Origin: Flavobacteriales bacterium
GTDB lineage: Bacteria; Bacteroidota; Bacteroidia; Flavobacteriales; CAJXXR01
Direction of reading: 5' to 3'
Assembly: GCA_025210805.1 (NCBI GenBank)
Contig: JAOAQX010000007.1
Coordinates: 1-64,000 of the forward strand
Length of the DNA stretch: 64,000 bases
This document shows positions 1 to 64,000 of this stretch, piece by piece (position 1 is the stretch's first letter; each line of letters opens with the position of its first letter). The notes under the pieces are model-generated. The model searched no databases and was not told the origin of the DNA. It saw only the letters and a program-made list of their open reading frames with translations. The translations under genes were made by a program, and so were the position numbers.

Positions 1-1299
1 TGCCGCTCTATTTAATCCTGTATTATTATCTGCTCTATACCACTGGTAAGTATGTGTTCCAGCAGGATTATTTTCATTATCGGCATAAGTAAAATTAGCC
101 GTAAGTGTTTGACCTACCTGAGCTGTTCCTGTGATATTTGGATTTGTTGCCGTTGGGGCTTGGTTATTACAAATATTTACCGAATTATTTAAAACAGCAG
201 TCCCCATGTTTATAGATCCATAATTGGGTACTCCATTATCTGCAGAAGTTTCTAAATTATCAGCATAACCATTTGTTCCAACATTATTGTTTGGAAATAC
301 AAATCCGGCAGTATTATCATTTGTCAAACCTGCTTCACGTGCATCAGAACATCCATCATTATCAGCATCGGGATCATAGTTATTGGGGATTCCATCATTA
401 TCAGCATCTTCTGAGTAGTAAACTCTCATTTCTCCGATAACTTTATCTCCTCCTTGTCCGTTAGGGTTTCTAAATTTTACCTCGTTTTGTCCTGGGATAA
501 AATTAATTGTATTAAACGAGCTACCATCTTGGATTTTCATCTTATGATATACTGCATCACTCACTGTTTTAGTTCCGTGAATAATAACCTCACCAGCACT
601 GGTGATTTTTATCTTAACCCTTGGTGGATTTCCTGTTGCCGTACTTGCATTAAATGGCTGAGACATTACATTACCATCGTCAAAAACTAAAGAGGAAGTC
701 CAATTATTTTGCAACTCCAAAACAGTATGGCTCGCACTAATATTTTGTCCGTTGACTGTCAGTTCAAGGGATTGATCAAGCAATGTGAAATCTAAATGAA
801 TTTCTTGAGGACTGGTAGCGTTAAGAGTAACAGTTGTAGGATTATTATCAGGATCTACAGCTCCTACAGCTGTATTAAAAGACTGAGAATTGTTCCCAAA
901 CTCATGAATATCTAAAATACCATCATTATCATCATCAATATCATCAACATTGGCAATTCCATCTCCATCAAAATCCGCAGCTGGTAAGAGATTAGTAGTA
1001 TTATTTCCACAACCTGGGATTGTTTTCCATATTGTTCCATTGTAGAAAACCAATCGTCCCTGTCCTGTACAGCAATCAGTACAATAAACAACCAATCCCT
1101 CCGCAGGAAGATTTATGGCATTCATCTGAGCCTCTGTCATTCTCGGAGGTAAAAATCCTCGATTAGATGATTCAATATCTAAAATTGCGCTTGTATTTGG
1201 GGAATCAGTTCCTATTCCCACTTGTCCTTCTACAGTGAATATACCTGTAAAAAGAGACATCATAGCCCCTAGAAATAGGGCAAGAGTAGATCTTAACAT
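1..1299 (-). CDS. secreted protein with thrombospondin type 3 repeats (C-terminus outside window)
   Basis: The frame is open from an ATG at 1299 to the left edge, so 433 codons of the N-terminal part are visible and the C-terminus is missing. It starts with a hydrophobic signal-like segment (LALFLGAMMSLFTGIF). Next comes a region typical of Bacteroidota cell-surface proteins (VGIGTDSPNTSAILDIES, then GFLPPRMTEAQ). Asp-rich calcium-binding repeats of the thrombospondin type 3 kind follow, twice: DFDGDGIANVDDIDDDNDG and, later, DADNDGIPNNYDPDADNDG. The last visible part begins an Ig/cadherin-like repeat (NPNITGTAQVGQTLTANFTYAD). It is probably a large adhesin or T9SS substrate, but the C-terminal sorting domain cannot be seen. 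A consensus promoter lies just upstream. Confidence 0.85.
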   Translation of the reverse strand, partial: MLRSTLALFLGAMMSLFTGIFTVEGQVGIGTDSPNTSAILDIESSNRGFLPPRMTEAQMNAINLPAEGLVVYCTDCCTGQGRLVFYNGTIWKTIPGCGNNTTNLLPAADFDGDGIANVDDIDDDNDGILDIHEFGNNSQSFNTAVGAVDPDNNPTTVTLNATSPQEIHLDFTLLDQSLELTVNGQNISASHTVLELQNNWTSSLVFDDGNVMSQPFNASTATGNPPRVKIKITSAGEVIIHGTKTVSDAVYHKMKIQDGSSFNTINFIPGQNEVKFRNPNGQGGDKVIGEMRVYYSEDADNDGIPNNYDPDADNDGCSDAREAGLTNDNTAGFVFPNNNVGTNGYADNLETSADNGVPNYGSINMGTAVLNNSVNICNNQAPTATNPNITGTAQVGQTLTANFTYADNENNPAGTHTYQWYRADNNTGLNRAA

Positions 1300-1334
1300 A
1301 ATTTGTGCGAGTTTGCGAGTTACTAAAATCGGGG

Positions 1335-1363
1335 CAAATATAGTTGAATATTTTATGTTTCAA
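1335..1363 (-). promoter_or_regulatory. Bacteroidota-type promoter of the thrombospondin-repeat gene
   Basis: Read on the minus strand, a TTG (1363-1361) is followed after 18 bases by TATATTTG (1342-1335), a full match to the Bacteroidota housekeeping consensus TTG-N17-19-TANNTTTG. The ATG at 1299 would lie roughly 30 nt from the transcript start. Confidence 0.75.
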
Positions 1364-1663
1364 AAAAAATCAAAAGATTATATATGTTATTTTATTAAGG
1401 TAGTAGACTCTCTTTCAATTACATTTAACCAGCAAACTATTAATAATGATTTTAAAATACTGATTTACAAATAAGTATAATTACTAATAAATAATTATCA
1501 ATAAATGGGTCTTGGATGAATGATTGTTTAACCTTTTCAATTATTAACAAAAACTTAACATTACTACTGACATTTACTAATAAAATCAAATGATTTAAAT
1601 AGAGATCTATTTTAGAATCATCACATTTTCAGTTTAATAATAAACTAAAAACTTAGAAACGCT
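1364..1663. other. AT-rich intergenic region
   Basis: About 300 bases between the promoter of the gene to the left and the stop codon of the LuxE-like gene. I see only AT-rich sequence and two weak short hairpins (1588-1615 and 1631-1650), neither followed by a T-tract. The only open frame here is short and has no family resemblance. Confidence 0.6.
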
Positions 1664-2647
1664 CTAAAAAATTAACAAATTACATCCTCTTACATCACTG
1701 AAGTCGATTCTACCAATTACTTCAAATTTTTTATTTGTATCATGGAAACGACCCAAATCATCTGTTTGCAGAAAAGAACAAGAATATAAGTTTGCTAAAT
1801 CAATGATTTTGATTGTTCCATACGTTTTAGATGAAAACGAGAATGGGTCATCTGGGTCTCCTGGATACAGTTTCATCCAAGTCGGCGTTTGGAAGATTCC
1901 TTCGCCTTTGGAATATGCCTGAGATAATAGTTCGGTCATCCCATATTCTGAGTGGATGTATTGAACACCGGTTTTTTCTATTAAAAAGTGATGTAATTCT
2001 TCTCGAGTAATTTCTTTTCTTCTCCCCTTCATCCCACCAGTCTCCATAATAATGGTATTTTTTAAGGAAATAGAATACTTTTCGAAAAAATCTAATAATG
2101 CAAAACTAACTCCAATAAGAATTGTTTTTTTTCCTTTTAGCTCCACTTCTTGAAGTCTTTGGAACAATTCCTCATGGTTGTATAGAAAAAAACCAGATTC
2201 TTCATGAGGATTTCTTTCTATCATTTTCTCCATCATATAGATAAGAGAGGACCCTTCTCGCTCTAGATAATTGGGCAGAAGGGCCAAGAGTACGTATTCA
2301 TCTGGATTTCCATAGAATTTCTCAAAGGATTTTATCATTGACTGATGGTAAATATCCAAATGAGCAACAAAATGTTTACTTGGTGTCATTCCTGTGGTTC
2401 CTGAACTAGAGAAAACCATTTCGTAATCAGGAAAACTATTGATAGAATGTGATTTAAAAAAAGAGATGGGTAAAAATGGGATTGCTTCAATACTTTTGGG
2501 CTTGGGTTTCCCCAGATAACTTAAAAACCGCTTATATACTTCACAGTTTTCACTTTGGAAATCAAACACCTCTAAAGCCAATTCCTCAAAATCTGTATCA
2601 TTTTGGATTCCAAAAATCCTATTTTCAATATTTTTTACCCGTTTCAT
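1664..2647 (-). CDS. LuxE-like acyl-protein synthetase
   Basis: A 327-residue protein of the LuxE/acyl-protein synthetase group in the AMP-forming (ANL) superfamily. The ATP-binding P-loop is visible as FSSSGTTGMTPSKH near residues 79-92, and the later conserved stretches METGGMKGRR and HSEYGMTELLSQAY fit the same family. Family members activate a fatty acid as acyl-AMP and pass it to a protein or acceptor. No LuxC or LuxD partner lies in the window, so the substrate is unknown. It follows cytochrome oxidase subunit III by only 9 nt and is probably the last gene of that leftward operon. It could instead belong to a neighbouring capsule/phenylacetate-CoA-ligase-like branch, but the LuxE assignment fits the length and motifs best. 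Confidence 0.8.
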   Translation of the reverse strand: MKRVKNIENRIFGIQNDTDFEELALEVFDFQSENCEVYKRFLSYLGKPKPKSIEAIPFLPISFFKSHSINSFPDYEMVFSSSGTTGMTPSKHFVAHLDIYHQSMIKSFEKFYGNPDEYVLLALLPNYLEREGSSLIYMMEKMIERNPHEESGFFLYNHEELFQRLQEVELKGKKTILIGVSFALLDFFEKYSISLKNTIIMETGGMKGRRKEITREELHHFLIEKTGVQYIHSEYGMTELLSQAYSKGEGIFQTPTWMKLYPGDPDDPFSFSSKTYGTIKIIDLANLYSCSFLQTDDLGRFHDTNKKFEVIGRIDFSDVRGCNLLIF

Positions 2648-2656
2648 GCTTAAAGC

Positions 2657-3277
2657 CTAGCCCACTGTATTCATAGTGTTTAGGAAGATATAAAGGTAGA
2701 TCCAAATAAAACCTAAGAAATGCCAAAACATCGCTGCCAATTCTATTCCCAGGTAATACTCTTTTGTATATTTATTCATTTGCAACCTGAGTACCACAAC
2801 CAATACAGAAATCAATGCGCCCACCATGTGTGCAAGGTGAAATAAAACCATTGCGTAGATATATGAGCTTGCAACTGCAGAACCAGAACCTACTGGATAG
2901 TGCCCAAGAGCAACTAATTCATCAAAACCAACAAACTGTAAAATAGCAAAAGTAATTCCTAGAATCAAAGCTCCTAAAAAGTATAGTTTTGTTTTAGAAA
3001 ATTGTCCATTTTTGGCTGCCATAGAACCCAAAGCAACCAATACACTACTGATCACAACTAAGATTGTAGAAATAAGAAAAGCAGGAGTAAGATTTACCTC
3101 TGTCCAATGATCTGCCATACTGTTTTTACTAACAATATAAGCACTAGAAAGTCCTACGAACATCATCGCCATACTTGCCATTCCTAAAACAAGTAACGGC
3201 TTTCTCGATTTCTTTTTGGTTACCTGAGCTTCTGTTAGGTTACCTTTTTCTTTTTCAATAGAATAATCCTGTGTCAT
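2657..3277 (-). CDS. cytochrome c oxidase subunit III (haem-copper oxidase)
   Basis: A 206-residue membrane protein with five predicted hydrophobic segments: around residues 27-48, 63-86, 97-116, 138-162 and 180-203. This is the topology of the short bacterial haem-copper oxidase subunit III (CyoC/CtaE). FHLAHMVGALISV and MFWHFLGFIWIYLY match family regions. Subunit III supports proton uptake and stability of the terminal oxidase but carries no redox metal. The gene lies 4 nt after haem O synthase, so haem maturation and an oxidase subunit are co-expressed. Subunits I and II are not in the window. Confidence 0.9.
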   Translation of the reverse strand: MTQDYSIEKEKGNLTEAQVTKKKSRKPLLVLGMASMAMMFVGLSSAYIVSKNSMADHWTEVNLTPAFLISTILVVISSVLVALGSMAAKNGQFSKTKLYFLGALILGITFAILQFVGFDELVALGHYPVGSGSAVASSYIYAMVLFHLAHMVGALISVLVVVLRLQMNKYTKEYYLGIELAAMFWHFLGFIWIYLYIFLNTMNTVG

Positions 3278-3281
3278 AATT

Positions 3282-4169
3282 TTATATGTATTTATCTACT
3301 ACGTAGATAATTTGAACCAAAGGGAGATATTTTAAACAAGTAAACATGAGTTTTTTTGCGGCTTCCATGGTGCATTCTTTCATGAGTTTATAAGCATCCA
3401 TAAATACCCAAACTCCTAATAAGGCAATTAAGCCTGCTCCTACCCACGAAAGATTTAAATCGTGCTCAACTCCCATTACTGGAAGAATGGCAGGTAGTAT
3501 GGATACGGGAATCAACCACAAAGAATAGGTCATCATTTGGTAGGCAGAGCGTTCATCCCTCATCCCTGAAGGCAATAAGCGAATCCCCGCTTTTTTGTAT
3601 TCATCATCTTGTAGCCAAGCAATTGCCCAAAAATGAGGAAATTGCCAAAGGAATTGTATGGCAAATAAAACACCTGGTTCTATCCCAAAAGTATTTGTGG
3701 CAGCAAGCCACCCGATCATAGCTGGAATAGCTCCTGGAAAAGCTCCTACTAAAACAGCAATAGGACTTACCCGTTTCAATGGAGTGTAAATGGCAGCATA
3801 CAACACCAAAGAAATCCCTCCGTAAATTGCACAAGTAAGATTGATGGCTACCAAGGCTAAGATTCCGATAATTCCTGCGATAGTTGAAAATATGATTCCT
3901 TCAGTGGGCGAAATTTTCCCTTGAGGCAAGGGACGACCCTCTGTACGTTTCATGAGTTTATCGGTTTCTCTTTCGTACACCTGATTAAAACCATTTGCCG
4001 AAGCGATCACCAAAAATCCTCCGATAGAAAGAAGCATGAACGTTACCCAATCAAACGAATCACCGTGGGTTGTATTGGTTCCCAAAATATAGCCTACAAT
4101 AGACGAAAATAAAACCGTAGTGGTTAATCTTATTTTGGCTAATTCTGAATAAATTTTTAGTCTGCTCAC
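3282..4169 (-). CDS. ctaB: protohaem IX farnesyltransferase (haem O synthase)
   Basis: A 295-residue polytopic UbiA-family prenyltransferase. The first Asp-rich motif is seen as NGFNQVYERETDKLMKRT around residues 60-77, followed by GRPLPQG, and the second as WLQDDEYKKAGIRLLP. These are the diagnostic haem O synthase motifs, in which acidic residues hold the Mg-farnesyl diphosphate. The enzyme farnesylates haem B to haem O in the inner membrane, for use by haem-copper oxidases. It is the first gene of a tight leftward operon with oxidase subunit III and the LuxE-like gene. The length is normal for the family. Confidence 0.95.
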   Translation of the reverse strand: MSRLKIYSELAKIRLTTTVLFSSIVGYILGTNTTHGDSFDWVTFMLLSIGGFLVIASANGFNQVYERETDKLMKRTEGRPLPQGKISPTEGIIFSTIAGIIGILALVAINLTCAIYGGISLVLYAAIYTPLKRVSPIAVLVGAFPGAIPAMIGWLAATNTFGIEPGVLFAIQFLWQFPHFWAIAWLQDDEYKKAGIRLLPSGMRDERSAYQMMTYSLWLIPVSILPAILPVMGVEHDLNLSWVGAGLIALLGVWVFMDAYKLMKECTMEAAKKLMFTCLKYLPLVQIIYVVDKYI

Positions 4170-4220
4170 TTGGGATACTTTTAGGTGGCAAATTTACGCC
4201 TTTTGGAATAAAAGGACATA

Positions 4221-4246
4221 AAAAAAGCCTCTGAAAAATCAGAGGC
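4221..4246 (-). terminator. rho-independent terminator after tRNA-Phe
   Basis: Perfect 8-bp inverted repeat (4227-4234 with 4239-4246, loop of 4) followed on the minus strand by a run of six U. It lies 9 nt beyond the tRNA 3' end. Confidence 0.85.
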
Positions 4247-4255
4247 TAAAAAATG

Positions 4256-4328
<73 letters not shown>

Positions 4329-4413
4329 ATTTTCTGTTTGCGTTGGCAAATATATACAAGAATTTCATTTTAGAAAACGTTTCTTGTTTATTTTTTTTGA
4401 TTTCCTTTGTATC

Positions 4414-5136
4414 ATGAATAAACTTTTGATAGATATTGGCAACACTTGGATTAGATTCTATATTGATAATCAAAATTTTGATCTTCTATTAGAGCTAAAA
4501 AACTGGGATGAAAAAAAAATCGAAAAAGAGGTGAAAAACTTTTCTTTGGCGATCATTTCGAATGTAAGATTCTCAAAAGAGCACCTAAAAAGACTTTTTG
4601 AAAATCTTCCGTTAAAAGTATTTTTCTTGGATTCAGAAACCCCTCTTCCGATAAAATTAGATTATAAAACTCCTAAAACATTAGGAAAAGATCGAATTGC
4701 AACGGCTGTGGCTGCCTATTATGATTTTCCTAATTCTAATTGTATCATCATAGATATTGGCACTTGTATTACTATTGATTTTTTAGATGCAAAAGGTGTT
4801 TTTCATGGAGGTAGGATAAGTCCGGGTCTTCAAATGCGACTTTCCGCTATGAATCATTTTACAGGGAAATTACCTTTGGTGGAAAGAAATCTGGATATCG
4901 ATATTATAGGAAAATCTACAGAAGAGTCTTTACAATCGGGTGCTTTTTACGGAATTTTACATGAAATAGAGGGAACCATACATCATTTTAAGCAACATTA
5001 TGATTTCATTAACGTTATTTTAACTGGCGGTGGTGCTCACGCTTTTGATAAAAGATTAAAAAGTAGCATCTTTGCCTCCAACCATTTTTTGGTAAAAGGA
5101 CTTAAATACATTCTATCTTATAATGAGGATAAATAA
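4414..5136 (+). CDS. coaX: type III pantothenate kinase
   Basis: A 240-residue CoaX that phosphorylates pantothenate in the first step of CoA synthesis, in the cytosol. The N-terminal ATP-binding motif LLIDIGNTWIRF begins at residue 3. KTLGKDRIATAVAAYY and the second phosphate motif IDIGTCITIDF are present, followed by GGRISPGLQMR and LTGGGAHAF. I chose the ATG at 4414 because the family begins directly before the IDIGNT strand; the upstream in-frame ATG at 4384 would add a stretch of Phe-rich leader. The 3' end overlaps the next gene by 14 bp, which suggests translational coupling with an envelope operon. Confidence 0.93.
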   Translation: MNKLLIDIGNTWIRFYIDNQNFDLLLELKNWDEKKIEKEVKNFSLAIISNVRFSKEHLKRLFENLPLKVFFLDSETPLPIKLDYKTPKTLGKDRIATAVAAYYDFPNSNCIIIDIGTCITIDFLDAKGVFHGGRISPGLQMRLSAMNHFTGKLPLVERNLDIDIIGKSTEESLQSGAFYGILHEIEGTIHHFKQHYDFINVILTGGGAHAFDKRLKSSIFASNHFLVKGLKYILSYNEDK

Positions 5137-6427
5137 CCTACTTAGCTTACTTATTTTTGTAAGCCTTTTTTCATTCCAGAAAACACAAGCTCAAAGCAAT
5201 ACGAATTCTCCCTATTCTACCTTAGGATTTGGACGACCCGTAGATGCAAATAGTACACATTTCAAATCTATGAGTGGTGTTGGTATTGGAATTTCAAACG
5301 GACAATTCATCAATTTCTTAAACCCTGCAAGTTATACAGACTTAGAACTCACAACTTTTGAGTTTGGAGGAGAAGGAACTATGGCTACCTACAAACAAGG
5401 GGAGAATGTGAAAACATTTAACTCGGCAAATTTTTCACAACTTGGACTAGGAATGCCGCTAAATGATAAAGCAGCACTTACTTTTGGAATACTTCCCGTG
5501 TCGCATGTAGGATATGACATTCAAGATGTGAAAGCCTTTGAATACTTCCCTAGTAATACTACAGATACTATCGGTTATCGAAATTCCTTTTTAGGATCTG
5601 GTGGAGTAGGATCTTTCCTCGGAGGATTTGCTTACAAACCAATGCCTAATCTATCTGTAGGAGTAAATATTCAATTTCAATATGGAAATATTGATAAAAC
5701 TACAGAGAAAGAATTTGAAAAAAACAATTATTTAAGTAATAGAAAACTTTCTACTTATAATATAAATCATTTTTCATATAAACTAGGAGCACAATATCGT
5801 CATAAACTTGATGAAAAAAGAGCCTTAATTGCAGGTGCCACTTATGATATTGGGGGAGATAAAAACATTGAACGTAGTGAACTTCATTATACCTATGTAC
5901 ACACCTCTGAATTAGAAAACACAATTGATACTGTATTTTTTAGAGATCTTGAGGAAGGAACAATAACCTTACCCAGCACTTTTGGGTTTGGATTATCTTA
6001 TGAAATTAAAGATAAACTAACATTAGGAATAGACTTCAAACAAACAAATTGGTCTAAATTTGCCATTTTTGGTGAGAAAGAGGATCGTTTTGTAGATCAA
6101 ACCTCTATTGCTTTAGGAGGATCCTATATTCCTAATAAAAATGATGTGCGAAATCTTTGGAAAAGATCCACTTATCGTTTTGGAATAAATTACAAAACAG
6201 GATATTTAAACACCTCATTTCCAAACGGTAATACTAATCTAACTGAATTTGGCATCAATTTTGGAATTGGATTACCAATAAGAAAAGCTAGAGGAACGCT
6301 AAACTTAGGTTTAGGATACTCTCAAATAGGTTCACTGGATAACGGAGGCGTTAAAGAACAAATATTTAAAGCTTTCTTATCACTTACCATTAGAGATAAA
6401 TGGTTTGTACAAAGAAAAATTGATTAA
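5123..6427 (+). CDS. outer-membrane beta-barrel protein of the coaX-lptC cluster
   Basis: A 434-residue protein with a clear signal peptide (MRINNLLSLLIFVSLFSF, cleavage after TQAQ near residue 24). The mature part begins NTNSPYSTLGFGRP, a start seen in Bacteroidota FadL-like or PorV-like outer-membrane proteins. Alternating hydrophobic strands continue to the C-terminus (LSLTIRDKWFVQRKID), as expected for a barrel. The specific function is unknown. Its start overlaps coaX by 14 bp, and the cluster continues into TPR and lptC genes, which suggests a role in outer-membrane building or lipid handling; that role is inferred only from context. Confidence 0.8.
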   Translation: MRINNLLSLLIFVSLFSFQKTQAQSNTNSPYSTLGFGRPVDANSTHFKSMSGVGIGISNGQFINFLNPASYTDLELTTFEFGGEGTMATYKQGENVKTFNSANFSQLGLGMPLNDKAALTFGILPVSHVGYDIQDVKAFEYFPSNTTDTIGYRNSFLGSGGVGSFLGGFAYKPMPNLSVGVNIQFQYGNIDKTTEKEFEKNNYLSNRKLSTYNINHFSYKLGAQYRHKLDEKRALIAGATYDIGGDKNIERSELHYTYVHTSELENTIDTVFFRDLEEGTITLPSTFGFGLSYEIKDKLTLGIDFKQTNWSKFAIFGEKEDRFVDQTSIALGGSYIPNKNDVRNLWKRSTYRFGINYKTGYLNTSFPNGNTNLTEFGINFGIGLPIRKARGTLNLGLGYSQIGSLDNGGVKEQIFKAFLSLTIRDKWFVQRKID

Positions 6428-6459
6428 GAAAAACAACAAACAAATAACAAGAGAAAAAC

Positions 6460-7878
6460 ATGATGAAAACTGCAATCAAAACATTCGCATTAGCCTTAGC
6501 GACGGTTTTTACAAGCTTTGCTCAAGACAGTACTACTGTTGACTTGAAATTTGGGCCAGACAAAACCAAAACCGAAGAAAACATGTCATTGTACATGGAA
6601 CCGTATAAAAGAAAAAATTATAAGGACGCTTTCCCTTTTTGGTCTTATGTATTTCATCATGCACCAAAAAGAACTAAGAACCTTTATATTCATGGGCCAA
6701 AAATGATCAAGTCTTTCATGAAGAATGATCCGACTAATGCCACTGCATGGGTAGATAGCTTATTCATGGTATATGATCAATATAGTGAATACTATCCTGA
6801 GAAAAAAGGTGCCAATATAGGTAAAAAAGGGGTTGATTTATTTGTTTTCTACGGAAAAGAAATAACAGATGACCAACTTATAAAAGTAAATAAACTTCTT
6901 AAAGAAGCCTACGACTTTAGCGGAAATGAAATTTCTGGAGCAGTAATCAATGCGTACTTTATCACTAGTGCTAAATTGGTAATAAAAGAATTGAATACGA
7001 AAGATCAATTACTTGAAATGTATGCAAACCTTGGAAATGTAATTGAATACCAGAAGGCTAAATACAACCAAGTAAAATTCAACCTTGAAGAAAAGAAAGA
7101 ACAAGGAACAGAGCTTAGTAAAAAAGAAGCTAAAAGTCTTAAAAGAACAGTTTCTGCCTTAAAAAAACTTGGGAAAGTAGAAGCCAATATGGAAAAAACT
7201 CTTGCTCCTCATGCAACTTGTGAAAAACTAGACCAAATCTATACAGCACAGTTTGAGGAAAACAAAGAGAATGAAAAATGGCTTACTAGAGCAGCAAAAC
7301 TTTTAAAGAAAAAAGAATGTACAGATTCTGATATTTTCTTCAAAATTGCAGATCAACTTTATAAGCTTCACCCAGCTGCAGGACCAGCTGCAAACTTAGC
7401 TTACCTTTCTTTAAAGCAAAAAGATTATGCAAAAGCAAGTAAGTATATCAATATGGCAATTGAGCAAGAAGAAAACGAAATCACTAAAGCAGATTACCTT
7501 CTTCTAAAATCTAAAATCCAATTGACAAGAGGAAGCTACCAAGGTGCTGCTGCAACTGCTAGAAAAGCTGCTGCTTTGAGAAAAGGATGGGGAGAACCTT
7601 ACCTAATTATTGCAAATGCTTATGGTGCTACTTCAAGAAAATGTGGTGAGCTAAAAAGTGAGTTTGAAAAACGTGTAGGTTATATTGCTGCAATTGACAA
7701 AGCTTCTTATGCAAAAAGAATAGACCCAAGTGTTACAAGTAAAGCTCAAAGAATTATCAACAGTTTTAGCCCTCATATTCCATCAAGAACACAAGCTTTT
7801 GAAAAAGGGAAAAACCCTGGTGATAAGTACAAAATCAACTGTTGGTACAGCGAAACAATCACCATACGTGTAAAATAA
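6460..7878 (+). CDS. periplasmic TPR-repeat protein
   Basis: A 472-residue protein with a signal peptide (ATVFTSFAQ at about residues 14-22), so exported. The middle is helical with Lys/Glu-rich coiled-coil character. Residues near 290-380 show tetratricopeptide units (LYKLHPAAGPAANLAYLSLKQKDYAKASKYINMAIE). A conserved tail carries several Cys (CTDSD, RKCGE, INCWY). TPR arrays mediate protein binding; no enzymatic motif is visible. It sits 32 nt after the barrel gene and 9 nt before lptC. Two ATGs occur in tandem at 6460 and 6463, and either could be the start. Confidence 0.8.
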   Translation: MMKTAIKTFALALATVFTSFAQDSTTVDLKFGPDKTKTEENMSLYMEPYKRKNYKDAFPFWSYVFHHAPKRTKNLYIHGPKMIKSFMKNDPTNATAWVDSLFMVYDQYSEYYPEKKGANIGKKGVDLFVFYGKEITDDQLIKVNKLLKEAYDFSGNEISGAVINAYFITSAKLVIKELNTKDQLLEMYANLGNVIEYQKAKYNQVKFNLEEKKEQGTELSKKEAKSLKRTVSALKKLGKVEANMEKTLAPHATCEKLDQIYTAQFEENKENEKWLTRAAKLLKKKECTDSDIFFKIADQLYKLHPAAGPAANLAYLSLKQKDYAKASKYINMAIEQEENEITKADYLLLKSKIQLTRGSYQGAAATARKAAALRKGWGEPYLIIANAYGATSRKCGELKSEFEKRVGYIAAIDKASYAKRIDPSVTSKAQRIINSFSPHIPSRTQAFEKGKNPGDKYKINCWYSETITIRVK

Positions 7879-7887
7879 AACGCTTGA

Positions 7888-8460
7888 ATGAAACCAAGTA
7901 ACATTAGTATTAAAATATACCAATCATTTATTGCCACTCTATTTGGAGTGGCAATACTTGTTTTTACATCTTGTGAAAATGATGTAAAAGAGATACAGCT
8001 AATGAACAGTAAAGAAGAACTTCCCCAGATGGAACTTTATGATTTCGAATTATTCTTTACAGAAAAAAACTTGATAAAATACAAAATAAGTGCACACCAA
8101 GCACTTTCTTACGAAGGGAAAGAAAATAAACTACTTTTTCCTAAAGGTGTACAGCTAATCACCTACAACAAAATGGGAGAAATAGTTACAGAATCACAAG
8201 CTGATTCTGCCGTTTATTTTAAAAACAATAAACTTCTTGCCTACCAAAATGTAAGAATAATTGGGAAAAATAACCGTGAACTCCAAACAAATTTTTTAAC
8301 TTGGGACGAGAAAAAGAAAATGTTTCATACCACGGACACAGCCTACATTATCAGAAATGGTAAAAAAATTCAAACGATAGGTATGGAAGCAAAAGACGAC
8401 TTCTCTACCTATAAATTATTTGACATAACAGGAAAAATAGAACTCAATGAAAATCGCTAA
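7888..8460 (+). CDS. lptC: LPS export ABC transporter periplasmic protein LptC
   Basis: A 190-residue lipoprotein-like LptC. The N-terminus has a hydrophobic segment ending in the lipobox VFTSC, so the Cys near residue 29 would be lipidated. The body shows the OstA/LptC beta-jellyroll pattern (FEL.FTEKNLIKYKISAHQALSYEG, LTWDEKKKMFHTTDTAYIIRNGKKIQTIGMEAKDDFSTYKLFDITGKI). LptC moves lipopolysaccharide from the inner-membrane LptBFG complex toward LptA. Bacteroidota LptC is often a lipoprotein instead of the transmembrane form of E. coli. The last 14 bp overlap the next gene. Confidence 0.85.
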   Translation: MKPSNISIKIYQSFIATLFGVAILVFTSCENDVKEIQLMNSKEELPQMELYDFELFFTEKNLIKYKISAHQALSYEGKENKLLFPKGVQLITYNKMGEIVTESQADSAVYFKNNKLLAYQNVRIIGKNNRELQTNFLTWDEKKKMFHTTDTAYIIRNGKKIQTIGMEAKDDFSTYKLFDITGKIELNENR

Positions 8461-8653
8461 ATACCTCAAGTTTATAGAAATTGTATGGCTCTTATTCGCT
8501 GCTTTTTGTTTGGTGGAAGCCATTATCAGATTTTCCAATGGAAACACACAAAAAGGTTGGATGTTCCTTGTGGGACTTATCATGGGAATCATTATGTTTT
8601 TCTTGAGAAGAAAATCTCGAAAACACTACGAGAACAAAGATTCTGAAGAATAA
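8447..8653 (+). CDS. small two-helix membrane protein
   Basis: A 68-residue protein with two predicted membrane helices (about residues 8-27 and 38-53) and a charged C-terminal tail (RRKSRKHYENKDSEE). It starts inside the last 14 bp of lptC and ends 7 nt before the CNNM transporter gene, so it is an operon member and probably real. I do not recognise a named family, and no function can be read from the sequence. Confidence 0.75.
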   Translation: MKIAKYLKFIEIVWLLFAAFCLVEAIIRFSNGNTQKGWMFLVGLIMGIIMFFLRRKSRKHYENKDSEE

Positions 8654-8660
8654 CTTATAA

Positions 8661-9917
8661 GTGATTTTAGAGTTTTTATATATCGTCATTACTTTATTGT
8701 TTTCCGCATTCTTTTCGGGAATGGAGATTGCTTTTGTTAGTTCTAATAAACTCTATATTGAACTCGAGAAATCAAAGGGGAATTTTCAGGCAAAAATTAT
8801 TTCAAAATTCTTAGAAAAACCTAGTGAATTTATCTCTACAATGCTTGTGGGAAATAATATTGCCTTAGTGATCTATGGTCTTCTAATGGCGAAAATTCTC
8901 AATGAAACATTATTTCAAAGCATTCATGAATCATCACCTTTTTTGGCTTTATTACTCAATACAATCCTTTCTACAGGAATTGTATTATTAACAGCCGAAT
9001 TTTTACCGAAGGTAGCCTTTAATAAAAATGCAAATTTTCTGTTGAAATTCTTTAGTGTTCCCGCTATAATAATTTATTATTTGCTACGACCTTTAGTCTT
9101 AATATTCTCTCTAATATCTAGACTAATATTAATGATTTTGGGGCAAAAAATAGAAACAGAAGAAATTAATTTTAGTAGAAAAGACCTAGAATCCTATCTG
9201 CAAGAACACACCTCTAATATCTCTGAAGATGAGGAAGTAGATAGCGAAATTCAAATTCTTCAAAATGCGCTTGAATTTAACACCATTAAAGCAAGAGAAT
9301 GTATGACTCCTCGAACAGATATTATCGCAGTATCTGAGGAAGAACCCATAGAAACACTCAACGCTCTTTTTGTAGAAAATGGTTTTTCTAAAATATTGGT
9401 GTATAAAGACAATGTGGATCATATTCGGGGATATGCGCATATTTATGATTTATTCAAAAAACCTTCAAGTATTAAAGAAATCACCAATGATATTGCTTTA
9501 ATACCCGAATCTATGCCTGCCAATGATATTTTAAATTTGTTTACTAAAGAACGAAAAAGTATTGCTTTAGTTATTGATGAATTTGGAGGTACCGCAGGAC
9601 TCATTACTCTTGAAGATGTGGTGGAAGAATTGATAGGAGAAATTGAAGATGAACACGACCAAGAAATGATTCTTGAAAAACAAGTAAATGAAAATGAATA
9701 TCTGCTCTCTGCAAGGCATGAAATTGACTACCTTAATCAAGAATATGAGTGGAATTTACCAGAATCCGATGAATACGAAACACTCGGGGGACTTATGTCA
9801 ATCTTATTAGAGAAAATACCTGAAGAGGGGGAAACCTTATTCGTAAACGATATTGAAATCACCGCCATAAAAGTAAGCACCAATGTAATAGAAGAAGTTC
9901 ATATCAAAATCTTCTAA
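8661..9917 (+). CDS. CNNM/CorC (HlyC family) transporter
   Basis: A 418-residue protein. A DUF21/CNNM membrane domain covers residues 1-160 (FFSGMEIAFVSSNKL, NNIALVIYGLLMAKIL, TAEFLPKVAF). A CBS pair follows at about 200-330 (ARECMTPRTDIIAV, ALVIDEFGGTAGLITLEDVVEELIGEIEDEHD), and a C-terminal CorC_HlyC domain closes the protein (ETLGGLMSILLEKIPEEGETL). Related proteins transport or regulate Mg2+ and other divalent ions; the older name haemolysin is misleading. The start is GTG: no ATG lies upstream of the first helix. The flavobacterial gliding protein GldE has the same architecture, but its usual neighbours gldD and ssb are absent, so I do not use that name. Confidence 0.88.
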   Translation: MILEFLYIVITLLFSAFFSGMEIAFVSSNKLYIELEKSKGNFQAKIISKFLEKPSEFISTMLVGNNIALVIYGLLMAKILNETLFQSIHESSPFLALLLNTILSTGIVLLTAEFLPKVAFNKNANFLLKFFSVPAIIIYYLLRPLVLIFSLISRLILMILGQKIETEEINFSRKDLESYLQEHTSNISEDEEVDSEIQILQNALEFNTIKARECMTPRTDIIAVSEEEPIETLNALFVENGFSKILVYKDNVDHIRGYAHIYDLFKKPSSIKEITNDIALIPESMPANDILNLFTKERKSIALVIDEFGGTAGLITLEDVVEELIGEIEDEHDQEMILEKQVNENEYLLSARHEIDYLNQEYEWNLPESDEYETLGGLMSILLEKIPEEGETLFVNDIEITAIKVSTNVIEEVHIKIF

Positions 9918-9926
9918 AAGATCTAA

Positions 9927-11834
9927 TTATGAGGCATGAAGATTATCCCCGTATTTAAGTTTTAGCTTACAAATCCTACCTGTATCAAACACCTCATTTT
10001 CAACAAGCTCTCCACGAATAGCCTCATTGAGCAACTTGATCAAACCGCCCTCAACATCAAATCTTTGGAAGGTATAATCATCTGTATATTCTAAAAAGTA
10101 AAACTGCCCATTTTCTTCTTTCTCAATTTCAATCTTAATCTTTACATGTTCTGTATTGTAGATATGACTCAAAGACATATATAACAATTCATTGATATAC
10201 AACCCTAGTGTTGTAATGTCATCAATTAAGAAGTTTTCCTCGGCATCTATTGTAAAATCTATTTCAACATCCACACTTCTTTCAAAATATTTTATCAGTT
10301 TTTCTATATAAGTATTTACAGACACACGACTAATCTCGTTGTTTTCGCCCAGCATCGAATGAGCCAAAGAAAGAACAAATATTTTACTTTGGTTGGTATT
10401 TAAAAACTCTGAAATCACTGAATTTTCATATTTTAAACTATCAAGATAGAAAATACTACTCATCAATTGTAGATTATTATTCACTCTATGATGAACTTCT
10501 TGTAATAAAAATGTTTTTTCTCTTAACGCTTTATTTATATAGTTTTTTTGTCTGAAAATATTGGCATTCTTTTTTCGTAAACGATAAATAAAATACACAA
10601 GAATAAATAGAATCATTAAAAGCAGTACCACAACTCCTCTTGCTAATAAATGGCTCTTTTTTTCTGTCTCATAAAGCTTTGTAAGATGATCTACAAAATC
10701 TAACCTTCTATCCATCAAAACTTTATAACCCATATTCCCCTTAGCTTCCCGCTGAATAGAGTCTGATATTTGCATCTGTTTTCTAAAAGCAATTTTTGCA
10801 GAATCCATTTGTCCAAGCTCCACATAAGCATTCGATTGGATTTCATAATAGCGCTTTTTACAGTTTGCACAATGATCCTTTTTACTCATAAATTTATCCA
10901 AATACAAAAATGCAGAATCGAATTCTTGCATCCCTACATAGGTCTCGGATATATTTAATAATGCAATTTTTTCAGGATGCACACTCTTTAATAAAATATG
11001 CGTCTTGAGTTCTTTTTTGAAGATGGGAGCAAGTCCTTCATACTCTTTTAGCTTTAGGCTAATTCTAGCCATTTTACCCTTACTATCATCAATATCGGCA
11101 GATAAAATACGTTGTCTTACTGTGTCCGTTGGTTCAACAGTTTGAAGTGCTTTATTGATAATTTTAGAAGTTCTTTGCATATAATAAAGTGCAGAATCTA
11201 AAATATCTCTTTTGTAATAAATATAAGCGATGTTTTGATAAATATAGGCCTCCTCTTCGGGCTTCATTTTTAATAATTTGACGATATCAACAGTTTTCAA
11301 ACAAGTGTTTATTGCTGACTGATAATCTCCAATACTTACCTGCAAATGAGAAATATAATAATGATTTGCAAACATCAGCTCAAGGTTTTTACTCCTTTCT
11401 CCCTCAAAAAGAGATTCTACAGTTCCTATTAATTGGTTCACTAAAGCTTGATCTGATTGCTTCTCAGCCCAAAAACCAATAGAACCAAGAGCATCATTTT
11501 CTACCAAGTAAGCTACAAAAACAGTGTCATTCACCAAGGACTCACACAATGATTTAATCTGATCATAATCCTGAAACTTTTCAGAAAAACCAAACTGAGA
11601 TTTTTTAATTCTATTCGCAAGGCTAAAATCTACGGCGTTTATACAGGGTACTATATCCTCATAAAGCTGATTTAAAATCACACTATCTTCCTTGGAAACA
11701 AGCCCTTGATCTTTGTTTAACAAGTTTTCAAATTTCCCTAAATTCAATTTAACCTTTAAAGAATCACAGGCAAAACTCTGAATATCAATATTCAGAAATA
11801 ATAGGAAAAAGATTAAGAAAAAATTTGTATTCAT
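9927..11834 (-). CDS. TPR-containing HisKA_2-type sensor kinase with degenerate ATPase domain
   Basis: A 635-residue protein with an N-terminal signal or anchor segment, TPR-like helices in the periplasmic part (residues about 100-370), a membrane helix near 397-418, and a cytoplasmic HisKA_2 dimerisation domain with the motif LLQEVHHRVNNNLQLM; the phospho-acceptor is probably His448. Sensors of this kind respond to envelope or nutrient signals. The ATPase domain looks broken. The N-box reads INELLYMSLSH with Met553 where the family has Asn, and the DxGxG loop is replaced by TDDYTFQRFD. It may be a pseudokinase or depend on a partner. No response regulator is adjacent. It converges on the CNNM gene with a 9-nt gap. 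Confidence 0.82.
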   Translation of the reverse strand: MNTNFFLIFFLLFLNIDIQSFACDSLKVKLNLGKFENLLNKDQGLVSKEDSVILNQLYEDIVPCINAVDFSLANRIKKSQFGFSEKFQDYDQIKSLCESLVNDTVFVAYLVENDALGSIGFWAEKQSDQALVNQLIGTVESLFEGERSKNLELMFANHYYISHLQVSIGDYQSAINTCLKTVDIVKLLKMKPEEEAYIYQNIAYIYYKRDILDSALYYMQRTSKIINKALQTVEPTDTVRQRILSADIDDSKGKMARISLKLKEYEGLAPIFKKELKTHILLKSVHPEKIALLNISETYVGMQEFDSAFLYLDKFMSKKDHCANCKKRYYEIQSNAYVELGQMDSAKIAFRKQMQISDSIQREAKGNMGYKVLMDRRLDFVDHLTKLYETEKKSHLLARGVVVLLLMILFILVYFIYRLRKKNANIFRQKNYINKALREKTFLLQEVHHRVNNNLQLMSSIFYLDSLKYENSVISEFLNTNQSKIFVLSLAHSMLGENNEISRVSVNTYIEKLIKYFERSVDVEIDFTIDAEENFLIDDITTLGLYINELLYMSLSHIYNTEHVKIKIEIEKEENGQFYFLEYTDDYTFQRFDVEGGLIKLLNEAIRGELVENEVFDTGRICKLKLKYGDNLHAS

Positions 11835-11911
11835 TGAATTCTATGATAATTTTTTAAATATAGCACTTATTCTGAAAAAGAATAAAATGTACTGAACAAA
11901 ATACTTATTAT

Positions 11912-11962
11912 AACAAAACAAAAAGCGATGTTTCAAAAATAGTATTTTTTTTGAAACATCGC
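11912..11962 (-). terminator. terminator of the T9SS-secreted BNR protein
   Basis: Perfect 15-bp inverted repeat (11925-11939 with 11948-11962, loop of 8), followed on the minus strand by a T-rich tail (11924-11912). It lies 27 nt after the stop codon at 11990. Confidence 0.8.
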
Positions 11963-11989
11963 AGATTTTATAAGAGTTATCCATTTATT

Positions 11990-14900
11990 TTACTGGACAA
12001 CAACTTTAGAGAATAGGGTCTTAGAATTTGTAGAAAGCTGAATAAAGTATATTCCTTTTTCCAACTTAGAGGTGTTATAAAAAGGGGACTCCAGATTCAT
12101 TTTTTGATAATCCACTACTCTACCTTGTACATCAAAAACTTGTATAGATTCTACTTCTTGATCATTCAAATCAAAATTCAATAGTTCTCCTTGGCTAATA
12201 GGATTCGGATATATATTGATTTTGCCTTGCTTATCTTGAGACAATATTTCCTTGATATCTAAACCAGGAATAAGCGTTGCTAAAAAGATTTGCCCACCTG
12301 TGTTTATCTCAGAATCCTCAAAAACAACGGTGTTAAGACTTACATCATAACTAGTTGCATTATCTTTCTTTTTAGTCCAAGCAGCTGCTTTATCAGCATT
12401 TCGATCTCTTTGGTATAATTTCAAATTCGTATTATCAGGAATATGAGAAAGATTTGGGACAGCTCTCAATGTTATTTTTGCAATCTTGTTAAAGGATTCG
12501 TTGTCTCCATAATTATTGATAATCCAATAACTATCAGATATTTTATACATTCCTGTTGGTATTTTCGAAGGTGGAATATTGATTTTAGAAACCACAATTT
12601 CTCCATCAGGATAAGGGCTTGACGTAGGAAATTTGAGTTCACATCCTGTTCCCAAAAAGTTAAAATCTCCGGGTCCTGTTATATTCATTTTAAAACTAAC
12701 TCCTGGTCCAACGGGTGCATCAGACTCTACCATTTCAGCATTTTTGGAAATTTCAAAATTAAAGTTCCTTTTTAAATCATAGAAAGTTCCTTTACCTATT
12801 CCATTAAACTGATGATACATAATCAAGTCATTCGTCAAAATATTGGTTTGAATCAAGTGTCTATTGAGTTTGATATCGGCTTCTGTAAGTGTTTTTCTCC
12901 AGAATTTAAATTCATCTAATAGTCCTCTAAAAGAATAAAATTCAAAATTTCGTCCTAAAGCAATATCTTTAATTTTAAAGGATCCGTTGACGTGATTAAA
13001 GCTCTGTTTTCTTTCGTTATGATAAATAGTAAGTGCGGTGTCTCCTACGCTAAATGCGATAAAGTTCCAACGGTTTTTCACATAAGGCATATTCGTTAAG
13101 AAAACCTGATCTTCCCATGTCAATTGAATATTGTTTCCTTGTCCTATTCTTAAACGATATTCAAGATTTGTGTCAGCCTGAGTTCTAAAAGAAAAAATCG
13201 TTGTTCCACTAAACGCGTTTGAGGTGGGTTTAAACCAACCTGTAAAGGTAAAATCACTAATAATTTCGTCATAATTATGATCCAAACATCTTACTTCATT
13301 TGCATAATTTGTTTTTAATGCGTTTAATGGCTCTTCGAGTGGCTCACAATATGAGTCATCATATTTTATCAAGTCAACCATAGAATTTGAACTCGTCCCA
13401 AAATTATTTGAGACTGTGAGAGAAGCTGTGTAAACACCTCCGTTATAGTAAACGGCTCTAGCAGACTTTTGATTAGTTCCAAATGTTTTTGAAGCTCCTG
13501 GGAAATTCCAAGTCCAAGTAGCATTGGTATGATTGAGTGTTGACATATCATCGAAACGATATTCTAAAGAATCGCAATTATCATTGATCAATGTGGTGAT
13601 TGGTAAAGATACGGGTTGCGAAGGTTCAAAAAGGTTTCTTTCCCATATCCCACGGTTTCCTGCCACACGGAGTTTATTCCCCGAATAAAAAGGTAGTATC
13701 TTATTCACTCTAAAATTCTTAGGTAGTCCGTCTGTCAGTTTTTGCCAAACGGTCATATTATTATTGATATAGAATATATCCTTCTTGGAAGCTATATAAA
13801 CCCCTTGGTTTGTTCCTTTTTGGACTTCAATATCAATTAGGGTATCGTTCCCCAAACCTGAATGTGTAATATTCGACCATGTAATTCCGTAATCACTACT
13901 CACGAGCACTTTTGCAGAACTAAGTCCATTAGTAGAAGCTAGGGCAAAGATATTGTCGTCTTCATCAATATCAAGATACACATGAGGTTCATCATCAAGT
14001 TGAAACGCAATAGTTATCCAATCATCTCCACCGTTTTCAGAACGCCACAAAATTGTTTTTCCGCTATCTTGCTGTGTCACAAACATGGTATCAGGATTCA
14101 CATTAGACATTTTAAAAGAAGAAATGGGTCTATTGGGCAAACTACCAAATTGGTGAACCCTCAAGAAAGATTCTCCTCCATCTATACTTTTGTATAGATC
14201 TTGATTATCGGTGATATAAACAATATGTCCAAATAATGGGTGAACTTCAGCTGTTCCATCTGCTAAAAGGTCTGGATAAGTATTCGATGTTTTATCAAAA
14301 TTCTCAATATTTGAAGTCGCATTTTGAATAGAATTTGAAAGGGCTAATCCTGGTGTTCCATCAATATTATGATAAACTTTATTTCCTGTAACTTTATCTA
14401 TATGTACAAAATCGGTCTCTCTTCCTTCTATTTGAGCATATACATTATCTCCAAATCCAGAGTTGTGAACTACTAAATGTCCGTTTTTTCTTCCTCCTGC
14501 AAGTGTTGGATGATTCCATCCTTGATCAAAGCTAATGAATTCACTTACATTTAATCCTTTACTTCTCGCACTTTGATGAACAAAGCTCGTGTCATACAAA
14601 TCTATACCTCCATCTGAGCTTACCCAAACATCTTGATCATTCATTTCAATTTGATGGATATTAATGGATTGATTATTTTCTGTACAACCATTACATAAAG
14701 TTCCTCCGTTAAGTGAGTATGTTACACCTCCATCGGTACTTTTAAACAAATTAGTTGCTCCGATCATTAAATGATCTTCGTTCACATCAGATGCTTCGAT
14801 ATCCAAACTACGAAAACCATCACTTGCCCTCATTCCGTTTGTATCTGACCCTGTAAAACACCAATGTCCTCCAAAATATGGACCTCCTGGCTGATTATCA

Positions 14901-15778
14901 GGATTTCCATTTAAGTTTCCATCAAAAGGAGTTGCCCATGAGTTTCCGCCATTTGTAGAACGATAGATTCCTATAAAACCATTATCGTTCGTGAAATCAT
15001 TTTCGTCACCTAATAAAATGGCATAGATTCTATTAGTATCCGCTTTGGTTACCGCAATTCTTGCTCCGAAATTATTTTTTGCCGTTCCCGTTTTTGGAAA
15101 AAACCAACCAAACCATCTTTTACTCCAAGTGTTCCCTTCATCATAAGATCTATGGATATAGGTGGTGTTTCTATTTGTATCTGTAATGGCGGCAAAAAGA
15201 GTAGAAGAACTCCCTGTACCTATTTTTATGTCCCAACATTCTACAGTTGCAAGATCATCCCAAAGGTTTCCACCATCACTTGTTTTTTTAATTCCAAAAG
15301 TTCCTGCAATAAATACTTTATTGGGATTTGAAGGATGAATTTCTATGGCGTTGATGGTATCATTTGGTACATCCAAAACCATTGTCCAGTTAATTCCTCC
15401 ATTGGCAGTTTTATAAACTTTATTTAAAAAACCAATATAAACTACTGCACTTGTACTAGGTGCTATTTTTATAGATTTTACTGCCCCAAAATCAAACACG
15501 TGATCCTCAATAGAGCTCCAATTCAAACCTTTATCAATGGTTTTGAATACGGCTCCTACTTCACTTCCTGCATAAAGTACATTGGGGTTGGAAATAGACT
15601 GGCTAAAGGTGGAAATATTCCCTAAACTCGAAACAGATTTTAGTGTAGCACCATTATTACTCTTTCGAAAAACCTCGTGAGGTCCAATATCACTCCAAGG
15701 GTTATTTGCTAATTGAGCATCCGAAAATTGAAATACTAAACTAAAAATCAATAAACTGACAAACCGAAAATTGTTCAT
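11990..15778 (-). CDS. T9SS-exported protein with BNR/sortilin-like repeats, PKD, LamG and type A sorting domain
   Basis: A 1262-residue multidomain secreted protein. A signal peptide (FVSLLIFSLVFQFSDAQ) is followed by many BNR/Asp-box units of the sortilin or WD40/YVTN type across residues 30-730 (KTIDKGLNWSS, KTANGGINWT, KTSDGGNLWDD, RSTNGGNSWA, KSTDGGVTYS, KSIDGGESFL, RSENGGDDW). Next come a PKD domain (WTWNFPGASK, VYTASLTVSNNFG), a LamG/concanavalin-like domain (FTFTGWFKPTS to GLLDEFKFWRKTLTEADI) and the C-terminal T9SS type A sorting domain (INIYPNPISQGE to LEKGIYFIQLSTNSKTLFSKVVVQ). The ATG at 15778 is chosen because it starts the signal peptide; an upstream start at 15811 would bury it. 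Asp-box propellers occur in glycosidases, but no catalytic site is evident. Confidence 0.92.
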   Translation of the reverse strand: MNNFRFVSLLIFSLVFQFSDAQLANNPWSDIGPHEVFRKSNNGATLKSVSSLGNISTFSQSISNPNVLYAGSEVGAVFKTIDKGLNWSSIEDHVFDFGAVKSIKIAPSTSAVVYIGFLNKVYKTANGGINWTMVLDVPNDTINAIEIHPSNPNKVFIAGTFGIKKTSDGGNLWDDLATVECWDIKIGTGSSSTLFAAITDTNRNTTYIHRSYDEGNTWSKRWFGWFFPKTGTAKNNFGARIAVTKADTNRIYAILLGDENDFTNDNGFIGIYRSTNGGNSWATPFDGNLNGNPDNQPGGPYFGGHWCFTGSDTNGMRASDGFRSLDIEASDVNEDHLMIGATNLFKSTDGGVTYSLNGGTLCNGCTENNQSINIHQIEMNDQDVWVSSDGGIDLYDTSFVHQSARSKGLNVSEFISFDQGWNHPTLAGGRKNGHLVVHNSGFGDNVYAQIEGRETDFVHIDKVTGNKVYHNIDGTPGLALSNSIQNATSNIENFDKTSNTYPDLLADGTAEVHPLFGHIVYITDNQDLYKSIDGGESFLRVHQFGSLPNRPISSFKMSNVNPDTMFVTQQDSGKTILWRSENGGDDWITIAFQLDDEPHVYLDIDEDDNIFALASTNGLSSAKVLVSSDYGITWSNITHSGLGNDTLIDIEVQKGTNQGVYIASKKDIFYINNNMTVWQKLTDGLPKNFRVNKILPFYSGNKLRVAGNRGIWERNLFEPSQPVSLPITTLINDNCDSLEYRFDDMSTLNHTNATWTWNFPGASKTFGTNQKSARAVYYNGGVYTASLTVSNNFGTSSNSMVDLIKYDDSYCEPLEEPLNALKTNYANEVRCLDHNYDEIISDFTFTGWFKPTSNAFSGTTIFSFRTQADTNLEYRLRIGQGNNIQLTWEDQVFLTNMPYVKNRWNFIAFSVGDTALTIYHNERKQSFNHVNGSFKIKDIALGRNFEFYSFRGLLDEFKFWRKTLTEADIKLNRHLIQTNILTNDLIMYHQFNGIGKGTFYDLKRNFNFEISKNAEMVESDAPVGPGVSFKMNITGPGDFNFLGTGCELKFPTSSPYPDGEIVVSKINIPPSKIPTGMYKISDSYWIINNYGDNESFNKIAKITLRAVPNLSHIPDNTNLKLYQRDRNADKAAAWTKKKDNATSYDVSLNTVVFEDSEINTGGQIFLATLIPGLDIKEILSQDKQGKINIYPNPISQGELLNFDLNDQEVESIQVFDVQGRVVDYQKMNLESPFYNTSKLEKGIYFIQLSTNSKTLFSKVVVQ

Positions 15779-15988
15779 AAGAAAAAAAAATTTTACCCGT
15801 AAAGATACCATTTTTTATACAAATGCAATGTTTTTTTAATCCGGATTATGGAATAATGAATGCTCTTTTTGTTCAAAACTAGAACGATACAAAAAAACCT
15901 TTTCTAAAACACAGATATTTTCAAAAAGAAAACAAGTTGTCTTAATGCAGAAATTGGGTTAAATTCGCACAATTGTATCAAATTGACG

Positions 15989-18900
15989 ATGATGAAAAAA
16001 CAATATACTACCTACAAGTCTATTAACCTTCCTAATCTTTCACAAGAGATCCTGAAATATTGGGATGCAAATGAGATCTTCAAACGTTCGGTTTCTGAGA
16101 AGGATTCCAACAAGCCTTATGTGTTTTTTGAAGGTCCTCCATCTGCAAATGGTTTACCGGGAATTCACCATGCCATGGGAAGAAGTATCAAAGATATTTT
16201 CTGTAGATACAAGACACTCAAAGGATATCAAGTAAGAAGAAAAGCAGGATGGGACACTCATGGTCTTCCTGTAGAACTGGGTGTTGAGAAAGAACTTGGA
16301 ATCAAAAAGGTAGATATTGGAACCAAAATATCGGAGATTGAATACAATCAAAAGTGTAAAGAAAGTGTCATGCGTTATACCGACGTATGGAACAATCTTA
16401 CACGCCAACTGGGGTATTGGGTAGATATGTCTGATCCATACATCACTTATGATTCTAAATACATGGAGTCTGTGTGGTGGTTATTGGGACAAGTGTATAA
16501 AAAAGGGTTGATGTATAAAGGTTATACAATACAACCTTATTCTCCTGCTGCGGGAACGGGTTTGAGTACCCATGAACTCAATCAACCAGGTTGTTACAAA
16601 GACGTTTCGGATACTACGGTGGTCGCTCAGTTTGAAACACTTCCAGAAACGCTTCCAGAACAGCTTAGAAATATTTCAGAAAATATCTTTTTCTTAGCCT
16701 GGACAACCACACCTTGGACACTTCCTTCAAACACAGCCTTGGCAGTTGGGAAAAAAATAGATTATACACTTATCGAAACTTTTAACCAATATACTCACGA
16801 AAAAGTATTTTTGGTTTTGGCTACAGAGTTGATTAATTATCAATTCTCTAAAAAGTATAAAGCCGTTGAAAGTGCCGAAGAATTAAACGCTTACCAATCT
16901 GGAGATAAAAAGATTCCTTATTATATTCACACTTCTTGCAAAGGAGCTGACTTAGTTGGAATTAAATATCATCAACTCTTCGATTTCCAACAACCTGCAG
17001 AAAACCCTGAGGAGGCTTTTAGAGTCATTTCAGGTGATTTTGTTACAACTAAAGACGGTACAGGGATCGTACATATTGCTCCCACTTTTGGAGCAGATGA
17101 TGCGCAAGTTGCCAAAGAGGCAGGAGTTCCTGCTATGTTGATTAAGGATGAAAAAGATGAGTTAATTCCTTTGGTCAACCTTCAAGGAAAATTTGTGGAT
17201 GGAATGGGTAACTATTCCAATATGTTTGTGAAAAATGAATATTATCCTGAAGGAGAAGCTCCAGAAAAATCAATTGATGTTCAACTTGCTATAGAGCTTA
17301 AAGAAAGAAATAGGGCTTTTAAAGTAGAAAAATATAATCACAACTATCCACATTGTTGGAGAACCAATAAACCCATTCTCTATTATCCATTAGATTCTTG
17401 GTTTATTAAAGTACCAGAGGTGAGAGAAGAATTGGTTTCTCTTAACGAAACGATCAACTGGAAGCCAAAAGCTACAGGAGAAGGTCGTTTTGGAAATTGG
17501 CTCAAAGAAGCAAACGACTGGAATCTTTCAAGATCTCGCTACTGGGGAATACCTCTCCCTATCTGGAGAAATGCCGAAACTGGTGAAGAAATCATTATAG
17601 ATTCTATAGAAAACCTTAAAGAGGAAATTCAAAAATCTATTTCGGCAGGATTGATGACAGAAGATCCATTTGCAAATTTTGTGGTAGGTGATATGTCTAA
17701 AGATAACTACGCAAAAGTAGATTTACATAAACATATTGTAGATAAAATTGTTTTGGTTTCAAATAAAGGAACAGAACTTAGAAGAGACCCAGACTTAATT
17801 GACGTTTGGTTTGACTCAGGTTCTATGCCATTTGCTCAATGGCACTACCCTTTTGAGAACAAAGAACTCATTGATAACAATGAAAATTATCCTGCAGATT
17901 TTATTGCCGAAGGAGTGGATCAAACTAGAGGTTGGTTCTATACTTTGCACACCATTTCTACCATCGTAAAAGGAAGCGTTGCATATAAAAACGTAGTTTC
18001 TAATGGTTTAGTTTTAGATGAAAAAGGTAATAAAATGTCTAAATCTAAAGGAAATGTGGTCGATCCTTTTGAAGTATTTGAAGAATTTGGACCCGATGCT
18101 GCACGTTGGTATATGATTTCTAATGCACAACCTTGGGATAATCTAAAATTTGATAAAAAAGGTATCACAGAAGTACAAAGAAAACTTTTCGGAACGATTC
18201 ATAATACCTATTCTTTCTTTGCACTTTATGCAAATCTTGATGGATTTGCCATGGACGAAGAAATGGTAAAACATGAAGAAAGACCAGAAATGGATCGTTG
18301 GATTTTATCAGAACTTCAAACCTTGATCCAAACAGTAGATAACTACTTCAAGCAGTTTGAACCTACTCTTGCAGCCAGAGCAATCAATGACTTTGTGAAT
18401 GACAAGCTCAGCAACTGGTATGTACGACTTAACAGAAGAAGATTTTGGAAAGGAGAATATAATCAAGATAAAATATCTGCCTACCAAACACTTTACTCTT
18501 GCTTAGAAAATTTGGCAATTATCTCTTCGCCTATCGCTCCTTTCTATTTCGATAGACTGTATCAAGACTTGAGCAACGTAGGAAACAAAAATGCCCAAGA
18601 TTCTGTGCATTTAGCAGATTTTCCTGTACCTAACGAATCGTGGATTGATAAAAGTCTGGAAGAAAAAATGCAATTTGCTCAAAAGACCTGCTCACTCATC
18701 CTATCTCTTCGTCAAAAAGAGAAACTAAAAGTAAGACAACCGCTTCAAAAGGTGATGATTCCAATAGATAATCCTAGAGCTAAAGAAATCCTTCTCGAAA
18801 TGAGAAATATCATTCTTTCGGAAGTGAATATTAAGGATATTGAACTGTTGGAAGATAACAACAATGTATTGGTAAAAAATATCAAACCGAACTTTAAGGC

Positions 18901-19393
18901 ACTGGGTCCAAAATTTGGAAAACAAATGAAAAACATTGCTCAAAAAGTAAATGGGATGAATCAAGAAGATATCCAAACCATTGAACAAAACGGAGCAATT
19001 ACATTAGAAGTCGGAGGAGAAAACATTGAACTTAGCCTAGAGGACGTAGAAATCCAAACCAAAGATATCCCAGGGTGGAGTGTAGCTACAGTAGAAGGAC
19101 TTACCGTAGCACTAGACATTACCCTCACAGATGCCTTGAAAGAAGAAGGATTGGCAAGAGATATTATCAATAGAATTCAAAATATCCGTAAGGATATGGA
19201 CCTAGAACTTACTGATAAAATAATAGTTAAATTTCAAAAAGAAGAACAGTTAAAGAAGTCTGTGGACAATTTTGGCAAATATATTGCGGATGAAGTTCTT
19301 GCTAATGATATTATTTTTGAAAATACATTAGAAAACGGAATAGAACTCGATATAGACGGATACAAAATTTATCTGAATGTATCGAAAGTGTAA
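15989..19393 (+). CDS. ileS: isoleucyl-tRNA synthetase
   Basis: A 1134-residue class I synthetase that charges tRNA-Ile in the cytosol. The HIGH-type motif is PSANGLPGIHHAMGR near residues 52-65. The editing CP1 domain includes WTTTPWTLPSNTALAV and DGTGIVHIAPTFGADD, and the KMSKS loop is NKMSKSKGNVVDPF near residue 680. DVWFDSGSMPFAQWHYPF is also typical. The tail is the long C-terminal extension of the eukaryote-like IleS type common in Bacteroidota. In-frame starts are TTG 15983, ATG 15989 and ATG 15992; I prefer one of the ATGs. It leads a rightward cluster with the DksA-like gene and lspA. Confidence 0.97.
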   Translation: MMKKQYTTYKSINLPNLSQEILKYWDANEIFKRSVSEKDSNKPYVFFEGPPSANGLPGIHHAMGRSIKDIFCRYKTLKGYQVRRKAGWDTHGLPVELGVEKELGIKKVDIGTKISEIEYNQKCKESVMRYTDVWNNLTRQLGYWVDMSDPYITYDSKYMESVWWLLGQVYKKGLMYKGYTIQPYSPAAGTGLSTHELNQPGCYKDVSDTTVVAQFETLPETLPEQLRNISENIFFLAWTTTPWTLPSNTALAVGKKIDYTLIETFNQYTHEKVFLVLATELINYQFSKKYKAVESAEELNAYQSGDKKIPYYIHTSCKGADLVGIKYHQLFDFQQPAENPEEAFRVISGDFVTTKDGTGIVHIAPTFGADDAQVAKEAGVPAMLIKDEKDELIPLVNLQGKFVDGMGNYSNMFVKNEYYPEGEAPEKSIDVQLAIELKERNRAFKVEKYNHNYPHCWRTNKPILYYPLDSWFIKVPEVREELVSLNETINWKPKATGEGRFGNWLKEANDWNLSRSRYWGIPLPIWRNAETGEEIIIDSIENLKEEIQKSISAGLMTEDPFANFVVGDMSKDNYAKVDLHKHIVDKIVLVSNKGTELRRDPDLIDVWFDSGSMPFAQWHYPFENKELIDNNENYPADFIAEGVDQTRGWFYTLHTISTIVKGSVAYKNVVSNGLVLDEKGNKMSKSKGNVVDPFEVFEEFGPDAARWYMISNAQPWDNLKFDKKGITEVQRKLFGTIHNTYSFFALYANLDGFAMDEEMVKHEERPEMDRWILSELQTLIQTVDNYFKQFEPTLAARAINDFVNDKLSNWYVRLNRRRFWKGEYNQDKISAYQTLYSCLENLAIISSPIAPFYFDRLYQDLSNVGNKNAQDSVHLADFPVPNESWIDKSLEEKMQFAQKTCSLILSLRQKEKLKVRQPLQKVMIPIDNPRAKEILLEMRNIILSEVNIKDIELLEDNNNVLVKNIKPNFKALGPKFGKQMKNIAQKVNGMNQEDIQTIEQNGAITLEVGGENIELSLEDVEIQTKDIPGWSVATVEGLTVALDITLTDALKEEGLARDIINRIQNIRKDMDLELTDKIIVKFQKEEQLKKSVDNFGKYIADEVLANDIIFENTLENGIELDIDGYKIYLNVSKV

Positions 19394-19414
19394 AACAGTT
19401 AAAATTTATGAATT

Positions 19415-19786
19415 ATGGGAGAGAGATTACGTTATTCAGATGCAGAACTACAAGAGTTTAAAGAATTAATTAACAGTAAGATTGATTCAGCAAAAAATGA
19501 TATTAGAATATTAAAAGGTGCCTTCGTTCAAGAAAACGGAACAAATGATACTTATTCATCAGCCAATTCTTATGAAGATGGTGCAGGAACACTTGCCAAA
19601 GAAAACAACTCAATTCTTATTGCAAGACAGGAAAAATTTGTCAGAGACCTTGAACTTGCCCTTATCAGAATAGAAAACAAAACCTACGGGATTTGTAAAG
19701 TAACCAAAAAGCTCATACAAAAGGAACGCTTGAAACTTGTACCTCACGCTACCATGAGTATTGAAGCTAAAAACATGAGAGGATAA
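19415..19786 (+). CDS. TraR/DksA-like protein without an intact zinc finger
   Basis: A 123-residue protein of the Bacteroidota TraR/DksA group. The N-terminal half is a coiled-coil hairpin (YSDAELQEFKELINSKIDSAKND and ARQEKFVRDLELALIRIENK). The C-terminal part YGICKVTKKLIQKERLKLVPHA aligns with the DksA zinc finger but retains only one Cys, so zinc binding by four Cys is not possible. DksA-type proteins enter the RNA polymerase secondary channel and modulate transcription with ppGpp. Whether this branch does so is inference. It lies 21 nt after ileS and 6 nt before lspA, an arrangement I know from other Bacteroidota. Confidence 0.85.
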   Translation: MGERLRYSDAELQEFKELINSKIDSAKNDIRILKGAFVQENGTNDTYSSANSYEDGAGTLAKENNSILIARQEKFVRDLELALIRIENKTYGICKVTKKLIQKERLKLVPHATMSIEAKNMRG

Positions 19787-19792
19787 ATTATT

Positions 19793-20395
19793 TTGAAAAA
19801 AACTTGGTGGATAGTTATAGCCATTTTATTGGTAGATCAGTTGAGCAAAATTTGGGTGAAAACCCAGATGTTGCTCCATGAAAAAATCGTTATTCTAGAT
19901 TGGTTTCACATTCACTTTGTGGAAAACAACGGAATGGCTTTCGGAACAGAGTTTCTTCCTAAAATCGTGTTAAGTCTCTTCAGAATTGTAATGATAGGAG
20001 GACTTATCTGGCTACTTAGGAAAATGTATCAAAAGAATGCTCCTGGGATTATCACCACTGCATTTAGCATGGTATTGGCTGGTGCCATCGGAAATATCTT
20101 AGACGGAATGTTCTATGGTGTTCTCTTTACCGAAAGTACCCCCTTTAGTTTAGCAAATTTTACAAGCTCCGAAGGTTATTCTAGCTTTCTGTATGGAAAA
20201 GTAGTCGATATGCTTTCGTTTCCGCTTTGGGAAGGAACACTTCCTAATTGGATTCCCTTTGTGGGAGGTTCTTATTACGAGTTTTTTCGCTATATTTTCA
20301 ATATTGCTGACTCCGCAATTACCGTTGCATTTTTTATTTTATTAATCTATAATAAAAAAATGAGTCAAGCTTTTAGACTCATTGAGAAAAAATAA
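19793..20395 (+). CDS. lspA: lipoprotein signal peptidase (signal peptidase II)
   Basis: A 200-residue LspA that cleaves signal peptides of lipidated prolipoproteins in the inner membrane. Four hydrophobic segments and the conserved boxes VENNGMAFG, AGAIGNILDGMFYG and VVDMLSF...FNIADSAITVAFFI are present. The catalytic Asp pair would be the Asp of VVDM and the Asp of IADSA. It is longer than the E. coli enzyme because of the insertion normal in Bacteroidota. The start is TTG: no ATG exists between the preceding stop and the first helix. Several lipoproteins in this window are likely substrates. Confidence 0.93.
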   Translation: MKKTWWIVIAILLVDQLSKIWVKTQMLLHEKIVILDWFHIHFVENNGMAFGTEFLPKIVLSLFRIVMIGGLIWLLRKMYQKNAPGIITTAFSMVLAGAIGNILDGMFYGVLFTESTPFSLANFTSSEGYSSFLYGKVVDMLSFPLWEGTLPNWIPFVGGSYYEFFRYIFNIADSAITVAFFILLIYNKKMSQAFRLIEKK

Positions 20396-20453
20396 TTTTC
20401 TACTATCAAAAAATACCACTGGACTTTCAAAAAACCATTTTGGTCGTAATTCA

Positions 20454-20483
20454 TTGCTATTGAGTAAATTTTTGTTAAATTTG
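20454..20483 (+). promoter_or_regulatory. consensus promoter of the small membrane-protein gene
   Basis: TTG (20454-20456), 19 bases, then TAAATTTG (20476-20483): an exact match to the Bacteroidota consensus, 18 nt before the ATG at 20502. Confidence 0.75.
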
Positions 20484-20501
20484 CCTTATTAGTATCAGAT
20501 A

Positions 20502-20738
20502 ATGAACAAGAATCAAAAAAATAAACGGTTATTTTATCCATTCATTTTAGCAATTATGGCTTTCTTGATGTGGAATATCAACTCCGCTTTTGACCAAAAA
20601 ACAGAAGAAGTGGTAGATGCCATTATTGAAGAAGATTTTGTTGCTGATAATCCAGTTTCCCAAAAAGACAAAAAGGTTACTTTCTTTATTAATTTCGTAA
20701 AAACGATTATTGAAAGCAAAGTGAGGATTGAACTTTGA
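20502..20738 (+). CDS. small single-helix membrane protein, unknown
   Basis: A 78-residue protein with a basic N-terminus (NKNQKNKR), one membrane helix (about residues 11-29) and an acidic segment (EEVVDAIIEEDFVADN). I recognise no family. It is supported as a real gene by its own consensus promoter 18 nt upstream and a strong terminator 18 nt downstream, so it forms a complete monocistronic unit. The opposite-strand frame here has no such signals. Confidence 0.65.
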   Translation: MNKNQKNKRLFYPFILAIMAFLMWNINSAFDQKTEEVVDAIIEEDFVADNPVSQKDKKVTFFINFVKTIIESKVRIEL

Positions 20739-20756
20739 TTAATCCCCTAATATCTC

Positions 20757-20790
20757 AAAATCAGACTTAAGTCTGATTTTTTTTTTTTTG
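20757..20790 (+). terminator. rho-independent terminator after the small membrane-protein gene
   Basis: Perfect palindrome centred at 20768/20769 (TCAGACTTAAGTCTGA, extended by flanking A and T runs) followed by 14 T. The very short loop is unusual, but the T-tract is strong. Confidence 0.8.
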
Positions 20791-20845
20791 TAAAAAATGT
20801 AGTTTCACCCTGTTCAAGATATTTTCTCTGAATGACAATTATGGG

Positions 20846-20878
20846 CAAAAAAAAAGCACCGAAATACAATTCCGATGC
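20846..20878 (-). terminator. terminator after the acyl-CoA dehydrogenase gene
   Basis: 9-bp stem on the minus strand (20878-20870 with 20864-20856, one G-U pair, loop of 5) followed by a run of T (20855-20847). It lies 26 nt after the stop codon. Confidence 0.85.
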
Positions 20879-20903
20879 TTATTTTTCTAAACTAGAATCT
20901 AGA

Positions 20904-22046
20904 CTATTCTGATAAAACAGATCTAGAAATTACAATTTTCTGAATTTCAGAAGTTCCTTCATAGATTTGAGTGATTTTTGCATCTCTCATCATTCTTTCT
21001 ACGTGATATTCTCTTACGTATCCATATCCACCATGGATTTGTACAGCCTCTGTAGTAATCGCCATTGCTTTTTCAGCAGCATATAGTTTAGCCATTGCCG
21101 AAGACTTTCCATAATCTAGATTATGGTCTTTGTCATAAGCCGCTTTTAAACACAGCAAACGTGCAGCATCTACCTCTGTAGCCATATCTGCAAGTTTAAA
21201 AGCAATTGCTTGATGCTGTGCAATTGGTTTTCCAAAAGCTTCTCTTTCCTTTGCGTAAGCTACAGAAAGATCTAGTGCTCCAGAAGCAATTCCTAAAGCT
21301 TGAGAAGCGATTCCTACTCGCCCACCTGCTAACGTTTTCATTGCGAATTTGAATCCGAATCCATCTTCTCCAATTCTATTTTCTTTAGGCACCTTTACAT
21401 CGTTAAACATCAAAGAACAAGTATCTGATGCACGAATTCCCATTTTATTTTCTTTTACACCCACAGTAAATCCTGGAGTATCTTTTTCAATAATCAAAGC
21501 ATTGATTCCTCGGTGTCCTTTATCTGTATCTGTTTGTGCAATGACTAAATAAACAGAAGCAGTAGATCCATTAGTAATCCAGTTTTTTGTTCCGTTTACC
21601 AAGTAATGATCTCCTTTATCAATAGCCGTAGTTCTTTGTGAAGTAGCATCTGATCCTGCCTCTGGTTCGCTCAAACAAAAAGCACCAATAATTTCTCCCG
21701 AAGCCAATGGCTTAAGATATTTTTGCTTTTGCTCTTCAGATCCAAAAGTTTCGAGTCCCCAACAAACCAATGAATTGTTAACAGACATTACAACAGCCGC
21801 AGAAGCATCTACTTTAGCAATTTCTTCCATTGCCAATACATAAGAAATGGTATCCATTCCTCCACCACCATATTGTGGATCTACCATCATACCAAGAAAA
21901 CCTAGCTCTCCCATTTTTTTGATTTGCTCATGTGGGAAAGTTGCATTCTCATCTCTTTCAATAACTCCTGGTAATAATTCAGCTTGTGCAAAATCTCTTG
22001 CAGCTTCCTGAATCATTTTATGTTCTTCCGTTAATTCGAAATTCAT
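20904..22046 (-). CDS. acyl-CoA dehydrogenase
   Basis: A 380-residue flavoenzyme that introduces a double bond into acyl-CoA in beta-oxidation. The family signatures are present: GAFCLSEPEAGSDATSQ, the region around KNWITNGSTAS, and QIHGGYGYVREYHVERMMRDAKITQIYEGTSEIQ at the C-terminus. The Glu of YEGTSEIQ is the catalytic base of short- and medium-chain (butyryl-CoA-type) enzymes. The length is typical. It is monocistronic, with its own consensus promoter and terminator. Substrate chain length cannot be read from sequence alone. Confidence 0.95.
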   Translation of the reverse strand: MNFELTEEHKMIQEAARDFAQAELLPGVIERDENATFPHEQIKKMGELGFLGMMVDPQYGGGGMDTISYVLAMEEIAKVDASAAVVMSVNNSLVCWGLETFGSEEQKQKYLKPLASGEIIGAFCLSEPEAGSDATSQRTTAIDKGDHYLVNGTKNWITNGSTASVYLVIAQTDTDKGHRGINALIIEKDTPGFTVGVKENKMGIRASDTCSLMFNDVKVPKENRIGEDGFGFKFAMKTLAGGRVGIASQALGIASGALDLSVAYAKEREAFGKPIAQHQAIAFKLADMATEVDAARLLCLKAAYDKDHNLDYGKSSAMAKLYAAEKAMAITTEAVQIHGGYGYVREYHVERMMRDAKITQIYEGTSEIQKIVISRSVLSE

Positions 22047-22077
22047 ATTGTTTATTTTTATAGGGTAAATAATTGAA

Positions 22078-22106
22078 CAAATTTAGTGATTTATTTTTTC
22101 TTGCAA
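22078..22106 (-). promoter_or_regulatory. consensus promoter of the acyl-CoA dehydrogenase gene
   Basis: On the minus strand, TTG (22106-22104), 18 bases, then TAAATTTG (22085-22078). The start codon at 22046 lies about 30 nt downstream. Confidence 0.75.
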
Positions 22107-22245
22107 ACGGTTTTTTTAGTCTTAAAAAGACTTGTTTCAAAAAAATAAATTAATCCCTAAAAAAAATAGTAATCAATAAATATTTGGTTTTCTTTTAATT
22201 AGGTAAAAAACAAATATTTTTATCAAAAAAAAAGCATTCACCTCC

Positions 22246-22275
22246 TTGTTTTATTGAATTCTTGGCTTATATTTG
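22246..22275 (+). promoter_or_regulatory. promoter of the tRNA-Thr-Tyr-Gly cluster
   Basis: TTG (22246-22248), 19 bases, then TATATTTG (22268-22275), an exact consensus match ending 18 nt before the first tRNA. Confidence 0.8.
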
Positions 22276-22293
22276 CCACCGCTAAAGAGCAAT

Positions 22294-22367
22294 GCCGATG
22301 TAGCTCAGCTGGCTAGAGCAGCTGATTTGTAATCAGCAGGTCGGGGGTTCGAGTCCCTTCATCGGCT
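22294..22367 (+). tRNA. tRNA-Thr (anticodon TGT)
   Basis: 74-nt cloverleaf: acceptor stem GCCGATG/CATCGGC, D-arm AGCTCAGCTGGCTAGAGC, anticodon arm CTGATTTGTAATCAG giving TGT, and T-arm GGGGGTTCGAGTCCCT. CCA is not encoded. First of three co-transcribed tRNAs. Confidence 0.97.
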
Positions 22368-22394
22368 CTTTTTGAAATAGTGAATAATACTTGA

Positions 22395-22476
22395 GGTGGG
22401 ATACTCAAGCGGTCAACGAGGACGGACTGTAAATCCGTTGGCTACGCCTTCGCAGGTTCGAATCCTGCTCCCACCA
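22395..22476 (+). tRNA. tRNA-Tyr (anticodon GTA)
   Basis: 82-nt class II tRNA with acceptor stem GGTGGGA/TCCCACC, anticodon arm ACGGACTGTAAATCCGT giving GTA, a long variable arm (TGGCTACGCCTTCGC) and T-arm AGGTTCGAATCCT. CCA is not encoded. Confidence 0.97.
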
Positions 22477-22510
22477 CAATTTTCACATCTTTTTGGCGAC
22501 AAAAACACAG

Positions 22511-22583
22511 GCGGGAATAGCTCAATTGGTAGAGCGTCAGCCTTCCAAGCTGAGGGTTGCGGGTTCGAGTCCCGTTTCCCGCT
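22511..22583 (+). tRNA. tRNA-Gly (anticodon TCC)
   Basis: 73-nt cloverleaf: acceptor stem GCGGGAA/TTCCCGC, D-arm AGCTCAATTGGTAGAGC, anticodon arm CAGCCTTCCAAGCTG giving TCC, and T-arm GCGGGTTCGAGTCCCGT. Last tRNA of the cluster; a terminator follows. Confidence 0.97.
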
Positions 22584-22590
22584 CTGATTT

Positions 22591-22621
22591 AAAAGCACTT
22601 GATTTTTCAAGTGCTTTTTTT
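22591..22621 (+). terminator. terminator of the tRNA cluster
   Basis: Inverted repeat AAAAGCACTTGA / TCAAGTGCTTTT with a 3-4 nt T loop, then a T run to 22621. It begins 8 nt after tRNA-Gly. Confidence 0.88.
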
Positions 22622-22770
22622 ATGCTTGATATTTTTTGATGGAGCTTTCAGAAAAAATTCATTGCTGGCTCATAGAAAATATGAAGATTAAAGTAATTTT
22701 AATATCTTTAACAAACGCTTTTTTTCATGATAGAAATACATTTTAGCTCTTCAATGACGCAAGTACTGCA

Positions 22771-23331
22771 GTGTCAATTATAAAAGACATAATACTTATA
22801 ATTAGCGCAATAATTTCCACAATTTTCATCATTAAAGGATTTCACAAGTGGAAAAAAGAATCATTACTTAAAAGAAAAAGTGAATTCGCCGCCAAATTAC
22901 TTTCTTCGATTTATAAATTAAGAAATGAAATGGAAAGGATACGATCACGATACGACCTAAGTAGCCCTCCTGAAAACATAAAAGAAAGCGATAGATTAAA
23001 AGAAAAATTTTCTCAACGCTATGAACATTATATCTTATATCAAAATGAATTCTTGGAGTTACTAGCTACTGCTGAAGCGTATTACGGTCGCGAGCTTCAT
23101 GATACTTGTATTAAATTTAATGGATTAATGAACGAACATAATCGCAATCTTCAAACATTCCTGCAACAAGTTGATCATAAACCAAAATATGGTACTCCAG
23201 AACATAAAGAGTATAAAAATCTCTATGAAATCATCTACCTTACTGACTCTTCAAATGAATACACTAAAGAAATCAATAATTTTATTCAACAAAACTTCTC
23301 GTTTCTCATCGATGAGATAAATTACAAATAA
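22771..23331 (+). CDS. orphan protein with N-terminal membrane helix and coiled-coil body
   Basis: A 186-residue protein with one N-terminal membrane helix (IIKDIILIISAIISTIFIIKG), a Lys/Glu-rich helical region (KWKKESLLKRKSEFAAKLL) and an otherwise helical cytoplasmic body. I recognise no family and see no catalytic motif. The start is GTG at 22771; the nearest ATG (22754) is in another frame. The gene stands alone between the tRNA cluster and polA, with about 150 bp upstream and 290 bp downstream that hold no other gene. This is a common place for accessory genes beside tRNAs. Real but of unknown role. Confidence 0.65.
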   Translation: MSIIKDIILIISAIISTIFIIKGFHKWKKESLLKRKSEFAAKLLSSIYKLRNEMERIRSRYDLSSPPENIKESDRLKEKFSQRYEHYILYQNEFLELLATAEAYYGRELHDTCIKFNGLMNEHNRNLQTFLQQVDHKPKYGTPEHKEYKNLYEIIYLTDSSNEYTKEINNFIQQNFSFLIDEINYK

Positions 23332-23456
23332 TTTTCAGCTTATTTGTACATTGACAACTTTCACAAAGTTAACCATTACAATTACATACACATATTCAGA
23401 CACTACACTCAAATTTTCTGGTAATTCAATACTACGCTACGCCTCACCATGAGTAA

Positions 23457-23476
23457 ATATCAATTACAATTGATAT
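23457..23476. repeat. short inverted repeat upstream of polA
   Basis: Perfect 9-bp arms (ATATCAATT and AATTGATAT) with a 2-bp spacer, about 140 bp before polA. It could be an operator. The AT content makes a chance palindrome quite possible. Confidence 0.35.
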
Positions 23477-23617
23477 GATTAAATACCTATATATCGACTC
23501 CACAAACTTTATAAAAACGACATAAGTAAATATACCCCTACCAGAATTCAAGCTTTTTATTTGCTTTAAAAAAATATCTCTTAACTTGCTTCTTCAATAG
23601 AAAAAATACTTTTCCCA

Positions 23618-26434
23618 ATGGAAAATCAAAAAGAGAAATTCTTTATTCTTGATGCCTTTGCATTAATTTATCGTTCTTATTTTGCTTTTGCAAAAAATCC
23701 TAGAATAAGCTCTAAAGGTGAGAATACTTCGGCAGTTTTTGGATTTATGAACACGCTTTTAGATGTTTTAGAAAAAGAAAATCCTAAATATATCGGAGTG
23801 GCTTTTGATACTTCGGGTCCTACTTTTAGGCATGAACAATATGAAGCCTACAAAGCCAATAGAGAAGCCATGCCTGAAGGAATTCAAGTGGCGATACCTA
23901 GAATTTTCTCTTTATTAGATGCCATGAAAATTCCTGTGATCAAAAAACCAGGTTTTGAAGCAGATGACATTGTAGGAACCTTGGCATGGGAATACGCTAG
24001 AGAAGATCTTGATATCTTTATGATGACACCCGATAAAGATTATGCACAGCTTATTCGCCCAAATGTATTTATGTACAAACCCGCAAGAATGGGGAAAGGT
24101 GTAGAAATATGGGGAGAAGATGAAGTTCGAGAAAAATTTGGGGTAAAAAACTGTATTGAAGTAATTGATTTTCTTGCCATGATGGGCGATTCCTCAGATA
24201 ATATCCCTGGGATACCTGGTGTGGGAGAAAAAACCGCCAAAAAACTTTTGGCACTCTATAACAACCTCGACGGATTGTATGAAAATGTTGAAGAACTCAA
24301 AGGAAAACAAAAAGAAAAAGTCATCGCAAATAAAGAGTTGGCTTATCTTTCGAAAGAGTTGGCAACCATAAAAACCGATGTTCCTCATGAGTTTAAACTG
24401 GAAGATTTCCTGAGAGAAGAATATGACAAAACTGCTTTAAGTAGTCTTTTTAAAGAATTAGAATTTTACTCGAGCGCAAAAAGACTCCAAATCAGTCTTT
24501 CTGATGTAAAAAACGGAACAATAGGAAGCAAAGGGATTCAAACCCAAAAGACAAAAATTGTTGCTCAACCCGATTTATTTTCTCAGTTTGAAACAGAAAC
24601 CGAAGATAATCAAGACATCACTGAAACACCAAACTTAAATACGGCTTCTTATAAAATTATTGAGAATGATGAGATGCTCAATGAGATGATAGAATATCTT
24701 TTTAAGTATAAAAAATATGCTTTTCAATTAGATACCTCAAGTCTCAACCCAATAGATGCAGAAATTGTAGGAATCAGTTTTTCTGCACAAGCAGGAAACG
24801 CATTCTACCTTCCTTTTCCTGAAAATCAAGAGGAATGTAAAGTCCTTTTAAGAAGAATCAAACCAATATTAAGTTATAACTGGATCAAGCGTTTTTCTTT
24901 TAAAATGAAGTATGATATTCAGGTATTTAGGAAATATGATATTTTATTGGGTGATAATATTTTTGATACAGAAATTGCACATTACCTCTTGGAACCAGAT
25001 ATGAAACATGATCTAGAAAGGTTGGCTGGTTTATATCTCAATCAAGATTTAACTACATTAGAAGAATTAGTAGGTAAAAAATCTTTTAAGGATGTTAATT
25101 TTAGAGATATTGACCAAGAAGCCAGACAAAATTATGGATTGAGCACTGTGGATGCCGTTTGCCAAATAGGAAATATCCTTGAAGAAAAAATAAAAGATCA
25201 AAAGCTCCAAAAACTTTTTGAAGAAATAGAAATGCCACTGGTAAAAGTACTGGCAACTATAGAATGGAATGGCGTTCATCTAGATACCGATAATCTCACG
25301 CTACAATCTAAAAAACTCAGTGCAAAATCTACAGAACTGAGTAAAGAAATTATCGAAATGGCAGGGGAAGATTTTAATATCGCCTCACCAAAGCAACTAG
25401 GGGTTATTCTTTTTGATAAGCTTCAACTTGATGCAAAAGCTAAAAAAACAAAATCGGGGCAATATTCTACTGCAGAACCTGTTCTATTAAAATTAAAGGC
25501 AAAACACCCAATTATTGAAAAGATTCTTGAATTCCGTGGCGTTCAAAAATTACTTTCTACATATGTGGATGCACTTCCAAAACTGATACATCCAGAAACA
25601 CAGAAAATACACACCAATTATCGTCAAACTGTGGCGGCTACGGGAAGATTGAGTTCTACAAACCCAAACCTTCAAAATATCCCTGTCCGTACAGAAGATG
25701 GAAGAAAAGTGAGAGAAGCTTTTGTTCCAAGAACTAAAAACAGAGTATTATTGGCTGCCGATTATTCTCAAATTGAACTCAGACTAATTGCCCACATGAG
25801 CCAAGACCCTGAAATGATTAAAGCCTTTAATGAAGGTTCAGATTTTCATGCTTCCACAGCTTCAAGGTTATTTAATGTTCCCCTAGATGAAGTTACTAGA
25901 ACCTACCGATCTTATGCAAAAACGGTAAATTTTGGAATCATATATGGTGTTTCTGCATTTGGCTTGAGCGAACAAACAGATTTGAGCCGAAAAGAAAGTA
26001 AAGAACTGATTCAAAATTATTACAACACCTTCCCAAGACTCAAGGAATATATTGGGGAAATGGTGAATACTGCCAGAGATACAGGATTTGTTGAAACAAT
26101 TTTTAATAGACGAAGAATCTTAAGAGATATTCATTCTCGAAATGCTGTTGTAAGAGCTCATGCCGAAAGAAATGCCGTAAATGCTCCCGTTCAAGGTTCT
26201 GCTGCCGATTTGATTAAAATTGCCATGATTGAAATACAGAAAGTGATCGAAAAAGAGCAATATGATGCTTTAATGATTCTTCAGGTACATGATGAATTGG
26301 TTTTTGATGTGTCTGAAGAAATTGCAGAAGATTTTGCCAAGAAGATACAAGAGGTCATGGAAGGCGTTTTAAAACTCAGCATTCCTTTAATTGTTGATGT
26401 AAATGAAGGGCAGAACTGGTTAGAAGCTCATTAA
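23618..26434 (+). CDS. polA: DNA polymerase I
   Basis: A 938-residue family A polymerase with three parts. The 5'-3' exonuclease covers about residues 1-290 (ILDAFALIYRSYFAF, KPGFEADDIVGTLA, GDSSDNIPGIPGVGEKTA). The 3'-5' exonuclease fold covers about 345-530. The polymerase domain runs from about 560 (TGRLSSTNPNLQNIPVRTE; motif A LAADYSQIELRLIAH; motif B around RSYAKTVNFGIIYGVSAFGL; motif C LQVHDELVFDV). The enzyme fills gaps and removes RNA primers. The proofreading site looks eroded: aligned without gaps to E. coli, D355 is Gln370, E357 is Asp372 and D501 is Thr510, while D424 is kept as Asp433. The polymerase motifs are intact. Confidence 0.96.
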   Translation: MENQKEKFFILDAFALIYRSYFAFAKNPRISSKGENTSAVFGFMNTLLDVLEKENPKYIGVAFDTSGPTFRHEQYEAYKANREAMPEGIQVAIPRIFSLLDAMKIPVIKKPGFEADDIVGTLAWEYAREDLDIFMMTPDKDYAQLIRPNVFMYKPARMGKGVEIWGEDEVREKFGVKNCIEVIDFLAMMGDSSDNIPGIPGVGEKTAKKLLALYNNLDGLYENVEELKGKQKEKVIANKELAYLSKELATIKTDVPHEFKLEDFLREEYDKTALSSLFKELEFYSSAKRLQISLSDVKNGTIGSKGIQTQKTKIVAQPDLFSQFETETEDNQDITETPNLNTASYKIIENDEMLNEMIEYLFKYKKYAFQLDTSSLNPIDAEIVGISFSAQAGNAFYLPFPENQEECKVLLRRIKPILSYNWIKRFSFKMKYDIQVFRKYDILLGDNIFDTEIAHYLLEPDMKHDLERLAGLYLNQDLTTLEELVGKKSFKDVNFRDIDQEARQNYGLSTVDAVCQIGNILEEKIKDQKLQKLFEEIEMPLVKVLATIEWNGVHLDTDNLTLQSKKLSAKSTELSKEIIEMAGEDFNIASPKQLGVILFDKLQLDAKAKKTKSGQYSTAEPVLLKLKAKHPIIEKILEFRGVQKLLSTYVDALPKLIHPETQKIHTNYRQTVAATGRLSSTNPNLQNIPVRTEDGRKVREAFVPRTKNRVLLAADYSQIELRLIAHMSQDPEMIKAFNEGSDFHASTASRLFNVPLDEVTRTYRSYAKTVNFGIIYGVSAFGLSEQTDLSRKESKELIQNYYNTFPRLKEYIGEMVNTARDTGFVETIFNRRRILRDIHSRNAVVRAHAERNAVNAPVQGSAADLIKIAMIEIQKVIEKEQYDALMILQVHDELVFDVSEEIAEDFAKKIQEVMEGVLKLSIPLIVDVNEGQNWLEAH

Positions 26435-26489
26435 AAAAATATCTTTTTGCGATTCTTATAAATCAAAGGTTAAAGTAAAAAAACAGTCT

Positions 26490-27101
26490 ATGAACAAAAA
26501 AGAATATTGGGATCATATTTACCAAACAAAAGCTTTTGAACAAGTAGGATGGTATCAAAAAAAACCTAAAATCTCTTTAGATTTTTTTGAAAAATATCAA
26601 ATCAAACACGATGCTCACATTATTGATATCGGTGGTGGAGATAGTTTTTTAGTGGACTTTTTACTGGAAAAACAGTTTAAGAATATCAGTGTTTTGGATA
26701 TCAGCTCAGATGCTATTGCTCGAGCTCAAAAACGACTAGACAACAAGAGCAATCAAGTAAATTGGATTGTAGAAAACAGTGCTTCGTTTCATCCATCTAA
26801 TCCTTATGATGCGTGGCATGATCGAGCTTCTTTTCATTTTCTTACAGAAGAAAAAGACATTACAAACTATGTAAACACAGTAAAGAATCATCTTAAAAAA
26901 GAGGGCTATTTCTTTTTAGGAACATTTTCTGAGCAAGGGCCCACAAAATGTAGTGGTTTACCCATAAAACAATATTCTATAGAAAAACTCCAAAGTCTTT
27001 TTGAACCAGAAATGAAGCTTATAGAGCACTTTGGCTATGACCATATAACTCCTTCGGGAGGAGTACAGAATTATGTTTTTGCTTGTTTTAAAATGCAATA
27101 A
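26490..27101 (+). CDS. class I SAM-dependent methyltransferase
   Basis: A 203-residue methyltransferase. It starts with NKKEYWDHIYQTKAFEQVGWYQKKPKISL, a form seen in small-molecule (tellurite/thiopurine-like) methyltransferases. SAM motif I is IIDIGGGDSFLVDFLL near residues 45-60, then VLDISSDAIARAQKRL, and post-motif WHDRASFHFLTEEKD. The substrate is unknown. It follows polA by 55 nt and ends at a shared terminator. The Trp-rich head and the HDRA motif make this branch recognisable, but I would not give it a name. Confidence 0.85.
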   Translation: MNKKEYWDHIYQTKAFEQVGWYQKKPKISLDFFEKYQIKHDAHIIDIGGGDSFLVDFLLEKQFKNISVLDISSDAIARAQKRLDNKSNQVNWIVENSASFHPSNPYDAWHDRASFHFLTEEKDITNYVNTVKNHLKKEGYFFLGTFSEQGPTKCSGLPIKQYSIEKLQSLFEPEMKLIEHFGYDHITPSGGVQNYVFACFKMQ

Positions 27102-27103
27102 AT

Positions 27104-27136
27104 AAAAAACGCTATCGAGGCTCGATAGCGTTTTTT
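27104..27136. terminator. bidirectional terminator between the methyltransferase gene and yceI
   Basis: Inverted repeat CGCTATCGA / TCGATAGCG with a 3-nt loop, flanked by AAAAAA on the left and TTTTTT on the right, so it can stop transcription from both sides. Its left A-run begins 3 nt after the methyltransferase stop codon. Confidence 0.85.
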
Positions 27137-27182
27137 CCCTGGTTGGGGTTGGTTGTGTACAGGTTACTTTTGAGTTGTATTT

Positions 27183-27755
27183 TTAGTAAGCTAAATGTAC
27201 TTTAAGTGTAAAGTAATCATCTATCGTTTTATCTCCTAGGTTGTCAAAAAATGTTCCCGATCCGTATTTAATTCCATACTTAGTACGGTTGATTCTCAAG
27301 TTGGCGTTTGCGCCACCTTCTACAGTTCTTAGCACAAATGAAACTTCTTCTGTGTGCCCTTTTATCGTAAGATCCGCTATGATATCATAAGAGTGATCAT
27401 CTATTTTTTTCACGGTCTTGAAAACTAATTTTGACGTCGGGTATTTATCAACTCCAAAAAAGTCATCATTTTTTAGGTGTCCATTTAATTTATCAAGCCA
27501 TTCTCCTTTTAAATCTGTTGCATGAAGACTTGGCATATCAACTACAAAACTTCCTCCTGAAATACGTCCATGGTCCATTTTTAAAAATCCACTTGTTAAG
27601 CTTACTAGACCTTCATGGGCTCCTGAAAGCGATTTCCCATGCCATTCTATAGTGCTTTTTTCTGTGTTGATATTCTTTTTAACTTCGTGAGCTAAGGTAA
27701 TTTGATTAAAAAATAACGACATTATAAAAATCGCTTTAAAAATTACTTTGATCAT
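27183..27755 (-). CDS. YceI-family periplasmic protein
   Basis: A 190-residue protein with a signal peptide (MIKVIFKAIFIMSLFFNQIT, cleavage near LAHE). The body is the YceI lipocalin-like barrel: STIEWHGKSLSGAHEGLVSL, GGSFVVDMPSLHATDLKGEW, HLKNDDFFGVDKYPTSKLVFK and the closing DDYFTLKVHLAY. YceI proteins bind isoprenoid-like lipids in the periplasm, and in vivo substrates are mostly unknown. The length is typical. A -7 box TATATTTG lies upstream on the minus strand at 27801-27794, without a TTG at the usual distance. Confidence 0.92.
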   Translation of the reverse strand: MIKVIFKAIFIMSLFFNQITLAHEVKKNINTEKSTIEWHGKSLSGAHEGLVSLTSGFLKMDHGRISGGSFVVDMPSLHATDLKGEWLDKLNGHLKNDDFFGVDKYPTSKLVFKTVKKIDDHSYDIIADLTIKGHTEEVSFVLRTVEGGANANLRINRTKYGIKYGSGTFFDNLGDKTIDDYFTLKVHLAY

Positions 27756-27853
27756 TTGTGTTTGTTTTTATGTTATCACTATGTTTGTTACAACAAATAT
27801 AATCAAATATTTCAAAGTCAGGTCTTTTTTTTCTACTTAAAATAATCTTTTTC

Positions 27854-27886
27854 AAAAAAAACCGTATTCTCTCAATGAAAATACGG
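27854..27886 (-). terminator. terminator after trxA
   Basis: 10-bp stem (27886-27877 with 27871-27862, one mismatch) with a T-run on the minus strand (27860-27854). It lies 50 nt beyond the trxA stop codon. Confidence 0.7.
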
Positions 27887-27935
27887 CTTTAAAACACTAA
27901 AAAAATTAGTTAAGGATTTATGTGCGAGTTAAAAC

Positions 27936-28295
27936 CTATTTTTCTATTTTTAGTACGTCTGCAATTACTTTTTCAAGCTGAGCCTTTGGCAATGCTCCTG
28001 CTGCCATTTGTGGCTGATCATCCATAGGAACAAAAAGAATTGAAGGAATGGAACGAATTCCAAACATTCCAGAAAGTTCTTGTTCTTTTTCTGTATCTAC
28101 TTTATAAATATTGATTTTACCTCCATACTCATTGCTTAATTCCTCTAGAATGGGAGCAAGCGTTTTACACGGACCGCACCAGTCTGCATAAAAATCAATA
28201 ATACAAGGCTTATCACCTTCAAATTTCCAATCTTTATTTTTTTCAAAGTTAAATACCTTACTTTGGAACGTTTCTTTTGTTAATAACTCTGTCAT
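27936..28295 (-). CDS. trxA: thioredoxin
   Basis: A 119-residue thioredoxin with the redox motif ADWCGPCKTLAP and the cis-Pro loop IRSIPSILFV. It reduces protein disulfides in the cytosol; no signal peptide is seen from the chosen start. I chose ATG 28295 (MTELLTKETF) because it gives the normal thioredoxin length. A longer in-frame ATG at 28358 would add 21 residues unlike any thioredoxin and would start upstream of the -7 box TACCTTTG (28322-28315). Confidence 0.92.
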   Translation of the reverse strand: MTELLTKETFQSKVFNFEKNKDWKFEGDKPCIIDFYADWCGPCKTLAPILEELSNEYGGKINIYKVDTEKEQELSGMFGIRSIPSILFVPMDDQPQMAAGALPKAQLEKVIADVLKIEK

Positions 28296-28457
28296 GGTTC
28301 TAATTAATTTTTGGCAAAGGTAAAGGCTACCTTCACTTTGGTTTGTAACATAATACACGTTTTTGTCTAACTATTTTACCATTACTTACGTTTTGTACAA
28401 TTTAGGATCAAGAGAATATTCGTAATTTCCCTCATTAAACATAGAAACACCTCTACA

Positions 28458-30572
28458 ATGCAATTGCCTACACTAAAAGCATCGCTCAAAAAAAACTTTG
28501 GCTTCAATGATTTCCGACTACTTCAGGAAGAAATTATTCAAACTGTTTTATCAAAAAATGACGCCTTAGTTTTGATGCCTACTGGAGGTGGAAAGTCTAT
28601 TTGTTATCAACTTCCATCGGTCATTATGGAAGGGATGAGTATCGTAGTTTCTCCCCTAATTGCCCTAATGAAAGATCAAGTTGATGCTTTGGTAAGAAAC
28701 GGTATTGAAGCTCGATATTTGAATTCATCCTTAACAGAAAAAGAACAAAACGAAATTTATCAAGAGATTGATCAGGGTAAAATAAAAATTCTCTATGTTT
28801 CTCCAGAAAAACTCCTTTCCCAAGAGTTTTTCATGTATGCTAAATCGCTACCCATAAGTCTTTTTGCCATTGATGAAGCTCACTGTGTATCTGCTTGGGG
28901 GCATGATTTCAGACCCGAGTACAAGGATCTAGCATTATTAAAAAAACATTTTCCATCGGCACCCGTTATAGCTTTAACAGCTACAGCAGATCCCACCACA
29001 AAATCGGACATACTGGAGTTTTTAAAACTAGAAAAAGCGCGTGTTTTTGAATCCTCTTTTGACAGACCCAATATTTATCTTTCTGTAAAAAGTGGTAGAA
29101 ACAGAGTCAAACAAATTCTTCAATTTCTTGAAGAAAGACCCAATTCTTGTGGAATCATCTATTGTACCTCAAGAAATTCTACTGAAAAAATGGCCCAAAA
29201 ACTTCGCGATGCTGGGCTTAAAGCTATGCCTTATCATGCTGGTTTGAGCACGGAATTACGATCGGATATCCAACAAAAGTTTTTGCGAGATGAAATTCCC
29301 ATCGTTTGCGCAACCATCGCTTTCGGAATGGGAATAGACAAACCCAATGTTCGTTGGGTTATCCATTATAATCTTCCGAAATCAATGGAGAATTATTATC
29401 AAGAAATAGGACGTGCAGGAAGAGATGGAGCACCATCGGATACACTATTATTTTATTCTTATGCCGATGTACTTCAGCTAAGAAAGTTTGCAGAGAATAC
29501 AAATAATGAAGAAATCCTTTTGGCAAAACTCCAAAGAATGCTAGACTATGGAGAAGCTACTATTTGTAGAAGAAGAATTCTATTGAACTACTTTGGTGAA
29601 ATTGTTGAGAAAAATTGTGGCAACTGTGATGTTTGCCAAAGCCCTCCTAAACTTACCGATACCACCCTTGAAGCTCAAAAGGTTCTTTCTGCCCTCAAAA
29701 GACTTAAAGAAAAAGAAGCTACGGGTGTCGTGATTGATGTCCTCAAAGGAACATACACAAATCATGTGATGGATCACAAATATGATCAAATTAAAACCTT
29801 TGGGAAAGGAAATGATTTATCGTATCAAAAATGGCAACGTTTGATTCTTCAATTTATTCAGCTGGGTATTGTTTCTATAAGATACAAAGATGGACATGCA
29901 CTAGAAGTGACCACTTTAGGAAAAGAAATTTTGTTTGAGGGTAAAAAAGTAATGACACCTGTTTTTGAACAAGTTGCAAAAGTAAAACGAGATCAAAAAG
30001 TAAAATCTGATGCACAGAATGATTACGAGAAACTCTTTGAAAAACTCAGAAAGGTAAGGCTCAAACTTGCAAAAAAAGAAGATGTCCCGGCATTTGTCAT
30101 CTTCTCTGATGTGAGTCTTAGAGAAATGGCTAACTTAAAACCTATCACAGATAATGATTTCTTGGCAATCTCTGGTGTAGGACAAACAAAATTAGATCGG
30201 TATGGTTTTGACTTTATCGATGCAATAAAAGATTTTTGTGGACTAAAAAAATCTACCAAAGAAAAAACATTGGAACTGTATCAAAAAGGACTCGCTATAG
30301 ATGAAATTGCTAAGCTGAGAGGACTAAAAGACCTGACGATTTTTTCGCATCTCTGCCAGTTGTATCTAGAAGATGCTATAGATGATTTAGAAAAATATGC
30401 CAACAAGACTCTTATAAAAAAATGCAAAGAATATTTAGTCCAAAATCCTGATTTTGATGGAAAGCTCAAACCACTTTTTGATTTTTTTGAAGAAGCTTAT
30501 GATTATTCTGCCATCCGAGTTGCAATGACTTGTATTGTGAAAGAGAATATGAAAAACGCTCCCCGAAACTAG
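28458..30572 (+). CDS. recQ: ATP-dependent DNA helicase RecQ
   Basis: A 704-residue 3'-5' DNA helicase for recombination repair. Walker A is MPTGGGKSICYQLPS (around residue 40) and Walker B with the DExH box is FAIDEAHCVSAWGHDFRPEY. Helicase motifs continue to QEIGRAGRDGAPSD. The RecQ zinc module uses Cys in CRRRILLNYFGE and CGNCDVC. A winged-helix (RQC) region and an HRDC domain (LRKVRLKLAKKEDVPAFVIFSDVSLREMA) follow. A C-terminal extension after HRDC (residues about 600-704) has a helix-turn-helix-like look (LYQKGLAIDEIAKLRGL), as in long Bacteroidota RecQ proteins. Most residues look intact. Confidence 0.96.
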   Translation: MQLPTLKASLKKNFGFNDFRLLQEEIIQTVLSKNDALVLMPTGGGKSICYQLPSVIMEGMSIVVSPLIALMKDQVDALVRNGIEARYLNSSLTEKEQNEIYQEIDQGKIKILYVSPEKLLSQEFFMYAKSLPISLFAIDEAHCVSAWGHDFRPEYKDLALLKKHFPSAPVIALTATADPTTKSDILEFLKLEKARVFESSFDRPNIYLSVKSGRNRVKQILQFLEERPNSCGIIYCTSRNSTEKMAQKLRDAGLKAMPYHAGLSTELRSDIQQKFLRDEIPIVCATIAFGMGIDKPNVRWVIHYNLPKSMENYYQEIGRAGRDGAPSDTLLFYSYADVLQLRKFAENTNNEEILLAKLQRMLDYGEATICRRRILLNYFGEIVEKNCGNCDVCQSPPKLTDTTLEAQKVLSALKRLKEKEATGVVIDVLKGTYTNHVMDHKYDQIKTFGKGNDLSYQKWQRLILQFIQLGIVSIRYKDGHALEVTTLGKEILFEGKKVMTPVFEQVAKVKRDQKVKSDAQNDYEKLFEKLRKVRLKLAKKEDVPAFVIFSDVSLREMANLKPITDNDFLAISGVGQTKLDRYGFDFIDAIKDFCGLKKSTKEKTLELYQKGLAIDEIAKLRGLKDLTIFSHLCQLYLEDAIDDLEKYANKTLIKKCKEYLVQNPDFDGKLKPLFDFFEEAYDYSAIRVAMTCIVKENMKNAPRN

Positions 30573-30636
30573 TGTATCTTACGCCATGAAACTCAAAAAC
30601 AAAGTATAAACAACTCTTTTTCTGTAAATTTACTTG

Positions 30637-31149
30637 ATGAAACAATGGCTGATCTTTTTTTTAATCCTTCCAATGGGTTTGGCAAATGCACAACTTTTTT
30701 CAAAAAAAGAAAAACTCTATGATGCTGTTCTCCTAAAAGACAGCACAAAAATCATGGGAGAAATAACCTATATCTCAGATTTTATTCTTCACCTAGAACC
30801 CAGTCACAGTAAAGAAGATCTTACTTTTTTTAGTGATGATGTGTCCTATGTGATGATTTCCCCACAAAGTAAACCTATACTCAGAACCATAAGAGGTGAA
30901 ATTACAAATAACAAAAATGTATTTAAAAAACTAATGGAAAAAGGGGAAATTTTTGGCTTTACTTTTCTCTTAGGAAATGATACTATTTTGGATCACTACT
31001 CCATGGCTATTTCCGCCCAAAAAGGACATTTTGACCGCCATAAATACGATTATAAAGTGGAAGGAAAAACGATGGAAGAACGCCTAAAAAGCCTTGGAAA
31101 AGGTGGCGGATTTGCAGGTGCCGCCATCCTTTTATTAATCCTACTTTAA
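30637..31149 (+). CDS. exported protein of unknown function
   Basis: A 170-residue protein with a clean signal peptide (MKQWLIFFLILPMGLANAQ) and a C-terminal hydrophobic Gly/Ala/Leu stretch (GGGFAGAAILLLILL). The middle part resembles short beta-rich Bacteroidota envelope proteins (YDAVLLKDSTKIMGEITYI), which I cannot assign to a family. I use ATG 30637 over the TTG at 30634. It converges on the aminopeptidase with a 6-nt gap. Confidence 0.7.
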   Translation: MKQWLIFFLILPMGLANAQLFSKKEKLYDAVLLKDSTKIMGEITYISDFILHLEPSHSKEDLTFFSDDVSYVMISPQSKPILRTIRGEITNNKNVFKKLMEKGEIFGFTFLLGNDTILDHYSMAISAQKGHFDRHKYDYKVEGKTMEERLKSLGKGGGFAGAAILLLILL

Positions 31150-31155
31150 ACCTTT

Positions 31156-33660
31156 TTATTCCAAAATAAAATCTATTTCCTTGATAATATCTTGGTAATG
31201 TATTTCATCTTTAGATTTTAGGCTTTCCTTTATTCCCTTTAAAGTGTACGCAATAAAGTATTCTTGATTTTGAATACCATCTGCTTTGCAATTTCCTAAA
31301 AAACGGACTCCTTCGGCTATATAGCCTTTTTTCATCTTTAAAAGATACGCTTGATAGGCAGAATAATATTCATAATCCAAAGGGTATTTCTTTATTTTCT
31401 CTTGAAAATAATCCATATAACTTGGATTTATCTGCTGAGCATACACATAGGCCACCGCCTTGTTTAGCACAGGATCTAGCATTTTATCCCACTGCATAGC
31501 AAGCGCATGTGCTTCCTTTGGCTGTTGTTTGTAATAATATTTTAGAGCCACTTTTCTTACTTGATAATTAGGATCTTTTAAGGCATTTTGAAAAATTTCG
31601 GTTGTATAACGAGTAGAGAAATTCTTTTCTAAACACTTCAAAGCTGCTATTTTCACTTTGGGGTGTTTATCTTGCCTTGCCATATCAATAATTTTGATAT
31701 AAAACTGCTCTCTATCTTCTGGATTGATCACATCCATATTTTCTAAAGCATATTTTCTAAAATACCAGAAAAACTCCGAAAGTGCTTTATTTGTCAGCTG
31801 ATTAATATCTTTTGGCTTTACTCTAAAAACCCCTTCCAGAGCTTCGGCTTTAGCCAAAAAATTGAACGTTTTTCTATATTGAAAACTATATTCTTCAGCA
31901 GTTTTTGTTTGATCAATTTCTGCCAAAAGTGCTTTTTCTCCATCAAAATCTACTAAGAGGGGTTTTTCATCCATCATAAATACAAACTCTTGGTAATCCT
32001 TGGTCATTACAATATCTTTTCTTGTAATTCCATTGGCATGGTAGAGATCTATTTTTAATGGTAAACGATAAAGAGGATAGGTATCTAGTGATTGAGTTTG
32101 CTTCACTTTTACTGTAAGCGTTCTGTTTACAAACTCGTGTTCTACCTCTATTTCAGGATGTCCTTTTTGATGAAACCATTGGTGGAAAAACCATTTAAGA
32201 TCTTCACCACTTATCTCTTCAAAACACAATCTTAAATGCGCTATTTCTGTATTTTTATAAGCATATCTTTCTAAATAAAGCTGTAGAGCCTCAAAGAAAA
32301 TATCATCACCTAGATAGGTTCTTAGCATGTGAAGCACTCTTCCTCCTTTTGCATATCGGTGTCTATCAAATAGATCTTCGGGTTTTTCGTATTCCGCATT
32401 AATGATGGCTTCTCTTTTACTCAAAGCTTCTTGAAGATAATGTTCTAAATCTTGATGAAGATGATAATCTGCTTCCTGCTCTCCTTTTTTGTGTTCTAGC
32501 CACAGAAATTCACCGTAAGTGGCAAAAGACTCATTAAGCGAAAGCTGAGACCATGCTTCGCAAGTCACTAAATTTCCGAACCATTGATGAAATATCTCAT
32601 GAGCTACAAGATCATCAAAATCACTTCCTAAACGATGTTTTTCATCAGAATACATGGCATCATAATACACGATTGCTCCAGTATTTTCCATTCCTCCAGC
32701 CGTAAAGTCTCTGGTAATTACTTGTCCTAATTTATCCCAAGGATAAGGTGTTCCTAGCAAATTTGAAAAATGAGTAAGCATTTCCTGTGTTCTACCAAAA
32801 AACTCTTCGGTTCTATGTTGATATTGAGGTTCTACATAGTAAGAAATATCTTTTCCGTTCCAAGGTTTTCCTTTTATCAAGCTAAAATCACCCGCAAAAA
32901 GCATAGAAAGGTAAGGCGAATGCGGTTGTGAAAGCTTCCAATGTTCTATCTTTTTACCATTACTCAGGTATTCTGTTCCAAGATATGCTCCATTTGACAA
33001 AGAAGTATATTGGTTAGGGATTGTTAAGAAAATTTCTTGCGTCATCTTCTCATTTGGTTCATCTACTGTGGGATACCAGCAAGAGGATTGTTGTACTTCT
33101 CCCTGTGTCCAGATATGGTTAGGATATTCTCTATGATTCGTTTTGAAATATAATCCTAATTTATTGGCTTGGAGCCTAGCTGACTCTGAAGGCTGCGCTT
33201 GATATTCTATTGAAATTTTTGTTTGGCTAGAGACGTATCGAGGAAGCTGAATATGGAGTAAATCACCATTGGTTTCAAACTTGAGTTTCTCTTTATTAGC
33301 CGTAAAATACACTTTTTTTACCTTCAAACCTTTGGCATGAAGGTTAAAAGCGTTGAGCTCTCCACGAAAAGGTTTCAGGGAAAGATGAGCTATTCCATGA
33401 ATAATTTTTTGTTCCCAATCTAAATCAATATGCAGTTGGGTATGTAAAATATCGATGACTTTTTTTGCACTTTCCTGATGTTTTTTTACTTCGGAAATTA
33501 CATTTTCTTCCAGAGTCAGCTCATCAAAATTCACGACAGAGTCTGAAACAGCCATGTTCTCATGGTCTATATCTGTAGTCTTTTGAGCTTCTTTACTACT
33601 CTTACAAGAATGAAAAGAGCAAATTCCAGCTAAACTCAATAGGATTAAATAATTTTTCAT
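31156..33660 (-). CDS. M1-family zinc metallopeptidase (aminopeptidase N-like), lipoprotein
   Basis: An 834-residue M1 peptidase. The zinc site is HEIFHQWFGN, with the third ligand Glu 18 residues after the second His (SLNESFATYGE). The substrate-binding GAMEN box is seen as GGMENTGAI. The N-terminus has a signal peptide with the lipobox CSFHSC, so the enzyme is probably lipid-anchored and acts outside the cytosol. The C-terminal third is helical with HEAT-like repeats (KIAALKCLEKNF, YQVRKVALKYYYKQ). ATG 33660 is preferred over TTG 33666. It follows purN by 21 nt on the same strand. Confidence 0.94.
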   Translation of the reverse strand: MKNYLILLSLAGICSFHSCKSSKEAQKTTDIDHENMAVSDSVVNFDELTLEENVISEVKKHQESAKKVIDILHTQLHIDLDWEQKIIHGIAHLSLKPFRGELNAFNLHAKGLKVKKVYFTANKEKLKFETNGDLLHIQLPRYVSSQTKISIEYQAQPSESARLQANKLGLYFKTNHREYPNHIWTQGEVQQSSCWYPTVDEPNEKMTQEIFLTIPNQYTSLSNGAYLGTEYLSNGKKIEHWKLSQPHSPYLSMLFAGDFSLIKGKPWNGKDISYYVEPQYQHRTEEFFGRTQEMLTHFSNLLGTPYPWDKLGQVITRDFTAGGMENTGAIVYYDAMYSDEKHRLGSDFDDLVAHEIFHQWFGNLVTCEAWSQLSLNESFATYGEFLWLEHKKGEQEADYHLHQDLEHYLQEALSKREAIINAEYEKPEDLFDRHRYAKGGRVLHMLRTYLGDDIFFEALQLYLERYAYKNTEIAHLRLCFEEISGEDLKWFFHQWFHQKGHPEIEVEHEFVNRTLTVKVKQTQSLDTYPLYRLPLKIDLYHANGITRKDIVMTKDYQEFVFMMDEKPLLVDFDGEKALLAEIDQTKTAEEYSFQYRKTFNFLAKAEALEGVFRVKPKDINQLTNKALSEFFWYFRKYALENMDVINPEDREQFYIKIIDMARQDKHPKVKIAALKCLEKNFSTRYTTEIFQNALKDPNYQVRKVALKYYYKQQPKEAHALAMQWDKMLDPVLNKAVAYVYAQQINPSYMDYFQEKIKKYPLDYEYYSAYQAYLLKMKKGYIAEGVRFLGNCKADGIQNQEYFIAYTLKGIKESLKSKDEIHYQDIIKEIDFILE

Positions 33661-33681
33661 GCCCAAGATTTAGAAAAAAGA

Positions 33682-34263
33682 TTATTGGTTTTTACAAATG
33701 TATGATTCTATTACCTTAGGGAAGTGTTCATATTCGAGTTCATGTACTTTTTTAGCGACCACTGAAGCGTCATCCTCTGGAGAAAGTGCTGTTTTGGCTT
33801 GAAATAACAATTTTCCTTCATCATAATTTTCATTAACCAAATGAATACTAATCCCCGTTTCTTTTTCTTGATTCGCTACAACGGCATGATGCACATTCAT
33901 ACCATACATTCCTTTTCCACCATATTTTGGAAGAAGTGCAGGATGAATATTAATAATTTTATTGGGAAAGTTTTTAATGAGAATTTCTGGAACTTTTAAA
34001 AGAAAACCCGCTAAGATAATAAAGTCTATTTTTCGCTCTTTAAGTACTTGATGGAGCATAAAAGCCGTTTGAAATTCATTTTTTGGACAATAAAATGCAG
34101 GAATTCCAAGTTTTTTCGCTCTTTCGAAAACAAAAGCATTACGTCTGTTTGCAAAAACAACGTCTATTTCAATATTTTCTTTATCAGAGAAGTAATTTGT
34201 TATATTCTCTACATTGCTTCCAGAACCCGAGGCAAACAAGGCTAGTCTAATGGTGTTTTTCAT
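33682..34263 (-). CDS. purN: phosphoribosylglycinamide formyltransferase
   Basis: A 193-residue PurN that formylates GAR with 10-formyl-THF in purine synthesis. Visible are the phosphate loop ALFASGSGSNVENI, the NIHPALLPKYGGKGMYGMNVHHAVV region with catalytic Asn and His, and ETGISIHLVNENYDEGKLLFQAK with the catalytic Asp. Length and motif order are normal. It is separated from acpP by 124 bp on the other strand. Confidence 0.95.
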   Translation of the reverse strand: MKNTIRLALFASGSGSNVENITNYFSDKENIEIDVVFANRRNAFVFERAKKLGIPAFYCPKNEFQTAFMLHQVLKERKIDFIILAGFLLKVPEILIKNFPNKIINIHPALLPKYGGKGMYGMNVHHAVVANQEKETGISIHLVNENYDEGKLLFQAKTALSPEDDASVVAKKVHELEYEHFPKVIESYICKNQ

Positions 34264-34329
34264 TCTATATTTTTTGTATATTTGGCTTCAGAAATAAACA
34301 AGTGCAAGTTACGAAACTGTAGATTTTTT

Positions 34330-34359
34330 TTGTTCATTCTACAGAATTCTGTTTCTTTG
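34330..34359 (+). promoter_or_regulatory. promoter of acpP
   Basis: TTG (34330-34332), 19 bases, then TTTCTTTG (34352-34359), one mismatch from the TANNTTTG box. It ends 28 nt before the acpP ATG. A TATATTTG without a TTG lies farther upstream at 34277-34284. Confidence 0.55.
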
Positions 34360-34387
34360 CAGTTCATTAAAAACTAAAATAAGTATT

Positions 34388-34624
34388 ATGTCTGAAATCG
34401 AAGCAAAAGTAAAATCGATTATTGTCGACAAATTGGGAGTTGATGAAGCAGAAGTAACAGCTGAAGCTAGCTTCACAAACGACTTAGGTGCTGATTCTTT
34501 GGATACAGTAGAATTGATCATGGAATTCGAAAAAGAATTTGATATTCAAATTCCAGATGACCAAGCTGAAAATATTCTAACTGTAGGATCGGCTATCGAG
34601 TATATCAACGAGAACGCAAAGTAA
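34388..34624 (+). CDS. acpP: acyl carrier protein
   Basis: A 78-residue acidic ACP. The phosphopantetheine attachment site is in [18 protein letters not shown] (Ser37 by my count), and the helix [19 protein letters not shown] is typical. It carries growing acyl chains in fatty acid synthesis and also feeds lipid A. It is directly before fabF, the usual fatty acid synthesis pair. The long hairpin that separates them probably makes acpP more abundant than fabF, which is expected for an ACP. Confidence 0.97.
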
Positions 34625-34642
34625 GAAATTACCAGTTTTATT

Positions 34643-34691
34643 AACACCCAATCCTACTTCTTTGACAACAAAGAGGTAATTGGGTGTTGTT
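34643..34691 (+). terminator. hairpin between acpP and fabF, probable attenuator
   Basis: 10-bp outer arms (34643-34652 and 34679-34688) enclose a second stem (around 34653-34662 and 34667-34676) with an ACAA loop. A T-rich tail follows. It ends 26 nt before the fabF ATG, so transcripts passing it would be reduced. Confidence 0.7.
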
Positions 34692-34716
34692 ATTTTTAAT
34701 GAAACCTTTCGCATTT

Positions 34717-35967
34717 ATGGAACTAAAGAGAGTTGTTGTTACCGGAATTGGAGCCCTTACACCTATTGGAAATGATCTTCAAACATATTGGGATTCATTG
34801 ATCAAAGGAGTAAGCGGTGCTGCACCAATTACAAGATTTGATGCATCAGAGTTTAAAACAAAATTTGCCTGTGAGGTAAAGGACTTTAACCCTCTAGATC
34901 ATATAGAACGTAGAGACGCAAGAAAAATGGATCCTTTTACCCAATTTGCAATGGTGGCAGCTCAAGAGGCCATTCAAGATGCAAAATTGGATTCAGATGA
35001 GGGAATCAACAAAGACCGCGTAGGGGTTATTTGGGGTTCTGGAATTGGGGGAATTGAAACTTTCTACAATGAAGTATCTGAATATGCGACAGGAAATGGA
35101 ACACCAAGATTCAATCCTTTCTTTATCCCAAAAATGATTGCGGATATTGCAGGAGGAATGATTTCTATAAAATACGGATTCCGTGGACCAAATTTCACCA
35201 CTGTTTCCGCTTGTGCATCTTCTACAAACGCCATTATTGATGCCTATAACTATATTCGTTTAGGAAAATCTGATGTGATTGTTACAGGAGGTTCTGAAGC
35301 CTCTGTAAACCAAGCTGGAATTGGTGGTTTTAATGCATTAAAAGCACTTTCTACAAGAAATGATTCGCCAGAAACAGCCTCAAGACCATTTGATAAAGAA
35401 AGAGATGGTTTTGTACTAGGAGAAGGAGCAGGATCTATTATTCTTGAAGAATATGAACACGCTAAAAAACGTGGTGCAACCATTTATGCAGAACTAGTGG
35501 GAGCAGGGCTTTCAGCAGATGCTCATCACCTTACAGCACCTCACCCAGAAGGAGAAGGAGCTAAACTGGTAATGAATGAAGCACTTCGTGATGCAGGAAT
35601 GGATGCCTCAGATGTAGATTATATCAATGTTCATGGAACCTCTACTCCACTAGGAGATATTGCAGAATCTAAAGCAATAGAATCTGTTTTTGGAGCGCAT
35701 GCTTACGCATTAAACATCAGCTCAACAAAATCCATGACCGGACATCTTCTTGGAGCAGCTGGAGTAATTGAAGCTATTGCTTCTATTATGGCCGTAAGAG
35801 AAGGCATTGTTCCGCCAACGATTAATCATCAAACCGCAGATGAAGCTTTTAATCCAAAACTCAATTTCACTTTTAATAAAGCAGAGAAAAGAGAAGTAAG
35901 AGCAGCGCTTTCAAACACCTTTGGATTTGGAGGACACAATGCATCTGTAATTTTCAAAAAAATATAA
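34717..35967 (+). CDS. fabF: beta-ketoacyl-ACP synthase II
   Basis: A 416-residue FabF that condenses malonyl-ACP with acyl-ACP. The Cys-His-His triad is seen in VSACASSTNAI, VDYINVHGTSTPLGD and KSMTGHLLGAAG; the closing NTFGFGGHNASVIF is also typical. ATG 34717 (MELKRVVVTGIG) is chosen because the family starts there. GTG 34684 and ATG 34699 are in frame upstream, but the first lies inside the acpP-fabF hairpin. It is followed by rnc after 3 nt. Confidence 0.95.
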   Translation: MELKRVVVTGIGALTPIGNDLQTYWDSLIKGVSGAAPITRFDASEFKTKFACEVKDFNPLDHIERRDARKMDPFTQFAMVAAQEAIQDAKLDSDEGINKDRVGVIWGSGIGGIETFYNEVSEYATGNGTPRFNPFFIPKMIADIAGGMISIKYGFRGPNFTTVSACASSTNAIIDAYNYIRLGKSDVIVTGGSEASVNQAGIGGFNALKALSTRNDSPETASRPFDKERDGFVLGEGAGSIILEEYEHAKKRGATIYAELVGAGLSADAHHLTAPHPEGEGAKLVMNEALRDAGMDASDVDYINVHGTSTPLGDIAESKAIESVFGAHAYALNISSTKSMTGHLLGAAGVIEAIASIMAVREGIVPPTINHQTADEAFNPKLNFTFNKAEKREVRAALSNTFGFGGHNASVIFKKI

Positions 35968-35970
35968 ATC

Positions 35971-36732
35971 GTGTTTGACTTTCTGAAAAAAATATTTGGA
36001 AGAAAAAAATCAAACCGTGAGACAAACTCTCCCAGGAATTATCATTCTTTGGAGAGTTTTTTAATTTACATACTAGAAGAATCTCCAAATGATTTGATGC
36101 TTTACCAAAAAGCCTTTACACATTCTTCAAAAAGCAAGAACCCCATAGAAAACCTTGATAGATTAGAGTTTTTGGGTGATGCCGTTCTTGGGCAAGTAAT
36201 AGCCGTACAGCTCTATCATCATTTTCCTCATGTAAAAGAAGGAGATTTAACTTCTTATAGATCCAAATTAGTTAATCGGAAATTCCTAAATCAAATAGGG
36301 CTCAAAATGGGTTTTAAAAACCTCGCAATAGCTTCGGCTCAAGGAAAAGAAGCGAACTCAATTATGGGCGATATTATGGAAGCACTCATCGGTGCTATTT
36401 ATCTTGATAAAGGTTATGAAAAGGCCGAAAAATTTATCCAAGATTTTATCCTTACCGAAGTAGATCTAGATACGCTTCCTGAAGAAATCATTAGCTATAA
36501 AAGTAAGGTTATTGAGATGGCAGCTCAGCAAAAGAAAAAAATCAAATTTGCTTTGCTTTCCGAAACAGGATTAGAACATCAAAAAATATTTGAAATAGGC
36601 TGTCTTCTTGAGGGTGAAGTTTTGGCTAGAGCCAAAGCCAGTTCTAAGAAAAACGCTCAAGAATTGGTAGCAGAAGAAGTATATAAATCAGGAATATTAG
36701 AAAAAGAAAATCACAATCATGAGACTATTTAG
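35971..36732 (+). CDS. rnc: ribonuclease III
   Basis: A 253-residue RNase III. The catalytic signature is NLDRLEFLGDAVLGQVIA, the second acidic cluster is GDIMEALIGAIYLDKGYE, and a C-terminal double-stranded-RNA-binding domain follows (VLARAKASSKKNAQELVAEEVYKS). It processes rRNA and structured mRNAs in the cytosol. The start is GTG, 3 nt after fabF; acpP-fabF-rnc is a common bacterial order. The last 14 bp overlap the following lipoprotein gene. Confidence 0.95.
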   Translation: MFDFLKKIFGRKKSNRETNSPRNYHSLESFLIYILEESPNDLMLYQKAFTHSSKSKNPIENLDRLEFLGDAVLGQVIAVQLYHHFPHVKEGDLTSYRSKLVNRKFLNQIGLKMGFKNLAIASAQGKEANSIMGDIMEALIGAIYLDKGYEKAEKFIQDFILTEVDLDTLPEEIISYKSKVIEMAAQQKKKIKFALLSETGLEHQKIFEIGCLLEGEVLARAKASSKKNAQELVAEEVYKSGILEKENHNHETI

Positions 36733-37552
36733 TTTTTTAATTACACTATCTGTCGTTTTTTTATTACAAAACTGTGTTTCAGAAACTGCAGTTCAAGAAC
36801 ACAATAGACAAATTGCCTTTGCTGGAAAAGTAGAGAATGCCAGTGTAGAAAAAATGCGTTTTTTCAAACAAATTTCCCCAGTAGAATGGCGTTTACACGC
36901 CGAAATACCATTAGATAAACAAGGAAATTTCCATTTACATTTTGAAGATACTTTGGCTCAATATTATAAACTCTCTTGTGGAAAAGTTGAGTGGAATTTG
37001 TTCCTGAGTCCAAAAGATAGTCTGTATATGACTTTTGATGAAAAAACCCCTTTTAAGACCATCAGAAATAAAGGAAAAAGAGGAAAGCATGAAAATAATT
37101 ACCTCAATAGCAAAGCTTTTTTTATTCAGAAACACTTTGTAGATTCCATTTTTCAAATGAATGAAAAGGATTTTCATAAAGAGATTAAATATATAAAAAA
37201 GCAGTTTCTTTTTGCAATTAATGAGGCCAATATCCAACAAAAAGGTTTTAGGATGAAAGAAAGAAATGCCATTGATTATATGATGGGAAAACTGCTCTAC
37301 TTGTATCCAAAGATTAATAAGGACATCAGTTCTGGAACCATAAAACTAAGTGATCATTATTATGAGTTTATGGATGCCCTAGCAGTGGAAAACACACAGT
37401 TTATAGACATCCCAGAATACTTAGATTTTATGAGTAATCTAATCCTCTATGAATACAGCGAAATGGATCCCAAACCGATGATTGAGGAAGTAATTCTTAA
37501 GTATTTTAAAGAGCCTGCGAATATCCAAAAAGTAAAAAAGATCTTGATTTAG
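36719..37552 (+). CDS. lipoprotein of unknown function
   Basis: A 277-residue protein with a signal peptide ending in the lipobox LLQNC, so likely a lipoprotein. The body contains a beta-rich N-terminal half (QIAFAGKVENASVEKMRFFKQIS, AYYKL-like strands) and a helical C-terminal half. This pattern recalls the N-terminal domain of Bacteroidota thiol-disulfide proteins (DUF4369-TlpA), but no thioredoxin CxxC is present; that resemblance is only my impression. It overlaps rnc by 14 bp and ends at a strong terminator. Confidence 0.7.
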   Translation: MRLFSFLITLSVVFLLQNCVSETAVQEHNRQIAFAGKVENASVEKMRFFKQISPVEWRLHAEIPLDKQGNFHLHFEDTLAQYYKLSCGKVEWNLFLSPKDSLYMTFDEKTPFKTIRNKGKRGKHENNYLNSKAFFIQKHFVDSIFQMNEKDFHKEIKYIKKQFLFAINEANIQQKGFRMKERNAIDYMMGKLLYLYPKINKDISSGTIKLSDHYYEFMDALAVENTQFIDIPEYLDFMSNLILYEYSEMDPKPMIEEVILKYFKEPANIQKVKKILI

Positions 37553-37603
37553 TGTCGGGGTTTCGATAAAATTTTCTTTCGCTTCTCTTTAGAGAATTCA
37601 TAA
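37553..37603. repeat. degenerate copy of the TCGATA repeat arm
   Basis: TTTCGATAAAATTTTC, followed by CTTTCGCTTCTCT and AGAGAATTCA, matches in order the arm seen at 52332-52378 and 52489-52534 (TCTCGATA, TTTCCGTTTCTCT, AAAGAAATCA). It is diverged, so the relation is probable but not certain. Confidence 0.45.
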
Positions 37604-37612
37604 AAAACACAC

Positions 37613-37651
37613 ATAAAAAAAACCTTTTCCAAAGATTTGGAAAAGGTTTTT
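37613..37651. terminator. bidirectional terminator between the lipoprotein gene and gdhA
   Basis: Inverted repeat CCTTTTCCAA / TTGGAAAAGG (arms within 37623-37646) with A-runs on the left and T-runs on the right. The flanking genes converge on it. Confidence 0.85.
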
Positions 37652-37676
37652 GTATTATAAAAGAATGGTCTATAGA

Positions 37677-39026
<1,350 letters not shown>

Positions 39027-39233
39027 TTATAAATTAAAATGATAGTCAAAAGTAAGTTTTTTTTTTAATTCTTAGATAGGGTAATATTGCTTTTTAACCA
39101 TTTTATTGAAAGGGAGTTTTATGTCATTATGAAATAGTTGTTAAGAATCTGGTTATGATAGACTCATAGTTGCTCTGTTTTTGTGATTTTGATTCCAATT
39201 GTAATGTTTATCTTTATACCCTCAAATGGTCTT

Positions 39234-40187
39234 ATGAAAAGTAATTTTAAGCTGTATTTTTCTCTTATAATTCTCATTCCGATACTCTTGATGAGTATTA
39301 CGGCTTATTATTGGATTCCTGATAATTCGCCTAATGCCAATACTATGCATATTGCTTTTGCGGGGCAAAGTCCAGGAACGAGTATTAGAAAAATTCAATT
39401 GGCTTCGGGTGATTTTTTGGAGGTCAAATCTTATTCTGTTTCCGATAATTTTATCTTAGCTGACGATAAAAAATTCTTCCAGAAAGATCTATATCATGAT
39501 GAATTATCAAAAAATATCGTGGATTTATCTTATAGCCTTGGCTCAGACCGTTATGGAAGAGACTACTTAAGTCGTTTAGTGCTAGGAAGTAGAGTTTCGC
39601 TTATGGCTGGGTTTATTGCGGTTTTTATTTCTCTCGTTTTGGGAATTATTATTGGTTTAATTTCTGGATATTATGGGGGTTGGATTGATAAAATTTTGGT
39701 GAGTTTTATGAATATTTTTTGGTCGATTCCTACCTTACTTTTGGCAATAGCCATTACTTTGTCTTTGGGAAAAGGAATGTGGCAGGTTTTTTTAGCAATT
39801 GGATTAACGATGTGGGTAGAAATTGCTCGTGTTTTAAGAGGGAAAATTATATCCGAAAGAGAAAAAGATTATGTTCTAGCACTGCAAACACTGGGAGTTA
39901 GTGATCAAAAAATATTGTTTTCACATATTCTGCCCAATGTTTTTCAACCGATTATTATTTTGGCTGCAGCCAATTTCTCTACCGCTATATTATTGGAAGC
40001 TGGTTTAAGTTTTTTAGGTATAGGAGTAGAAAGTCCCATTCCTTCTTGGGGGAAAATGATCAAGGATCATTATGCATATATTGTGCTAGACAAAGCATAT
40101 CTGGCTCTCTTACCCGGCGTAGCAATTTTACTTTTGGTTATTGCATTTATGACTTTAGGAAATCATCTAAAAGAAAAATGGACTTAA
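39234..40187 (+). CDS. oligopeptide-type ABC transporter permease (OppC/DppC family)
   Basis: A 317-residue permease with an N-terminal helix, then a long soluble segment (residues about 28-105), then five membrane helices. The linker SLGSDRYGRDYLSRLVLGSRVSL is the OppC signature, and the EAA-type loop is ALQTLGVSDQKILFSHILPNVFQP. It would import peptides or other solutes with OppB, OppD/F and a binding protein, none of which is in the window. I prefer ATG 39234; GTG 39183 and ATG 39204 are also in frame. The N-terminal soluble insertion before the OppC domain is longer than in E. coli OppC. Confidence 0.85.
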   Translation: MKSNFKLYFSLIILIPILLMSITAYYWIPDNSPNANTMHIAFAGQSPGTSIRKIQLASGDFLEVKSYSVSDNFILADDKKFFQKDLYHDELSKNIVDLSYSLGSDRYGRDYLSRLVLGSRVSLMAGFIAVFISLVLGIIIGLISGYYGGWIDKILVSFMNIFWSIPTLLLAIAITLSLGKGMWQVFLAIGLTMWVEIARVLRGKIISEREKDYVLALQTLGVSDQKILFSHILPNVFQPIIILAAANFSTAILLEAGLSFLGIGVESPIPSWGKMIKDHYAYIVLDKAYLALLPGVAILLLVIAFMTLGNHLKEKWT

Positions 40188-40483
40188 TCCTTATATAAAG
40201 GGATAACCTCTGGGTCGCATTTAAACTTGGCTTGCACCAGTCTTACTACTCCATTAATCTCTTCATAAGTATTTTGTGTAAGACTTATGTTCAATGCATT
40301 AAGTTCTTTTCCGCAGTATTCTGCATTCTTGACCGTATCTCTTTTGAGTACATTTTTAGGTTCATCTGTTTTATACATCGTGTAATAAACCTCACAAGTA
40401 GCACATTCCTCAGAACCGCAAGAAGCCAGTGTTCCCACAAGTGCAATTCCTACAAAGAAAGAAAATAGATTTTTAGACTGCAT
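40184..40483 (-). CDS. small cysteine-rich lipoprotein, unknown
   Basis: A 99-residue lipoprotein with signal sequence NLFSFFVGIALVGTLASC ending in a lipobox. The mature part has four further Cys (EECATC, EYCGK, FKCDP), which could form two disulfides. I recognise no family. ATG 40483 is chosen because it begins the signal peptide; the longer in-frame start at 40531 adds 16 residues without a basic leader. Its stop codon overlaps that of the convergent permease gene. Confidence 0.7.
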   Translation of the reverse strand: MQSKNLFSFFVGIALVGTLASCGSEECATCEVYYTMYKTDEPKNVLKRDTVKNAEYCGKELNALNISLTQNTYEEINGVVRLVQAKFKCDPEVIPLYKD

Positions 40484-40557
40484 TTTTGTTTCTAGTATTG
40501 ATATTGAATGCCAAGATAAGAAATCTTTCAAAAACCACTCAACTTCTTGAGTTTTTT

Positions 40558-41616
40558 CTACTCAGAATCACTCTCTCCATGATTCCATCCTTGTGCCACA
40601 AGTGGTAAAATTTCTTCAGAATTCGTAATGATATGATGCCCCGAAGCTTCATCGGTAATATGTCCGATGACAGAAAGATGCGGGTTTCCTTTTATTTTTT
40701 CAAAGTCATCCATAGAAATAGTAAAAAGAAGTTCGTAGTCTTCTCCCCCATTGAGTGCGGGTGTAAGCGGGTGAATTTGAAATTCCTCAGACTTGTGTAT
40801 TAAAGTAGGGTCCATTGGGATTTTATTTTCATAAATTCTACATCCTACCTTAGATTGTGTACAAATATGAAGTAAATCAGACGAAAGTCCATCAGAAACA
40901 TCGATCATGGCGTGTGGCTTGATTTCCATTTTTGCAAGTAAATCAATGATGTCTAAACGAGCCTCGGGTTTCAATTGTCTTTCCAGTAGATAGGAATCTT
41001 CTTCATTTAACTGTGGTTGCATATTAGGATTTACCTTAAACACTTCTTTCTCTCTTTCAAGAAGTTGTAAACCCATATAAGCACCTCCAAGATCTCCCGA
41101 AACAACGATTAAATCATTTTCCTGAGCTCCAGAACGGTAAGTTATTTGTGTGTCGGATACTTTTCCTATGGCGGTAACAGAAATCATCATCCCTGATAGA
41201 GAAGAAGAGGTGTCTCCACCCACTAAATCTACCTGAAAATGCTTACATGCTAATCGAATTCCTTCATATAAAGCCTCTAAAGCTTCTACAGAGAAGCGAC
41301 TAGAAACGGCAATAGAAACGGTAATTTGCGTGGGCTTGGCATTCATTGCACAGATGTCAGAAACATTTACTGCAACTGCTTTATATCCTAAGTGTTTGAG
41401 TGGAGCATAACTTAAATCAAAATGTACGCCTTCTACCAAAAGATCCGTGGAAACAACCATTTTTTCGGTACCACAATTAATCACAGCTGCATCATCTCCT
41501 ATTCCCTTGAGTGTGCTTTTGTTTTGATTTTGAAAGTTTTTGGTAAGATGATCTATGAGTTTAAATTCACCCAAAGATCCTATCGTTGTCAGGTTGGTAT
41601 CTTTATTTTCAAACAT
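40558..41616 (-). CDS. thiL: thiamine-monophosphate kinase
   Basis: A 352-residue ThiL that phosphorylates thiamine monophosphate to the coenzyme TPP. Family regions are GIGDDAAVI, VSTDLLVEGVHFDLSYAPLKHLGYKAVAVNVSDICAMNA, LVGGDTSSS and MIDVSDGLSSDLLHI, and the C-terminal GGEDYELLFTI. The order matches the AIR-synthase fold with Mg-binding Asp residues. A -7 box TAATTTTG lies upstream on the minus strand (41641-41634). No thiamine riboswitch is visible near it. Confidence 0.95.
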   Translation of the reverse strand: MFENKDTNLTTIGSLGEFKLIDHLTKNFQNQNKSTLKGIGDDAAVINCGTEKMVVSTDLLVEGVHFDLSYAPLKHLGYKAVAVNVSDICAMNAKPTQITVSIAVSSRFSVEALEALYEGIRLACKHFQVDLVGGDTSSSLSGMMISVTAIGKVSDTQITYRSGAQENDLIVVSGDLGGAYMGLQLLEREKEVFKVNPNMQPQLNEEDSYLLERQLKPEARLDIIDLLAKMEIKPHAMIDVSDGLSSDLLHICTQSKVGCRIYENKIPMDPTLIHKSEEFQIHPLTPALNGGEDYELLFTISMDDFEKIKGNPHLSVIGHITDEASGHHIITNSEEILPLVAQGWNHGESDSE

Positions 41617-41704
41617 CTGTTCCTATTTTTTGGCAAAATTAGGAAAGTTTTGGGGATTATTATTAAATAGTTTATAAAAGCAAATAATACCGATTACAGT
41701 GTTC

Positions 41705-41812
41705 ATTTACCCATGAGTTTTCGTTTCTTTTTCGAGGTATTTAGTTGTAGAACATCTCCCTTTCCATCCCGAAATACCGGGAAGACTTTTCAGTGTGTAA
41801 ATTAACACCGTA
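41705..41812. repeat. dispersed repeat, short copy
   Basis: Its left part (ATTTACCCAT, TCGTTTCTTTTTCG, then GTTGTAGAACATCTC near 41744-41758) and its right part (CAGTG.GTAAA..AACACC near 41791-41810) match the ends of the element at 49441-49705. The inner section differs and contains a small hairpin TCCCG/CGGGA (41767-41782). It lies directly upstream of the toxin-antitoxin promoter. Confidence 0.6.
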
Positions 41813-41834
41813 AGTGATACAAATAAATTTTCCG

Positions 41835-41861
41835 TAATTTTGATAGTATCATAGTGATACT
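41835..41861 (+). promoter_or_regulatory. toxin-antitoxin promoter -7 box and palindromic operator
   Basis: TAATTTTG at 41835-41842 matches the Bacteroidota -7 box; the -33 region reads GTG, not TTG. It is followed at 41845-41861 by a perfect 7-bp inverted repeat AGTATCA-TAG-TGATACT covering the likely transcript start. A further half site GTGATAC lies at 41814-41820. Such palindromes near the start are the usual binding site of an autoregulating antitoxin. Confidence 0.6.
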
Positions 41862-41873
41862 CAACAATGCACT

Positions 41874-42140
41874 ATGAAAACTCTAAATACTGTAAGTATG
41901 TATGCATTAGATATTGATAAAAATGATTTTTTTGAGCGTTTGTCCTCTCTATCTCAAGAAAGCCAACGGATTATTTTCAATAAAATTTCTGAATTACGAG
42001 AAGAAGAAGAAAAAGAAGAAAAGCTACTGTTAGAAGCCATAAAAGAGGGTGAAGAAAGTGGTATCTCGGAAATAACAGACATTAAGGGATTCATAAATAA
42101 CATGTATCAAGAAGCTAAAAACAATGAACAAAATGCCTAA
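41874..42140 (+). CDS. putative ParD-like antitoxin
   Basis: An 88-residue acidic protein. The C-terminal part LLLEAIKEGEESGISEITDIKGFINNMYQEAK resembles the toxin-binding tail of ParD-like antitoxins (EGExSG followed by an acidic phrase and F..NM). The N-terminal half (SLSQESQRIIFNKISELREEEEKEEK) is helical, but I do not see a clear ribbon-helix-helix. It is assigned mainly because it overlaps a ParE-like toxin frame at its 3' end and is preceded by a palindromic operator. Confidence in the pair is higher than in the exact family. Confidence 0.65.
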   Translation: MKTLNTVSMYALDIDKNDFFERLSSLSQESQRIIFNKISELREEEEKEEKLLLEAIKEGEESGISEITDIKGFINNMYQEAKNNEQNA

Positions 42141-42437
42141 GCTATTTCGTTTATCTGTAAAAGCTATCAATGATTTACAAAATGTGTTTAAATACACCTT
42201 AGAAAACTGGGGAGCAGAACAAGCTAAAAAATATACCCTTTTTATTGAGTCCTCATTTGAACAAATAGGTATTAATGATTTCTTTGTTAAAGAACTGAAC
42301 ATATCATCAAAAAACAGAATTTTAAATATTATTTTTACCTCGTTAAAAAACACCGAGTTATTTTGAAAGAGGAAAGTGAATATTATTTAGTTCTTCGTAT
42401 TCTACACCAATCTATGGATACGAAAAGACATTTGTAG
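42133..42437 (+). pseudogene. ParE-like toxin gene disrupted by a frameshift
   Basis: The first part (PKLFRLSVKAINDLQNVFKYTLENWGAEQAKKYTLFIESSFEQIG) is a typical ParE/RelE N-terminus, but its frame stops at 42366 after an unfamily-like tail. A different frame, open from 42291 to a TAG at 42435-42437, reads NFKYYFYLVKKHRVILKEE and then EYYLVLRILHQSMDTKRHL, the classic ParE C-terminus (HxVIxY...IVRILHQRMD). Joining the frames near 42300 by a single base gives about 101-104 residues, the normal ParE length. ATG 42133 overlaps the antitoxin stop by 8 bp; ATG 42124 is also possible. It is a decayed toxin, a sequencing error or a frameshifted product. Confidence 0.78.
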
Positions 42438-42566
42438 ATTCATGTTTTTTCTAATCTTTTGTAAAAAAAGGAATTACAATAAATTAAAACTCAATTAAGC
42501 TGTATTATAGGTTGTGATAATTTTAAGCTTTCTATATAATTTAGGTAGGAAAAATAATCAATATGT

Positions 42567-42995
42567 TTAATCCGTGCTTTTCTCCAAGAAATAGAAATAT
42601 TTGAATAAAATGGTTCTAAGCTTTGGAAATCCCTTAGGGTTTCTAAAGAAATCCTGAACCTGTTCCCAAGTTATTTTGAGAGATTGAAGGAGATCTTGAA
42701 GACTAAGTTGAAACTTATCCAGTTGATCAAAAAGCCATTTTTTATCAATGAATTGAGTGCGGGGTTGGTAGGTCTTTATTTCGAAACGGATACTGTTGGG
42801 TAGGTTTTCATATCGGAAAGCCTTCTGTAATAAATCTAAAATGCTTGTCTCAGTACGAAAACCAATTCGGAGATTCATCTGTTCTGCTTTGATTCTTATT
42901 TTCCCATTTTCTTCTTGAGTTTTTACACGGATACCTCCATAAAGCTCTAGCTTTTCTAATCTTGAAAGTGTGATGTTTTGCCAAATTGTTTCCAT
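42567..42995 (-). CDS. conserved-looking protein of unknown function
   Basis: A 142-residue protein (METIWQNITLSRLEKLELYGGIRVK...), with a beta-rich N-terminal half and a helical C-terminal half (WLFDQLDKFQLSLQDLLQSLKITWEQVQDFF). I recognise no family. I chose ATG 42995 over ATG 43019 because a -7 box TACCTTTG (43024-43017 on the minus strand) overlaps the longer start. It ends 129 bp from the disrupted toxin, and recG follows upstream on the same strand. Confidence 0.6.
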   Translation of the reverse strand: METIWQNITLSRLEKLELYGGIRVKTQEENGKIRIKAEQMNLRIGFRTETSILDLLQKAFRYENLPNSIRFEIKTYQPRTQFIDKKWLFDQLDKFQLSLQDLLQSLKITWEQVQDFFRNPKGFPKLRTILFKYFYFLEKSTD

Positions 42996-43051
42996 AGTCT
43001 TTGCCTTTTGTTGAGACAAAGGTAAAATGGAGCTGTGTCAATTTGTGTCAT

Positions 43052-45163
43052 CTAAGAAATCTGGCTCCAGCCTATGATCTTTTTATAAGATTCAATTAAA
43101 TATTTTCGGGTCATTTCGTGAATGGCTAAGCTGAGGTTATGATCTTTTTCAAGGCTTTTAATGGCGTATTGACGTGCCATTTGCAATTCTTCTCTATTCT
43201 TTATTAAGCTGGCAATTTTAAAATCCATCATTCCACTTTGGCGCGTACCCATCAAATCTCCTGGCCCTCGAAGAGTGAGATCGGCTTCCGATATTTTAAA
43301 ACCGTCGTTGGTTTCTACCATTGTTTTCATACGGAACTGCGTGTCTTTGCTCAATTTATAACCCGTCATGAGTAAACAATAACTTTGCTCACTTCCTCGC
43401 CCCACTCTTCCCCTAAGTTGATGGAGTTGAGAAAGTCCGAAGCGTTCGGCACTTTCAATAATCATTACGGAAGCATTGGGAACGTTTACCCCTACTTCTA
43501 TCACCGTAGTTGCCACCATAATATCGGTTTTTCCCTCGGCAAATTCATTCATTTCACGCTCTTTGTCACTGGCTTTCATTTTCCCATGAACAATACTTAC
43601 GCTATAATCTGGTGCTGGAAAATCTCTAATAATGGCTTCAAAACCTTTTTGAAGATTGGCAAAATCCATTTTTTCGTTTTCCTCAATTAAGGGATATACA
43701 ATATAAACCTGTCTTCCTTTGGCTATTTCTTTTCGGATAAACTGAATGACTTCCAAACGTCTATTTTCTTTAAAATGTCTGGTCACAATTTCTTTTCTTC
43801 CTGGCGGAAGCTCATCAATAACCGAGAGATCCAAATCTCCATAATGACTCATTGCCAAAGTACGTGGAATAGGCGTGGCGGTCATGATGAGAATATGGGG
43901 AGGTTTGGTGTTTTTTTTCCACATTTTGGCTCTTTGAGCTACACCAAAACGATGTTGCTCATCGATAACGGAAATTCCTAAGTTCTTAAAAACTACTTTA
44001 TCTTCCAAAATGGCATGAGTTCCTACCAAAATATGAATACTTCCATCTCTCAGGCCTTCATCTATTTCTCGCCTTTCCTTAGTTTTGGTAGATCCTGTAA
44101 GGATTCTCACATGAATATCGGTAGTTTCCAGCATTTCCTTTATAGACTGATAATGCTGTTGAGCCAAAATCTCTGTGGGAGCCATAAGTGTTGCTTGGAA
44201 ATCATTATCCAAAGCCAAAAGCATACTCATGAGTGCCACAATGGTTTTTCCGCTTCCTACATCTCCTTGAACCATGCGGTTCATTTGCTGCCCCGATTTC
44301 ATGTCTTGATGAATTTCCTTCAAAACTCTTTGTTGCGCTCCTGTAAGCTGGAAAGGAAGAATATTTTTAAAAAAATGATTGAAATGGGCACCCACTTTTT
44401 CAAAAACGAATGAAGTATTTTTCTTTTTGTTACTGATTTTTTTGAGCAAAAGAACTAATTGTTGAAAATAAAATTCTTCAAAAATGAGTCTTCTTTTTGC
44501 TTCTGCTAAATGTCTTTGACTTTTGGGATGATGAATATGAAAAAGAGCCGCTTTTCTACTCAAGAACTTTTGTTCTCTCACGATATAAGAAGGAAGATTT
44601 TCATAGAGGTAAGGATGAATTTGTTCCAAAAGTCCGTAGATACTTTTGCTAATAACAAGACTGCTAAACCCCGATTTTTTTAGTTTTTCGGAACTGGGAT
44701 AAATGGCTTGTAATCCTGCCCGAAATTTATCATTTCCTTCTGTGAGCTCCTCTATTTGAGGATGCATCATTTGCCATTCGTGGTTAAATAGCTTGGGTTT
44801 ACCAAAAATGAGATAGTGTTTCCCTATTTTAATTTTACTTTTTACAAAATTGATTCCTTGAAACCAAGTAAGACTCATGCTTCCTGTGTCGTCTTCAAAT
44901 TCTGCTTTAAGGCGTTTTTTTCTACCACTACCTTCTTCGAAAATGGCTGTTATTTTTCCCTTTATCTGTACTTCAGCACCCGAATTGACCAACTCATTGA
45001 TATGGAAAAACTGAGTTTTGTCTATATATTTACTTGGAAAAAACTGTAATAGATCCTTATACTTTCGAACACCGAAAGCTGCTGCCAAAAGTTGGGCTCT
45101 TTTGGCTCCTATTCCCTTTAGGAATTCTACGGAAGTGTGAAAAAGGTGTTCTCTACTCTGCAT
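43052..45163 (-). CDS. recG: ATP-dependent DNA helicase RecG
   Basis: A 703-residue RecG that drives branch migration and fork regression. The N-terminal wedge with an OB fold runs to about residue 240 (LKGIGAKRAQLLAAAFGV; AEVQIKGKITAIFEEGS). Then come Walker A QGDVGSGKTIVA, the DEQH box ISVIDEQHRFGVAQR, MTATPIPRTLA, and motif VI QLHQLRGRVGRGSEQSYC. The C-terminal LTLRGPGDLMGTRQSG is the TRG-motif region of RecG. Length is normal. A -7 box TAAATTTG is present upstream at 45190-45183 on the minus strand. Confidence 0.96.
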   Translation of the reverse strand: MQSREHLFHTSVEFLKGIGAKRAQLLAAAFGVRKYKDLLQFFPSKYIDKTQFFHINELVNSGAEVQIKGKITAIFEEGSGRKKRLKAEFEDDTGSMSLTWFQGINFVKSKIKIGKHYLIFGKPKLFNHEWQMMHPQIEELTEGNDKFRAGLQAIYPSSEKLKKSGFSSLVISKSIYGLLEQIHPYLYENLPSYIVREQKFLSRKAALFHIHHPKSQRHLAEAKRRLIFEEFYFQQLVLLLKKISNKKKNTSFVFEKVGAHFNHFFKNILPFQLTGAQQRVLKEIHQDMKSGQQMNRMVQGDVGSGKTIVALMSMLLALDNDFQATLMAPTEILAQQHYQSIKEMLETTDIHVRILTGSTKTKERREIDEGLRDGSIHILVGTHAILEDKVVFKNLGISVIDEQHRFGVAQRAKMWKKNTKPPHILIMTATPIPRTLAMSHYGDLDLSVIDELPPGRKEIVTRHFKENRRLEVIQFIRKEIAKGRQVYIVYPLIEENEKMDFANLQKGFEAIIRDFPAPDYSVSIVHGKMKASDKEREMNEFAEGKTDIMVATTVIEVGVNVPNASVMIIESAERFGLSQLHQLRGRVGRGSEQSYCLLMTGYKLSKDTQFRMKTMVETNDGFKISEADLTLRGPGDLMGTRQSGMMDFKIASLIKNREELQMARQYAIKSLEKDHNLSLAIHEMTRKYLIESYKKIIGWSQIS

Positions 45164-45258
45164 TTGAGATTGTATTGCAAAACAAATTTAAGATATCTTT
45201 CAGGAATCCATTCTTAGAGATGCTTTCCTCATGAAATGAACAATGCTTCCTCAAAATA

Positions 45259-46002
45259 TTACTCTCTGTGGGTAATATAAGAGTTTGCCTGAGCTGTGGC
45301 AGTTACCACTAAGTCATTTATACAAATATGAGCCGGTAAATTTAAGGCAAAATCAATGCATTGAGCAATATCTTCTGCTTGCAGTTCTTTAAATCCTTGA
45401 TAGACTTGATCCGCTTTTTCTTGATCACCATGGAAGCGTACTTTTGAAAACTCAGTATTTACCATCCCCGGGCAGATATTGGTTACTTTTATTCCTTCCT
45501 TCACTAAGTCTAACCGCATTCCTTTACTAATGGCATCTACCGCATGTTTTGTAGCACAATATACATTTCCTTTTGGGTAAACCTCTTTTCCTGCTGTAGA
45601 ATCTATATTGATAATATGAGCATTTTCTTTTTTAGGCATCCACGGTAAAATCGCTTTACTCATATATAACAAACCTGTTACATTGGTATCAATCATTTGC
45701 TCCCAGTCTGCTAAATCGGCGTCTTGGAAATCATCATATCCTGCTGCTAAACCTGCATTATTCACTAAAACATCTACTTTTTTACCATAATTCTCTACGG
45801 CTTCAAATACCGCTTTTTTATCTCTAATATCTAGCTCAATAATTTCTAAATCATGTTTTGGCAAACTGTTTTTAAGATCTTCTAAACGGGCTTTTCTTCT
45901 GGCAGAAACGACAAATCGAAATTTATTAGGGTCTAAAGTTTTTACAAGAGCTTGTCCTATTCCAGAACTCGCTCCGGTGATCCAAATGGTTCTTTTACTC
46001 AT
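45259..46002 (-). CDS. SDR-family NAD(P)-dependent oxidoreductase (YdfG-like)
   Basis: A 247-residue short-chain dehydrogenase. The coenzyme motif is ITGASSGIGQALVK and the structural motif VNNAGLAAG. The catalytic triad appears as the Ser of NIDSTAGKEVYP and YCATKHAVDAISKG. The pattern, length and PGMVNTEF loop resemble YdfG, the 3-hydroxy-acid/serine dehydrogenase of E. coli; substrate is unproven. A -7 box TACCTTTG is present upstream at 46054-46047 on the minus strand. Confidence 0.9.
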   Translation of the reverse strand: MSKRTIWITGASSGIGQALVKTLDPNKFRFVVSARRKARLEDLKNSLPKHDLEIIELDIRDKKAVFEAVENYGKKVDVLVNNAGLAAGYDDFQDADLADWEQMIDTNVTGLLYMSKAILPWMPKKENAHIINIDSTAGKEVYPKGNVYCATKHAVDAISKGMRLDLVKEGIKVTNICPGMVNTEFSKVRFHGDQEKADQVYQGFKELQAEDIAQCIDFALNLPAHICINDLVVTATAQANSYITHRE

Positions 46003-46172
46003 TTTATGATAGGGTTTTTTATACCATTTATGGTGTTAATGGATGACAAAGGTACTATCTTGGATAATTTAAGCATGGATCTCAAGGGTTGATATTTTTT
46101 AATTGATTTCTATTCGTAGAATTATTAACTATTATTCACTCTCAGAAAAATTCATAGAAAAAGGGAATACAA

Positions 46173-46180
46173 TACTTTTG
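46173..46180 (+). promoter_or_regulatory. promoter -7 box of the outer-membrane receptor gene
   Basis: TACTTTTG at 46173-46180 matches TANNTTTG. TTC, one base from TTG, lies 19 bases upstream (46151-46153). The ATG at 46218 is 38 nt downstream. Confidence 0.5.
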
Positions 46181-46217
46181 TGAATTATTCAAAACCCAAC
46201 CATCAAAATTTTATTTT

Positions 46218-48668
46218 ATGAGAAAAGCATTATTTCTCTTTGTATTTACTCTTTTAAGTTGCAGCGCTTTATTTGCTCAACAGTTTCGTATTTCTGGTCA
46301 GGTATTGGAGGCTTCTTCTCAAGAATCACTTCCTTATGCCTCAGTTGTTATCAAGGAACCTAATACCCATAAAATTATCAAAGGAACCACCAGTGATGAA
46401 ATGGGGAAATTTGCACTAATGGCAAAAAAGGGGAATTATATCTTAGAAATTCAGTTTTTAAGCTTTGATAATTATGTGAAGAAAATTGAACTAAATGGGC
46501 ATCTAAATTTGGGAAAAATAACACTTCAAGAATCTAAAGAGACCTTATCTGAAGTAGAACTCACTGCCGAAAAAGATCAAATGAGCCTCAAGGTAGATCG
46601 TAGAGAATTCACCGTAGGAAAAGATGTAACAAATAAAGGTGCTTCGGCTTCAGAGGTTTTAGGAAATATTCCTTCTGTAAATGTAGACGTGGAAGGAGCT
46701 GTAAGCCTTAGAGGAAGTGAAAATGTAAGAATTTTGATAAACGGAAGACCCTCTTCTCTTTTGGGAATCAACGGAACGGATGCTTTAAAAATGATTCCAT
46801 CAGAAACGATAGAAAAAGTAGAAATAATCACCAATCCTTCCGCAAGGTATGATGCCAGTGGAGAGGTGGGTATTATTAATATTGTACTCAAAAAAGAAAA
46901 AAGAAAAGGTTTTAACGGAGTGATCAATACCAATATTGGTTATCCTACAGCTTATGGATTAGGGATTAATCTGAATTTCAAAAGGAAAAAAATAAACTAT
47001 TTTGCAGGATTAAGCTATAACCAGAGAGCTAGACAAGGAACGGGAGAATTCAAATACTCAAAATTTGGAACAGATACTACCTTTACTACAAAAACACGCT
47101 CTGAGGACGACAATAAATCTATGAGATTTATGGCAAGAGCTGGTTTTGATTATGCCATTTCAGACAGAACAAACCTTACTTTTTCAGGTATGGTTTCTGG
47201 CGGAAAAGGAGATGATACCAATGAAAGAAATATCAGAGATTTTAACAATAACAATACGCAGATCAGTCAAACACACAGAAAACTCCACGACCTGGAGGAT
47301 CTTTTGGGGATGGATTTTAATGCAAACTTTCATCATAAAGGAAAAATCAAAGGCGAAAGACTCACCGCGCAACTCCAGTTTTCAAAAGATTTTGAAGATG
47401 AAAATGGAACAATCACTCAAGATGTAAACTTTCTTACGACCAATAAAAATCGTTCTCAACTACAACAGTCTATCAATGATGAAAACCAAGATAATTGGCT
47501 TTTCCAGATAGACTATATTCGTCCTTTTTCTGAAAGACTCAAAATGGAAACTGGAGCAAAAGCTACAGACCTGAGTATTGATGTTAACTACAAAGTGAGT
47601 GAGCAACAAAAAAATGGTGATTGGAAAATTATTAATGGTTTTTATGATAAACTGGCTTACCGCCAAAAAGTTTATGCTGCCTATGGAATCGTCTCAGGAC
47701 AATTGTTACCAGAAAATGAAAAACTGGGTTATCAAGTAGGACTTAGAATGGAGCATTCGGATATTGAAAGTATTTTTAAACTAAGCAATAAAAGCACTCC
47801 AAGAACTTACACAAACTTATTCCCATCTGCTCACCTTTCTTACAAAGCGAGCGAACAAACTTCTTGGCAACTGAGTTATAGTAAAAGAATTGATAGACCC
47901 AGAGCCTGGAGTTTGATGCCCTTTTTCTCTTTTGCCAGTGAAAGAAATCTTTTTGTAGGAAATCCTGAGTTAGACCCAAGTTATAGTCATGTGGGAGAAC
48001 TTACTTTTTTAAATTACTGGGAAAAAGGTAGTTTTATGGCAAGTGCGTACTATCGTCATATTATGGATGTAAGAGACCGTATTGTACTAGCGGCAGATCC
48101 CAATGCAGGGAACAACGTTGAAACACTTATCAAACCTTTCAATATCGGAACAGAAAATAACTATGGTTTAGAGCTCACAGGATCTTATAATCCTTCTAAG
48201 AAATTAAAATTTAGAGCTTCTGCAAATTTATATCACAGCTCTATAGATGGTTCTTATACTGATGAACACAGAACCCTTGATTTATCTACCAATAATTTTG
48301 CTTGGCAAGGAAGGTTGAATATGACTTATGTTTTACCAAGAAAATGGATTACTCAAACTACTTTTGGTTATCGATCAAAAAGACAAGATACCCAAGGAGA
48401 TGTAGATCCTGCAATGGCATTAGATTTCGGGGTTTCAAAAGATCTTTTTGGAGACAAAGCTACCATTGCATTTTCTGTAAGAGACATTTTTAATACCCGA
48501 AGAAGAATAGCCTTTAGTGAAGGTCCTGATTTTAGAATGGATTATGACTTCCAATGGAATTCAAGAACATTTAGACTCAATTTCACCTACCGTATTAATC
48601 AAAAGAAAAGACGTGGTGGAGTACGCCAAAGAAACCTTAGAGATAGCGGAAGCGGTGGAGGATTTTAG
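46218..48668 (+). CDS. outer-membrane receptor with carboxypeptidase-like domain and beta-barrel
   Basis: An 816-residue protein. A signal peptide (FVFTLLSCSALFAQ) is followed by a carboxypeptidase-like regulatory domain (FRISGQVLEASSQESLPYASVVIKE), a TonB-receptor-type plug (ASEVLGNIPSVNVDVEGAVSLRGSENVRILINGRPSSLLG, IEKVEIITNPSARYDASGEVGIINIVLKK) and a large barrel of the outer-membrane beta-barrel family 3 type. The plug suggests TonB-dependent uptake, but this Bacteroidota group often lacks a clear TonB box and a known substrate. No SusD partner is adjacent, which argues against a glycan-uptake SusCD pair. The C-terminus is Gly/Ser/Arg-rich. Confidence 0.88.
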   Translation: MRKALFLFVFTLLSCSALFAQQFRISGQVLEASSQESLPYASVVIKEPNTHKIIKGTTSDEMGKFALMAKKGNYILEIQFLSFDNYVKKIELNGHLNLGKITLQESKETLSEVELTAEKDQMSLKVDRREFTVGKDVTNKGASASEVLGNIPSVNVDVEGAVSLRGSENVRILINGRPSSLLGINGTDALKMIPSETIEKVEIITNPSARYDASGEVGIINIVLKKEKRKGFNGVINTNIGYPTAYGLGINLNFKRKKINYFAGLSYNQRARQGTGEFKYSKFGTDTTFTTKTRSEDDNKSMRFMARAGFDYAISDRTNLTFSGMVSGGKGDDTNERNIRDFNNNNTQISQTHRKLHDLEDLLGMDFNANFHHKGKIKGERLTAQLQFSKDFEDENGTITQDVNFLTTNKNRSQLQQSINDENQDNWLFQIDYIRPFSERLKMETGAKATDLSIDVNYKVSEQQKNGDWKIINGFYDKLAYRQKVYAAYGIVSGQLLPENEKLGYQVGLRMEHSDIESIFKLSNKSTPRTYTNLFPSAHLSYKASEQTSWQLSYSKRIDRPRAWSLMPFFSFASERNLFVGNPELDPSYSHVGELTFLNYWEKGSFMASAYYRHIMDVRDRIVLAADPNAGNNVETLIKPFNIGTENNYGLELTGSYNPSKKLKFRASANLYHSSIDGSYTDEHRTLDLSTNNFAWQGRLNMTYVLPRKWITQTTFGYRSKRQDTQGDVDPAMALDFGVSKDLFGDKATIAFSVRDIFNTRRRIAFSEGPDFRMDYDFQWNSRTFRLNFTYRINQKKRRGGVRQRNLRDSGSGGGF

Positions 48669-48717
48669 TTCGATAATTTTATAAAATTGGGCTAAGAAAA
48701 TCTGACATTTTTATACA

Positions 48718-48766
48718 AAACAAAATCCCTTTTATCACATCGTAAATCTATGTGATAAAAGGGATT
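48718..48766 (-). terminator. long hairpin between the receptor gene and the Dabb lipoprotein gene
   Basis: 17-bp perfect arms (48724-48740 and 48750-48766, loop of 9), followed on the minus strand by a T-rich tail. There is no T-run on the plus strand, so it most likely terminates the minus-strand lipoprotein gene. Confidence 0.7.
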
Positions 48767-48789
48767 AAACATTGGGGAATACCATTTAG

Positions 48790-49269
48790 TTATTTAACTG
48801 CTGTATAATCATAAACTAACACCCCATTTTCTTCTGCTAATAAAGGTCCTACAAAAGCCTTAAAATCATCATGAGCTTGATCGTATTTACCCATTTCTGT
48901 AATAAAGGGTTTTCCCACATAGTAATCTCTATCTGACAATGAATTGAATGTAACAAAAAATGCTATTTCATACCCTTTTGACACGCCTTCTTTACTGTTC
49001 TGATAGCCGTATTCTATGTCTCGGATATACTTTTTACCATCTTTTTTACTTTCTTTTAATGCCAAAAACTTCTCAATAACTTGGTTCTTTTCCCCATCTG
49101 TTACGCTGTCTTTATATTTAAACAACACAATATGCCTGATGGTTGTTGAATAGTGAATAGGATCGGTAGTTCCTCCATCCTCATTTACCGTATCTTTATC
49201 ACAAGATGATAAAAATGAGAAAAAAATTGTACAAAACAGTACAACCGTTACGTTTCTAAAGTTCTTCAT
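48790..49269 (-). CDS. Dabb-family lipoprotein
   Basis: A 159-residue protein with a lipoprotein signal (CTIFFSFLSSCDKD). The Dabb (stress-responsive alpha-beta barrel) domain begins at RHIVLFKYKDSVTDGEKNQVIEKFLALKES and contains DRDYYVGKPFITEMGKYDQAHDDFKAFVGPLL. The domain is often a small dimeric barrel of uncertain chemistry; a lipid-anchored version is less usual. The N-terminal linker (TVNEDGGTTDPIHYSTT) separates anchor and domain. It is bounded downstream by the long hairpin. Confidence 0.85.
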   Translation of the reverse strand: MKNFRNVTVVLFCTIFFSFLSSCDKDTVNEDGGTTDPIHYSTTIRHIVLFKYKDSVTDGEKNQVIEKFLALKESKKDGKKYIRDIEYGYQNSKEGVSKGYEIAFFVTFNSLSDRDYYVGKPFITEMGKYDQAHDDFKAFVGPLLAEENGVLVYDYTAVK

Positions 49270-49440
49270 AATTAGTAATAGTTTAAATTAATATTTAACT
49301 CTATTTGATTTTCATTTTTTTTAAAACATTTTTTAAATCAATGCCTTAAACTCATTATTAAAAAAAAATCAAACAGACAAGGTTAATGATAAAAACACAA
49401 CTATTGTATATAAAATAATTATTTCTAAAGAAGTTATGTA
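49270..49440. other. AT-rich non-coding spacer
   Basis: Between the Dabb lipoprotein start and the repeat element. I see only A/T-rich sequence and no consensus promoter with both boxes. Part of the 526-bp region without a gene that ends at 49796. Confidence 0.5.
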
Positions 49441-49705
49441 ATTTACCCATATATTTTGTTTCTTTTCGGAGTTTTTCGTTGTAGAACATCTCTTAATCCT
49501 CCTGAAAAGTCAGGACAAGCTCTGGAATTAAAATCCCCCTTTGAAGGGGGTAAGGGGGATGTTGCATCTTGTTTCATAATCGAATAGCATTTCCTTAGTT
49601 TCTTTTTATGGGCGATATTTATTTGTGTAACATCCCCTTACTCCTTCGAATAGCTTGTCCCAATATTTCGGGAGGGATTATGACAGTGAGTAAACCAACA
49701 CCATA
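49441..49705. repeat. MITE-like dispersed repeat, long copy
   Basis: About 265 bp with no gene. The ends match the element at 41705-41812. The inner part holds imperfect inverted repeats: GACAAGCT near 49513 pairs with AGCTTGTC near 49652, and GATGTT near 49558 with AACATC near 49629. A G/C-rich hairpin AATCCCCCTTTGAAGGGGG also occurs. It looks like a non-autonomous mobile element or structured repeat and encodes nothing. Confidence 0.65.
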
Positions 49706-49795
49706 AACGGTATTACTTTATCGTATTTGATATCTGAACTAGAAATGAAAAATCCATATAAATCCCTCCAAAAAGGAATTACTCAGGCATATTTT

Positions 49796-51007
49796 CTAGC
49801 TTTTTGATTCAATCCACCTCGACATAAACTCCAAACTCCTGTTAGAATGATAGGCAGTTAATTTTTGATAGAAGCTCGTTTTTGAAGTACGTTTTCCAAG
49901 GGCAATACGCTCAAAGAAACACTCAAAATACTGAGGATTTTGATAGAGTTTTTGAAACAGTTCTTTTCCAATTTTACTTTTTTCTTCCCAAAGATTTTGA
50001 TTTTTATACAGCTCAATAGCCTGATGTATCATCTCTTGTGGAGAATCGGTAATAAAACCTGCCCAATTTTCGAGTTCATCACCCATCGATTCTGCCCCAA
50101 CAGTATTGGTGACTATAGGAACTCCAAAACGCATTGCCTCTTTAATTTTCCCTTTAATCCCTGCACCAAAAGGCAAAGGTGCTAGAAGTACTTTTCCTTG
50201 TTGAAAAACAGAAGTCAAATCTGGAGCTTGCCCCACTATTTCAAATCCTTTTTTGGCTTGATGAAGTTGTTGAATTCTGGGCGGACTATAAGCTCCGTAA
50301 GCTAAAAAGCGTACCTCAGGAAGTCCTGTTTTTATTCCTTTCCATATTTTGTGATAAACATATTCAACTGAAGCGACATTGGGCGCATGTTGCAAATTTC
50401 CGATCGTAAAAAAATCTTTTCTAGCTTCCCATGGAATAACTGATTGCGGAATTTCTTGCGTTTCAAAAAAAGGAAGATAACAGCATTTTTCTTCAGAAAT
50501 TTGAAAATGATTCCTCAATAAATCCATTTCAAAACGAGAGATTATCAAAGAAAAATCTACCCTTAAAATAGAAGCAATTTCTCTATAACAAATGGGCTCA
50601 TTCTCCATCATTTTGAGTTTGAAATCAATATCTTTATTATAAGCCAACTGCCTTGTTTTTCTCAAAGCATGAAAATCTTCGGTATCCAATATTTCTAATG
50701 CCAGAGGCAATTTTTTGCGCACTCGCCATCCAAATTGTTCCTCCATCACAAAACGATCATATAGTACAATATCTGGATTGTTTTTTTCTAAAAAAGTATC
50801 AAAAGAAGAATCGTTTAAAAGAATAGAATAACAGGAAACCCCTATAGATTCAAGATCGAAACTAAACTCAGAAAGACTTGCAGTGGTGGCAAAAATTAAG
50901 CGATAATTTCTCTTCTGAAACTCAGAAATCAGCTGGATCATTCTACTCCCTGCGGCCGTGGTATTTGGTTCTGGGAAAACCATCCCAATAATCAAAACTG
51001 TTTTCAT
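49796..51007 (-). CDS. glycosyltransferase (GT4-like)
   Basis: A 403-residue GT-B-fold glycosyltransferase. The N-terminal Rossmann half starts KTVLIIGMVFPEPNTTAAGSRMIQLI, which fits the acceptor domain. The C-terminal half has the nucleotide-sugar site (VLLAPLPFGAGIKGKIKEAMRFGVPIVTNTVGAESMG), a typical GT4 loop with Gly-rich turn and KxxEAMxxGxPVV. The sugar and acceptor cannot be read. ATG 51007 is used because ATG 51037 adds a basic leader that does not resemble the family start. It stands alone between a repeat and the desaturase. Confidence 0.82.
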   Translation of the reverse strand: MKTVLIIGMVFPEPNTTAAGSRMIQLISEFQKRNYRLIFATTASLSEFSFDLESIGVSCYSILLNDSSFDTFLEKNNPDIVLYDRFVMEEQFGWRVRKKLPLALEILDTEDFHALRKTRQLAYNKDIDFKLKMMENEPICYREIASILRVDFSLIISRFEMDLLRNHFQISEEKCCYLPFFETQEIPQSVIPWEARKDFFTIGNLQHAPNVASVEYVYHKIWKGIKTGLPEVRFLAYGAYSPPRIQQLHQAKKGFEIVGQAPDLTSVFQQGKVLLAPLPFGAGIKGKIKEAMRFGVPIVTNTVGAESMGDELENWAGFITDSPQEMIHQAIELYKNQNLWEEKSKIGKELFQKLYQNPQYFECFFERIALGKRTSKTSFYQKLTAYHSNRSLEFMSRWIESKS

Positions 51008-51192
51008 TTTCCTCTGAAGAACTTTATACCGATACAAATCGATTAATTAACACTAAAAATGTATTTATTGCGTTTTTTTTTGACTGTATCAAAAAGCACA
51101 TTATTGAACAAATATATTGGTGAAAACCAAAATAGAAAAGGTTTTCAAAAGAAAAACCTGTTATATATCATGTATTTCGTCTGATAAAAGAA

Positions 51193-51200
51193 TAAATTTG
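51193..51200 (+). promoter_or_regulatory. -7 box of the fatty acid desaturase gene
   Basis: TAAATTTG matches the Bacteroidota -7 consensus, 20 nt before the ATG. I find no TTG at 17-19 bases upstream, so the promoter may need an activator. Confidence 0.4.
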
Positions 51201-51220
51201 TACTCTTAAAATCGATATCT

Positions 51221-52333
51221 ATGAGTCAAAGTGTGGCAGAGACTGCTCAAAAGAAGCCAGTCCGACAAAAGAAAAACCAGATAGCCGCCCCGAATCTTGA
51301 TGGAATTACAGACCAACAGATTATTACGGAACTAAAAGACTGGGCAAAACTAACGAAGCCTTACCAACAAACTAACAAAAAGAAACAAACGATACAAATT
51401 CTCAATTCATTCTTACCTTATTTGGCAATCAATGTCTTGATGTATTATACCCTGAATGTATCTTTGATTCTTACTTTTTTCTTGGCATTTTTAGCCGCTT
51501 TTTTCTTGGTAAGAATATTTATTATCCAGCATGATTGCGGACACATGTCTTTCTTTGCAAAAAAAGACAATAACGATACTCTTGGTTTTATTGCCAGTTT
51601 ATTTACTACTTTTCCCTATAAATATTGGGCAAGATCTCATAGCTTCCATCATGCACACAATGGGCAATTAGAAGACAGAGAAATAGGAGATATTAATACA
51701 CTTACTGTAGAAGAATACAAGGAAAAGAATCCATCACAAAGGTTTTTCTATCGCTTGTATCGTAATCCTTTTATTCTTTTTATTCTTGGCTTGAGCTACT
51801 ACCTTATGGTTCCATTGCGTTTTCCAATGGTCAAGAAAAAAGGTTGGGAAAAAACAAAAAGACAGCAACTCATCAACAATATTATTCTTGTGGCACTTTA
51901 TGCAAGTCTTACCTATCTCATAGGTTGGGATTTTCTTAAAGTTCAACTGCCTATTTTTGCCATCTATGCCGTTATTGCTTTGTGGTTCTTCTATGTACAA
52001 CATCAACATGAATTCACTTACAAACAATGGAAAAAGAACTGGAACTATGTAATCTCGGCAATAAGAGGAAGCTCTTTTTATAAATTACCGAAGATCTTTA
52101 ATTGGCTTACAGGAAATATCGGGTATCACCATATTCATCACCTAAATTCTCGAATTCCGAACTATAACCTTATCAAATGTTCTGAAGAAAACCCTATTTT
52201 GAATAAGTATGTAAATACACTTACTTTCTCAGAAAGTCTTTCTTGTGTTTTTAACCATCTATGGGATGAAAAAGAACAAAGAATGATCAGCTTTGCGGCC
52301 TTCAGAAAAATGGAAAAACAGGGATTAGTGTAA
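51221..52333 (+). CDS. membrane fatty acid desaturase
   Basis: A 370-residue membrane di-iron desaturase. The three His boxes are QHDCGHMSFF, RSHSFHHAHNGQ and GNIGYHHIHHLNSRIPNYNL; HQHEFT is an additional His cluster. Membrane helices surround them. It introduces a double bond into acyl chains of membrane lipids, which keeps the membrane fluid in the cold. The N-terminus (QKKPVRQKKNQ) is basic and soluble. Regioselectivity cannot be predicted from sequence. Confidence 0.92.
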   Translation: MSQSVAETAQKKPVRQKKNQIAAPNLDGITDQQIITELKDWAKLTKPYQQTNKKKQTIQILNSFLPYLAINVLMYYTLNVSLILTFFLAFLAAFFLVRIFIIQHDCGHMSFFAKKDNNDTLGFIASLFTTFPYKYWARSHSFHHAHNGQLEDREIGDINTLTVEEYKEKNPSQRFFYRLYRNPFILFILGLSYYLMVPLRFPMVKKKGWEKTKRQQLINNIILVALYASLTYLIGWDFLKVQLPIFAIYAVIALWFFYVQHQHEFTYKQWKKNWNYVISAIRGSSFYKLPKIFNWLTGNIGYHHIHHLNSRIPNYNLIKCSEENPILNKYVNTLTFSESLSCVFNHLWDEKEQRMISFAAFRKMEKQGLV

Positions 52334-52534
52334 GTTCTCGATACAACTTCTTTTCCGTTTCTCTCCAAAGAAATCACTCGAACTGACAGAGATATAAAAA
52401 TTGTATCGCTTTTGTCAGTTCGAGTGGTTTTTGATGAAATGCAATGGAGTCAAAAATTTTATCGAGAATAGCATACGATAATCAAAAAAGTTCTCGATAC
52501 AACTTCTTTTCCGTTTCTCTCCAAAGAAATCACT
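52332..52534. repeat. palindromic repeat with a second direct copy of one arm
   Basis: A 46-47 bp arm at 52332-52378 (AAGTTCTCGATACAAC to AAAGAAATCACT) recurs almost exactly at 52489-52534. Between them lies a perfect 14-bp inverted repeat (CACTCGAACTGACA at 52375-52388, TGTCAGTTCGAGTG at 52413-52426), and the opposite arm ends in TTTTATCGAGAA near 52457-52468. It follows the desaturase stop directly and could also act as a terminator. The rest of the 316-bp spacer to 52649 holds nothing I can identify. Confidence 0.75.
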
Positions 52535-52649
52535 TCCCAGTTAAGCCAAAAATCATTAATGTTTATTAAAAAACGTCTATCCATACTTCCTCCCAAAACT
52601 TCTTTCTCAAAAACATTCCATAAATTCGTTTCTTCCAAAACGTAAGATT

Positions 52650-53408
52650 ATGCTATTTAGAAAAATTCTATTATTATTTACCCTACTCAGCTCTTTGTTT
52701 TCCTATGCCCAAATGGCTCCAGATACTTCCATTTCTGTTTCCATGATAGAAGGTTCTGGAAGTTTTCAAATCCCAGTGGGTGATTTGGCTGATCGTTATG
52801 GGAATAGTTTTTCTATCAATGTCGCATTCTATCGTAAAACAGCAAATAATTTCACTTATGGATTACAGGTTCAAAACTATGTAGGATCTGAAATTAATGA
52901 TGTAGAAAATCTTCTTGGCGACCTAAACACCACTGAAGGTGGACCCATTGATAATCAGGGTGGGCTAGGAATTGTGGATTACCAAAAAAGAGGAATGAAT
53001 ATCATGGCTCAGGTAGGAAAAATTCTTCCGCTCTCCTTTTCTCCAAATATCAATTCTGGTTTATGGGTACAGTTTGGGGCAGGATATGTTTGGGATAAAA
53101 TCAAGATAGAAGATCTTGATGAAAGAGTCGTTATTCTCAATGAGGAAATCACCAAAGGATACGACAAACTTTCGGGTGGATTAAGCCTTTACCAATCGAT
53201 TGGTTATGTAAACTTGAGTAATAACAAAAAAGTTAACTTTCATATTTCATTGGAATTTACAGAAGGCTTCACGACTAATCTAAGAGGCTACGATTATAAA
53301 AATCAGACAAAAATAGAGGGTTCTCAATTTGATTTCTCTGTTGGACTCCGTTTTGGATGGATTCTTCCTATCTATGGAAAAAGAAAAGACAAATATTATT
53401 ACTATTAG
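52650..53408 (+). CDS. outer-membrane beta-barrel protein, unknown
   Basis: A 252-residue protein with a signal peptide (ILLLFTLLSSLFSYAQ, cleavage near residue 21). The mature part has repeated amphipathic strands (SFSINVAFYRKTANNFTYGLQVQNYVG, SGLWVQFGAGYVWDK, FDFSVGLRFGWILPIYG) and ends in aromatic Tyr, as an outer-membrane barrel does. I cannot name a family. It is 3 nt upstream of waaA and so probably co-transcribed, although the link may only be positional. Confidence 0.75.
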   Translation: MLFRKILLLFTLLSSLFSYAQMAPDTSISVSMIEGSGSFQIPVGDLADRYGNSFSINVAFYRKTANNFTYGLQVQNYVGSEINDVENLLGDLNTTEGGPIDNQGGLGIVDYQKRGMNIMAQVGKILPLSFSPNINSGLWVQFGAGYVWDKIKIEDLDERVVILNEEITKGYDKLSGGLSLYQSIGYVNLSNNKKVNFHISLEFTEGFTTNLRGYDYKNQTKIEGSQFDFSVGLRFGWILPIYGKRKDKYYYY

Positions 53409-53411
53409 TCT

Positions 53412-54644
53412 ATGAAATTCCTTTATCAGATAGGGATTTTCTTATATGGTTTTCTAATGAAAATCTTAGCCATTTGGCATCCTAAAGCGAAGCTATGGAC
53501 AACAGGAAGAAAAGAACTCTATCAAAAAGATGAAATCTTTTTCAAGAATCTACAAGGAGGAATTCTATTCCACTGTTCTAGTTTGGGAGAATTTGAACAA
53601 GGACTTCCTGTTCTTGAAGCATTAAAAGAAAATTATCCTGATAAAAAGATTATTTTAAGCTTTTTTTCTCCATCAGGTTATGAAAAATGCAAAAATCATC
53701 CACTTGCAGATTGGGTCACTTATCTTCCCTTAGATTCTAGATCACAAACCAATTGGTTTGTGAATTCATTAGCTCCAGAAATGGCTTTTTTTGTCAAATA
53801 TGAATTTTGGCCAAATCTCTTTCAAAGCTTGTATAAAAAACAGGTTCCTATTTATCTGGTTTCTGCAATTTTTAGAGAAAATCAGCTCTTTTTTAAATCT
53901 TATGGAGCTTGGTATCGTAAAATTCTAAAGTATGTTTCCTATTTTTTTGTACAAAACCAACAGTCTTTGGAATTACTCAAACAAATAGGAATATCCGAAG
54001 CAAAAATTGTGGGAGACACACGCTTAGATCGTGTTCTTAAAATAGCTAAAACTCCATTTTCTAACACAATACTAGACGATTTTACACAAAACAGAAAAGC
54101 TAACATTCTCATAGCGGGTTCCACTTGGGAGGAAGACGAAAAAGAACTTCAGGTATTTCTAAAAACAAATCCGAAATGGAAAATAGTTCTTGCCCCACAC
54201 GAAATTCATATTGGACATTTAGATAAAATTCGTCAAATTTTCTCTGAACATCAACCGTTGTTTTATTCTCATCATCCAACAAAGGAACAATTAGCCACAG
54301 CTCAAGTATTGATTATCGACACTATCGGAATGCTCAAATACCTCTACCGTTGGGGAAACATTGCCTATATCGGTGGTGGTTTTGGAAATGGGATTCACAA
54401 TACACTAGAAGCTATAGTGTATGAAACACCTGTAATATTTGGGCCCCGTTTTGAAAAATTTCAGGAAGCAAAAGATCTCATTGAAAATAATATTGGAAAA
54501 ACAATCAACAAAAATGAACTAAACAAGGCCGTTTCTTATTTTGAAAATAAAAATTTTGAAGAAATATCACATGATATTCAAGAATATATCATTAAAAATA
54601 AAGGTGCTTCACAAAAAATCATATTATATTTGAGAAACAATTAA
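53412..54644 (+). CDS. waaA: 3-deoxy-D-manno-octulosonic acid transferase
   Basis: A 410-residue Kdo transferase that adds Kdo from CMP-Kdo to lipid A precursor at the inner membrane. The N-terminal helix (FLYQIGIFLYGFLMK) anchors it. Family motifs are the catalytic-Glu loop FHCSSLGEFEQGLPVLEALK, LSFFSPSGYEKCKNHPLADWVTYLPLDS, VKYEFWPNLF and IAYIGGGFGNGIHNTLEAIVYETPVIFGPR. A complete LPS pathway in this organism is also indicated by lptC and rfaE2 in the window. It follows a barrel gene by 3 nt. Confidence 0.93.
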   Translation: MKFLYQIGIFLYGFLMKILAIWHPKAKLWTTGRKELYQKDEIFFKNLQGGILFHCSSLGEFEQGLPVLEALKENYPDKKIILSFFSPSGYEKCKNHPLADWVTYLPLDSRSQTNWFVNSLAPEMAFFVKYEFWPNLFQSLYKKQVPIYLVSAIFRENQLFFKSYGAWYRKILKYVSYFFVQNQQSLELLKQIGISEAKIVGDTRLDRVLKIAKTPFSNTILDDFTQNRKANILIAGSTWEEDEKELQVFLKTNPKWKIVLAPHEIHIGHLDKIRQIFSEHQPLFYSHHPTKEQLATAQVLIIDTIGMLKYLYRWGNIAYIGGGFGNGIHNTLEAIVYETPVIFGPRFEKFQEAKDLIENNIGKTINKNELNKAVSYFENKNFEEISHDIQEYIIKNKGASQKIILYLRNN

Positions 54645-54658
54645 TTGATTTAAAAAAC

Positions 54659-55648
54659 ATGAAAAAACTTTTATTATTTCTTACTTTATTAGTAGCCTCT
54701 CAAACCACCTTTGCACAATCTACTAATGAAATTAAAAAGGATTTAGAAAAAAAGATCATTCATCGAGTTCAAAAGTATCTTATCAAATCGCCACGACTTG
54801 TGAAAGCCGTAATGGATAAGGAATCTAAATTATTAGAAAGAAAAATCCTAAAAATTCAAAAACAATTTGAAGCTGGAACAATTACAAAAGTAGAAAGTGA
54901 AAAGCGAAAAAATAAAGCGATCAATAAATCTGCAAATAAAGTAAGTCTGATGCTCGAAGCAATGGCAACTCCTGGTAAAACAGCAGAATGGAATATAGAA
55001 CATGACACAATAGCAAATAATGGAGTGCTTATTCATGAAAATCATTGGGCATCAAACCTAAAAGTACCTATTGGTTTTGGATGGAATAATTGGATCACAA
55101 ATGGGAATCATTCAAATATATTTGATGCAGGTAAATCCATGTATTTTAAGATAGGTTTAGCCTACCCGATGTATTTTAAAAATGAAAAAACGAGTATCGA
55201 TCTTGGACTTGTGTATAACACCACAAATTACCGTATAGATAACGATAATTATAGAATGGCTCACGATCCGATATATGGAGTTCGATTTACAAAAATAAAA
55301 AGTGATCAAAAAGCCACATTATCTCGTTTTAACCAAAGTACCTTAGATATTCCTCTTACCATTTCTCATAAATTTAATGATAAGCATAAGTTTATCGTAT
55401 CAGCTGGGGTTTATGGAGGTTTGGTTCTTAGGTCTAAACAAGTTGTTAGGTATAATGACGGAAATAAGGATAAATGGAAATCTAACTGGTCAACAAACTC
55501 TTTTTATGGTGGCTTGATATTTAAAGCAGGAGTAAAAGGCGTTTATCTAGAAACAAAATTCCGACTAAACGAAGTCTTTAGTAAAAGTGAATCTGGACTA
55601 AGAAATCAATACCCTTTTCAAATAGGACTTAGCTTTGGAGATTTCTAA
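54659..55648 (+). CDS. secreted protein with coiled-coil head and beta-barrel domain
   Basis: A 329-residue protein with a signal peptide (LLLFLTLLVASQTTFAQ). Residues 25-100 are Lys/Glu-rich and helical (KKDLEKKIIHRVQKYLIKSPRLVKAVMDKESKLLERKIL). The rest has barrel-like strands (KSMYFKIGLAYPMYF, FIVSAGVYGGLVL, PFQIGLSFGDF) that end in Phe as outer-membrane proteins do. I recognise no family. It follows waaA by 14 nt and ends at a strong terminator, closing this operon. Confidence 0.75.
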   Translation: MKKLLLFLTLLVASQTTFAQSTNEIKKDLEKKIIHRVQKYLIKSPRLVKAVMDKESKLLERKILKIQKQFEAGTITKVESEKRKNKAINKSANKVSLMLEAMATPGKTAEWNIEHDTIANNGVLIHENHWASNLKVPIGFGWNNWITNGNHSNIFDAGKSMYFKIGLAYPMYFKNEKTSIDLGLVYNTTNYRIDNDNYRMAHDPIYGVRFTKIKSDQKATLSRFNQSTLDIPLTISHKFNDKHKFIVSAGVYGGLVLRSKQVVRYNDGNKDKWKSNWSTNSFYGGLIFKAGVKGVYLETKFRLNEVFSKSESGLRNQYPFQIGLSFGDF

Positions 55649-55673
55649 GAAAAAAAGATTAATACTTATTTAT

Positions 55674-55714
55674 AAAAGACTGATTAACTAACCACTAATC
55701 AGTCTTTTTTTTGT
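55674..55714 (+). terminator. terminator of the waaA operon
   Basis: 13-bp perfect arms (55674-55686 and 55696-55708, loop of 9) followed by a T-rich tail. It starts 26 nt after the last stop codon. Confidence 0.85.
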
Positions 55715-55860
55715 CTTAATAAAACAAACATTAGCCTCCTCAAAAAATCACAACATGCATCTTGATATAAAAAACAACAAATAAAAGCTCAATAATTAAC
55801 GATGGACTTCATATAAACTCCAATAAACGAATATAACAACGCTATCTTATTATATCTTTT

Positions 55861-55868
55861 TAATTTTG
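55861..55868 (+). promoter_or_regulatory. -7 box of the RskA-C-like lipoprotein gene
   Basis: TAATTTTG, a full match to TANNTTTG, 53 nt before the ATG at 55922. A TTG at the expected distance is missing, so this is half supported. The spacer 55715-55860 shows nothing else. Confidence 0.4.
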
Positions 55869-55921
55869 AAGCACTTATAAACCCTCTCCTTTTCATTAAG
55901 GAGATAGATTAACAAAAAAAT

Positions 55922-56815
55922 ATGAAATTAATAAAATCACTAGTAGCTAGCCTAATACTAGCAGGAGTAGTTGTAAGTTCTTGTACAAAAGATGAAATTG
56001 AAACAAAAGAACAAGAAGGTAATCTAAAATTGAATTTTACCAATCTACCTAATTTAGGAAATGATGCCCAGTATGAAGGATGGATTATGGTAGATGGAAA
56101 ACCTGTTTCAGCAGGGGTATTTACTGTAGATGACAATGGAAACATGTCTAAATCAGAGTTTACACTCGATGCAGAGCAAATAGAAAAGGCTTCTACCTAC
56201 GTTCTAACCATAGAACCTAAACCAGATAACGACCCGAGCCCTACGGCAACTAGAATATTAGCAGGTGATTTCTCTAATGATATTGCAAACCTAGCCATTG
56301 ATCACTCAGCTGCATTGGCAAATAATTTTTCTACTTCTCAAGGGAAATATTTATTTGCAACACCTACAGACACTGACAGCACCAATGAACTAAGCGGAGT
56401 ATGGTTTCTACAACCAAGTGGAAATATGATGGCAAGTTCTCTAGATCTACCTAGTTTACCACAAGGTTGGGCATACGAAGGTTGGGCAGTTGTAGACGGT
56501 AAACCACTATCTACAGGAACATTCACAAAGGTAGATTCAGCTGATATGAGTGCAGATTTCTCAGGAAATGGAGTTGCTCCAAATTTCCCTGGTGAAGATT
56601 TTGTAAAAAATGCTCCAAATGGAGTAAACTTCCCAGTTAGTCTTCTTGGTAAAAACATTGTAATCTCTATAGAACCAGTACCAGACAATAGTCCAGCTCC
56701 TTTCTCTATGAAACCTTTAATAGGAACAGCTCCAGCTGATGGAATGCCACTAACGGTTTACAATATGGAAAATAAAATCGCTGACAATAAGCCAAGTGGA
56801 AAGGCTATGAGATAA
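55922..56815 (+). CDS. lipoprotein with two anti-sigma-K (RskA C-terminal)-like domains
   Basis: A 297-residue protein with signal and lipobox (ASLILAGVVVSSC). Two similar domains follow. The first (residues about 30-115) reads YEGWIMVDGKPVSAGVFTVD...VLTIEPKPDNDPSPT. The second (about 175-285) reads YEGWAVVDGKPLSTGTFTKVD...VISIEPVPDNSPAPF. The pair W-x-x-x-(D/G)GKPxSxGxF, then (T/S)(I/V)EPxxxxxPxP, is the core of the RskA/anti-sigma-K C-terminal domain. In known RskA this domain sits outside the membrane after a helix and a zinc-binding cytosolic ASD; here it is duplicated on a lipid anchor without ASD or sigma factor nearby. The role is unknown, and the resemblance is mine from memory. Confidence 0.75.
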   Translation: MKLIKSLVASLILAGVVVSSCTKDEIETKEQEGNLKLNFTNLPNLGNDAQYEGWIMVDGKPVSAGVFTVDDNGNMSKSEFTLDAEQIEKASTYVLTIEPKPDNDPSPTATRILAGDFSNDIANLAIDHSAALANNFSTSQGKYLFATPTDTDSTNELSGVWFLQPSGNMMASSLDLPSLPQGWAYEGWAVVDGKPLSTGTFTKVDSADMSADFSGNGVAPNFPGEDFVKNAPNGVNFPVSLLGKNIVISIEPVPDNSPAPFSMKPLIGTAPADGMPLTVYNMENKIADNKPSGKAMR

Positions 56816-56950
56816 TAATTCAAATAATCAATCTAATCTATCAAAATAAATAATAAAAAAAATACATATTAATTGTGCGAGTTATTTTGAGTGTACGAAC
56901 ATAAACAAATCAATAGATAAAATTATTAAGAACTTGAAACGATAGATTGA

Positions 56951-56979
56951 AACAGCCTCGAAAGAGGCTGTTTTTTTTT
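56951..56979 (+). terminator. terminator downstream of the RskA-C-like lipoprotein gene
   Basis: Stem CAGCCTC-GAAA-GAGGCTG (56953-56970) with a run of T from 56971. It is about 135 nt beyond the stop codon, so the transcript has a long 3' region or the hairpin ends another short transcript. Confidence 0.8.
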
Positions 56980-57436
56980 ATCTTAATAATTCAAAATGAG
57001 GGAGTTTTTCAGCCTTTTCATAAGCTCCTCTTTTCATATCCCACTGATAAAGAAGATGCTCCATACCATTTGACAAAATAATTAATGGAGCAGAATCATA
57101 TTCCATCGCCTGCATCAATACCTGATCATTCAACGGAATATGAGGCGCTTTTAGCTCTAATAAAATCAAATTTTCTCCCTGCCTATTACAGCAAATCATA
57201 TCGAAACGCAAGCCTCTAGTTGACAAACTTTTTGCTAATTTTTCTACACGCATTAAGCCAATAGGATAACCATAAGAATGGTATAATAAATGAATCCAAT
57301 GTTGTCGAACCCATTCCTCGGGTGTCAAAATGATATACTTTTGTCGCACTATATCCCACACCTCAAGATTAGAGTCCACTTCTTTAATCTTCAATGACGG
57401 AAAGGGTAAATTAAGTTTAGGAAACTGTAAACGCAT
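56978..57436 (-). CDS. stand-alone type I restriction HsdR_N-like nuclease domain protein
   Basis: A 152-residue protein resembling the N-terminal nuclease domain of type I restriction subunit R (HSDR_N_2) as a single domain. Motifs: VWDIVRQKYIILTPEEWVRQHWIHLLY, LRFDMICCNRQGENLILLELKAP (PD-(D/E)xK core: the Asp of FDMI and Glu-x-Lys of LELK) and the tail LSNGMEHLLYQW. No HsdS, HsdM or helicase part is nearby, so it is not a full restriction system. I chose ATG 57436 over GTG 57448. The start is only 5 nt from that of the divergent next gene. Confidence 0.82.
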   Translation of the reverse strand: MRLQFPKLNLPFPSLKIKEVDSNLEVWDIVRQKYIILTPEEWVRQHWIHLLYHSYGYPIGLMRVEKLAKSLSTRGLRFDMICCNRQGENLILLELKAPHIPLNDQVLMQAMEYDSAPLIILSNGMEHLLYQWDMKRGAYEKAEKLPHFELLR

Positions 57437-57441
57437 CGCAC

Positions 57442-58080
57442 TTGGCACTTTTTAAGAAAATTCAGTCTTATCTTTTCCCTGTTCTATTGGAACAACAAAT
57501 AGATCAAAATGAATTCGAATTATCGCTTTATTTATCTGCTGGAAAGGTAAAACTCTACACCGCAAATACCAATTATTCTGGTGGGAAATTAAAGAAAACC
57601 TTTCAAAAAGCATTACAAGATTATACTTTTAAACCCGAAGATGAAATTTTAATATTGGGTTTTGGAATGGGATCTATTTGGGAAATTATTAGAGAGGAAA
57701 AACTCCTCAATAATTCAGTTACAGGTGTTGAAAATGAGAATATTATCATTGATTGGATTAATGAATACCAACCCAAAATCATTCAAGATACACAAAGCAC
57801 AATCATTCAGTCTGATGCAAAAGAATTTCTTAAAAACAGTTCCAAAAAATTTGATCATATCATCATTGACTTATTTGTAGACCACTTAGTTCATCCCATG
57901 ATATTCAGTAATAAATTTGTACACTATTTACATAAGTGTTTAAATAAACAAGGAAACCTTATTCTGAATACCATGTATTGTCCATTAGATCTTATCCCCT
58001 CTGTATATCAAAAAGATTTTCTCATCAAAAAAACACTCAAAAAAGGATTAAACACCCTTTATTTTATGCAAATGCGATAA
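57442..58080 (+). CDS. spermidine-synthase-like methyltransferase-fold protein
   Basis: A 212-residue Rossmann-fold protein of the spermidine synthase/SAM-methyltransferase type. The nucleotide loop is DEILILGFGMGSIWEII, then VTGVENENIIIDW and the post-loop FDHIIIDLFVDH. It lacks the N-terminal beta-barrel of full spermidine synthases and the length is short, so polyamine synthesis is not certain. The start is TTG; no ATG is available between a stop at 57418 and the fold. It is divergent from the nuclease-like gene with a 5-nt gap, so each promoter must lie inside the other gene. Confidence 0.75.
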   Translation: MALFKKIQSYLFPVLLEQQIDQNEFELSLYLSAGKVKLYTANTNYSGGKLKKTFQKALQDYTFKPEDEILILGFGMGSIWEIIREEKLLNNSVTGVENENIIIDWINEYQPKIIQDTQSTIIQSDAKEFLKNSSKKFDHIIIDLFVDHLVHPMIFSNKFVHYLHKCLNKQGNLILNTMYCPLDLIPSVYQKDFLIKKTLKKGLNTLYFMQMR

Positions 58081-58174
58081 GATAAATAGCTTAAAAATCA
58101 ATCAAATTTCAAAAAAAATCCTTTGAATTTTAATTGGTATAATTAACTTGCAAAAAAAATAGAATTTCTGGGTA

Positions 58175-59263
58175 ATGAAGCGACTTGTATGTGTAATAAT
58201 TTTGACTATTGGAGTGAGTTTTTTATCTGCTGCCCAAACAACAGAAATAAAACATAAGCGATACATAAAACAATTTATTGATTTTGCTTTAGAGGAAGAG
58301 AGGAGCTCTGGTGTACCAGCTAGTATTACCTTAGCTCAAGGAATATTAGAATCCAATTCTGGAGAAAGCTTTTTAGCAAAAGAAGCCTATAACCACTTTG
58401 GCATTAAATGTAAAAAAACTTACGAAGGTAAGGTGATTTTTCATGACGATGATAAAAAAAACGATTGTTTTAGAGTATATGAAAGCGTTTTAGACTCTTA
58501 TAAAGATCATTCTAATTTCTTGAGAAAAAATAAACGCTATGCTTTTTTGTTCGACTATAAAAAATCCAACTATAAAGCTTGGGCAAAAGGCTTAAAAAAA
58601 GCAGGATATGCTACCGATAAAAAATACGCATATAGACTCATTGATATCATCGAGAAAAATAAGCTAGACGAACTTAATCTATACAGTAGTGGAGAAGATT
58701 TTTTGGCTTATATAGGAACTGTTTCTACAAAACCAAAAGGATGGCAAGATCCCATTGTGTCAAACACAAAAAAAGAGAAACAAATACAAGAGCCTAAAGA
58801 AGAAACTCCTCAACCAAAAGATGATATTCTCATTGCAGTAGAGACTGTGAAAAAGGAAAAAGAAGCCAAAAAAGAAATTAAAGTTGAAACTAAACCAACT
58901 ATTCAAGAGAAAAAACTCGAGAATAAATATTACCAGCGTTTCATCCATAAAAATGGAGCAACATTTATCCTTACAGTTGAAGGTGACAATTTTGAAACCA
59001 TTAGCAAAAGGCATGATATATGGGTTTCTGAACTAAAAAGATATAATGAAGTTACGATTTCGCCAGTTTATGGACAAAATGAGTTTGTGTATGTAAGACC
59101 TAAAAAACGGAAAGCACATACTAAATATTATTATGTAAAAGAAAACGATACAATTTATAATATCGCTCAAAAATTTGGAGTGTGGATTAAAAGAATCCGA
59201 AAAATGAACGACATTGAACCTGGTGAAGGCGTAACTCCTGGTATGAGAATTAGACTTAGATAA
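58175..59263 (+). CDS. glucosaminidase (GH73-like) with two LysM domains
   Basis: A 362-residue exported muralytic enzyme. A signal peptide (VCVIILTIGVSFLSAAQ) is followed by a glucosaminidase domain at residues about 28-170 (PASITLAQGILESNSGESFLAKEAYNHFGIKCK; catalytic Glu likely in ILES), with YATDKKYAYRLIDII typical. After a charged Lys/Glu linker (about 195-250), two LysM-like modules bind glycan (FETISKRHDIWVSELKRYNE and YYVKENDTIYNIAQKFGVWIKRIRKMNDI). It cleaves N-acetylglucosaminyl links of peptidoglycan. It is 1 nt upstream of the XRE regulator gene. Confidence 0.92.
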   Translation: MKRLVCVIILTIGVSFLSAAQTTEIKHKRYIKQFIDFALEEERSSGVPASITLAQGILESNSGESFLAKEAYNHFGIKCKKTYEGKVIFHDDDKKNDCFRVYESVLDSYKDHSNFLRKNKRYAFLFDYKKSNYKAWAKGLKKAGYATDKKYAYRLIDIIEKNKLDELNLYSSGEDFLAYIGTVSTKPKGWQDPIVSNTKKEKQIQEPKEETPQPKDDILIAVETVKKEKEAKKEIKVETKPTIQEKKLENKYYQRFIHKNGATFILTVEGDNFETISKRHDIWVSELKRYNEVTISPVYGQNEFVYVRPKKRKAHTKYYYVKENDTIYNIAQKFGVWIKRIRKMNDIEPGEGVTPGMRIRLR

Positions 59264-59264
59264 A

Positions 59265-59966
59265 ATGAGCTATATAGGAAAAAATATCAAATGGTTTAGA
59301 AAGCAAAAACAAATTAGTCAAACAGAGTTTGCTAATATCTTTGCGATCACACGAGCAAGTGTAGGCTCTTATGAAGAAGAAAGATCGGAACCAAAAATTG
59401 AGCTTTTACAAAAAATTGCTTCCTACTTCAATGTAAGCCTAGATGATTTAATTTCCATAGATTTAGCCTTCAAAAATCCTGACCAACAACAGCTTTCTCA
59501 AATGACTATTGATCATATTTTTGAAGTAAAGGAAAGCAATAGCCAACAGAATAATACCCAACTGCAAAGCCCACCAAAAACAGAAGAAATTTCTGAAAAA
59601 ACACCGATTATTTCTTTTGAAAGAAAAGAAATAGAACCGACTTCTGATCCTTTGTTGAAGTCTATTCTATTCTCTGAAAACGGCATGAATTTTACTGAAA
59701 TTGAAGTGCGTCCTTTTTCCTTTTTAGAAATGGTAGATGCCTGCTGTAAGCTTCAACCCAATATGGAACGACCTGAAGATTTCAGTATTCGAGATGGTAG
59801 TTATCTTTGGCTCCAAAAAATACCCTTAAATAAAGAGGCAAAAGGCTTATTAGTTATCGAAAAAAACAATGAATTTAGTGTACTAAAAGGAGTATCTATC
59901 AGCACGGAAGAAGCCAAAGTATGGAGAATACTTTTTGTTCAAGACTCTATCAATAATTTTATATAA
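59265..59966 (+). CDS. XRE-family transcriptional regulator
   Basis: A 233-residue regulator. The N-terminal helix-turn-helix (residues 4-60) reads IGKNIKWFRKQKQISQTEFANIFAITRASVGSYEEERSEPKIELLQKIASYFNVSLDDLI, as in Cro/C1 proteins. A Gln/Ser-rich linker follows, then a C-terminal domain (residues about 120-230; RPEDFSIRDGSYLWLQKIPLN) that vaguely resembles the S24/LexA-like fold, but I see no catalytic Ser-Lys pair. Target genes are unknown. It lies 1 nt after the muramidase gene and 1 nt before the PLD gene, in one operon. Confidence 0.82.
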   Translation: MSYIGKNIKWFRKQKQISQTEFANIFAITRASVGSYEEERSEPKIELLQKIASYFNVSLDDLISIDLAFKNPDQQQLSQMTIDHIFEVKESNSQQNNTQLQSPPKTEEISEKTPIISFERKEIEPTSDPLLKSILFSENGMNFTEIEVRPFSFLEMVDACCKLQPNMERPEDFSIRDGSYLWLQKIPLNKEAKGLLVIEKNNEFSVLKGVSISTEEAKVWRILFVQDSINNFI

Positions 59967-59967
59967 T

Positions 59968-60612
59968 ATGTTTGATCAACTCATTGAAGATTTACACAAA
60001 CTTGCCGTAGGAGAACTTAAAGAAAAGTGGTTTTTTCAGTCTTGGGAGAAAAAAGTAGAGGAAGTTGCCCATCTCAAGAAAAATGAAATTTTGGTAAGCA
60101 TTTTTGAAAAAGAAAACTACACTGAAATTCAAAAACTACGCATTCTTGATACACTTGATGTCCTTTTTTCAGGATACCAATACCGAGTAGCTTTTAGCCC
60201 TAGTGATGAATGTCAAGAACTCATACTCCAATCAATAAAAAAAGCAAAACAACAGATTGATATTTGCGTATTTACCATATCCGACAACGATATTAGTAAA
60301 GAGATTATCCGAGCCAAAAAAAGAGGCGTTCACATAAGAATCTTAACGGATAATGACAAACAATTTGACAAAGGTTCTGATATTTATGATCTGGAAAAAG
60401 CAGGAATTACTGTTCGTTTTGATAGAACTGACAACCACATGCATCATAAATTTGCCATTTTTGATCATAAAGAACTTCTCACAGGAAGCTATAACTGGAC
60501 TCGATCGGCAAAATTGTACAATAACGAAAATATCATTATTGTAAAACACCCCAAAATGATTGATGATTTCCAAGAAGAATTCAATCAGTTGTGGCAAAAG
60601 TATAAGGTCTGA
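59968..60612 (+). CDS. phospholipase D-like nuclease with single HKD motif
   Basis: A 214-residue protein. Residues 1-70 form a charged helical N-terminal region; a PLD domain follows from about residue 85 (ILQSIKKAKQQIDICVFTISDNDISKEIIRAKKRGVHIRILTDN). The single HKD motif is MHHKFAIFDHKELLTGSYNWTRSA, with a closing NENIIIVKHPKM. One-HKD PLD proteins such as bacterial Nuc act as dimers on DNA, and some relatives hydrolyse cardiolipin. No signal peptide is seen, so it is cytosolic. ATG 59968 is chosen over ATG 59935, which overlaps the XRE gene. Confidence 0.88.
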   Translation: MFDQLIEDLHKLAVGELKEKWFFQSWEKKVEEVAHLKKNEILVSIFEKENYTEIQKLRILDTLDVLFSGYQYRVAFSPSDECQELILQSIKKAKQQIDICVFTISDNDISKEIIRAKKRGVHIRILTDNDKQFDKGSDIYDLEKAGITVRFDRTDNHMHHKFAIFDHKELLTGSYNWTRSAKLYNNENIIIVKHPKMIDDFQEEFNQLWQKYKV

Positions 60613-60656
60613 GATTCATTTGCTAACTTTGCCTTGCAAAAACCACCAAAAAAATT

Positions 60657-60959
60657 ATGGTACGATTTCCACTTTTGCTAAACTTTTTAGGAACACAAGA
60701 ACTTATTTTAGTGATCTTGGTGATTCTATTTATGTTTGGACCTAAGAAAATTCCTGAACTCGCTCGCTCTCTTGGAAAAGGATTGAGAAAAATTAATGAT
60801 GCAAAAAATAGCATTACTGATGAAATCAAAAAAGGAATGAATGAAGTGCAAGGCGAAGGTGACGGAATTGTTAAGGATATTAATGAGGTAAAAAACGATA
60901 TGCAAGACATCAAAAAGAAGATTGAGCAAGAAGTAAAAAACACCATTCCAAGAAAATAA
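60657..60959 (+). CDS. tatA: Sec-independent protein translocase subunit TatA/E
   Basis: A 100-residue Tat subunit: an N-terminal membrane helix (LILVILVILFMF) then the hinge FGPKKIPELARSLGKGLRKIND and a long acidic/basic amphipathic helix. TatA forms the pore-like part of the twin-arginine pathway, which exports folded proteins. TatC is not in the window. The hinge motif FGPKKIPELAR and the length fit TatA/TatE well; the C-terminal tail is longer than the minimum. Confidence 0.93.
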   Translation: MVRFPLLLNFLGTQELILVILVILFMFGPKKIPELARSLGKGLRKINDAKNSITDEIKKGMNEVQGEGDGIVKDINEVKNDMQDIKKKIEQEVKNTIPRK

Positions 60960-60965
60960 TCTATT

Positions 60966-61898
60966 TTGATACAATTATTACTCATTATTTTATCCCTCGC
61001 CATGCTCATTTTTGCGGGTGATATTCTTGTAAAAGGAGCTGTTTCAATTTCATTGAAACTTAAAATCCCAATGATGATTGTGGGTTTAACGGTTATTTCT
61101 TTTGCCACTTCAGCCCCCGAATTATTTGTAAGCCTACAAGCCGCTTGGGCAGGCGATAGCGATATTTCTATCGGAAACGTTATTGGGTCTAATATTGCCA
61201 ATATTTCTATTGTCTTAGGGCCTACAGCTTTAATATTTCCCATCATTGTAAAACAAAGAGTTTACCGTTTTGATTGGTTAATAATGGCACTTTTTTCTGT
61301 TGTTTTTGGGGTTTTTATGTACACCGATAACAATATATCTCGCATAGAAGGAGGAATACTCTTCGCGGGACTCCTTGCCTATGTCATTTCTATGGTTGTG
61401 TCGGTAAAGAAAAACCCAATGGAAGAAGATGACGAAGGAACTATCTATCCTATGTGGAGAAGTGTAAGTTATTTAATTATAGGAATTGTGGGTTTAAAAT
61501 ACGGTTCAGAACTTCTAATTGACCAAGTAAAACTATTTGCTGCTGATGTCGGGATTTCAAAAAGAGTGATTTCTTTAACCGTCGTGGCATTTGGAACATC
61601 CATTCCAGAATTAACGGCCTCCTTAGTAGCTGCATATCAAGGAAGAAAAGACCTATCGGTGGGAAATCTTATTGGTTCTAATATTTTTAATATTGGTTCT
61701 GTTATAGGACTCACTTCTTTAGTAACTCCTATCGCTATTACTTCTCAATCGCAACTTTTTGATTGGGCTTGGATGATGGGTATTGCCATTCTACTTCTTC
61801 TTACTATTGTGTTGAATAAACAAAATAAAATAGGAAGAGTTTCGGGTGGTTTACTCACTTTAGTTTACATTCTCTATACAGTTTCTTTGTTTCTATAA
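60966..61898 (+). CDS. calcium/sodium antiporter (CaCA family, YrbG-like)
   Basis: A 310-residue cation/Ca exchanger with two inverted halves. Each holds an alpha repeat: first VGLTVISFATSAPELFVSLQAA followed by GDSDISIGNVIGSNIANISIVLGPTAL; second ISLTVVAFGTSIPELTASLVAAYQGRKDLSVGNLIGSNIFNIGSVIG. The Glu of SAPEL and SIPEL binds the cation. About ten membrane helices. It probably extrudes Ca2+ in exchange for Na+ or H+. The start is TTG at 60966; the next ATG is inside the first helix. The gene follows tatA by 6 nt. Confidence 0.93.
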   Translation: MIQLLLIILSLAMLIFAGDILVKGAVSISLKLKIPMMIVGLTVISFATSAPELFVSLQAAWAGDSDISIGNVIGSNIANISIVLGPTALIFPIIVKQRVYRFDWLIMALFSVVFGVFMYTDNNISRIEGGILFAGLLAYVISMVVSVKKNPMEEDDEGTIYPMWRSVSYLIIGIVGLKYGSELLIDQVKLFAADVGISKRVISLTVVAFGTSIPELTASLVAAYQGRKDLSVGNLIGSNIFNIGSVIGLTSLVTPIAITSQSQLFDWAWMMGIAILLLLTIVLNKQNKIGRVSGGLLTLVYILYTVSLFL

Positions 61899-61923
61899 CA
61901 CTTAATTTATGGAAAGTTTGAAC

Positions 61924-61931
61924 TATATTTG
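61924..61931 (+). promoter_or_regulatory. -7 box before the flippase-like gene
   Basis: TATATTTG, a full match to TANNTTTG, 40 nt before the GTG at 61972; the -33 position reads TTA (19-base spacing). Confidence 0.45.
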
Positions 61932-61971
61932 GGAATTGAATTTTATTTAAATCAAACAAAAATAGAAAATC

Positions 61972-62961
61972 GTGAAAAAAGCGCTTAAAATAATCCTTCC
62001 TCTACTCCTTGGAGTTTTTCTGATCTGGTGGTCTGTAAAAGATATGTCGAAGGCTGATAAAGAATCGGTTATTAGCTCCATTAAGAATGCTGATTATTTT
62101 TGGCTAGGACTCTCTGTTTTTATAGGGATCCTTAGTCATATTTCGAGAGCCTGGAGATGGAAATATTCTTTAGAGGCAATTGGGGCAAATTTCACCTTGA
62201 AAAATGCCACATTTTCAGTCTTTATCTCCTATCTCGTAAACCTAGCAATACCAAGAGCGGGAGAAGTTTCTAGAGTTGCCGTATTTTCTAAAGCAGAAAA
62301 CAATCCTTTTGATAAAACCTTAGGGACAGTAGTTGCCGAACGTGTAGTAGATATGGTTCTACTTTTAGTAACCCTTGGAATTGTCTTTTTGGTACAATTT
62401 GATATTATTATCCAAACCATTCAACCCAAAGAAGAAAGTTCTGAGAGTTCACCCGTTCTTCTTGGCGTAATTGCTGTTGTAGGGCTTATTGTCGCTATTG
62501 TTGGTTGGAGAATTATTTCTAAAGCAAAAGAGGGTATTTTACTCAAAATAAAAGAGTTTTTATTGGGTATTTGGGAAGGCTTACTTTCTATTTGGAAAAT
62601 GGAAAATAAAGGCTATTTCTTATTGCATACTTTTATCATTTGGGGATTATATATCGCGATGTTTTGGGTATCTATTTACGCCATTCCTGAGACTTCAAAT
62701 ATCGGGTTTGGTGCCATTATTACTGCATTTGCAGCTGGAGGAATTGCCATGGTAGTTTCCACAGGAGGCTTGGGAGCATACCCAATAGCTATTGCAACGG
62801 TATTACTAAACTATGGCGTTCCAGAAACGGCGGGAACGGCTTTAGGATGGGCAATGTGGGGTGCACAAACACTTATGTTTTTGGTTCTAGGAGGACTTTC
62901 CTTTTTCCTGATTACAGTAATGAACAGAGAAAAAATCCTTGATGAAGAACATGAAGGATAA
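61972..62961 (+). CDS. flippase-like membrane protein (LPG synthase TM-domain family)
   Basis: A 329-residue polytopic protein with about eight hydrophobic segments. The family elements are LSVFIGILSHISRAWRWKYSLEAIG, VFISYLVNLAIPRAGEVSRVAVFSKAENNPFDKTLGTVVAERVVDMV and the later GGIAMVVSTGGLGAYPIAIATVLLNYGV. It belongs to the lysylphosphatidylglycerol-synthase TM region/UPF0104 group, often called a flippase-like domain, whose substrate is usually a lipid or polyprenyl phosphate. The start is GTG at 61972. It overlaps rfaE2 by 20 bp. Confidence 0.88.
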   Translation: MKKALKIILPLLLGVFLIWWSVKDMSKADKESVISSIKNADYFWLGLSVFIGILSHISRAWRWKYSLEAIGANFTLKNATFSVFISYLVNLAIPRAGEVSRVAVFSKAENNPFDKTLGTVVAERVVDMVLLLVTLGIVFLVQFDIIIQTIQPKEESSESSPVLLGVIAVVGLIVAIVGWRIISKAKEGILLKIKEFLLGIWEGLLSIWKMENKGYFLLHTFIIWGLYIAMFWVSIYAIPETSNIGFGAIITAFAAGGIAMVVSTGGLGAYPIAIATVLLNYGVPETAGTALGWAMWGAQTLMFLVLGGLSFFLITVMNREKILDEEHEG

Positions 62962-63421
62962 AATCTACACACTAGAAGAACTGATTATCAGAAGGCAATC
63001 TTGGAAAAAACAAAATAAAAAAGTGGTTTTCACCAATGGTTGCTTTGATCTCATTCATCGTGGACATTTACAATATTTGGCTCAAGCCAAAGAACTGGGA
63101 GACAAACTTATTGTAGCCATAAATTCTGATATTTCTGTAAAAATCCTTAAAGGAGAAAACAGACCGATTAAACCCGAAATAGATCGATTACTCACTATGG
63201 CGGCATTTTCTTTTGTAGATGCCGTTGTTCTTTTTGAAGAAGAAACTCCTACAAAATTAATTGACGCGCTCATTCCAGACATTTTAGTAAAAGGAGGCGA
63301 CTACGAAATAGAAAAAATCGTTGGTTACAAAACCGTTACCCAACACGGAGGGCAAGTACTTACTTTAGATTTTGTAGCTGGGAGTTCTACTTCCAATTTT
63401 GTAGAAAAACTGAAAAACTAA
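62942..63421 (+). CDS. rfaE2: heptose 1-phosphate adenylyltransferase
   Basis: A 159-residue nucleotidyltransferase (the HldE C-terminal domain as a single protein) that makes ADP-D-glycero-D-manno-heptose for LPS core. The motifs are VFTNGCFDLIHRGHLQYLAQAKELGDKLIVAINSD, with the HxGH signature HRGH, and a late GSSTSNFVEKL. TTG 62939, ATG 62942 and ATG 62951 are in frame; I prefer an ATG. It begins inside the last 20 bp of the flippase-like gene, so the two are coupled. RfaE1, GmhA and GmhB are not seen. Confidence 0.94.
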   Translation: MKNMKDKIYTLEELIIRRQSWKKQNKKVVFTNGCFDLIHRGHLQYLAQAKELGDKLIVAINSDISVKILKGENRPIKPEIDRLLTMAAFSFVDAVVLFEEETPTKLIDALIPDILVKGGDYEIEKIVGYKTVTQHGGQVLTLDFVAGSSTSNFVEKLKN

Positions 63422-63435
63422 GTTTACGTTTCGTT

Positions 63436-64000
63436 CTAATGATACCCCACAAAAGACCAATCTCCACCAAGTTCTTCACACACATAATTATCATAATTCA
63501 TTAAGGCAAGAAGATTCATTTTTTCTGGGTAGAAATTCACATGAAGATCAAAAGTGTATTTAAAATATCTTTGCTTCGGTGTGGTTAAAATCAATTTTCC
63601 CTTGCAAATTCTTTTGAGTTCTTCAATAGCCTTAGAACTATCAATAATGTGTTCTATAACATGATTGCACATCACGATATCAAATTCATTATCTTCAAAT
63701 GGAAGTCTGGTAATTTCACCCTGAACAAAATTAATTTCTTCATCTTCCATTTCCTTAATAATATCACAACCTGTTAGATTTCGGTAACCTTCTTTTTTTA
63801 ATAAAGAAAGAATATATCCATTACCACAACCAACGTCCAAAATCTTTTTGTCTTTATCATTTTCTAGATGATCAAAAAGAAAATCAATAGATTTATTGTT
63901 TAAATCACTTGGTCTCTTTCCTGTACCCAAGGATTCATAAATCTTATAATAATCCGTATATTCTTCATCAGTGATATTTTCTAGATTATTCTTAAACTCC
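63436..64000 (-). CDS. SAM-dependent methyltransferase, start outside window
   Basis: The frame has a stop at 63436-63438 and stays open to the right edge, so the N-terminus is cut. A TTG at 63930 could start a shorter form, but upstream codons (ENITDEEYTDYYKIYES) look coding, so I treat it as partial. Motif I is KILDVGCGNGYILSLLKKEG, then GCDIIKEMEDEEINFVQGEITRLPFEDNEFDIVMCNHVIEHI. The substrate is unknown; such methyltransferases often sit in polysaccharide or quinone clusters. The conserved His-rich CNHVIEHI is typical of the Methyltransf_11/23 group. Confidence 0.85.
   Translation of the reverse strand, partial: EFKNNLENITDEEYTDYYKIYESLGTGKRPSDLNNKSIDFLFDHLENDKDKKILDVGCGNGYILSLLKKEGYRNLTGCDIIKEMEDEEINFVQGEITRLPFEDNEFDIVMCNHVIEHIIDSSKAIEELKRICKGKLILTTPKQRYFKYTFDLHVNFYPEKMNLLALMNYDNYVCEELGGDWSFVGYH

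Follow-up and report, generated by a model that had tools for sequence, protein, structure and literature searches.

Layout of the locus

The window analysed here is a 64,000-nucleotide stretch from an AT-rich Flavobacteriales genome that is available as a draft assembly of 34 contigs. At positions 41845-42437 it holds a parDE-type toxin-antitoxin pair, made up of an operator palindrome, an open gene for a ParD-like antitoxin and a ParE gene that is spread over two reading frames (Table 1). A thiL-like gene flanks the operon on one side; on the other, recG lies beyond an uncharacterised ORF for which neither a Pfam nor an NCBIfam match was found. The rest of the window is filled by long ORFs, and its remaining genes appear intact. 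A second genome, the only other one from this family, has no toxin-antitoxin pair adjoining recG, an arrangement that is uninformative on the lesion described below.

Table 1 Features of the parDE-type locus, its neighbours and the paralogous operon (window positions unless a contig is given)
Feature	Position	Strand	Remarks
AIR-synthase-family (thiL-like) gene	40558-41616	minus	flanks the operon on one side
-7 promoter element TAATTTTG	41835-41842	plus	fits TAnnTTTG; conserved in the paralogous operon
Operator-like palindrome AGTATCATAGTGATACT	41845-41861	plus	AGTATCA-TAG-TGATACT; perfect 7-3-7, 17 bp
ParD-like antitoxin, 88 aa, open	41874-42140	plus	ORF; Pfam ParD_antitoxin (PF03693), E 2e-4
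ParE frame 1, 80 aa	42124-42366	plus	N-terminal half correct as far as about 42290-42315, with the frame lost beyond
Lesion zone	42289-42326	plus	frame-aware alignment, landmark spacing and DNA alignment to paralog; breakpoints approximate
ParE frame 2, C-terminal half	42291-42437	plus	conserved H and RxLHQxMD residues of the family present
A AAA AAC heptamer	42309-42315	plus	phased so that a -1 slip would lead out of frame 1 and into frame 2
Uncharacterised ORF, 150 aa	42567-43019	minus	between the toxin-antitoxin locus and recG
recG	43052-45163	minus	beyond the uncharacterised ORF
Sister parDE-like operon	contig C5, about 8650-9240 (L018:1151-1760)	minus	identical 17-bp operator; open antitoxin

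A first-pass annotation of this DNA had described the antitoxin gene as open and the promoter-operator as present, and both descriptions hold: the antitoxin ORF runs uninterrupted over 88 codons, and the palindrome lies ahead of it. The promoter element upstream of the palindrome fits TAnnTTTG, the Bacteroidota -7 consensus. The antitoxin scores 22.2 bits with the ParD profile, for which the cut-off is 21, and the match covers its C-terminal half only. The N-terminal half, encoded at 41874-42010, has no ParD profile match, and it is possibly an unusual DNA-binding half. A structure model, inspected for a ribbon-helix-helix fold, predicts helices at residues 16-24 and 28-61, its first residues being modelled with low confidence, and has a mean pLDDT of 71.5. 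No clear relative of the antitoxin was found outside this genome in a search of 395 Bacteroidota genomes, plasmids and viral contigs.

The toxin gene is split

The proposal of the first-pass annotation that two overlapping frames together encode one ParE is confirmed by profile matches to complementary parts of the family. Frame 1, whose ATG at 42124 lies upstream of the start given previously and within the antitoxin gene, matches positions 2-40 of the 89 positions of Pfam ParE_toxin (PF05016) with an E-value of 2.4e-5, above the cut-off, while frame 2 (42291-42434) matches positions 56-88 with an E-value of 0.0044, which taken alone is below the curated cut-off. That the second frame is open from 42291, as had been stated, follows from the stop at 42288-42290 that precedes it; no start of its own was found for this frame except a late TTG. 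The single ORF of about 90-105 codons expected of a ParE gene is not found here, frame 1 meeting its stop codon at 42364-42366. The toxin of a paralogous operon elsewhere in the genome matches the two frames separately, with 48% and 56% identity, and an unrelated -1 frame would be open for 48 codons with a chance of only about 2.6% in the window's genes, which together indicate more than a chance resemblance. All residues that are invariant in a small ParE alignment are kept in frame 2, with no second lesion, and we therefore regard the lesion as probably recent.

Past the lesion, frame 1 encodes residues that have no counterpart in the family. Homologues using the first frame alone as far as its stop at 42366 had been named previously as an observation that would speak against a split gene; we looked for them among the aligned homologues and found none. 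A split at the same place is likewise absent from all aligned homologues, and the paralog is unsplit there.

Size and place of the lesion

To measure the lesion we used the spacing between two conserved landmarks, QA and H, in 109 ParE homologues (29 from Flavobacteriales and 80 from a bacterial genome collection), of which 102 allowed the measurement. The spacing is 38 codons in 65 of these, 37 codons in 36 and 40 codons in one. In the window it amounts to 125 nt, whereas 101 of the 102 homologues have 111 or 114 nt; the net excess is 11 nt relative to 38 codons or 14 nt relative to 37. A frame-aware DNA alignment to the family profile, in which gaps of odd length were allowed, returned a net +11 nt under all nine penalty settings. 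Compared with the shorter paralog alone, whose QA-to-H distance of 36 codons is itself two codons below that of most of the family, the net loop excess is 17 nt, made up of 3 and 14 nt, and its phase is the same. The extra bases are placed at 42316-42326 by the family alignment and at about 42292-42305 by the alignment to the paralog. The ancestral length of the toxin is estimated here from homologues at most 45% identical to the paralog and from the shorter paralog, the genus being represented by one genome, and no lesion-free allele of the window's toxin was found.

These measurements revise the earlier suggestion that a single-base change near 42300 would restore a protein of normal length. 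A single-base lesion would imply a QA-to-H stretch of 42 codons, longer than in any of the 102 homologues, and is for this reason the less likely form. We also considered whether the extra bases arose by a local tandem duplication, and set this aside, no fitting direct repeat being present in 41800-42600.

A paralogous operon and other toxin-antitoxin loci

The sister operon on contig C5 resembles the window's operon most closely at its 5' end: promoter, operator and first antitoxin half are 85% identical over 235 nt, and the first 45 antitoxin codons 90%. The two operons are more diverged further downstream, where residue identity is 42% in the C-terminus of the antitoxin and 53-56% in two toxin stretches; over their whole length the antitoxins are 66% identical. 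For the antitoxin pair we obtained a dN of 0.24 and a dS of 0.80 (dN/dS about 0.3; small samples, saturated in places), and for the first 45 codons a dN of 0.06 and a dS of 0.39 (dN/dS 0.15; small samples), values that point to purifying selection on the antitoxin after the copies separated. The C-terminal piece of the toxin gave a dN/dS of about 0.4, again from small samples that are saturated in places.

The paralogous toxin has an open frame of 92 codons, all along which it matches ParE. Its initiation region nevertheless reads ATG AAT AAG TAA, placing a stop at codon 4; in the first 45 codons after this TAA there is no ATG, GTG or TTG. The paralogous toxin thus appears to be disabled too, by a different lesion from that of the window's ParE. 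In both copies the toxin was probably maintained by selection through most of its history, its failure being recent.

Exact copies of the operator occur in the genome only at the two parDE operons, here and at C5:9204-9220, so that the two may plausibly be cross-regulated, while nothing points to a larger regulon. Two further sites differ by one mismatch, where about 0.5 would be expected by a rough estimate; one of them, at C5:247906, lies inside a gene. These two sites could be due to chance, and we did not retain the idea of a regulon for the antitoxin beyond the two operons.

Six ParE/RelE loci were found in the genome, with a damaged toxin in three and no visible damage to any adjoining antitoxin. 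A canonical parDE on contig C29 is intact, and further relatives on C10 and C28 are open. At C11:103330-103700 (L137), a RelE-like toxin gene carries two frameshifts relative to its homologues, next to an open antitoxin gene.

Toxin decay and its alternatives

We consider it likely that ParE was inactivated by a recent small insertion, with antitoxin and operator kept, in what is a chromosomal type II parDE operon. The locus combines an open antitoxin with a disrupted toxin whose relic is still legible. An insertion at about 42289-42326, with a net gain of 11 or 14 nt, would put ParE out of frame, and ribosomes would read on in frame 1 to the stop at 42364, producing the N-terminal helical part without the rest of ParE; this shortened product would be expected to be non-toxic and is probably degraded. 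The antitoxin would still be made, and would bind its own operator as well as that of the paralogous operon. It may be useful in its own right, by neutralising incoming ParE toxins or through cross-regulation, or may merely be undecayed. That the sister copy also appears to have lost its toxin, by a different lesion, points to ordinary toxin decay. The first-pass annotation had left the choice between a decayed toxin with a retained antitoxin and a toxin expressed only through frameshifting; the former is the better supported, with a frame-1 ending that is unmatched among homologues and with the paralogous and a third toxin broken as well.

An assembly or sequencing error in an otherwise intact gene is unlikely. 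While a draft assembly in 34 contigs leaves room for such errors, a net 11-14 nt is atypical of base-calling or homopolymer errors, the long ORFs across the rest of the window argue against a generally poor assembly, and two further toxins in the genome are broken in other ways.

We regard it as highly improbable that programmed -1 slippage, whether ribosomal or transcriptional, joins the frames at low frequency at the A AAA AAC heptamer, with full-length toxin arising only in this way and in small amounts and the pair being throttled, although this half of the earlier proposal does find some footing in the sequence. The canonical heptamer stands in the exact phase required, and with 15 in-frame occurrences in the 18,864 codons of the window's genes it would be met by chance in about 1.9% of overlaps of 24 codons; moreover, ParE residues are kept in both halves, and neither half contains a further stop. 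The predicted downstream fold is slightly better than those of shuffled sequences, with a z of -1.83 and 9 of 200 shuffles as good, and thus not clearly beyond them. Against slippage, the A run of the heptamer encodes Lys-Lys in frame 2, matching the Lys-Lys of the paralog, and an upstream lesion of the right phase would therefore yield the heptamer for free from the ParE frame's own codons. The joined product would also contain the 42-codon loop seen in none of the 102 homologues, no aligned homologue is split there, as conservation of the slip site among relatives would demand, and the different lesion of the paralog could not be bypassed by slippage. If slippage did occur, it would constitute an unusual, built-in limit on toxin dose.

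That the 80-residue frame-1 ORF is a functional short ParE variant ending at 42366 is hardly credible: although its frame is open and its start lies within the antitoxin gene, its residues after the lesion are foreign to the family, the true C-terminus is legible in frame 2, and C-terminal truncation alone already lowers ParE toxicity in reported cases (PMC11925232).

Comparison with known systems

The locus resembles parDE type II operons (PF03693/PF05016; solved ParE1, PDB 8c24 and 3kxe) in that the antitoxin comes first and is overlapped by the toxin gene, a palindrome lies ahead of both, and ParE sequence is found in both toxin halves. It differs from them in that the toxin is out of frame and that the antitoxin's N-terminal half is unmatched by the ParD profile. 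Familiar cases of programmed -1 frameshifting at A AAA AAC/G are dnaX and IS elements. The locus shares with these a heptamer in the correct phase, but its downstream structure does not clearly exceed shuffled sequences, its site is unconserved, and the joined product would be unusually long.

It is well known that antitoxins can outlive their toxins, and the locus fits the known pattern in which, among chromosomal toxin-antitoxin pairs, decay of the toxin precedes that of the antitoxin. Orphan antitoxins are common. They have been regarded as remnants undergoing degradation or as anti-addiction factors, and a third proposed role is to interact with other toxins (Klebsiella survey PMC7192599; review PMC7354431). 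As in such degraded pairs, an antitoxin is kept here beside a degraded toxin. What sets the present case apart is that two paralogous operons with one operator appear to have lost their toxins by different lesions, both antitoxins being open, which would make it a clean example of its kind.
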